34,154 nucleotides of DNA from Sulfuricurvum sp. (GTDB lineage Bacteria; Campylobacterota; Campylobacteria; Campylobacterales; Sulfurimonadaceae), in assembly GCA_030696285.1 (NCBI GenBank), contig JAUYSQ010000143.1, positions 1 to 34,154 of the forward strand, in the 5' to 3' direction. The notes beneath the pieces were generated by a model that was not told the origin of the DNA, ran no database searches, and saw nothing but the letters and a program-made list of their open reading frames with translations. The translations under genes and the position numbers were made by a program. Positions 1-34,154 of this stretch are shown here, piece by piece (positions within the stretch are counted from its first letter, which is position 1; each line of letters begins with the position of its first letter).

Positions 1-624
1 CATATAAACATTAAATCCGAAAATATCCCCTTTTTTTGCCAACCCAAAATAGAGGTCATTGGCAAAAAATGAGGTAACATTGGAACGATTTCCTGAAATG
101 CCCGTCGAAATTCTCCGTGGCAACATCCCAACTTGTCGAGGAATTTTGAGAATAGTCCGTTCCATTTCCAAAATAAGCGGATACGTCTCAATCTCACACG
201 TTTCTCCCATTCCGTCATACACATCCGTCACAATATTTCGGACATTATCCCCAAACGTCTGCCATGTGGTAATTCCTGTTGCATTTATTTGATGGAAAAC
301 GCTCAACACATTCTCACTATTGAGCCCATGCAGCTGTATTCCGGCGCGTGCGGTCAGGATGATGTCGAGAGAGTGTGCTTTGGCAATGTGCGCAACAGCA
401 TGAAGTTGTTGTGCAGTGATACGCCCTGCCGTGATACGCAAGCGAAGGGTAAATTCCTCTTCATCCAGAGGGTTATTAAAAATACCAAAATCTTGGAGAT
501 AAAAAACATCTGCCTCACTGATGGCATTAAAATCAAGGGTTTCGATTTGCGGGTAATAGTCATAAGGGATCATTTTCGCTTTGTAACGCTCACGCTTATT
601 GAGTTTTTTTTCCAAAACTTCCAC
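1..624 (-). CDS. Siroheme nitrite/sulfite reductase, N-terminal part (partial, runs off left edge)
   Basis: About 208 N-terminal residues are visible and the frame is open to the window edge, so the C-terminal part is missing. The visible part matches the ferredoxin-like half-domain of NirA/Sir-type hemoproteins: a segment reading FTLRLRITAGRITAQQLHAV, the motif TARAGIQLH, and then FGDNVRNIV, which is the GD-x-x-RN pattern of siroheme reductases. The family reduces nitrite to ammonia or sulfite to sulfide in the cytoplasm; the visible part does not decide between them, and the 4Fe-4S cysteines would lie in the missing part. I chose the GTG at 624, which directly follows a GGGGGAGGG stretch. 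A TTG at 615 has better spacing from that stretch and is the alternative. The gene lies downstream of a Crp/Fnr-type regulator and has its own perfect FNR-like box, so control by oxygen or N-oxides is likely (inference). Confidence 0.82.
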   Translation of the reverse strand, partial: MEVLEKKLNKRERYKAKMIPYDYYPQIETLDFNAISEADVFYLQDFGIFNNPLDEEEFTLRLRITAGRITAQQLHAVAHIAKAHSLDIILTARAGIQLHGLNSENVLSVFHQINATGITTWQTFGDNVRNIVTDVYDGMGETCEIETYPLILEMERTILKIPRQVGMLPRRISTGISGNRSNVTSFFANDLYFGLAKKGDIFGFNVYM

Positions 625-651
625 ACCCTCCCCCTCGCATTTTGTGAGACT

Positions 652-657
652 ATTGTA
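652..657 (-). promoter_or_regulatory. -10 element of the siroheme reductase gene
   Basis: The minus strand reads TACAAT here. The inferred transcription start is about position 645, which gives a leader of roughly 20 nt before the GTG at 624. The centre of the FNR-like box at 680-693 then falls at -41.5, the classical class II activator position. Confidence 0.6.
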
Positions 658-679
658 GTGATTTATTTGGCAAAAACTC

Positions 680-693
680 TTGATACATATCAA
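680..693 (-). promoter_or_regulatory. FNR/Crp-family operator (TTGAT-N4-ATCAA), class II position
   Basis: The sequence is TTGATACATATCAA, a perfect match to the FNR consensus. It lies between the orphan sensor gene and the siroheme reductase gene and is centred 41.5 bp upstream of the inferred start. A second, imperfect half-site (TTGATATGTATC) follows at 700-711. The Crp/Fnr protein encoded at 1286-1927 has the recognition-helix residues expected to read TTGAT, so it is the most likely ligand, though another Fnr-type regulator of the genome could also bind. Confidence 0.75.
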
Positions 694-711
694 AAATATT
701 TGATATGTATC
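682..711. repeat. Perfect 13-bp inverted repeat overlapping the FNR box
   Basis: GATACATATCAAA at 682-694 and TTTGATATGTATC at 699-711 are exact reverse complements separated by AATA. The left arm contains most of the FNR box. The right arm therefore repeats its sequence in mirror image, and together they form a 30-bp near-palindrome. It could bind two regulator dimers or another repressor, or form a hairpin in read-through RNA from the sensor gene. Confidence 0.85.
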
Positions 712-714
712 GCA

Positions 715-1302
715 TCATCCTTTATTCTGTCGATAAATCGAGCGACCCATGAACATCGCTTTCATGAGTAAACCAAACATCGCGAGAAGAAATACCTTTT
801 CGCTAAATTCCCGTTCTATCTTGACCATGGTATTGTCGGCATCGTACGAGACAAGATAACCATTGATGGCGGTAGATTTAAAATGTATCGGGAGAAACGT
901 TACGATAAAATCTTTCCCTTTAACCTTTGTTGTCATAATAAAGGGGGCGTACTCATGCAGTTTTGGAAATACTTTTTTTGACAAAGATGCATTGATTTTT
1001 ACAATGGTTTTGTTACTGTCACTGCTTTGTAACGATGCAAAATCTTGAGACATTTGGCTCTGAATAAAGAGTTTGCTTTCATTTGTTTTTAACCCTGTTT
1101 TCACTATCTCGATTCCAATGTTATCCTTCATAAGAGAAGGTAAATCATCACTCTTTGTAGCTTGTAACTTTTGCAAATGAGACGCTTTGCATGTTTCCAA
1201 TTGCGCCTCTTTTTCACCATACCATATCACTACCATGAGCAAAAAAACGGTGAGTGCAGCCAAATGAAATAGTTTAGGACTCCCTTTAGGAAAAAAGTTC
1301 AA
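715..1302 (-). CDS. Membrane-anchored periplasmic sensor-like protein without output domain
   Basis: I do not recognise a named family. The protein, about 195 aa, has an N-terminal membrane segment (LAALTVFLLMVVIWYG), about 130 residues predicted to be periplasmic, and a second hydrophobic segment near the C-terminus (VFLLAMFGLLMKAMFMG) followed by only a few basic residues. The stretch ending GYLVSYDADNTM resembles the end of Cache-like sensor domains found on chemoreceptors and diguanylate cyclases, but no HAMP, kinase, GGDEF or MCP part follows. The start is uncertain. A TTG at 1302 keeps a positively charged N-terminus before the first membrane segment and overlaps the end of the regulator gene by 17 nt. 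An open frame continues upstream to 1359, and ATG 1236 would lie inside the membrane segment. Co-transcription with the regulator gene is likely. Confidence 0.6.
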   Translation of the reverse strand: MNFFPKGSPKLFHLAALTVFLLMVVIWYGEKEAQLETCKASHLQKLQATKSDDLPSLMKDNIGIEIVKTGLKTNESKLFIQSQMSQDFASLQSSDSNKTIVKINASLSKKVFPKLHEYAPFIMTTKVKGKDFIVTFLPIHFKSTAINGYLVSYDADNTMVKIEREFSEKVFLLAMFGLLMKAMFMGRSIYRQNKG

Positions 1303-1927
1303 ACAATCCTGCCTTATTGATGACTTGGAAATCTTTCCCCTCATCACTGATAAGTCCAAGCGTTTTAAATTTACGCAATGTTCGGGAGTGTGTTTCAGGC
1401 GTGATATTAAGAATCGTAGCGATTTTATTGTGTTTCATTGTCCGATAGAGGTTCTCATTGTCGTACAGATGTTTAGCAACCCGCGAAGTAGAATCAAGGG
1501 TTAAATGCGTTGTAATCACATTTTCAAGCAATTTTATTTTTTGAGAAAGCGATTTGATCACCTCAAACGAAACAGCAGGATTTTTAAGAAACCCCTCCTC
1601 AAATAAGGGATAGTTGATCTCAACCACACTCCCCTCTGTTTCAAACTCAGCGGTAGCAGGGAAAGGGATGCGATGTAAATTTGCCATCTCCGCCACCATC
1701 GAGACAGGATGAAAATAGTGCAAAACGATCTCATTGCCTTTCATATCTATTTTATACGCTTTTACAATCCCCTTTGTCAGAATAAAAAGCTTTTCGGATG
1801 GATCACCCTCATAAAATAAAATTTCACCTGCTTGATACTCTTTTATCTGACTGATAGCACTAAGACTTTTGATATCACCATCACTGAGGTGTTCGAATAA
1901 AAAAATACGTTTTAATTGCTCTTGCAT
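1286..1927 (-). CDS. Crp/Fnr-family transcriptional regulator lacking cysteines
   Basis: The 213-aa length is typical of the family. Residues about 10-120 form the cyclic-nucleotide-binding-like effector domain (GEILFYEGDPSEKLFILTKG). A dimerisation helix follows at about 125-150, and a winged helix at about 150-210. The recognition helix reads TPETHSRTLRKF. It keeps the E-x-x-S-R spacing that FNR uses to contact TTGAT/ATCAA, and matching boxes occur upstream of this gene and of the reductase gene. The protein contains no cysteine, so it cannot bind an Fe-S cluster as classical FNR does. A heme or NO sensor of the DNR/NnrR type, or a small-molecule sensor, is more plausible (inference). Its own operator at -41.5 suggests autoactivation. 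It is followed directly by the overlapping orphan sensor gene. Confidence 0.85.
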   Translation of the reverse strand: MQEQLKRIFLFEHLSDGDIKSLSAISQIKEYQAGEILFYEGDPSEKLFILTKGIVKAYKIDMKGNEIVLHYFHPVSMVAEMANLHRIPFPATAEFETEGSVVEINYPLFEEGFLKNPAVSFEVIKSLSQKIKLLENVITTHLTLDSTSRVAKHLYDNENLYRTMKHNKIATILNITPETHSRTLRKFKTLGLISDEGKDFQVINKAGLFELFS

Positions 1928-1952
1928 TCCACACCTTCTATAAATTTTCCTT

Positions 1953-1958
1953 ATTGTA
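1953..1958 (-). promoter_or_regulatory. -10 element of the Crp/Fnr regulator gene
   Basis: The minus strand reads TACAAT, the same hexamer as at the siroheme reductase promoter. The inferred start is near 1946, about 19 nt before the ATG at 1927. An AAGGTGTGG sequence just before the ATG may serve as ribosome binding site. Confidence 0.55.
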
Positions 1959-1980
1959 CATAAAAAGATCCGATAAAGGA

Positions 1981-1994
1981 TTGATCTACATCAA
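1981..1994 (-). promoter_or_regulatory. FNR/Crp-family operator upstream of the regulator gene
   Basis: TTGATCTACATCAA is a second perfect TTGAT-N4-ATCAA box. Its centre at 1987.5 lies 41.5 bp upstream of the start inferred from the TACAAT element at 1953-1958, again a class II activator position. This supports autoregulation of the regulator gene. Confidence 0.75.
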
Positions 1995-2102
1995 ACTAAA
2001 GTATCCGATTTATCGTGGAAAAAATGAATGAAAAGGGGAAGGGGATAAAATACTGTAAAGGAATATGCTTATGAAATTTTTTGATTAAAAAAAGAAAAAA
2101 GT

Positions 2103-2186
2103 TGGTGCGGACGGGGGGATTTGAACCCCCACACCTGTTGGCACTACCACCTCAAGGTAGCGTGTCTACCATTCCACCACGTCCGC
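2103..2186 (-). tRNA. tRNA-Leu (anticodon GAG)
   Basis: Read on the minus strand, the 7-bp acceptor stem GCGGACG pairs with CGTCCGC. The anticodon arm is CTACC-TTGAGGT-GGTAG, giving anticodon GAG. A long variable arm typical of class II tRNAs follows, and the T arm contains GGTTCAAAT. The 3' CCA is encoded (TGG at 2103-2105 on the plus strand). A T-rich run directly downstream on the minus strand may end transcription. Confidence 0.95.
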
Positions 2187-2198
2187 ATAAAAGAAGGT

Positions 2199-2216
2199 GA
2201 TCAGCCGAAGCTGATC
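2199..2216 (-). terminator. Probable terminator of atpE
   Basis: GATCAGC and GCTGATC form a 7-bp stem. On the minus strand the loop is TTCG, a stable tetraloop. The hairpin lies 19 bp after the atpE stop and is followed by ACCTTCTTTTAT, which is T-rich but not a clean T-run. Confidence 0.6.
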
Positions 2217-2234
2217 TGAGGTTTATTGAATAAC

Positions 2235-2612
2235 TTACGCTACTAAATAAGGGTTTGCGTAAAGCGCGATAAGAGCGATTACAAGAGTATAAATAACTTG
2301 TGCTTCGATCATAGCAAGAGCGATGAACATAGTTGTCATCAATTTTCCGCCAAGACCTGGGTTACGTGCAGTACCAGCGATAGTTGCAGCAGCAGTGCTA
2401 CCCATACCGATAGCTCCACCAAGAGCAGCCAAACCAAGACCAACACCAGCAGCGATCATAGAATACGCTTTCAATGTTTGGTTAGCAACATCACCAGTTG
2501 CAGCTGCAACAGCAGGTGCAGCATCAACAGCCGCTTCAACAACTGCTACTGCTTCTTCAGCACCGAATACAGAAGCTACAAGAGCGATCATAAGAAAAAG
2601 AACTTTTTTCAT
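2235..2612 (-). CDS. atpE: F-type ATP synthase subunit c
   Basis: The product forms the membrane ring of F1Fo ATP synthase that carries protons. The start at 2612 (MKKVLFLMIALVASVFG) has a GGAGA ribosome binding site and replaces an upstream open frame. The protein has 125 aa. Residues 1-17 look like a signal peptide, and about 30 residues rich in Ala, Val and Glu follow. The two hydrophobic helices run from about 50-78 and 90-118, joined by the polar loop TARNPG (R83-N84-P85). The ion-binding carboxylate is E103 in ALAMIEAQVIY; the Ser/Thr that normally follows it in sodium-binding rings is absent, so proton coupling is expected. Subunit c is usually about 80 aa, so the N-terminal part is an extension. 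The gene stands alone, apart from the other atp genes, with its own promoter and terminator. Confidence 0.95.
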   Translation of the reverse strand: MKKVLFLMIALVASVFGAEEAVAVVEAAVDAAPAVAAATGDVANQTLKAYSMIAAGVGLGLAALGGAIGMGSTAAATIAGTARNPGLGGKLMTTMFIALAMIEAQVIYTLVIALIALYANPYLVA

Positions 2613-2681
2613 AAGGTTATCTCCGTGATTAATATCAAAGTCTGTTCGGATAGTGTCCCTACTTATCACTTTGTGGACGGC

Positions 2682-2687
2682 ATTATA
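2682..2687 (-). promoter_or_regulatory. -10 element of atpE
   Basis: The minus strand reads TATAAT with an inferred start near 2675, giving a leader of about 63 nt before the atpE ATG. No convincing -35 element is visible, as is common in this phylum. Confidence 0.55.
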
Positions 2688-2719
2688 ATTGGCAAGAGCT
2701 AAAAACTTACTGAATAAAA

Positions 2720-2746
2720 CATAAAATGAGCCAAGCCCATTTTATG
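2720..2746 (-). terminator. Rho-independent terminator after pnp
   Basis: CATAAAATG at 2720-2728 and CATTTTATG at 2738-2746 pair perfectly. The inner bases extend the stem to about 13 bp with one G-T pair around a TTG loop. On the minus strand TTTTATT follows. The hairpin lies between the pnp stop at 2810 and the atpE promoter and probably separates the two transcripts. Confidence 0.75.
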
Positions 2747-2809
2747 GCAGGGACAAATGTCCCTTGCATCCCCCTAAAGTTACCGACATAAATGCCGGAG
2801 ATTCAAAGA

Positions 2810-4987
2810 TTATTTAGCTCGGGCCAATCCGATTTTATTTCCTTTAAATTCAACGATCTCTACCATGATTTCATCTCCCTCGCTTATCACATCACTGACG
2901 CGGCTTATGTGCCCATCAGAAAGTTTAGAGATATGGATCAGTCCGTCGATACCGCCCGGAAGCTCGATAAATGCTCCAAAATCAACAATTTTTTTCACTT
3001 TTCCGTTGACCACATCGCCTACTTTGTACTCCACTTTTGGTACAGCAGCGGCACCGCCTACGATTCCCTCGATATGATCACGCGCCCCTTTGAGCCCTTC
3101 ACGATTTTTACCCGTGAGCTTAACAGACCCTTTTTTCTTATCAATGTCGATAGTAACATCAAATTTTTCGATGATTTCACGGATAGTTTTGCCCGCTTGA
3201 CCGATAATATCGCCGATAAAGCTAGGATCGATATGGAACAAATCGGTGCTTGGCAATGTACCCTCGTTTAGCTCAATTTCCTCTTCCGATGAAACCATAA
3301 TATCAATAATATGGGCACGTGCATCCTTGGCTTGATAGAGTGCTTCTTTGAGAATATCGAGATGGATACCACCGAGCTTGATGTCCATTTGCATCGCAGT
3401 GATCCCCTCTTTGGAACCGGCTACTTTAAAATCAAGATCACCGTCGTGATCCTCCAAGCCCATGATATCGGTCAAAATCGCATGGCGGTCACCCTCTTGA
3501 ATCATCCCCATCGCAACCCCGGCAATCGGTTCACATACGTCAATATCGCCTGCACGCAATGCCATATAGCCACCACAAATGGTTGCCATCGACGAAGAAC
3601 CGTTTGATTCTAAAATTTCAGAGACCAAACGAATGGTTTGACCATTACGAACCGTTGCCCCTTCTAACGCACGTTTAGCAAGGTTTCCGTGACCCAGTTC
3701 ACGACGGCGTGGTGCACCGATTGGGGAAGGTTCTCCGACACTGAATCCCGGAAAGTTATAATGAACCATAAAGGCTTCATTTTGGGTACCGCTGTCGGTA
3801 AGTCCTTCGTACATTTGAGCATCTTTCGCTCCCCCTAGCGTCAATATGACGAGAGCTTGTGTCTGACCACGGGTAAACAGTGCCGAAGCATGTGCACTTG
3901 GCAATACATTCGTCTCAATCGAAATAGGACGAACTTCGGTAAGTCCACGTCCGTCTGCGCGTACTTTTTCATCCAAAATTTGCGCTCTTACCATCGATCG
4001 TTTAACCTGCTCTATCGCTTTTTTGAGCTCATGCTCATTCCACTCCGGCTTCTCAGCCATAATGGCTTTGCGTATTGTGCGAAGCGCTTTGGAACGTTCT
4101 GTTTTTGCCATTTGATGAATACCGCGCTTCAAATCATCCGTGTGCAAAGAGCGGACATACTCAACCATTGCAGTGTCGATTTCACTAATAACATATTTTA
4201 ACTCAAACGCAAATTTAGCATGGGGTTTAAAGGCTTGCTCGTATGCCGTATTAGCAACGTTTAGTTCCGCTTGCGCCAAGGCTAACACTTCGATAAGCTC
4301 ATCTTCAGACATCGCATTGCTTTGACGTTGTGCTATTGCCTGCTGTCCCATGAGAGGATCTATAAATGGATCCATCAATCCCAACTCAACAATCTGAGCC
4401 TCATCACTCCCATACGCTTGCATCTCGATCATCAGCATATCGTCACGGCTGCCCGCGAGATACAAATCAAGCGTACTGGTTCGTAACTGTGAAAGAGTTG
4501 GATTGACAACAATTTCACCCCCAACTTTTGCCACACGCACCGCACTGACGGAGGTGAAAATATCAACATCCGACACATACAAGGCAGCAGAGGCGGCGTT
4601 GAGTGCCAATACCTGTAAATCGGATTCATTGTCACTGCTCAAAACCAAAATCGAGATTTGAATCGGATTGGCAAACCCTTTTGGAAACAATGGGCGCAAC
4701 GATCGGTCTACGATGCGTGACGTCAATGCCTCAAAATCACTCGGCTTGGTTTCACGTTTAATAAATCCACCGGGAAACTTTCCGGCTGCGTAGCTTTTTT
4801 CGAGATACTGTACGGTTAGTGGAAGAAAATCTTCATCCACAAAATCGGTTTCATCAACAACGACGGTCGCCAAAATCACAGTATTGCCCGATTTGAGCCA
4901 TACGGCTCCATTGGCTTGCGCCGCTACTTGGTTAAGAGCATAAGACTCTTGTTTGTTCTTTAAAGCAAGTTCGATAGTGTATTTCAT
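2810..4987 (-). CDS. pnp: Polyribonucleotide nucleotidyltransferase (PNPase)
   Basis: This phosphorolytic 3'-5' exoribonuclease degrades mRNA in the cytoplasm. The 725 aa match the family length and the domain order is complete. There are two RNase PH-like domains (about 1-215 and 310-540; the second contains FTRGQTQALVILTLG and PIGAPRRRELGHGNLAKRAL) separated by an all-helical linker. A KH domain with the GxxG loop IIGQAGKTI and a C-terminal S1 domain (VGDVVNGKVKKIVDFGAFIE) follow. The start ATG is preceded by AGGGAA. The gene begins 23 bp after the MCE gene and is probably the last gene of the purD-RDD-lptD-MCE-pnp transcript. Confidence 0.97.
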   Translation of the reverse strand: MKYTIELALKNKQESYALNQVAAQANGAVWLKSGNTVILATVVVDETDFVDEDFLPLTVQYLEKSYAAGKFPGGFIKRETKPSDFEALTSRIVDRSLRPLFPKGFANPIQISILVLSSDNESDLQVLALNAASAALYVSDVDIFTSVSAVRVAKVGGEIVVNPTLSQLRTSTLDLYLAGSRDDMLMIEMQAYGSDEAQIVELGLMDPFIDPLMGQQAIAQRQSNAMSEDELIEVLALAQAELNVANTAYEQAFKPHAKFAFELKYVISEIDTAMVEYVRSLHTDDLKRGIHQMAKTERSKALRTIRKAIMAEKPEWNEHELKKAIEQVKRSMVRAQILDEKVRADGRGLTEVRPISIETNVLPSAHASALFTRGQTQALVILTLGGAKDAQMYEGLTDSGTQNEAFMVHYNFPGFSVGEPSPIGAPRRRELGHGNLAKRALEGATVRNGQTIRLVSEILESNGSSSMATICGGYMALRAGDIDVCEPIAGVAMGMIQEGDRHAILTDIMGLEDHDGDLDFKVAGSKEGITAMQMDIKLGGIHLDILKEALYQAKDARAHIIDIMVSSEEEIELNEGTLPSTDLFHIDPSFIGDIIGQAGKTIREIIEKFDVTIDIDKKKGSVKLTGKNREGLKGARDHIEGIVGGAAAVPKVEYKVGDVVNGKVKKIVDFGAFIELPGGIDGLIHISKLSDGHISRVSDVISEGDEIMVEIVEFKGNKIGLARAK

Positions 4988-5010
4988 ATATTTCCCTACA
5001 ATTGAATGTT

Positions 5011-6411
5011 TTATTTAGCAAACGAGCTTGCACCCGATAAATATTTAATATCGTTGTCGATAAAACGAAGGCCTAACCCAAAAAAGATATTTTGTGCTTG
5101 AGGATTAAAGATATTATCCCATCCTCCATACAATTCCAAATGTTTAAGCATTTGATACCGCATTTGCGCTTTAAGATGTGGGCTGGTACCTCGTACATCA
5201 TTAATGGCATTCCAATCAAAAACCTCTCCTGATAATTTTAATTTATCATGATTCATAAAGTAATCAACACCAATCCCTCCGGTAGACTCGATCGCACCAA
5301 AACGCAACAATGTGTTGTCAAAACGTTTTCCATATTGTAAAGAATAATACGTATTTCCCTCAATATGAGTACCCGGAGGCTGGATTGCATCAATAGAATA
5401 ATCATCTGAGCTGACCAAATCAAACATATAATACGTTTCCGGATTAGGAAGATAAGTAGCCCCTAGATAAATTTTTGCATACCCATCGCGAATCATATAA
5501 TCGCTATGCATCGCCACTTGCAATTCGCTGGTTGTAAACGTACTGAGAAGCGTATCAACTCTCGAGAATGCATCCTCACCGCTTTTAAAGAACGACTCTG
5601 CCGATGTCACGGTTGATTTCAAAGAGGAACGATTTTCAGCCAAAATAGCACTAATATTGTCTTCAATTGCAACAAACTTATTGACAGCTTCCGGAACAGA
5701 CTCTTCAACGGAACCGCTAATGTTGTTCATTCGCATCGTCAATGAACTGATCCGCTCCATGATTTCAGGCAAATCTTTATTAACCGTATTGGCAGTTTGC
5801 GAAAATCCTGCACTCATCTCTCTGAAATTCGAGATCGCCATTTTTAAATCAGCACGATTGTCAACAATTACCCCGTCCAGATTGACCCCGACATCGCGAA
5901 ATGCCTCAATTGCTTCTTGAATCGCTGTTCTATGCTCCTCGTCGAGGGTTGAGCGAAAATCATGCAACAATAACTCCAGCTCTTTGGCGGCTGCATTGAC
6001 AGAATCACTGGTTTGGTCAAACGAAGCGTATTGCTTGGACTGTAACAACGTTCCACCTGCTTGAAGGTATGTTGAAGAATCTCCAGCCACAATATTGATT
6101 ACTTTTGACCCGAGCAGCGATTCCTGCGCCACGATCACCGAAGAATCATCAGGAATTTTAACCCCTTCATTGATCGTCAACGTTAATCGTACCCGCTTCC
6201 CCTCAATCGTAATGGCTTCTACTTCACCGATAACGACACCGTTCATAGAGACGTGAGTGAGTTGCTCTACACCCGACGCGTCATCCACATACGCCTGGAT
6301 TGGATACCCTTTTTGACCCCATTTACCCAGCGATGTCACCTGCGTTGAAAGAAACATCAAGGCTCCCAAAATCACCACGACAAATAATCCGATTTTTGCT
6401 TCAAGTTTCAT
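5011..6411 (-). CDS. MCE (MlaD-like) domain protein with a C-terminal beta-rich region
   Basis: The protein has one N-terminal membrane anchor (IGLFVVVILGALMFLS). An MCE domain follows at about 35-115 (GVEQLTHVSMNGVVIGEV, LLGSKVINIVAG). A helical region of about 150 residues comes next, as in MlaD/PqiB relatives that form phospholipid conduits across the periplasm. The last 170 or so residues are rich in alternating aromatic and polar stretches (YMFDLVSS, YYSLQYGKRF, MRYQMLKHLELYGGW) and look like beta strands, possibly an outer-membrane-facing module. I chose the ATG at 6411 because a GAGGA ribosome binding site lies 7 nt upstream. The ATG at 6423, which overlaps the lptD stop as ATGA, is the alternative. 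No mlaE/mlaF genes are nearby. A role in lipid transport or outer-membrane asymmetry is inferred from the domain and from lptD next door. Confidence 0.85.
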   Translation of the reverse strand: MKLEAKIGLFVVVILGALMFLSTQVTSLGKWGQKGYPIQAYVDDASGVEQLTHVSMNGVVIGEVEAITIEGKRVRLTLTINEGVKIPDDSSVIVAQESLLGSKVINIVAGDSSTYLQAGGTLLQSKQYASFDQTSDSVNAAAKELELLLHDFRSTLDEEHRTAIQEAIEAFRDVGVNLDGVIVDNRADLKMAISNFREMSAGFSQTANTVNKDLPEIMERISSLTMRMNNISGSVEESVPEAVNKFVAIEDNISAILAENRSSLKSTVTSAESFFKSGEDAFSRVDTLLSTFTTSELQVAMHSDYMIRDGYAKIYLGATYLPNPETYYMFDLVSSDDYSIDAIQPPGTHIEGNTYYSLQYGKRFDNTLLRFGAIESTGGIGVDYFMNHDKLKLSGEVFDWNAINDVRGTSPHLKAQMRYQMLKHLELYGGWDNIFNPQAQNIFFGLGLRFIDNDIKYLSGASSFAK

Positions 6412-6419
6412 TTTTTTCC

Positions 6420-8582
6420 TCATTGACCATTGGTAAGTTTGTAATTGAATTCAGACCCACCAAGCGGTTTTAAGATAACGGTGATAAAGAGATACGAATC
6501 ATCTACCGAATCACTCCCCGTACCGTTGGTTAAAATCGGACGGATATTTTGAACGAACCTCAAACCAAAATCGAAGCACCGTTGCGTATACAAAAATCCA
6601 ATTTCGCTTCGTTTGAGCAAATCTTTTTGATAATCATACGCTATTTGACCAAAAATCCGATAATAACGGTTGTATTGATACGCCGCATCGGCTGTCCAAT
6701 AACTTGAATATACCGGAACACTTTTTTGTAATGTACTATCATACAGTAGCGTATCTGTATAATAATGGTTAACACCTGCAGTGACAATCCCGTCATTATA
6801 GCGCAGAGTATTTTGTTCTTTTGTAATACGGTTTCGATCATGATTATAAGAGGTTTGATTGTAGAGCGAAATTGCACTGGTAATCTGCCATTCTAACTCA
6901 TTTTGAAGCTCTCCATAATAACTTCTGGTATCATCATACCGAAAAGTTTGAGAGAGACGATCGACCAAGGATTGCTTCCCATCCTCAAACAGATAATTAT
7001 TCACCCCCAAAGCCAACGTATCACTCGGCTCATTTAAGGTATAAAATTCACACGGATACCCTGCATAATCTCCCGTACTGTCGCATGAGCCTCTGTACTT
7101 TTCATAATATCCGCTGTAATAGCGACTTCCCGCTCGTGTATAGCTTATGTTGGGAGTAATGACATGCGTGAATGTTTCGTACGGTTTTACAAGTGTCGTA
7201 CCCAGTGAAACCGTATGATCCAACTGAGCATAATATCCCGCAGAATAAAGACTCTCATCTTCTCCCACGCGAGGGCTGCCGTAAAAACCAATCGCCCTAG
7301 CCGATCCGTTGGCCGTATAACTAACATCCAAATAGTCATCAAATAAACTCGTCTGAAGCGTCATCGGAATATTAACATCCCCCTGAACGGCACGCATCCC
7401 ATCCGGACGGTAAAAATTGCTCGCCGTTGCATCCCCGCTCAGCAGTAAATGATCTCCTAAAAAGTTTTCCAAATAGCGATGGTAATGGAGAGTCGGAAGC
7501 GTTTGAATCGTTTGACTGTATGCGACGGCTTCGTCTAAATATTGGTAATGCTTGAAATAGGCACCGGCATAATTGTCTTCACTGCTGTAATAACCGTTGA
7601 TCCGTGAAAAAATTTGATTACTGGTGACGTTTTTGGTTTCATTGCTTTGCTGTAAATTGAGATAATCCACATCGTTCATCCATGATCCGTTCACATACAG
7701 TCCTGATTCACCCTCTAAATCCAAATTAAACCACTCTTTTAAAATGGCACTGTGCTGATACTTTACCCCATACCCATAATGCTGATCGTTGGCTAAATTG
7801 TAATGGGATACATAATCGCTTTGTTCTTTAAAATACCCCAGTCGAATCGACCCTTTTGACGAAGCAGTATCGACGAATCGAAAATCTGCATACATCCCTG
7901 AGCCTCGTGAAGTACGAATTTGCGGACGAAACTCGGCATCCCACCAATTGCTCGGAGCAAAATAGATGGGCTGCTCATAATAGACCCCCTCAACGTTCGA
8001 CAATCCAAACGATGGCATCAGCAATCCGCTCCGTCTTGTATGATCGGTCGGATACCCAAAATAAGGAAAATACATAACAGGAACATCCTGGATATACAGC
8101 CGTGCATTGTAAATATTCACCCACATCGACTCAGTGTCATAATCGGCACTGCTAAAATGGATTTTCCAAAGCGGATCGGTAGAGTTACATCCTGAGACCA
8201 TTCCGCTTGCCAAATCAATTTTGTTTTGACACCCATTCGCTTCATCGCTACTCATCCACGCATTGCTACTTTGATCGATCATATAATAAGGCTTGGAATA
8301 ACGGGTGTCCGACTCTAGATTAAGCCGCGAATACTCACTGACCACATGGTATTGCCCTGCTTTAAAGAGATTAACCTCCCCTTTTGCTTCAATAATACTC
8401 GTATTACGATCATACGTCAGTTCATCGGCACTTAAAATCTGATCTTGGTAGACAATAACAGGAGAGGTATGTGCATGAACAAGTGAGCCATTTGCATCCA
8501 TATTTGTGCTAATAAGCTCTACTCTATCCCCTCCTATCAAGGCGGTGACACTCGCCACCCCAAGGATCAGATAGTTACGCAT
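6420..8582 (-). CDS. lptD: LPS-assembly outer-membrane protein LptD
   Basis: LptD is the outer-membrane barrel that inserts lipopolysaccharide into the outer leaflet. The N-terminus is a hydrophobic signal-like segment. An OstA/LptA-like beta-jellyroll follows at about 25-130 (ILSADELTYDRNTSIIEAKG, VNLFKAG). The barrel then begins with the family signature around VPVMYFPYFGYPTDHTRRSG. Two cysteine pairs are visible, at about 118/132 near the jellyroll-barrel junction and about 500/511 in an extracellular loop, so inter-domain disulfides are possible. The 720 aa lie within the family range. The ATG at 8582 overlaps the RDD gene by 8 nt; a TTG one codon upstream is an unlikely alternative. The gene is co-oriented with the MCE protein gene, and the two together point to an envelope-biogenesis operon. 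Confidence 0.93.
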   Translation of the reverse strand: MRNYLILGVASVTALIGGDRVELISTNMDANGSLVHAHTSPVIVYQDQILSADELTYDRNTSIIEAKGEVNLFKAGQYHVVSEYSRLNLESDTRYSKPYYMIDQSSNAWMSSDEANGCQNKIDLASGMVSGCNSTDPLWKIHFSSADYDTESMWVNIYNARLYIQDVPVMYFPYFGYPTDHTRRSGLLMPSFGLSNVEGVYYEQPIYFAPSNWWDAEFRPQIRTSRGSGMYADFRFVDTASSKGSIRLGYFKEQSDYVSHYNLANDQHYGYGVKYQHSAILKEWFNLDLEGESGLYVNGSWMNDVDYLNLQQSNETKNVTSNQIFSRINGYYSSEDNYAGAYFKHYQYLDEAVAYSQTIQTLPTLHYHRYLENFLGDHLLLSGDATASNFYRPDGMRAVQGDVNIPMTLQTSLFDDYLDVSYTANGSARAIGFYGSPRVGEDESLYSAGYYAQLDHTVSLGTTLVKPYETFTHVITPNISYTRAGSRYYSGYYEKYRGSCDSTGDYAGYPCEFYTLNEPSDTLALGVNNYLFEDGKQSLVDRLSQTFRYDDTRSYYGELQNELEWQITSAISLYNQTSYNHDRNRITKEQNTLRYNDGIVTAGVNHYYTDTLLYDSTLQKSVPVYSSYWTADAAYQYNRYYRIFGQIAYDYQKDLLKRSEIGFLYTQRCFDFGLRFVQNIRPILTNGTGSDSVDDSYLFITVILKPLGGSEFNYKLTNGQ

Positions 8583-9024
8583 CAATCACCAAAGTTCGGG
8601 CACTTAAATCGTGCCAAGTGCGTCGATACGGATCAAAAAAGCCCCACAAAAATCCAAGATAAAACAGCACCTCGCTGATAATTCTAAAGACACTTCGATT
8701 AAAAGCGCTCAAAAATCCCGGATTTGCCAACGTTTTTACCTCAATCACCCGAATTTTCATCACGATTTTTCCCAAGGTTGCTCCGTATTGCATCGTGAAA
8801 AAGGTTTGGTAGAGAATTTTTATCGCCATATATTCTAAAATAAACGTATTGATGACCAAAATCATCTCCTCAACACTTTTAGCGATAGAGATCGAGTCCC
8901 ATAAAATAGCAAACAGTATGACTGTCAATAAAAGTTCATCAATACCAAATGCTGCCGCACGAGATCGAATCGATGCAAGATGGAGTTTTTCTCGCACGAT
9001 GAGATTATCGAGGTGATCATTCAT
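8575..9024 (-). CDS. RDD family membrane protein
   Basis: The 149-aa protein has the RDD layout. An N-terminal stretch contains LHLASIRSRAAAFGIDELLL, with the Arg and Asp residues that name the family. Several hydrophobic helices follow, then GATLGKIVMKIRVI and a C-terminal WHDLSARTLVID, the typical family ending. The function of RDD proteins is mostly unknown; some relatives are implicated in ion transport. The gene overlaps the purD stop (TAATG) and the lptD start, so it is translated as part of the same transcript. Confidence 0.88.
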   Translation of the reverse strand: MNDHLDNLIVREKLHLASIRSRAAAFGIDELLLTVILFAILWDSISIAKSVEEMILVINTFILEYMAIKILYQTFFTMQYGATLGKIVMKIRVIEVKTLANPGFLSAFNRSVFRIISEVLFYLGFLWGFFDPYRRTWHDLSARTLVIDA

Positions 9025-10292
9025 TATCGAAGGGCTTGATACGCGATATCGGTGCGGAGTTTTTTACCGGCAAAATGGACTTGACCACAGAGCATATAGG
9101 CACGATCACGTGCTTGCTTAATACTATCTCCCACTCCAACACATACGAGGACACGCCCGCCGCTCGCGTAGAGTTTCCCATCTTCTGACGTTACCCCGGC
9201 ATAGGCTATATGGGTATTTTGAGCAATCTCGTCATGATGAATCGCATCAACTACGATTTCAGCAGGTACAGAGTTGTCAAAAGGATAATTTTTACTCGCC
9301 ATCACTACGCCAACGGCATATTGGTTGTGAAACTCGACTTTTAAGGTATCAAGCTGCTTCGTAGCCGCTTTGTAAAAAAGTTCACGAGCAGGCGTTTTGA
9401 GCAATGGCATCAAAATCTCGCACTCCGGATCACCGAAACGGACATTAAATTCTAACGTAATAGGCTCACCATTAACCACCATAATACCGATAAAAAGAAC
9501 CCCTTCGAAGGGCGCTCCCTCTTCTTGCATTCCCAATAGTGTCGGACGTATTACTCTCTCTTTAACTTTTTCATAAATCACGTCATCCACAAGCGGTGTC
9601 GGAGCATAAGCACCCATGCCACCCGTGTTTGGCCCTTCGTCATTATCCAAAAGTCGCTTATGATCTTGTGCAGCAGGGAGAAGAATAAAATCTTTCCCGT
9701 CACACAACGCGAACATTGAGAGTTCATAGCCGTCCAAAAACTCTTCAATGATAACGCGTAAACCTGCGTCTCCAAATGATTTACCGCTCAACATTTCCGA
9801 AACGGCAACTTTGGCTTCATCGTGACTCATCGCGATAATAACACCCTTGCCCGCACACAATCCATCCGCTTTGACAACAATAGGAGCACTCAAAGAATCA
9901 ATGAATTTAAACGCATCCCCGATATGAGCCGTCTCGATGTAGCGGGCGGTTGGAATATTGTATTTAGCCAAAAAGTTTTTCATATAAACTTTGGAGCCCT
10001 CAAGCTGTGCAGCGGCTTTTGAAGGACCAAAAATCACTAATCCACGTGCTTTAAAAATATCCACAACACCATCCGTCAAAGGACCTTCAGGGCCAACAAT
10101 CGTTAAATCGATCGCATTGTCAACGGCAAATTGGGCTAATTCTTCGTAATCTTTGATAGCAATATTTTCGCCCAGCATCGTGGTTGCACCGTTACCTGGG
10201 GCAAAATAGAGATTTGCAACTTCAGGGTCTTGCTTTAAAACTCTCCCTATTGAAAATTCTCGTCCGCCGCTACCAATTATCATTACTCGCAT
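9024..10292 (-). CDS. purD: Phosphoribosylamine-glycine ligase
   Basis: The enzyme joins phosphoribosylamine and glycine using ATP to give GAR in purine synthesis. The 422-aa length is typical. The N-domain begins MRVMIIGSGGREFSI. The ATP-grasp core contains VVKADGLCAGKGVIIA and the signature QDHKRLLDNDEGPNTGGMG. The C-domain has FNVRFGDPECEILMPLL. The gene is first in the minus-strand run purD-RDD-lptD-MCE-pnp and has its own -10 element at 10336-10341. Confidence 0.97.
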   Translation of the reverse strand: MRVMIIGSGGREFSIGRVLKQDPEVANLYFAPGNGATTMLGENIAIKDYEELAQFAVDNAIDLTIVGPEGPLTDGVVDIFKARGLVIFGPSKAAAQLEGSKVYMKNFLAKYNIPTARYIETAHIGDAFKFIDSLSAPIVVKADGLCAGKGVIIAMSHDEAKVAVSEMLSGKSFGDAGLRVIIEEFLDGYELSMFALCDGKDFILLPAAQDHKRLLDNDEGPNTGGMGAYAPTPLVDDVIYEKVKERVIRPTLLGMQEEGAPFEGVLFIGIMVVNGEPITLEFNVRFGDPECEILMPLLKTPARELFYKAATKQLDTLKVEFHNQYAVGVVMASKNYPFDNSVPAEIVVDAIHHDEIAQNTHIAYAGVTSEDGKLYASGGRVLVCVGVGDSIKQARDRAYMLCGQVHFAGKKLRTDIAYQALR

Positions 10293-10335
10293 AGATTGTA
10301 CCTTATGAAAAAAGTGTTGTATTACTGTTATTGAA

Positions 10336-10341
10336 ATTATA
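10336..10341 (-). promoter_or_regulatory. -10 element of purD
   Basis: The minus strand reads TATAAT within GAGGTTATAATT, a 12-mer also present at the ncRNA promoter (13188-13193). The inferred start is near 10329, about 37 nt before the ATG. It is probably the promoter of the whole purD-pnp unit. Confidence 0.6.
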
Positions 10342-10364
10342 ACCTCTTAAGACATAGGTGTGTA

Positions 10365-12836
10365 TTAAATATCAAAAAATAGATCGATTATTTGGCCCTC
10401 ATGTTTCCATTTTTTATCCGACTTCAGCAAAGCAGTGATTGATTCCGTATCGACCGGTTTGGAATACAAATATCCCTGTCCAAGGGCACAGCCGTTTTCC
10501 ATCAAAAACAGTTGATGCTCAATTTCCTCTACCCCTTCGGCAATAACGTCAAGTTTCAGATTATGAGCCAGCGCGATGATTGTTTTGGTAATGGCCATAT
10601 CATCTGCATCATGGGGAATATCACGGATGAAGCTTTGATCGATTTTGAGTTTATCAATGGGAAGCCGCTTAAGATAGGAGAGGGATGAATATCCGGTGCC
10701 GAAATCGTCGATGGCAATTTCGAGACCCAGTTCTTTGAATGCTCCTAAAATCTGGATGGCCTCTTCTGGATTTTTCATAATATGGGATTCAGTCACTTCG
10801 ATCGCAATCCACTCTTTTTGACATCCGTGCAACTCCATAACCGTGCGCACTTCATCGACGATAAAACGATTTGCGAGTGTTTTAGCTGAAAAATTAACGG
10901 CAACAGTAGGGGCATCAATCCCCATCCCATGCCATATTGCTTGTTGCTTAATCACATTCTCAAGTACAAAAAAATCGATCTCTTGGATAAGTCCGATCTC
11001 TTCACAAAAGGGGATAAAATTAGCTGGAGAAACGATCCCGAGTGAGGGATGTATCCAGCGTATTAATGCCTCCATTCCGATAAGAATACCGGTAATAAGG
11101 TTGATTTGAGGTTGATAAAAGACCTGAAATTGGTTCTCTTTGATCGCTATGCGGAGGCTATTTTCTAAAATGACTCTTTCTAACGCTTTTCCACTCATTT
11201 CACTGGCATAAAATTGATACGTGTTTCGACCTTCACTTTTGGCTTTATACATCGCTGCATCAGCATTTTTGAGGAGCTCTTCCGCGGTGGATCCATCATT
11301 AGGGTAAATGGCGATACCGATACTCAGTGTTGTATAGAGATGTTGTTCATTCATAATAAACGGCTCTTGAAATGCAGCAATCAACTTTTGAGAAACTTTG
11401 ATGATCGTATCGGTATTGATCAATCCGTCCAGTAAGATATTAAATTCATCTCCCCCCATACGTGCGATAGTATCGCTTTCACGCAAAAGAAGCTGCAATC
11501 TTTTAGCGACTTCGATAAGCAGTTTGTCCCCCACCGAGTGACCCAAAGAATCATTTACTTGCTTAAAATGGTCCAGATCAACAAACAAAACAGCAATTTT
11601 CTCTTCTTTACGGCTCATTTGCTTGATGGCCATTTGGAGCCGGTCAATAAACAAAATACGATTGGGAAGGCCGGTGAGAGGATCATGTGTGGCGAGATAG
11701 TGGAGCCGATCTTGGGCAGAGTTAAGCTCGGACATATTGGTATCAAAAATGACAACGGCAGGTTGCCCCTGATAAGTGAGCTTATAGACAGTTGCATGAA
11801 CCGGATAGAGGGAGCCGTCTTTACGTTTATGGAATGAATGATTGGTCAGAATCGGGCTGATGGTTTCGAGATACTGCCGAAAGATTTTGATCTCTTCTTC
11901 TCCAACATTTGGATTAATATCGGTGAGATGTAAATGATGAAGCTCTTCAAGAGTGTACCCCAAACTTAAAAGCGCTCCGTCATTGGCATAAAGGTAGTGC
12001 AGCGTTTCGGCATCGAGAATATAGACTTCCGTTGATGCGTGTTGAACAATCGCTGCAAGCTCTTCATTATGGGCTTGGAGTTCCTTTTGGATCGTAATAT
12101 CAGTACGAAATCCAGCAACGATGAGAGGTTCTCCAAAGGGGTCAAAGAGAATTTTAGCACGATCGTAGATCCAGAGCCAACGACCGTCTTTATGGCGGAT
12201 ACGATATTGGACATGGGCACTTTCAATTTTATTGGCGATAGAACCATATAGGGTTCTTAGCGCTTTTTCTGCATCATCGGGATGTAAAAGGGCTTTCCAT
12301 GATTCAATGGAACTGTGATATTCATCTTCACTGTATCCAATAATTTTAAGCCAGCGTTTGGAAACAAAGGTGGTATTTGCCTTAATATCATATTCCCAAA
12401 TGCCGTCTTCAGAAGAGCTGATGGCGAATTCAAGACGTTGCATCTCCTGAGAATGCTCATAGGCGATGCGATTGTCGAGCTGACGAACATACATAACATG
12501 GTATTCTACGCCATTATGAGAAAAGGGATATCCTTTGATTTCTACTTTGATGACATTTTTATTTTTACGGCGATGGAGTGTTTGGATGGTGATGAAACCC
12601 TGTTCAGACGTCTTATCAAAGATCGTGGCATATTTTTCAGGAGTGTCCGCTATGGCGTCAATATCATTAACATTCATATGAAGCATCTCTTCACGGGAAT
12701 AACCTAAGTTTTCATACGCAGCTTTATTGGCATGGACAATTTTTCCACTCCTGTCAAGCCAATAAATAGCATCAGGAGAATTTTCAATACTCAAAAGGTT
12801 CAAATGATTTTCTAAATCCAGTGTCGTTAGCTTCAT
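10365..12836 (-). CDS. PAS-PAS-PAS-GGDEF-EAL cyclic-di-GMP signalling protein
   Basis: The 823-aa protein has no membrane segment and should be cytoplasmic. Three PAS domains occupy about 10-120, 130-255 and 258-385; the second is followed by the PAC-like HVQYRIRHKDGRWLWIYDRA. The GGDEF domain (about 390-545) has intact GGDEF at 461-465, preceded five residues upstream by the RxxD inhibitory-site motif RESD. The EAL domain (about 560-810) has E589-A590-L591, the segments NFSAKTL, EVTES, IDDFGTGYSSLSYLKRLPID and AEGVE, so the metal and catalytic residues appear intact. Both cyclase and phosphodiesterase activities are possible; the net direction cannot be read from sequence. A GGGGG(T) sequence precedes the ATG, and a TAAAAT -10 lies at 12859-12864. 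The gene appears monocistronic. Confidence 0.93.
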   Translation of the reverse strand: MKLTTLDLENHLNLLSIENSPDAIYWLDRSGKIVHANKAAYENLGYSREEMLHMNVNDIDAIADTPEKYATIFDKTSEQGFITIQTLHRRKNKNVIKVEIKGYPFSHNGVEYHVMYVRQLDNRIAYEHSQEMQRLEFAISSSEDGIWEYDIKANTTFVSKRWLKIIGYSEDEYHSSIESWKALLHPDDAEKALRTLYGSIANKIESAHVQYRIRHKDGRWLWIYDRAKILFDPFGEPLIVAGFRTDITIQKELQAHNEELAAIVQHASTEVYILDAETLHYLYANDGALLSLGYTLEELHHLHLTDINPNVGEEEIKIFRQYLETISPILTNHSFHKRKDGSLYPVHATVYKLTYQGQPAVVIFDTNMSELNSAQDRLHYLATHDPLTGLPNRILFIDRLQMAIKQMSRKEEKIAVLFVDLDHFKQVNDSLGHSVGDKLLIEVAKRLQLLLRESDTIARMGGDEFNILLDGLINTDTIIKVSQKLIAAFQEPFIMNEQHLYTTLSIGIAIYPNDGSTAEELLKNADAAMYKAKSEGRNTYQFYASEMSGKALERVILENSLRIAIKENQFQVFYQPQINLITGILIGMEALIRWIHPSLGIVSPANFIPFCEEIGLIQEIDFFVLENVIKQQAIWHGMGIDAPTVAVNFSAKTLANRFIVDEVRTVMELHGCQKEWIAIEVTESHIMKNPEEAIQILGAFKELGLEIAIDDFGTGYSSLSYLKRLPIDKLKIDQSFIRDIPHDADDMAITKTIIALAHNLKLDVIAEGVEEIEHQLFLMENGCALGQGYLYSKPVDTESITALLKSDKKWKHEGQIIDLFFDI

Positions 12837-12858
12837 AGTAAGACCCCCACATTTGAAT

Positions 12859-12864
12859 ATTTTA
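12859..12864 (-). promoter_or_regulatory. -10 element of the GGDEF-EAL gene
   Basis: The minus strand reads TGATAAAAT, an extended -10 (TG-n-TAAAAT), about 23 bp before the ATG at 12836. The leader would be about 16 nt. The stretch between this site and the ncRNA 3' end (12865-12974) shows no gene or other clear signal. Confidence 0.45.
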
Positions 12865-12974
12865 TCATACTAAAATATAAAATTAGTTTTGTGAGATCGA
12901 TAGCGTTTTTAATGTAATATTTTTTCTTTTAAGGGATACGATTAGCACCTATCGGTTGTCAAAATAGAGGTATT

Positions 12975-13180
12975 AAAAGGGGAAAGTTATCCGAAGCCCA
13001 GGCGGGCGTTTCGCAGTAGCTTTGGTTCTCAAAGCGTAATTAAGCAGACCGAGCATCTCTTTTCGCGGCAATCTCTCGCCATTACAGCTCAAACGAGACC
13101 ACCGACACACCAAGATGACTACAAATCCACTAAGTGTATATGTAGAACCCTCAAAATGCGATTAGTCGCTTCGCCCAGGT
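12975..13180 (-). ncRNA. ssrS: Structured non-coding RNA, probable 6S RNA
   Basis: The roughly 370-bp gap between hemD and the GGDEF-EAL gene has no plausible reading frame but has strong structure on the minus strand. A clean TATAAT lies at 13188-13193. GGGCG near the 5' end pairs with CGCCC near the 3' end. GGTTCT pairs with AGAACC further in, and a distal CATCT/AGATG stem is possible. A large open region lies between the inner stems, giving the rod with a central bubble expected of 6S RNA, which binds and inhibits RNA polymerase. The stretch ATGCTCGGTC agrees, as far as I remember, with the E. coli 6S sequence. A GCCC-GGGC hairpin and CCCCTTTT close the 3' end. The length of about 200 nt fits. 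RNase P RNA, tmRNA and SRP RNA motifs are absent. The ends are estimates. Confidence 0.55.
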
Positions 13181-13187
13181 GATAGTA

Positions 13188-13193
13188 ATTATA
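13188..13193 (-). promoter_or_regulatory. -10 element of the putative 6S RNA gene
   Basis: The minus strand reads GAGGTTATAATT, with the hexamer TATAAT. The inferred start is near 13180, just upstream of the first long-range pairing segment. The promoter sits 12 bp after the hemD stop. Confidence 0.6.
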
Positions 13194-13204
13194 ACCTCAA
13201 AATC

Positions 13205-13852
13205 TTAAAAGGGTGATGAAATTGCCAACTTTTGCCCTTTTTCCACGCACGATTCAACGCTCGTTGTCTCACTTAACGTCGAGGGTATCCCAAAGGGCAA
13301 AGCATTTTGAGTGGTTGTACCGATAACAACAATTGAATGTGTCGGTAGAATCTCATAGTATTTTAGAAAACACTCGATAGAAGAGGGGGACGTAAAGATA
13401 AGGACTCCATCCTCTGCTATCTCTTGGGGTTCCATCGCTGTATTACAGGCCGTCTCATAAATAATCACCTCATCAATAAGCATGCCGGCATCGCGTGCAC
13501 GAGAGGGCCACGAAGAAGCAATCATTTTGGGACGGCAATAGAGCCATCTTTTTGGTTGTTTATCCGATTTTAACGCATTGAAAATAGTGTCGCCATATCC
13601 CTCGGCAATCGTAATATGAACGGCACCCAACTGCTTCATGGCTTGCGCCGTGCTTTCACCGACGCAAACAACATGGAGTTTTTCCCAATTCGGTGAATAA
13701 TGCCCAAGAGCAAGGGCTCCTTGTTTGGAGGTGACAACAATCCCCTCATATCGGGTAAAATCAATTTCAGGGGCCAAATAACGAATGGAGAGAACGGGGA
13801 GGTGAATCACTCCTCTAAAGGAGGTTTTGGAGATGAGATAGATGGGGCGCAA
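13205..13852 (-). CDS. hemD: Uroporphyrinogen-III synthase
   Basis: The family converts hydroxymethylbilane to uroporphyrinogen III, the branch point to heme and siroheme. The protein is about 215 aa. Features of this poorly conserved family are visible: IVVTSKQGALAL and VVCVGESTAQAM in the first lobe, then WLYCRPKMIAS, VIIYETACN, and GVLIFTSPSSIECFLK with VVIGTTTQNAL in the second lobe. I chose the TTG at 13852 (giving MRPIYLISKT) because AAGGGG lies 6 nt upstream and homologues begin this way. The open frame extends to a GTG at 13873. That GTG would overlap guaA by 10 nt, whereas the TTG leaves an 11-bp gap. The gene follows guaA directly and is probably co-transcribed with it. Siroheme made from this pathway would serve the reductase at 1-624. 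Confidence 0.85.
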   Translation of the reverse strand: MRPIYLISKTSFRGVIHLPVLSIRYLAPEIDFTRYEGIVVTSKQGALALGHYSPNWEKLHVVCVGESTAQAMKQLGAVHITIAEGYGDTIFNALKSDKQPKRWLYCRPKMIASSWPSRARDAGMLIDEVIIYETACNTAMEPQEIAEDGVLIFTSPSSIECFLKYYEILPTHSIVVIGTTTQNALPFGIPSTLSETTSVESCVEKGQKLAISSPF

Positions 13853-13863
13853 ACGCGTACCCC

Positions 13864-15408
13864 TTATTCCCACTCGATCGTAGCAGGCGGTTTGGAACTG
13901 ATGTCATACACGACACGATTGATACCGTCTACTTCATTGATAATACGGCGGCTGATACGCTCCAACAATGTATGCGGAAGATGAGCAAATGTCGCTGTCA
14001 TACCATCGACCGCTTCAACAACACGGACACATACGGTGTTGTCATACGTACGATTATCACCCATAACGCCAACACTTTTGACGTTTAAAAGTACCGCAAA
14101 TGCCTGCCATGTTTTGCTGTAATATCCGCTTGCTTTTAGCTCTTCAAGTAAAATTGCATCCGCTTCTCGAAGGATATACAAATCATCCTTATTCACCTCA
14201 CCCATGATACGGATACCCAAGCCCGGCCCTGGGAATGGATGGCGGTTGACAAGATAATCGGGAAGACCCAATTCAAGTCCAAGTTTACGCACTTCATCTT
14301 TGAACAAATCTCGCAACGGCTCGATCAGTTCAAAATCCATCCAGTCAGGAAGTCCGCCAACGTTATGGTGGCTTTTGATCGTCACCGATGGGCCATTGAC
14401 GGAAACGGATTCGATAACGTCAGGATAGAGTGTCCCTTGCGCTAGAAATTTAATGCCGTCATGTTTTTTGGCTTCTTGCTCAAATACCTCAATAAAGGTA
14501 TGTCCGATGATTTTACGCTTCGTCTCAGGATCGGTAACACCTGCCAGCTTACCGAGGAAGCTCTCCGACGCATCGGCAACGACGAGAGGAACTTTGAGGT
14601 GAACTTTAAAAATATTTTCAACCGATTCACGTTCACCTTTGCGCAAAAGACCGTTATCGACAAATACCGGAATGAGCTGATCACCGATCGCTTCATACAA
14701 CAATGCCGCAACTACAGAAGAATCTACTCCGCCGCTGAGAGCACAAAGGACTTTTCCATCCCCTACTTGAGCACGAATTTTAACGATTTGCTCTTTGAGG
14801 AAATGACCCATATCCCATTTATCCGTAATACCGCAGATTTTACGGGCGAAGTTACGGAGCATCAGATACCCCTCTTCGGAGTGGTTCACTTCAGGGTGAT
14901 ACTGCATCGCATACACCATTTTTTCTTCATTGGCGATAGCTGCGTACGGAGAGTTTGGCGAATAGGCGATGGGGACAAACCCCTCTGGCAGTACATCGAC
15001 CTTGTCCGAGTGACTCATCCACACGGCACGTTCATCTTCACAATTTTCAAACAGTATGGAGTGCTGCGTCATATCGATCGTAAGCTCTGCTTTGCCGTAT
15101 TCGTGGTGATCGCTTCGGATGACTGAACCACCGAAATCGACTGCGATACGCTGCATACCGTAACAAATACCAAGGACAGGAATACCTAAAGCGTACACCC
15201 CTTGATCTACTTCGTACGCATCTTTATTATAGACCGATGAAGGACCGCCACTGAGAATAATCCCTTGCGGATTTTTCGCTTTGATCGCGTCAATTTTCGT
15301 GTGGTACGGGAGCACTTCACAGTAAACTTTATCTTCGCGTAAACGACGGGCAATGAGCTGAGTGTATTGGGAACCGAAATCAAGGACGATTATATTGACA
15401 TCTTTCAC
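13864..15408 (-). CDS. guaA: GMP synthase (glutamine-hydrolysing)
   Basis: The enzyme converts XMP to GMP using glutamine and ATP. The 514-aa length and layout are standard. The class I glutamine amidotransferase domain carries the nucleophile C82 in GICYGMQ and the [10 protein letters not shown] His/Glu pair. The ATP pyrophosphatase domain has the P-loop [12 protein letters not shown]. The C-terminal dimerisation domain includes [13 protein letters not shown] and ends KPPATIEWE. hemD follows directly. A leader of about 60 nt is inferred from the -10 at 15477-15482, and no riboswitch fold was recognised in it. Confidence 0.97.
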
Positions 15409-15416
15409 AGGTAAGC

Positions 15417-15524
15417 CTTTAGGATGGAGATGTTTTAGAGGGAAAAATACCCTTTGTATTGACAGAATTCTATCTTATTGTAGTTTAATTTTGGATATGA
15501 GTTCAATAACTTTCCATCCTAAAG
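15417..15524. repeat. 12-bp inverted repeat flanking the guaA promoter
   Basis: CTTTAGGATGGA at 15417-15428 and TCCATCCTAAAG at 15513-15524 are exact reverse complements 84 bp apart. One arm is just before the guaA start and the other is upstream of its inferred promoter. Only read-through RNA from the upstream gene at 15561 would contain both arms. It could be an operator pair, an attenuating structure, or chance. Confidence 0.5.
15477..15482 (-). promoter_or_regulatory. Candidate -10 element of guaA
   Basis: The minus strand reads TACAAT. The neighbouring TAGAAT, slightly downstream, is an alternative. The element lies about 70 bp before the guaA ATG. Confidence 0.4.
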
Positions 15525-15560
15525 AGTCACTATACTCTCCGCTATCGACCGTATAAATTA

Positions 15561-16313
15561 TCAAAACTCATACGAAAGAGCACTCTTATACATAGTGTCT
15601 TGTTTTTCAACTCCAAGAGGCGGGCGGCTGTCGTACGTATATTTTGCACTCATACTCAAATAGAGTTTTTCATAAATGGGTACGATCAACTCCAAATCAT
15701 GCGCCGTGATATAATCCGAACTGTCACCAAATTTGGGCTGATAATAGCCGACATAACTCGCTTTTGACGTTGCCATAAAATTTCTGGTATAGGCAATATA
15801 ACTGTTGAGTCGAGTATTATTCTCATAAGGATTGATAAGAGGATGAGAATAGCCGATTTTTTCAGCCAACGCACCCAATCCGGCGTATCCTTTGACTAAA
15901 TTATCGGAGTTGAAAAAGCGCCATCGGACATTGGCACCGGCAAGAGAACGTTCGTTGATGTCTTTGAATTCATCCTGTTCAGATTGAATGAAGAGTTCTC
16001 CACACCAGTCATTCTCATACAGAGCGTGCACAGTACGCAGATGGACATACGTTCTATCTTCGTTTTTTATCCCCTCAGATTCACCGTAACTGTATGTGAA
16101 CGTCCCCCACACCAGATAGTCATTTCCTTCATCGTACTGCAATCGCAAGCCCAGAGAGTAGTCATCTTTATTCGTATTACCGCTTTTAGAGCCGAGTGAT
16201 CCCGAAATCTTGCCGCTAAAACCGGGTTTGGAGCCGATGTCTACGGGTGCGATACTGATGAGTGCAAAAAGTGATGTTGAAAAAAAGAGCGGAAGGAGGA
16301 GAAAAAAGCGCAA
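15561..16313 (-). CDS. Predicted outer-membrane beta-barrel protein (DUF481-like)
   Basis: The 250-aa protein starts with a signal peptide (MRFFLLLPLFFSTSLFALIS) and then shows repeated amphipathic strands such as DYSLGLRLQYD, YLVWGTFTYSYGES, RTYVHLRTVHALYE and WCGELFIQSE. It ends in SALSYEF, with the C-terminal Phe typical of outer-membrane barrels. The pattern and length fit the DUF481 family, whose function is unknown. The gene is single. Its promoter (TATAAT at 16346-16351 on the minus strand) is divergent from that of the P-type ATPase. The product might be a small porin or a salt-stress-related barrel, but nothing in the sequence settles this. Confidence 0.75.
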   Translation of the reverse strand: MRFFLLLPLFFSTSLFALISIAPVDIGSKPGFSGKISGSLGSKSGNTNKDDYSLGLRLQYDEGNDYLVWGTFTYSYGESEGIKNEDRTYVHLRTVHALYENDWCGELFIQSEQDEFKDINERSLAGANVRWRFFNSDNLVKGYAGLGALAEKIGYSHPLINPYENNTRLNSYIAYTRNFMATSKASYVGYYQPKFGDSSDYITAHDLELIVPIYEKLYLSMSAKYTYDSRPPLGVEKQDTMYKSALSYEF

Positions 16314-16345
16314 TGCAATCCTTTGTTTTTAACTGTAAAAATGTA

Positions 16346-16396
16346 ATTATAGCAATAATCCAAAAGTATCCCCGTTCATTCAACCTTTGCTATAAT
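16346..16396. promoter_or_regulatory. Divergent promoter pair for the barrel gene and the P-type ATPase
   Basis: The minus strand reads TATAAT at 16351-16346, serving the barrel gene with a leader of about 25 nt. The plus strand reads TATAAT at 16391-16396, serving the P-type ATPase with an inferred leader of about 127 nt. That leader contains the palindromic repeat at 16438-16505. Confidence 0.55.
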
Positions 16397-16437
16397 CATC
16401 GGCGGTAAATCAGAACTAAACTTGGGTGCTCCCACTC

Positions 16438-16505
16438 CGTTATACCGTACTTGATACGGTATCCATCTGCTGTTTATGGATTCCGTGTCGCAGCACGGAA
16501 TGACG
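16438..16505. repeat. Palindromic dispersed repeat, copy A (68 bp)
   Basis: The element can fold into three hairpins: ATACCGTA/TACGGTAT, ATCCAT/ATGGAT and TTCCGTG/CACGGAA. It matches copy B at 29605-29672 at 61 of 68 positions, and all seven differences are transitions. It lies in the leader of the P-type ATPase gene and provides a spurious in-frame ATG at 16476. The form (imperfect inverted ends, no coding capacity) is that of a REP/MITE-type element. Confidence 0.85.
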
Positions 16506-16529
16506 AACACAACACATAAAGAAGCGACA

Positions 16530-19058
16530 ATGATACTCTCTCAATCTCCGTGGGCTCAAAGCACCGATGATCTTTTCAAAGATCTTAGAACCACTCTTGA
16601 TGGGCTAGAAGTTGCCGATGTCGAAAAACGGACGAAAAAGTTTGGCTTCAACACCCTCAAAGAAGAACAGCATTCTCTTGTATCCCTCTTTTTAGGGCAA
16701 TTTACAAGTCCCATTGTTGCTATTTTGATTGCCGCAGCTTTGCTCTCGTATGTTATGGGGCAAAAAATCGACGGAATCATTATCCTCAGCATACTTCTCA
16801 TCAACAGCCTTCTGGGATTTTATCAGGAATACAAAGCCGAAACCTCCATTCGTGCCCTTAAAAAACTAACCGAAACCCATAACCGTGTCATTCGTATGGG
16901 GATAGAAGTACTGATTCCCTCGAAGGAACTTGTTCCGGGAGATATTGTCCTTCTTGGCGAAGGTGACCTTATTTCTGCCGATATTCGGCTGATCGAATCT
17001 CATGGGCTGCAGGCTGATGAAGCAATTCTTACGGGTGAGGCTATCCCCTCTTCCAAACAATCCCACGATCTTCTCCCCATCGAAGCCCTCCCCTATCAAC
17101 GAAGCAATATGCTATTTTCCGGTACACATATCCTCAAAGGAATAGCAAAAGGGGTTGTTACCGCAACGGGAGAGAGTACCTATATAGCGACCATTGCCAA
17201 AAGTGCGCAGGAGCAATCACCCCATTCCCCCTTGACAAGAGCACTGGCACTTTTTTCAAAACGGCTTATTTTGCTTTTGATCGGACTCTTGGTTCTTGTA
17301 GGGATTATCGGAATCGTGCAGGGGCGAAGTGGCATCGAAATGACATCCATCTTGATCGCGGAGCTCGTTTCGGCGGCTCCCGAGGGACTCCCCATCGTGG
17401 TCACTCTTATTCTGGCATTGGGCGCGTATCGGCTCAGCCGCCATAAAGTGCTCGTCACTCATCTCCCTAGCGTGGAGTCATTGGGGAGTGCTTCACTCAT
17501 CGCGACCGATAAAACAGGTACGATCACGGAGGGATTTTTGTCGGTTCGCGAAATTCAAACTCAAGACGAAGAAGCCCTGAAGCTCTGTGCAGTCTTGTGC
17601 AACGATGCCAATGATCTACGCGGAGATCCGGTTGACATGGCATTGGTACGATGGATTGGAGCCGATTACTCTCGGCTTCGTGAAGACAACCCCCGTATAT
17701 TCTATCACCCGTTTGATCCCCAACTTCGCCTGATGGCGACTGTCAATCAAAACGGCGGTACAGAACATCTCTATATCAAAGGGGCCTACGAGGCGCTCAA
17801 AGAAATAGCCCTTAATACGCCTCTGGAGCTGGAAAAACTCAATACGGCTCATGATGAAATGGCATTGCAGGGATTGCGTGTTTTGGCGTTTGGAATCAGT
17901 GATGAAAAATGGGAAGATCCCAAACAATGGCATATCCGAATTGTCGGATTGATCGGTTTTGCGGATGCGGCTAAAAAAGGGGCTGCCGAAGCAGTACGTC
18001 AAGCGAAAGAGGCAGGGATACGGGTCATTATGGTGACAGGGGACAATCCTCTAACGGCGCACGTCATTGCCAAAGAGGTCGGAATATGGGAAGAAGGCGA
18101 TAGGGTTCTAAACGGGGAAGAGATCCTAACTATGGACGATGAACAGCTTCAAAATGCTCTAAAAAAGTGTAGCGTAGTCGCACGGGCACTTCCCGAACAT
18201 AAATACCGGATTGTCAAACTTCTTCAAGCCAATGGGGAGATCGTGGCGGTTACGGGCGATGGGGTCAATGACGTCCCCGCACTCAAAGCAGCCGATTTAG
18301 GGATTGCCATGGGAAACGGGAGCGAAGCAGCAAAATCAACCGCCAAAATGGTGATTACGGATAATAATCTTGGTGTCATTGTCGATGCGATACGGCAGGG
18401 GAGAATCATCTCTGCCAATCTTCGAAAGGTGATTTTTTATCTCGTCGCCACCTGTTTTGATGAAATCATCGTTATAAGCGGAGCTATTATAATGGGGCTC
18501 CCGCTCCCCATTCATCCGACACAGATTTTATGGATCAATATTGTGACCGACGGCGTCACCGACAAAACCTTTCCGATGTGCCGGGAGGAAGGGGATGTGA
18601 TGAAAAACAGACCGCGCCGTCTTGAAGCACAGTTTTTCGACCGCTGGCAGATGGCGAGGATCGGCTGGGTTTCACTCGTGAATGCATCGGTGACATTGGC
18701 TGTTTTTGTATATCTTCTCAACAGCGGAGAGAGTTATGAAATTGCTCTCACCGTCTCATTTTGTATCATTGTCACGTCGCAGTGGGTCAACGGTATCCTT
18801 GCCCAAAAAGAGGAAGAACCCTTCTTTTATAATATTCGCCGCAGCCTAACGATCAATCCTACAATATGGATCGGTATTAGCATCGGAATATCGCTGCAGA
18901 TTTTTGCTTTGTATGTCATTCCGCAGTGGTTCCATGCCGTTCCTCCAAATGGAGAAATGCTGGCGACTATCGGCGGTGCGACCGTCATTGTCTTTGGTTT
19001 GCTTGAAGGTTATAAATGGGGAGAATATTGGTTAAAACGTTCGTTAATCAAAACATAA
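16530..19058 (+). CDS. P-type cation-transporting ATPase (P2-like)
   Basis: The 842-aa membrane pump has the classical order. There is an N-terminal cation-ATPase domain, two membrane helices, and an actuator domain with TGEA at 168-171 in place of the common TGES. PEGLP (284-288) lies in M4. The phosphorylation motif DKTGT starts at D327. The nucleotide domain has KGAYEAL, and the hinge is TGDGVND (575-581). Six C-terminal helices include ILWINIVTDGVTDKTFPM in M6. PEGLP with the M6 Asp fits P2-type calcium or related pumps and excludes heavy-metal P1B pumps, since no CPC motif or metal-binding domain is present. The transported ion is not certain. I chose ATG 16530; the open frame reaches ATG 16476, but those 18 codons lie largely in the repeat. 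The gene converges on nhaD with a 5-bp gap. Confidence 0.9.
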   Translation: MILSQSPWAQSTDDLFKDLRTTLDGLEVADVEKRTKKFGFNTLKEEQHSLVSLFLGQFTSPIVAILIAAALLSYVMGQKIDGIIILSILLINSLLGFYQEYKAETSIRALKKLTETHNRVIRMGIEVLIPSKELVPGDIVLLGEGDLISADIRLIESHGLQADEAILTGEAIPSSKQSHDLLPIEALPYQRSNMLFSGTHILKGIAKGVVTATGESTYIATIAKSAQEQSPHSPLTRALALFSKRLILLLIGLLVLVGIIGIVQGRSGIEMTSILIAELVSAAPEGLPIVVTLILALGAYRLSRHKVLVTHLPSVESLGSASLIATDKTGTITEGFLSVREIQTQDEEALKLCAVLCNDANDLRGDPVDMALVRWIGADYSRLREDNPRIFYHPFDPQLRLMATVNQNGGTEHLYIKGAYEALKEIALNTPLELEKLNTAHDEMALQGLRVLAFGISDEKWEDPKQWHIRIVGLIGFADAAKKGAAEAVRQAKEAGIRVIMVTGDNPLTAHVIAKEVGIWEEGDRVLNGEEILTMDDEQLQNALKKCSVVARALPEHKYRIVKLLQANGEIVAVTGDGVNDVPALKAADLGIAMGNGSEAAKSTAKMVITDNNLGVIVDAIRQGRIISANLRKVIFYLVATCFDEIIVISGAIIMGLPLPIHPTQILWINIVTDGVTDKTFPMCREEGDVMKNRPRRLEAQFFDRWQMARIGWVSLVNASVTLAVFVYLLNSGESYEIALTVSFCIIVTSQWVNGILAQKEEEPFFYNIRRSLTINPTIWIGISIGISLQIFALYVIPQWFHAVPPNGEMLATIGGATVIVFGLLEGYKWGEYWLKRSLIKT

Positions 19059-19063
19059 CGGTT

Positions 19064-20389
19064 TCAACACCATCCTAAAATAATAAACTGAAAATACCAT
19101 ACGCACAAAGAAACAATATATCCAACCAATACCGTCCATGCAAGCTTAATATGGGATGCAAAGGTATAAATTCCGTGCATTTTTCCCATCACACCAACAC
19201 CCGCCGCACTTCCAAAGCTAATAAGCGATCCGCCAATACCCGCCGTCATCGTCACCAACATCCACTGGGCATGATCGATAGAGGGATTAGCTTTAAGAAC
19301 TGCCGACATAACAGGGACATTGTCCACGATGGCGGAAAGAAATCCAATCCCGATATTGACAATCATCGGATCGAATATTTCATATAATTTTGCTGCATGG
19401 GTCAAAAATCCGGCGAAATGAAGCGCACCGACTGCCGCTAAAATTCCGAAAAAGAAAAGCAAGGTGTTATTTTCAATTTTACCCATAGCATGAAAAATAT
19501 CCACGTCTTGATTGTGATTTCTTTTTAGCGTGTACATATACAACTGCAAAAGTGAGAGTCCAAAAAGCATCCCCCACATCGGCGGCAAATGCATCACTTG
19601 CTTACAGATAACGGCTAGAGCAATCGTTATCACCCCCAAAGCGATGATAATCTCCCCCCCCTTGAGAATTTCGATTTTCTCAGCTGCTTCAGGATTCCCC
19701 TCTTTGAAAGGATCCAAATCGGGAACATACTTCACCAACAGATACGCCGTGATAAGCCATCCCAAAAATGCAGCGGGAAAGAGATAGAGAAAATCGGTAA
19801 AAACCCCTTTTTCTGCTGTCCAGACCATAAGAGTTGTAATGTCTCCAAACGGACTCCAAGCCCCTCCCGCATTGGCGGCTACGACGACATTGACAGCACT
19901 TGGAACCAAAAACGCTTTATTCTTTTTCTCAATCGTCAGCAAAACCGTAGAAAGAATCAAAGCTGTTGTCAGATTATCTGCAATAGGAGAGATAAAAAAG
20001 GCTAAAGCTCCCGTAATCCAAAAAAGCTCGCGATAACTATATCCCTTGGCAATCAGTTTCGATTTAAGGGCATCAAATACCCCCCGCTCGATCAATGCCT
20101 CGATAAACGTCATGGCAACGAATAAGAAAAAGAAAATCTCGGCAATTTCTAAAATAAGATGGGAAATTTCATTTTCAAACGGTTGAAAGTTCAACCCGTT
20201 AAACGCATAAAATCCCCCGATGAGGATAAACATAAACGTCCCGATAAACAAAGCCGGTTTGGCTTTATCGAGATGATATTTATCTTCCGTCGCGATAAAA
20301 TAATATCCTATGATGAAAATGGCCAGCAAAAACCATCCAAACGGATGAACCGCTAAATCGACACCGTGTTCAGCAACTGCTGCTGTCAT
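19064..20389 (-). CDS. nhaD: NhaD-type Na+/H+ antiporter
   Basis: The 441-aa protein has about 12 hydrophobic helices and belongs to the ion-transporter superfamily. It carries the NhaD-like motifs ISPIADNLTTALILSTVLLT and NAGGAWSPFGDITTLMVW, and near the C-terminus SAIVDNVPVMSAVL and GIGGSLISFGSAAGVGVMG. It exports sodium in exchange for protons across the inner membrane. Its ATG overlaps the nadB stop (ATGA), so translation is coupled. Together with the convergent cation ATPase it forms an ion-homeostasis pair. Confidence 0.92.
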   Translation of the reverse strand: MTAAVAEHGVDLAVHPFGWFLLAIFIIGYYFIATEDKYHLDKAKPALFIGTFMFILIGGFYAFNGLNFQPFENEISHLILEIAEIFFFLFVAMTFIEALIERGVFDALKSKLIAKGYSYRELFWITGALAFFISPIADNLTTALILSTVLLTIEKKNKAFLVPSAVNVVVAANAGGAWSPFGDITTLMVWTAEKGVFTDFLYLFPAAFLGWLITAYLLVKYVPDLDPFKEGNPEAAEKIEILKGGEIIIALGVITIALAVICKQVMHLPPMWGMLFGLSLLQLYMYTLKRNHNQDVDIFHAMGKIENNTLLFFFGILAAVGALHFAGFLTHAAKLYEIFDPMIVNIGIGFLSAIVDNVPVMSAVLKANPSIDHAQWMLVTMTAGIGGSLISFGSAAGVGVMGKMHGIYTFASHIKLAWTVLVGYIVSLCVWYFQFIILGWC

Positions 20390-21837
20390 TTTTGACCTTC
20401 ATGCTGCATATAATGTACCCCGATTGATTCGGTCCGTTTCAATGCCGATTCAACGATAGCGCGAGCGCTCAAAAGACGCAGTTTTAGCAATCGCCCTACT
20501 CCCGCATCCATCATCTCGTTAATTTCATCTCGCGCCTCATTCAGCCCGTTCGCGGTTCGAACAATGGAGACCTTATCCCACATAATGCGGCGAAGTCTGT
20601 CTTTTTTCTCTTTATCCTCTTGGATCTCGAGAGGTTCATTGCCTAATGCAAACTTTTGCGTACAAGGGTACAAAGGATGGCGCTGAATCATCTGAGCAGA
20701 ACGCTTCCCGAACACTAACCCCTCAAGTAGCGAATTGCTCGCCAGACGATTGGCACCATGCACGCCGGTACACGCCGCCTCACCGATGACATACAGCCCC
20801 TCTACACCCGGAACCTTACCGTCCAGATCACTTTTTATCCCCCCGATCGCATAGTGAAAAGCGGGAGAAATAGGGACACGATCTTTGGGTAAGTTGTATC
20901 CCAAATCACGCAGTGCTTTATAGATATTGGGAAAACGCTCTTGAAAATACTCTTTGTCAAAATGTTCGCACGCAATATACACTTGAGAGGAGGTGCGTTG
21001 CTTATAATCAAAAATTGCCCGACTGACGATATCACGCGGTGCCATCTCTCCACGCTCATCGTATTCGAATAAAAAGCGAACCCCATTCTCATCAACGATC
21101 CACGCCCCCTCGCCTCGAAGCGCTTCTGTGAGTAAAAGTTTGCGTGCGCCGGAACCCGACACAAAAACCGTCGGATGAAACTGCATCATCTCCATAGACT
21201 CTAACGCAATCCCTTTTTCCAAACAAATTCCATGGATGTCCGCACTGATCGCATGAGAGTTGGTGTGATACTCATAGAGCGACCCGACACCGCCGCTGGC
21301 GATAATGACATTGTCCGCATAAATAAGTTTGCGAGTCCCCTCGCTTAACACTTCCACGCCGCAACATTTTTGATTCTCCATCAGCAAATCAACGACCGTC
21401 GCATTGGAAAGCATCGGATGGGGATTTTGTTGGAGCAAAAACAGATGCAAATGGCGCCCAGTAGCATCGCCCCCCGCGTGTAAAATCCGACTGCGAGAGT
21501 GAGCCGCCTCTTGTGTATACAAAAGATTACCGTTACTATCTCTATCAAACATAAACCCGCGCCCTATCAAATCACGAATCACCCCTTGAGAGGACTCACT
21601 CATCAATTTCACTGCATCAGGATCACACAATCCCGCACCCGCACCCAGCGTATCGCTGATATGCAGAGGTATATCGGCATCATTATACGCGGTGGTAACA
21701 CCCCCTTGGGCATAATAGGTATTGCACTCCCACGGATGCGATTTGCTGATGACCAATACTTTTAAGCTTTTAGGAAGTTCGATCGCAGCATACAGTCCGG
21801 CGACTCCAGAACCGATTATTACAACATCATAGCGCAT
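20386..21837 (-). CDS. nadB: L-aspartate oxidase
   Basis: NadB oxidises L-aspartate to iminoaspartate, which NadA uses for quinolinate and NAD synthesis. The 483-aa flavoprotein starts with the FAD-binding motif DVVIIGSGVAGLYAAIEL. It has EAAHSRSRILHAGGDATGRH, HPTVF with GARKLLLTEALRGEGAW, and a C-terminal FAD-contact region (GLYVIGEAACTGVHGANRLA, then NSLLEGLVFG). It is shorter than the E. coli enzyme (about 540 aa) at the C-terminal helical domain. The resemblance to succinate dehydrogenase flavoprotein was considered; the EALRGEGAW region and the length favour NadB. The start overlaps the small lipoprotein gene by 11 nt, and nhaD follows with coupled translation. Confidence 0.94.
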   Translation of the reverse strand: MRYDVVIIGSGVAGLYAAIELPKSLKVLVISKSHPWECNTYYAQGGVTTAYNDADIPLHISDTLGAGAGLCDPDAVKLMSESSQGVIRDLIGRGFMFDRDSNGNLLYTQEAAHSRSRILHAGGDATGRHLHLFLLQQNPHPMLSNATVVDLLMENQKCCGVEVLSEGTRKLIYADNVIIASGGVGSLYEYHTNSHAISADIHGICLEKGIALESMEMMQFHPTVFVSGSGARKLLLTEALRGEGAWIVDENGVRFLFEYDERGEMAPRDIVSRAIFDYKQRTSSQVYIACEHFDKEYFQERFPNIYKALRDLGYNLPKDRVPISPAFHYAIGGIKSDLDGKVPGVEGLYVIGEAACTGVHGANRLASNSLLEGLVFGKRSAQMIQRHPLYPCTQKFALGNEPLEIQEDKEKKDRLRRIMWDKVSIVRTANGLNEARDEINEMMDAGVGRLLKLRLLSARAIVESALKRTESIGVHYMQHEGQK

Positions 21838-21946
21838 TGCTTTTTTCCTCTGTCGGTGATTTTTCGTAATACGGAGCGCCTTTATAGCCGCATCCGCTGA
21901 GGGCTAATGCGATACTTATCAAAATTAGGATTGACATTTTTGTCAT
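21827..21946 (-). CDS. Small lipoprotein, LptM/YifL-like
   Basis: The 39-aa frame begins MTKMSILILISIALALSGCG, a short signal peptide ending in the lipobox L-S-G-C with the lipidated Cys at residue 19. GYKGAPYY follows the Cys, close to the GLKGPLY motif after the Cys of LptM (YifL), and a polar tail completes it. E. coli LptM stabilises and matures LptD in the outer membrane. The ATG at 21946 has a GGAG site 6 nt upstream. The stop lies inside nadB, so the two genes overlap by 11 nt and are co-transcribed. It is shorter than E. coli LptM (67 aa). Its role with the LptD of this window is an inference from the motif alone. Confidence 0.75.
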   Translation of the reverse strand: MTKMSILILISIALALSGCGYKGAPYYEKSPTEEKSNAL

Positions 21947-21978
21947 TGATTCTCCACTTTGTCTTAAAACGTGGATGG

Positions 21979-21984
21979 TATAAT
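21979..21984 (+). promoter_or_regulatory. Extended -10 promoter of uvrC
   Basis: The plus strand reads TGGTATAAT, a perfect extended -10, about 32 bp before the uvrC ATG. On the opposite strand TATTAT overlaps the same bases and could serve the lipoprotein-nadB-nhaD operon, so the divergent promoters appear to share their core. Confidence 0.6.
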
Positions 21985-22016
21985 AGCTAGCATAAATACT
22001 TGATTAAGTGATTTTA

Positions 22017-23822
22017 ATGATTGAAAAAATACGCGACCTTCCTCACAGTGCCGGAATCTACCAATACCTTGACCCAAAAGGGCGAATCCTCTATATTGGC
22101 AAAGCCAAAGACCTCTCAAAACGGGTCAAAAGCTATTTTAATCTCACCCCCTCACTCTCCCCCAAGCAAACCCTTTCCCTTCGAATCCAAAAAATGCTCT
22201 CCGAAACCGTATCCTTGCACTACATCATCGTTGAAAATGAAAATGATGCCCTAATACTCGAAAATTCTCTGATCAAACAGCTCAAACCCAAATACAATGT
22301 TCTCTTGCGCGACGATAAAACCTACCCTTATATTTACATCGATTTGAATGAAAACTATCCCCGTTTTGATATCACCCGCAAAATTCTAAATGGGAAAAAA
22401 ATCCGCTATTTCGGTCCTTTTTCCACAGGGGCACGAGACATTCTCGATTCTCTCTATGAGCTTTTGCCGTTGGTACAAAAAAAAAGCTGTCTCAAAGGCA
22501 AACATGCCTGTCTCTTTTACCAAATGCACCAATGCCTCGGGCCCTGTGAATTTCCCGTTGACATACCCCATTACCGTAGCCTGGTAGACACTGCAGCTTC
22601 TTGGATTCAAAACAAAAAACTCCTCCTCCCCAAACTCAAAGAAAAAATGGAACTCTATGCCGAAGAGCTCCGTTTTGAAGAGGCGATGACATTACGGGAT
22701 CGCTGTGAGCGGATTGAAAAAAGCGAGATTAGCTCTACTATTGATTTGGCTCGTCAAGTTGCGTATGATATTTTTGCCATTGCAACCCACAAAGATCGCG
22801 GATGCATTGTCCGCCTTTTTATCCGTGATGGAAAAATTGCATCGAGTTCACACGACTTTTTTGCCGTTCATGAGAGTTTTTCACTGGATGAAGGGTATGA
22901 ACGGGCTCTGGTCAATTATTACGGCAGTGAAAAGCCCCCCATCATTGCCCCCATTCTCACCTCTCACTCCTTTGAGGAAAAAGAGTGGATAGAGGAGCAT
23001 TTAACCCTTCTTTTTGATAAAAAAGCCATTTTAGAAACACCCAAAATAGGGATTAAGAAGCAACTCACCGATCTTGCACTGACCAATGCCGAAGAACTTC
23101 TTAAAACCCACAAACCAAGCAATCTTGATTTGCTCATCTCACTGAAAGAGCTTTGTCTCCTCGAAAACATCCCCCATCGAATCGAAATCTTCGATAATTC
23201 CCATCTTGGAGGCGTTGCCACGGTGGGGGCGATGGTCGTCTATGCCAACGGAGCCTTTGAGAGGAGTTCTTACCGCCAGTACCATCTTCACGAGAGAGAC
23301 GAATACGGCCAAATGTCCGAAATGCTTACGCGGCGTATCGAGGGATTTGCAACCAACCCTCCCCCCGATTTATGGGTGCTTGATGGAGGTTCAACCCTGC
23401 GCGCACTCGCCCTTGAGCTGCTTCACTCAAGCGGTGTCACTCTCGACGTGATTGCCATCAGCAAAGAGAAACAAGATGCCAAGGCACATCGTGCCAAAGG
23501 TTCAGCACGCGATATTCTCCATAGTGAGGGCGATACGCTGCGTCTGGAACCCTACGATAAACGGCTTCAGTTTATCCAGCTTTTACGGGATGAAGCCCAC
23601 CGAAGCGCCATCACATTTCACAAAAAAACTAAGTTAAAAGAGGATCAAAAATCAAAATTTCTCTCTCTTAAGGGGATAACCCTCCCAAAGATTCATAAAT
23701 TATTAGAATACTACGGTACCTTTGAGGAAATCCAAAAGGGTTCATTTGATACACTTAGTGAGCTCATTGGGACAAAAGATGCCAAAATTATCCAAAACTT
23801 ATCACAAACGGAGCTAAACTAA
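22017..23822 (+). CDS. uvrC: Excinuclease ABC subunit C
   Basis: UvrC makes both incisions in nucleotide excision repair. The 601-aa length is typical. The N-terminal GIY-YIG nuclease (AGIYQYLDPKGRILYIGKAK) makes the 3' cut. A short cysteine cluster follows (KSCLKGKHACLFYQMHQCLG). The UVR motif (LRFEEAMTLRDRCERIEK) binds UvrB. The RNase H-like domain has the catalytic Asp in IEIFDNSHLGG and makes the 5' cut. The C-terminal helix-hairpin-helix begins near LKGITLPKIHKLLEYYG. I chose ATG 22017, with TAAG 8 nt upstream, over the GTG at 22008. Confidence 0.97.
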   Translation: MIEKIRDLPHSAGIYQYLDPKGRILYIGKAKDLSKRVKSYFNLTPSLSPKQTLSLRIQKMLSETVSLHYIIVENENDALILENSLIKQLKPKYNVLLRDDKTYPYIYIDLNENYPRFDITRKILNGKKIRYFGPFSTGARDILDSLYELLPLVQKKSCLKGKHACLFYQMHQCLGPCEFPVDIPHYRSLVDTAASWIQNKKLLLPKLKEKMELYAEELRFEEAMTLRDRCERIEKSEISSTIDLARQVAYDIFAIATHKDRGCIVRLFIRDGKIASSSHDFFAVHESFSLDEGYERALVNYYGSEKPPIIAPILTSHSFEEKEWIEEHLTLLFDKKAILETPKIGIKKQLTDLALTNAEELLKTHKPSNLDLLISLKELCLLENIPHRIEIFDNSHLGGVATVGAMVVYANGAFERSSYRQYHLHERDEYGQMSEMLTRRIEGFATNPPPDLWVLDGGSTLRALALELLHSSGVTLDVIAISKEKQDAKAHRAKGSARDILHSEGDTLRLEPYDKRLQFIQLLRDEAHRSAITFHKKTKLKEDQKSKFLSLKGITLPKIHKLLEYYGTFEEIQKGSFDTLSELIGTKDAKIIQNLSQTELN

Positions 23823-23897
23823 GAATTCTTTTACCTTGTTTATGCCATATTCCTTACATTAATATTTTCAGTAGTTTTTTAGCTAAGGAGTTAAATT

Positions 23898-24311
23898 ATG
23901 GAGAGACCCGTTCCGCTCGATGAAGAATATTTTTTTGAAGGGCGCGCCATTGTGAGCGAAACCGATTTAGAAGGTGTTATAACTTTTGCCAATCGAAAAT
24001 TCTGTGAAATCTCAGGGTACAGTGCTGCTGAACTTGTAGGAGAACCCCATAATATCATCCGTCATCCCGATATGCCAAAAGCGGCATTTGCGCAAGTATG
24101 GAAAACGATCGAAGCAGGGACTATTTGGCACGGATTGGTCAAAAATCTACGCAAAGATGGAAAATACTATTGGGTAGACACGGAAGTTTCTCCTATGTAT
24201 GACAGTAATGGAAAGGTCAAAGGGTACATGGCTGCCCGTAAGCCAGCTTCTCGTAAAAACATTGAAGAGACTGCAGAAATTTATAAAAAAATGATCGAGC
24301 AAGAAAAATAG
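23898..24311 (+). CDS. Single-domain PAS protein of the Aer/CetB type
   Basis: The 137-aa protein is one PAS domain. Its motifs VGEPHNIIRHPDMPKAAF and GLVKNLRKDGKYYWV closely match the FAD-binding PAS of the aerotaxis receptor Aer and of CetB in Campylobacter. A redox- or energy-sensing role with a flavin is likely. No membrane segment, HAMP or signalling domain is present, so it must act through a partner. A GGAG sequence precedes the ATG. It is the first gene of a four-gene operon (gaps of 9, 11 and 14 bp). The 75 bp between uvrC and this gene show no convincing promoter hexamer. Confidence 0.92.
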   Translation: MERPVPLDEEYFFEGRAIVSETDLEGVITFANRKFCEISGYSAAELVGEPHNIIRHPDMPKAAFAQVWKTIEAGTIWHGLVKNLRKDGKYYWVDTEVSPMYDSNGKVKGYMAARKPASRKNIEETAEIYKKMIEQEK

Positions 24312-24320
24312 GAGGAGAGA

Positions 24321-25895
24321 GTGCTACTATACAATCACAAACAAGAGTTCATGGGGATAGACGATGAGGGGTTAAAATTACTGAATTACCCTTCCCTAGA
24401 AGAACTCTTAAAGGTTTGCACCGATGTTGCCGATCTTTTCGCCAACGAACCGGGGTATATTCATAATTTTAAAAATTTTGGATGGATCGATTTTCTCCTC
24501 CATGCCGATTCGGATGCCTCCAGTGCACTCGTTCACGCTAATGGGCGGGTATTTAGCTGTCATCTTACAGTTACCTCATTTTATTTACGAGACAACCCTT
24601 CACAAAATGGGTATCGTGTTGAAATGTCCCATATCAAAAGTGTCAGCGGCGAGGAGGTCAAGCCTCATATCATAACCCCAAAAGAGCCTCCAAAAGAGTT
24701 CATACCTCCCCATATCAATGTGAGTGACTTCGTCCCCTCCTCTCTTCCGGATCATAGCCATATCACACCGACACGCTTAAGCGAACCCAGTGTTTTAGAT
24801 ATTCCCGTTGCTGAATTCTCTGCACATGATGAGAAAGAAGAACTATACGCCGACTTCACTCCATCACCGAAACACATTGAGATTGATGAGCCCTTAGAAG
24901 CCTCTTTCTTACAGGAAATCACAGAAGAAGTTGAACCCCTAACCCCTGTAAAATCGGTTGAAAGCGCACAGTATACTAGCAATGAAAGAGAGTATCTTTC
25001 TCATCACAAAGTTGGGAATGACTATCTTTACAATCCTAATATTGCAGCAAACGAGCTTGGTCTTCCCGTTGATCTTATTGAAGAGTTTATTGGCGATTTC
25101 ATTCAACAATCCTACGAATTCAAAGAGGCTCTTTTTGAAGCGTGTGCAAAAAATGATTTCAATAATCTCCATATTTTGTCTCATAAACTCAAAGGGGTTG
25201 CAGCAAATCTTCGTGTTGAAGATGCTCTTGAAACCCTCAGTATTATCAATACCTCCATGGAACTTGGTGAGATTGAGGCGAACTTGAAATATTATTATAA
25301 TATTCTTGCGAAGCTCGAGGGCAAGGAGAGCGACGATACCTTCTTTGCAAAATCCTCCGATGTCATTACACCCGAAGCGATAGACGATATTTATGCATTC
25401 ACGCTAAAGCAGCATGATGACGAGCCTCTTATGGTACACCAAGAGGAGATTAAGATATCAGATCCACGTGAAGATCAAAGCAGATACGAAGAGGTCCCTT
25501 TTGAAAAAGAGCTTTTAGATCTCAACTCTACCATCACAGAGTCCAAAAAAAGCATTGAACCTGTCATAGAAGATTCTTCGGAAAATATCCCTGAACCTCT
25601 CCACTATGATTCACACTCAACCGCAAGAGCATTGGGAATCGACCCTGCCTTTATGAATGAATTACTCTCGGATTTCCGACATGATGCACAAATGATTAGT
25701 GAGCAGATTGTAAGCGCAATCGGTGCCTTTGATACTGCTCTTTGGAATGAAAGTGCTTCGAAGCTTAAGGGAATCAGTGATAATCTTCGTCTCACCGAAA
25801 TATCCGATGAACTTGCAGTTCTCATCAAAACCCACGACGCGCAAGAGGCTAAAAAAGCTTCTATTCGCCTTATGGGCTATCTCGATCAACTTTAA
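24321..25895 (+). CDS. Two-HPt-domain phosphotransfer protein with PAS-like N-terminus
   Basis: The start is a GTG with a strong GGAGGAG site. Residues 1-110 look like a PAS-related sensor domain ([20 protein letters not shown], then [10 protein letters not shown]). An acidic, Pro-rich linker follows. An HPt domain at about 235-335 has the phospho-acceptor in [11 protein letters not shown], with H288. A second HPt-like domain at about 425-524 aligns well with it, but the position of the His is a Ser (S480 in [11 protein letters not shown]). One functional and one pseudo-HPt domain are therefore visible. The protein should carry phosphate between the hybrid kinase encoded next to it and the small response regulator at the end of the operon. 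Confidence 0.85.
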
Positions 25896-25906
25896 GAGGA
25901 ACGACC

Positions 25907-28900
25907 ATGCATTTAGGACTTAAAAATCGACTTCGCCTCATCAGTCTCCTTCCGATTCTGATTTTGTTTTCACTCGCCAGTTACTATGTGTACAGTTCAT
26001 ATATGAGTTTTCAATCCGCTCAAATATTACAGTCACGCTTGGAACAAAATAAACAGCTCAACGATTTAATCAACAATGTCTCTCGCGAACGAGGGATGAC
26101 GGTGATGTTTTTGGGAAATGCTTCAACGGCTACTCTTAAATCACTTCAGGCACAGCGCCGGATCGTAGATCAAAAAATCAAAGAGTTTACTGCCAGCTAC
26201 CCCTCACCTCAAATCACCGCCATGATTACTGCTTTGGAAAAAGCACGAAATCAATCACGTCCTTCTGTTGATAACCAGACGGCTGACTTCAATGAAATCT
26301 TTGACGATGTTTACGGAAAAGCACAAACAGCGCTGATTGGTGAGCTCTCTGCATTGGCCTCAGTTCAGCTTGATGACCAAATCGCTTCTATGGAAGGGAG
26401 CTATTTCTCCCTTATACGAGCCAATGAGCATACCAGCTTAGAGCGTGACTATCTGACCTATATCCTTTCACGAGGGACGGCACTGGAAGATGAAGAGCTT
26501 GATCGCTGGCTGGGGCTTGTTGCAAAAGCGGATGCTCTCAATTTTGACAGTATAAGTGAAAAAAATCTTAAAGCATCCCTCACAGCCTCTCTCTTAACCG
26601 AAGATAATGTTGAATTGTTTCAAGATATTACCTCTGAGCGCAGTACAATCTTACGCTCTAGCAACGAAGGGCAGTTTGAAACGCAATCGGGCATTTGGTT
26701 CGCCATGCTTTCCGAAAAAGTCAATGCTATCAATGAAACTGAAAAATTCTTGATTAGTCAAATGGATGCACGAGCAACCGCGGTTAAAACACAAGCGGTG
26801 CAATTTCTTATCATTGCCATTACGGTATGGCTTGTAGCGGTTCTTATCGGTATTTTAGGTGTTCTCCTCTCTAACGAGATTGCAAAAAATATTAAAAATC
26901 TTGAATCGGTTCTCAAGCGTGTTGCTGAAGATACACACGATAATGAAGCTGAAGCTCTGAGCCAATCAATTAACCTCGATACCGCAGAGGGTACGGCTCA
27001 GGCCTACTCGCTGCTAGAACGTATCATTGAACAAACCATGACCGATAAACAGTACGCAATGGAAGCGTCTGAAGCCAAATCGATGTTCTTGGCCAATATG
27101 TCACATGAAATTCGTACACCTCTAAACGGTATCGTAGGATTTACTGAATTGCTCAAAGACACTGAGCTCCATGATGAACAGCGTGAATTTATTGATATTA
27201 TCGAAAAAAGTTCTGAAAATCTCCTTGAAATTATTAACAATATCCTTGACCTCTCTAAAATTGAGAGCAACAAACTTGAAATTGAAGACATTGCCTTTAA
27301 TGCAATGGATGAGTTCGAAAGTGCCGTTGAGGTATATGCCGTTCGTGCATCTGAAAAACATATTGACCTTGGGTGCTTCATTGACCCTAGCCTTGAGCGA
27401 CCGCTCAAAGGGGATCCAACCAAAATCAAAGAGGTTATCATTAACCTTCTCAGTAACGCCGTTAAATTTACCAACAGCGGTGGAAGCGTCAACGTCGATG
27501 TTCGCCGTATCGAAAGCGATGAACCGAATCGTGCTCTTGTACGCTTCCAGGTCAAAGACAGCGGTATCGGTGTCACCAGTGAGCAAAAATCACGTATTTT
27601 TGAAGCCTTTGGGCAAGCAGATACCTCCATTACCCGCAAATATGGCGGTACAGGTCTTGGTCTTACGATCTCAAGCCGTTTCGTAGAGCTTATGGGCGGT
27701 AAACTCGACCTTGTCAGTGAGCCGGGCAATGGAACAATGTTCTTCTTTACATTGTCATTTGAAGAAATTGAGAGTCTCAATGAGCCTATCAAAGGATCTT
27801 TTACCAATATCAATGCCGTTATTCACGAAAGTAAAACCAAGAAAAAGCTCCAAAGTACCTATCTTAAAGAGTATCTTGATTACCTTGGCGTAAGTTATAC
27901 GACGTTCAATGAAATGGAAGAATTAAAACTCTTAGAGCGTCAAGTCAATTATGACCTTCTGTTTATTGATAACGATTATATTAATGATGACGAACTGATC
28001 CAGTTTGCAGCTGCTAATGAGCAACTCGTCCTCATTACCAAATCCTACTATATGAAAAAAATCGACTCTATGGGGCTGGAAGTATTCAAAGTTCTTTACG
28101 AACCGCTCAATAGTTCAAAAATTCGTTCCGTACTCGAATCGTATGATGCGGAAGCATTTAATACTCGTAAACAAAAATCTTCACGCCGTAAAAAGTTTGA
28201 TGAAAAAAATTCTCGCTTTGCTGCAAATGTTCTGGTTGCTGAGGATAATGTCATTAATCAAAAACTCATCAAGCGGACGCTAGAGGATTTAGGACTTACC
28301 ATTACTGTTGCAAACAACGGTCTTGAAGCGTTTGAAAAACGTAAAAATGGCGAATTTGATCTTATCTTCATGGATATTCAGATGCCAGTTCTTGACGGGA
28401 TGGAAGCAACTCAAGAGATTTTGGATTTTGAAGAGGATTATGGTCAAAATCATGTCCCTATCATCGCACTAACTGCCAATGCTCTTAAAGGGGATCGCGA
28501 ACGCTTTATGGCAGTAGGGATGGATGAATATACAACCAAACCACTTGTCCGTAATGACATTATTACTTTGCTCAATAATTTTCTTTCTCATAAGATTATC
28601 GAGATCAATGTTGTCCCAAAATCAGTCGATGAGCTTATTAGCAATGATCTAATTGAGACACAGCCTAAAGAGGCACAAGAAGAGGTAGCCATTCTCGTCA
28701 ATGAAGTGCCTAAAGAGGTGATTGTGGATGAGATACCTGAAGTAGAGAGCGTTGTTATCACAGAGGAAGCTACCGTACTAAATGAGCCGGAAGAGCAAGA
28801 GATAATTTCGGAATTAATCTCTGCTTTCGATGCGGATATTTTGCTTGCCAAACAAAATCCAATCGAGATGAAGCTGTTTGGCCGTATTCTTGATGATTTA

Positions 28901-29176
28901 GGCTACACCTACGTCAGTGTTAATAGCACAGACGCTTTAAAGAGCAATATCATAAATAAACATTACAAGCTGGCATTGTTTGATAAAACATTACCCAATC
29001 TTGATCTCAAAGAACTCTATGATATAATCCGCTCTAACAACAGCGATATATCATTGGTCATGCTGATTGATCCCAATGTGGATACCGATCAAAATGATGC
29101 AATGTACGTCCATGAGATGATTAAAAATCTTGTTAATAAAGATCTTTTACGTCTCGTATTTGAAAAATTTATCTAA
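25907..29176 (+). CDS. NIT-domain hybrid histidine kinase with three receiver-like domains
   Basis: The 1089-aa membrane kinase begins with a transmembrane helix (about 12-32). A NIT-like periplasmic domain follows ([19 protein letters not shown] and a later helical repeat); NIT domains bind nitrate or nitrite. The second transmembrane helix is at about 298-320 and leads into a short linker. HisKA has H400 in [10 protein letters not shown]. The ATPase domain has [17 protein letters not shown] and GTGLGLTIS. Residues about 635-750 form a degenerate receiver: D688 is present, but the conserved Lys is E732. Residues 775-890 form a canonical receiver with E779, D780, phospho-Asp D823 and TKPL. 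About 975-1089 is another degenerate receiver, with K982-Q983 replacing the acidic pair and D1026 retained. An AGAGGA site precedes the ATG. Confidence 0.92.
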
Positions 29177-29190
29177 AACAGGAATCATAA

Positions 29191-29568
29191 ATGGACGGTA
29201 AAAAACTTAAAATTCTCGCAGTTGATGACGATATGATTAATCTAAAGTTATTGAAATCGATGTTAATGAAGTCGCCGAATGTCAGTGCGGTTGTAGAAGC
29301 CAAGAATGGTGCTGATGCGATTGGAATACTAAAATCACAAGATGATATTGATATCATCCTACTTGATATTATTATGCCTGTTATGGGTGGTATCGAGATG
29401 CTGAAAGTCATCCGTGCCGATGACTCTCTTCGTCAGCTTCCCGTCATTGTCCTCACAACCGATGAAACCAAAAAAGGGGAAGCATTGGAATGTGGAGCAA
29501 ACGGATTTCTAATGAAGCCAATCCGCGAAAAAGATGTTGTCTCTAAAATCGCGCAACTCACTATTTAA
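29191..29568 (+). CDS. Single-domain response regulator (CheY-like)
   Basis: The 125-aa protein is a complete receiver with the acidic cluster D12-D13-D14, phospho-acceptor D59 (LLDIIMP), a Thr-Thr switch pair (VLTTDE) and the conserved Lys in MKPIRE. It has no output domain. An AGGA site lies 8 nt before the ATG. As last gene of the PAS-HPt-kinase operon it is probably the final phosphate acceptor or sink of the relay. Its target could be the flagellar motor, another enzyme, or the HPt protein itself. Confidence 0.93.
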   Translation: MDGKKLKILAVDDDMINLKLLKSMLMKSPNVSAVVEAKNGADAIGILKSQDDIDIILLDIIMPVMGGIEMLKVIRADDSLRQLPVIVLTTDETKKGEALECGANGFLMKPIREKDVVSKIAQLTI

Positions 29569-29604
29569 TTTTACTCCTCTCAACAATCGTCATTCCTCTT
29601 CTCT

Positions 29605-29672
29605 CGTCATGCCGTACTTGATACGGTATCCATTTACTGTTTGTGGATTCCGTGTCGTAGCACGGAATGACA
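29605..29672. repeat. Palindromic dispersed repeat, copy B (68 bp)
   Basis: The repeat has the same three-hairpin layout as copy A at 16438-16505, with imperfect inverted ends GTCATGCCGT and, on the other strand, GTCATTCCGT. It starts immediately after the stop codon of the mshP-like gene and lies between convergent transcripts, so its hairpins may end transcription from both sides. No T-run follows either end. Confidence 0.88.
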
Positions 29673-30134
29673 TTACAGCTTCTGCCAAGACCTTTTATGA
29701 ACCCGTATCGGCTCTGTAGAGAGACTACGATCCGTTACCGTTACATCCATCAATATCATCGTATCCTTGCCCGTACCAACCGCTAAAATATGGGTATCGT
29801 CACAGTTGACAGGCTTTGCTCCACGAAACGAATAAGATAACGTTACATTAGCATCAAACATGGGGTTATTGCTGGCATCATTGACGGTAATCTTAAGGTT
29901 TTCCAAACAAAGGCTTCCTGCTGCCGGAGAAATATCAAATCCCTGCGCCCGCATCACAGCAAACTCTGTAGCACTCAGTGCTAACAGTTCTGCTTGTGCA
30001 CGAAGATAATTGTCACCGGTAGATTTAGTTCCAGTAGCCGCATTTCCGAGTAATAATACCCCTCCAAGTGCCACAAGCACCACAACAAAAATTGCCAATA
30101 TCATCGCAAACCCGGATCGTTTAGTAGCGTACAT
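29673..30134 (-). CDS. MshP-like minor pilin
   Basis: The 153-aa protein starts MYATKRSGFAMILAIFVVVL, a prepilin-like leader ending in Gly followed by a long hydrophobic helix. The residue at +5 is Leu rather than the usual Glu. This, the size, and the later AQAELLALSATEFAVMRAQG resemble MshP/PilX-type minor pilins. I chose the ATG at 30134, with AAAGGAG upstream, over the longer frame from 30161. It overlaps the upstream mshO-like gene by 14 nt. It ends directly against repeat B. Assembly at the tip or base of a type IV pilus is inferred. Confidence 0.75.
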   Translation of the reverse strand: MYATKRSGFAMILAIFVVVLVALGGVLLLGNAATGTKSTGDNYLRAQAELLALSATEFAVMRAQGFDISPAAGSLCLENLKITVNDASNNPMFDANVTLSYSFRGAKPVNCDDTHILAVGTGKDTMILMDVTVTDRSLSTEPIRVHKRSWQKL

Positions 30135-31062
30135 GAACTCTCCTTTCACGACAGATTTCATTCGTCTTGGTATTGCTCACACTTAGATTCGTATCCAGCC
30201 CTCGCATACAAACTTTTAACCGCCACACCAGTCCTCTATCGGTTAAGTTGTTCTCAGCTTGAAAATCTGTACCATTATAATCAACATAAAAACTGGCAAC
30301 ATTGCGCCCTAAAACATTTTGGCTACCAGCAGTATAACTCTCATTACGCCATGGACGAAAATTACTGTACATCGTAAAATTACCATCATCCAACACCCGA
30401 AACGCATAGCCTGTACGGATGAGATATTTTCGTCTGCCATCGGTCGCATTATGCTCTAAATCTGCATCCATAGTTAATGCTGTTGACGTAAAGCTGTTAA
30501 TCGTATGAAATCCGGCAAGACCGCCAGCACCATCCCAATTGTACCGGCTACAAGTACTATTATCATCTCTCTCAAAAGTAATATTACTATCATAAATAGC
30601 GGATTGAGCTAACCCTGACCCTGGGAAAAGCCCCCCTATGACCGTATCTGCCATCGTATAGTTGGCATCCGCCGCCGCTAATATAAGACCAGCGACCGTA
30701 ACATCCTCGCTCCACCCCGGACGATTACCCGAAATTCCCCGCAAACTGTCCTCATCAACGGCGATAAAGGCAACCGTATAATCAGCAGCATCATTTTCCT
30801 CTGGAGGACCATAACAGCCTGTTGCACCATCACGGTCGAGATTAACGATGGAATTCATAATAGCTGTTTCAAAATATTTGGAAAGCTGTTCAAGTATATG
30901 ATCGGCTTCGGCTACCCTCTTACTGTACTCTTGAGTACGGTATATCCCCTCATAGTATTGGCGTATCGCTTCGAGGGCAATTCCCCCTACTATTCCCATA
31001 ATCACAATGACAAAGAGGAGCTCGATAAAGGTAAAACCGCGACGGTAATGGTGAAATCTCAT
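30121..31062 (-). CDS. MshO/PilW-like minor pilin
   Basis: The 313-aa protein begins MRFHHYRRGFTFIELLFVIV. It has a typical type IV prepilin cleavage site (RRG, then FTFIE) with Glu at +5 and a hydrophobic helix. The long C-terminal part is rich in Asp, Asn and aromatic residues and has a few cysteines, as in MshO or PilW minor pilins. It starts directly at the stop of the mshD-like gene and overlaps the mshP-like gene. The family is assigned by N-terminus, size and context; the globular part was not recognised. Confidence 0.78.
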   Translation of the reverse strand: MRFHHYRRGFTFIELLFVIVIMGIVGGIALEAIRQYYEGIYRTQEYSKRVAEADHILEQLSKYFETAIMNSIVNLDRDGATGCYGPPEENDAADYTVAFIAVDEDSLRGISGNRPGWSEDVTVAGLILAAADANYTMADTVIGGLFPGSGLAQSAIYDSNITFERDDNSTCSRYNWDGAGGLAGFHTINSFTSTALTMDADLEHNATDGRRKYLIRTGYAFRVLDDGNFTMYSNFRPWRNESYTAGSQNVLGRNVASFYVDYNGTDFQAENNLTDRGLVWRLKVCMRGLDTNLSVSNTKTNEICRERRVHVRY

Positions 31063-31710
31063 CTAATTGCCTTTGTTGGATTTAAAAAATGTCAACGTCG
31101 TATCCACACCCAAAGCAGTATTATTAAACCGTGTTACCACACGCTTGAGATGGCTCGTTCCTGACGCTGACGGAGCCATTGCTGTAGACGAGCCAAGAAT
31201 CCAAGTAGCCGTTTGTGTGCTGCTTCCAGTTAAAGGGGTAACGGTTGATGAAACATACGTCACTCGATATGTCGCTGTTATATCGTAACTCTCCCCCGTA
31301 GAAGTCAGGATCGTTATTGGCTCACTCCCATTATTAAGCTGTTCGATACCATTCGCGAGAATACCGCTTCCTGTGCTAGGTATACCAGACGGAGCATTCA
31401 GTATATCACACCGCATCGAGGAGACGTTTTCATCCGAACCGATACGATAACCGCCAACTCGAGAACAATTTAGATCTGCCATTGCATTAATATTTAGAAT
31501 TCTTGAATCTGATATTTCGTAGTTATCATCCCAGCGTGTCTGAAATTTATCGAGTGTCCATCCCGATAAACGGGACATCACATCATCATCGATCGCCATC
31601 CCTTTAGATGCTTGAGACGCAATCGACATCATCGAGGGGATTGTCATCACACTAATTGCGATAATGACAATCGCAAAAATAAGCTCGATCATCGCCATTG
31701 CAGGACGCAT
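31063..31710 (-). CDS. MshD-like minor pilin
   Basis: The 215-aa protein begins MRPAMAMIELIFAIVIIAIS. The leader is four residues with Ala at -1, and Glu is at +5. The rest is Ser/Thr-rich with two cysteines near the middle. I chose the ATG at 31710 because GAGGG lies 9 nt upstream and short leaders of this kind are usual in Campylobacterota. The ATG at 31728, which overlaps the stop of the mshQ-like gene as ATGA, is the alternative. It is the second visible gene of the pilus operon. Confidence 0.75.
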   Translation of the reverse strand: MRPAMAMIELIFAIVIIAISVMTIPSMMSIASQASKGMAIDDDVMSRLSGWTLDKFQTRWDDNYEISDSRILNINAMADLNCSRVGGYRIGSDENVSSMRCDILNAPSGIPSTGSGILANGIEQLNNGSEPITILTSTGESYDITATYRVTYVSSTVTPLTGSSTQTATWILGSSTAMAPSASGTSHLKRVVTRFNNTALGVDTTLTFFKSNKGN

Positions 31711-31724
31711 GCTGTTAGCCCTCA

Positions 31725-34154
31725 TCATCGAATTGCCGGAGCATAGTCACTGGTACTTCTCCATCCTGTGCTCGTAGAATTTTTATTATCTTTCGTAGAT
31801 TCAGAAACGCTCTCCGCGCTACCCGTTCTTCCTACCAAGTTTCCTATTCTAATATTAAAACACGGATGCGTTAAGCAGTCAATAGCCGTAGGGTTGACAG
31901 GTTCAAGATACCCCAATGCATTAGGCGCATACCACAACCACCCCTCTGTATTAATGTGTGCTGTATAATTTCCCGAAACCGGATACCCAGGAAAATTATA
32001 GGTTTTTGTTCCATTCGTATCATACAGTGATGCAGTGGGATTAGCTCCTCCTGTCAACACAAATTCAATACTCATATTTCCATCCTTGGACTCCGAGTCA
32101 TGCAAGCTATTTATATACCACAGCGAACCTGCTGGATATTCTGTTAATGATGGCACCACATTCAGAAGATTGGGGGCATTATACACTTCGTAATACGCGA
32201 ATGCATCAAACGGTGTATTTCTGGTAGCCCGTACATTTAAAGTCCCAATACGACCATACACATGGGTTACATTAAAGTCCATCAGAGTCGTTCCATTTGC
32301 ATTACCAACTATTCCATCCGCTTGACGACTGCACTCACCCGCTACGGTGCACGTCACATTGATATCCTTATATTCAACTCTTTGCGGATCAAGCGGTGTC
32401 GTCGTATTGCGGTCGAAATTGAGTCGTATTACCGTTCCGACAACACCATTATCAACTTTTGTAAAATTGCTGTCATCCACAGTAGTTTTCATCACATTTG
32501 CTGCAACATTGGTTTTATTTGAATCAAAAGCTTGAACTCCCGCTGCACTGCTGTATACCACCCTGGAAACAAAAGGGGTTGCCAATGTCGTATTAGCATT
32601 GTGTCCCATGGTTACATTCAAATCTTTTGCATAACACTCTTTGACAAAATTACTTAATTGATTTCCCGCAAAACCAACAGCGCCTATTGTTCCCGTTGAT
32701 CGAACCGACATATTCATGTCATTGGCATTGGCTAAATCAGCATCATACACAAATCCTTCCCCCCCGGCAGTAATTGCAGCTGCCGTTGCACCTAAACCGT
32801 GTGTCAATGCTAGATTAAATTGGTAAGGATGAAATGTCATCAAATAATCTCTATATTTTAGATTATTTTCAACATTATCATGTCTACTTTCGATAGTACA
32901 TCCGACAAGATTATTGAGGGTTGTACCGGTTAATGATACACTCAATGCCTGCAACGGAACAACTGTACTGTTTACAAGACAATCATCTCCGGCTAAAAAA
33001 TGGCTGCCTGTCTGATGAGCTTGCATTAATGGATCCCAATCCACTGCCGTCCATGTTTTATCGATAATATTCAGTCGATATTCCCCAACTTGATTTAAAA
33101 CTCCATTACCATTAAAGAAACCATCACCTATATAAAAACTTTGAGGTGAACTGTTTGTATCATTACAGCCTGCTGTGCTCGGCGCTGTTGCGGGTTCCCA
33201 AACGAGAGTAATATTAAAATCATTACTGGCTCCTCTAAAATCCCGCGTGTATCCCAGCGTATTGGTATTATCAATGTGATTTGTCGCATTGATCTCATAA
33301 TTGTAAATGTATCCACCCGCCATATTGACACGTGCACTATTGGGAGTAAGCACACCTGTTCGATCGGTCGCAAATGAACTGAGCGTCGCATTCGTTGTTT
33401 GATTGATATCTTTTAGATTGACAGTATAGCTCTCTGGACGGATTGCAAAGTTATCGCGTGAACATAAGATATTGGTATTGTATCCATACAAACACTCCAT
33501 ACATATCGCTAGATTATGCTTATCAATCCCCTGATTTCCAGCATTTCCGCAAGCAACAGCTACAAGGGTAGTTGTATTTCCCGGATTAGAAGGTATTTCA
33601 ACAGGTTGTGAACAATGCTGAATATCTTGGACCAATTGCGTAAAATTTAAAATCTTCGTCTCACCTGGCTGTGTCCCTGGCGCCGTTTGAACCAACGAAT
33701 CGTTACCGTCATTCGTTACATTAAACGATACCCTATACGCTGCATTGGTAGTAGCTTTTTTGAAAAAATCTTCTGCATTTGTCAGCGTTGAAGCAGCTAG
33801 CACAATTCCATCAGAAACTGCCCCATCTGCAATTGCCGTATTAATCGTATCTCTATTAAAATTGATTTGCGAAACATTATTATCAAACGTCACCCATACT
33901 CTAGGAGTCATTGCACTAGAGGGTTCATGGCACGCTGCATCGACATCATGAAATTGACTCGCATCGATGAGCTCAACGGCAACGGTTGTACTAACGGATT
34001 TCGGAGTATCGGTCAAATTGGCATCAAATGCGGCAATGCGAAAATTACCGGGGCGTTTTACTACTTGCGTTGTGAGATTATAATAGCGATTTGCCGTAGC
34101 ACTATTGTACAATCCCGCATCAACTACACTAAAAATCCCCCATTCTGGGGTATA
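31725..34154 (-). CDS. MshQ-like surface protein (DUF6701-like), partial at the 5' end
   Basis: At least 809 residues are visible and the frame is open to the right edge, so the start is missing; a TTG at 34112 inside the frame is not a real start. The segment ILCSRDNFAIRPESYTV matches the hallmark CS-x-x-x-F-x-I-RP region of MshQ, the large protein encoded in MSHA pilus loci. The protein is rich in Asn and Thr and in NxT/NxS sites, has scattered cysteines including AICMECLYG, and shows alternating beta-strand patterns, as expected of a secreted adhesin. The three pilin-like genes follow directly. It is probably exposed on the pilus or the cell surface and may mediate attachment (inference). 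Confidence 0.75.
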   Translation of the reverse strand, partial: YTPEWGIFSVVDAGLYNSATANRYYNLTTQVVKRPGNFRIAAFDANLTDTPKSVSTTVAVELIDASQFHDVDAACHEPSSAMTPRVWVTFDNNVSQINFNRDTINTAIADGAVSDGIVLAASTLTNAEDFFKKATTNAAYRVSFNVTNDGNDSLVQTAPGTQPGETKILNFTQLVQDIQHCSQPVEIPSNPGNTTTLVAVACGNAGNQGIDKHNLAICMECLYGYNTNILCSRDNFAIRPESYTVNLKDINQTTNATLSSFATDRTGVLTPNSARVNMAGGYIYNYEINATNHIDNTNTLGYTRDFRGASNDFNITLVWEPATAPSTAGCNDTNSSPQSFYIGDGFFNGNGVLNQVGEYRLNIIDKTWTAVDWDPLMQAHQTGSHFLAGDDCLVNSTVVPLQALSVSLTGTTLNNLVGCTIESRHDNVENNLKYRDYLMTFHPYQFNLALTHGLGATAAAITAGGEGFVYDADLANANDMNMSVRSTGTIGAVGFAGNQLSNFVKECYAKDLNVTMGHNANTTLATPFVSRVVYSSAAGVQAFDSNKTNVAANVMKTTVDDSNFTKVDNGVVGTVIRLNFDRNTTTPLDPQRVEYKDINVTCTVAGECSRQADGIVGNANGTTLMDFNVTHVYGRIGTLNVRATRNTPFDAFAYYEVYNAPNLLNVVPSLTEYPAGSLWYINSLHDSESKDGNMSIEFVLTGGANPTASLYDTNGTKTYNFPGYPVSGNYTAHINTEGWLWYAPNALGYLEPVNPTAIDCLTHPCFNIRIGNLVGRTGSAESVSESTKDNKNSTSTGWRSTSDYAPAIR

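Follow-up and report, generated by a model that had tools for sequence, protein, structure and literature searches.

A PAS-HPt-kinase-receiver gene cluster in the Campylobacterota, apparently an undescribed phosphorelay

Four co-directional open reading frames in Sulfuricurvum encode, in this order, an Aer-type PAS protein, an HPt protein, a hybrid kinase with a NIT sensor and a single receiver. The cluster is a real unit, and it apparently specifies an undescribed phosphorelay. Of 150 genomes of the order, 84 have the kinase, as counted from full or near-full matches in a profile search, and a signalling unit found in that many sampled genomes appears to lack a described function. Its carriers are sulfur- and hydrogen-oxidising lineages that are important to nitrogen and sulfur cycling. 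The explanation that fits best, and that we hold with a confidence only a little above even for the whole of it, is that the cluster is an ancestral phosphorelay of the Campylobacterota that has mostly been inherited vertically.

The four genes and their products

The window, that is, the whole stretch of 34,154 nucleotides that was analysed, carries the four genes on the plus strand with intergenic gaps of 9, 11 and 14 bp (Table 1). A preliminary description of this DNA had reported four genes spaced by no more than 14 bp, and its reading frames, strand, spacing and domains agree with the present analysis. The four residues that it had proposed for phosphotransfer (H400, D823, H288 and D59) each lie at the canonical motif and at the position given. 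Among named relatives, Sulfuricurvum MAGs have the receiver genes most similar to that of the window (88–91% identity), which places the window in Sulfuricurvum. Beyond the receiver gene, minus-strand genes lie at positions 29673–34112 of the window, where many relatives have lon; one of them encodes a prepilin-type methylation motif.

Table 1. Genes of the cluster (window coordinates) and domains of their products (residue numbers)
Feature	Position	Strand	Remarks
uvrC	22008-23822	+	upstream neighbour conserved in most families; outside the circuit
Aer-type PAS gene	23898-24311	+	137 aa, stand-alone
HPt-protein gene	24321-25895	+	524 aa, GTG start
PAS-like domain	HPt protein 1-107		AlphaFold, Foldseek
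HPt1	HPt protein 237-335		H288; Pfam Hpt, AlphaFold
His-less pseudo-HPt (HPt2)	HPt protein 429-524		Ser at the His position
NIT hybrid kinase gene	25907-29176	+	1089 aa
TM helix	kinase, before the NIT sensor
NIT sensor	kinase 53-286		R62, R118, R180; between two TM helices
TM helix	kinase, after the NIT sensor
HisKA and HATPase	kinase core, after the second TM helix		H400; Pfam HisKA, HATPase_c
Pseudo-receiver	kinase 636-750
Intact receiver	kinase 774-896		D823
C-terminal pseudo-receiver	kinase 976-1088		D1026; Lys replaces the acidic pair
Single-domain response regulator gene	29191-29568	+	125 aa

The first gene product matches the Pfam families PAS_3 (70 bits) and PAS_9 and aligns with the PAS domain of E. 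coli Aer (8dik) at E=1e-34. The FAD contacts of Aer are H53, N85 and R115 (PMC9668731), and their counterparts in the window protein are H51, N83 and R114. The RHxD motif of Aer is also present, as R55-H56-P57-D58 (RHPD). These Aer-type contact residues are kept in most of the linked PAS orthologues, which upholds the earlier assignment to the flavin or Aer type. The protein is thus predicted to be, probably, an FAD-bound redox sensor.

The second gene product is more complex than the plain phosphotransfer protein of the preliminary description. Its Hpt match in Pfam scores 27.9 bits against a cut-off of 24.6, and the PAS, NIT kinase and receiver assignments of the other three genes likewise stand, but this protein consists of a PAS-like domain, HPt1 and the His-less HPt2. 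AlphaFold predicts two four-helix bundles, at about 220-332 and at 431-523, with pLDDT>90, and a PAS-like N-domain; the linkers between the PAS-like domain and HPt1 and between HPt1 and HPt2 are disordered and of low confidence. Foldseek retrieves HPt and PAS structures with a probability of about 1 but with E>0.05, and a phmmer search of the protein against the PDB gave no match. HPt1 combines the four-helix bundle with the His of the HxxKG motif (H288), and HPt2 of the window does not. Judged from its sequence, HPt2 is nevertheless a true HPt relative despite the Ser in place of His, because a model made only from the His-bearing repeats of relatives matches it at E=1e-12.

In the kinase, Pfam recognises NIT, HisKA, HATPase_c and Response_reg domains, as had been proposed. 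Beyond the earlier description, the structure model contains three receiver-like folds, of which the middle one alone is intact. Residues H400, N517, D551, D823 and K878 are invariant in 22 orthologues. In the C-terminal pseudo-receiver, D1026 is invariant, and Lys stands at the acidic-pair site (K982 in 22/22, Lys at 983 in 20/22). Two loci of group f10 (L074 and L211) have a longer orthologue, in open frames of 1329–1441 aa, with two receiver-type matches and the C-terminal pseudo-receiver. A 1384-aa frame at another locus (L208) was considered as an HPt-kinase fusion; this was ruled out, as it has no HPt or PAS-like match.

The NIT domain scores 96.9 bits against a curated Pfam cut-off of 24.9, and its profile matches NasR (4akk) at E=4e-9; phmmer with the sensor alone found no match in the PDB. 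The arginines of the domain are well kept in the orthologues (R62 in 20/22, R118 in 22/22, R180 in 20/22). The ERG and ER motifs of NasR from Klebsiella oxytoca, a member of the NIT family, align with the window kinase, and E179/R180 fall on NasR E175/R176, which have been named as predicted nitrate-pocket residues (PMC7496416). The relationship to NasR and the aligned arginines support the earlier view of a sensor of the nitrate/nitrite type, and binding of nitrate or nitrite is plausible. NasR works as an antiterminator and carries an RNA-binding domain, whereas the NIT domain of the window belongs to a kinase and lies between two TM helices. The same genome encodes a second NIT-domain protein (G000:C226:19067-19753, 43 bits).

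The fourth gene product is a single receiver domain (Response_reg, 85.5 bits) without an output domain. Its residues D13, D14, D59, T90 and K109 are invariant in 19 orthologues.

Linkage and inheritance

Gene linkage was followed in 40 loci of one order and then in 20 further loci together with named contigs. An HPt-type gene lies directly 5' of the kinase gene in all 35 kinase-bearing loci, in some of them with only a Sel1 gene between. The receiver gene adjoins the kinase gene in 29 of the 35, and contig ends cut two more; some loci of groups f7 and f6 have no adjacent receiver gene. Groups that show the complete PAS-HPt-kinase-receiver order are f1 (the family of the window), f4 (Hydrogenimonas), f16, part of f6 (Sulfurovum) and part of f18. 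In f16 the cluster is not found between uvrC and lon; it stands head to head with rplI in 7/7 loci and keeps PAS, HPt, Sel1, kinase and receiver genes together. The cluster thus occupies two genomic contexts (uvrC/lon or rplI), and the genes therefore travel together. Chance adjacency of the four genes was ruled out, since their order is kept across family-level groups and in both contexts. The preliminary description had looked to gene order across the Campylobacterota. This order is conserved for HPt and kinase and mostly for the receiver, so these genes are not unlinked in most relatives, but linkage of the PAS gene is confined to part of the phylum.

An exported Sel1-repeat protein of about 130–150 aa (L046, L048, L050, L054, L202 and L216) is encoded between the HPt gene and the kinase gene in f4, f16, part of f18 and part of f20. 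The window has no such gene. The Sel1-repeat protein may partner the NIT sensor in the periplasm.

The looser linkage of the PAS gene raises the question of whether it belongs to the relay at all. Many lineages have no PAS gene beside the cluster, the linked copies do not form one clean clade, and the genome contains 19 further PAS matches, of which five or more are stand-alone. The gene could then simply be one member of a large Aer-type PAS family that happens to lie here, with no part in the relay. Where it is linked, however, it comes first in the cluster; this holds in five family-level groups and in both genomic contexts, and the gaps that were measured run from -4 to 20 bp. A bystander role is considered unlikely.

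The kinase tree follows the family groups. A quicker kinase tree, which has a few unstable long-branch rows, was the basis of the state counts; on it, five changes of state are counted for the PAS gene and one for the HPt His. The HPt protein is His-bearing in 23/23 loci with a PAS gene and in 7 of the 17 scored loci without one, the His being missing in the remaining ten. This association was rejected as independent support because the His changed only once on the tree.

The phosphate route

In the favoured explanation, the NIT domain would be exposed, probably in the periplasm, between its two TM helices and would bind a small oxyanion-type ligand, most likely nitrate or nitrite, which would set kinase activity. 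Phosphate would pass from H400 to D823, then to H288 of the HPt protein and finally to D59 in the single-domain regulator, whose action would be through protein contact. The linked Aer-type PAS protein, probably FAD-bound, would add a cytoplasmic redox input, and the HPt protein may offer its PAS-like N-domain as the pairing partner. Modulating or scaffolding the relay would fall to the His-less HPt together with the two pseudo-receivers. Sensing of redox state and of N-oxides is plausible, because the NIT arginines and the Aer FAD residues are conserved; that one circuit would read the two together is an inference.

The four-step route through H288 does not hold as a general feature. Among the 38 HPt-type proteins scored, at least one His-bearing repeat is found in 26, and 12 have no His in any repeat. 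A large family branch that includes Sulfurospirillum and other lineages has no phosphorylatable His in this protein; the set includes groups f7, f10, f20 and f22, and the HPt-type protein of Sulfurospirillum deleyianum is His-less as well. In all of these, the kinase and receiver residues stay intact. Moreover, His-bearing and His-less repeats stand side by side in 23 of the 38. Such a pattern would be expected if the HPt-type protein were mainly a scaffold or an inhibitor, with the kinase phosphorylating the receiver directly and the HPt step being a later addition in one branch. In the branch of the window, however, no part of the protein is better conserved than the repeat with the [12 protein letters not shown] motif, as for a working HPt. 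We consider the scaffold or inhibitor reading rather improbable.

AHP6 of Arabidopsis lacks the phosphorylatable His. This plant protein resembles HPt proteins and inhibits a relay (PMC3572949). It exists as a separate protein, whereas in the window the true and the pseudo HPt share one chain. A more elaborate version of the favoured phosphorelay is doubtful, but can be formulated as a relay with two inputs: the flavin PAS protein might pair with the PAS-like domain of the tandem true/pseudo-HPt protein and in this way gate the phosphate that comes from the nitrate-type kinase, the dead HPt and receivers might be built-in brakes, and Sulfurospirillum might keep the brake form only. Since true as well as His-less HPt proteins occur naturally beside intact kinases and receivers, the role of pseudo-HPts and pseudo-receivers in bacteria is directly testable.

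Signal, output and known systems

The distribution of the kinase was compared with that of NapA. In favour of the preferred explanation, the kinase is commoner in NapA-positive genomes (74 of 115) than in NapA-negative ones (10 of 35), counts that are uncorrected for kinship. One of the ten NapA-negative carriers is the genome of the window itself, which has a NapA fragment. An absence of NapA from this genome was rejected as an assembly effect, as the last 46 NapA residues lie on contig C175, together with NapD/NapL-like genes. On the other side, several kinase-bearing genomes score as NapA-negative, including the single-contig genome G102, which has no NapA match at E 1e-100.

A chemotaxis or energy-taxis circuit was also weighed, in which the receiver would act like CheY on the flagellar motor and the PAS protein would work as in CetB. 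CetB of Campylobacter jejuni is the PAS partner in a bipartite energy-taxis system (PMC2628428). The single-domain CheY-like receiver, the Aer/CetB-like PAS protein and the presence of FliM in most kinase carriers are in line with this idea. Yet 13 of the 17 genomes without a FliM match have retained the kinase, among them every one of the ten Sulfurovaceae sampled that carry it. A flagellar or chemotactic output is therefore unlikely to be the general one, since flagella-less Sulfurovaceae keep the system. Unlike Aer and CetB, the window PAS protein is encoded with a phosphorelay and not with a chemoreceptor; no chemoreceptor gene is found in the cluster, and the PAS gene stands between uvrC (or rplI) and the HPt gene. 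A role in taxis only is disfavoured, and we regard the taxis circuit as very improbable.

The preliminary description knew of no system with this exact set of genes. None was found in the literature searched either, which comprised open-licence papers and left most subscription papers outside. The nearest layouts on record are ShkA-ShpA-TacA of Caulobacter crescentus and the BarA-type kinases. In the former, a hybrid kinase is followed by a separate HPt protein and then by a regulator (PMC7010744). In Foldseek, the window kinase matches ShkA (6qrj) best and GacS (7z8n) second, and in both ShkA and the window kinase a pseudo-receiver inside the protein precedes the working one. ShkA is driven by c-di-GMP, whereas the window kinase has a membrane NIT sensor and an extra C-terminal pseudo-receiver; the window system also differs in its tandem true and pseudo HPt with a PAS-like domain and in its regulator without an output domain. 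The best NCBIfam model for the kinase is BarA, with 417.7 bits over the core and receiver, far below the cut-off of 890. The kinase resembles BarA/GacS over this region, but it has a NIT sensor and no HPt domain.

Another stand-alone Aer-type PAS gene of the same genome (L161, contig C175, 1426-2267) lies directly 3' of the NapL-like and NapD genes. Its closest PAS relatives, in the other genomes G126, G103 and G064, are separated from NapA by about 4 kb, which ties this redox PAS protein to the nap operon.
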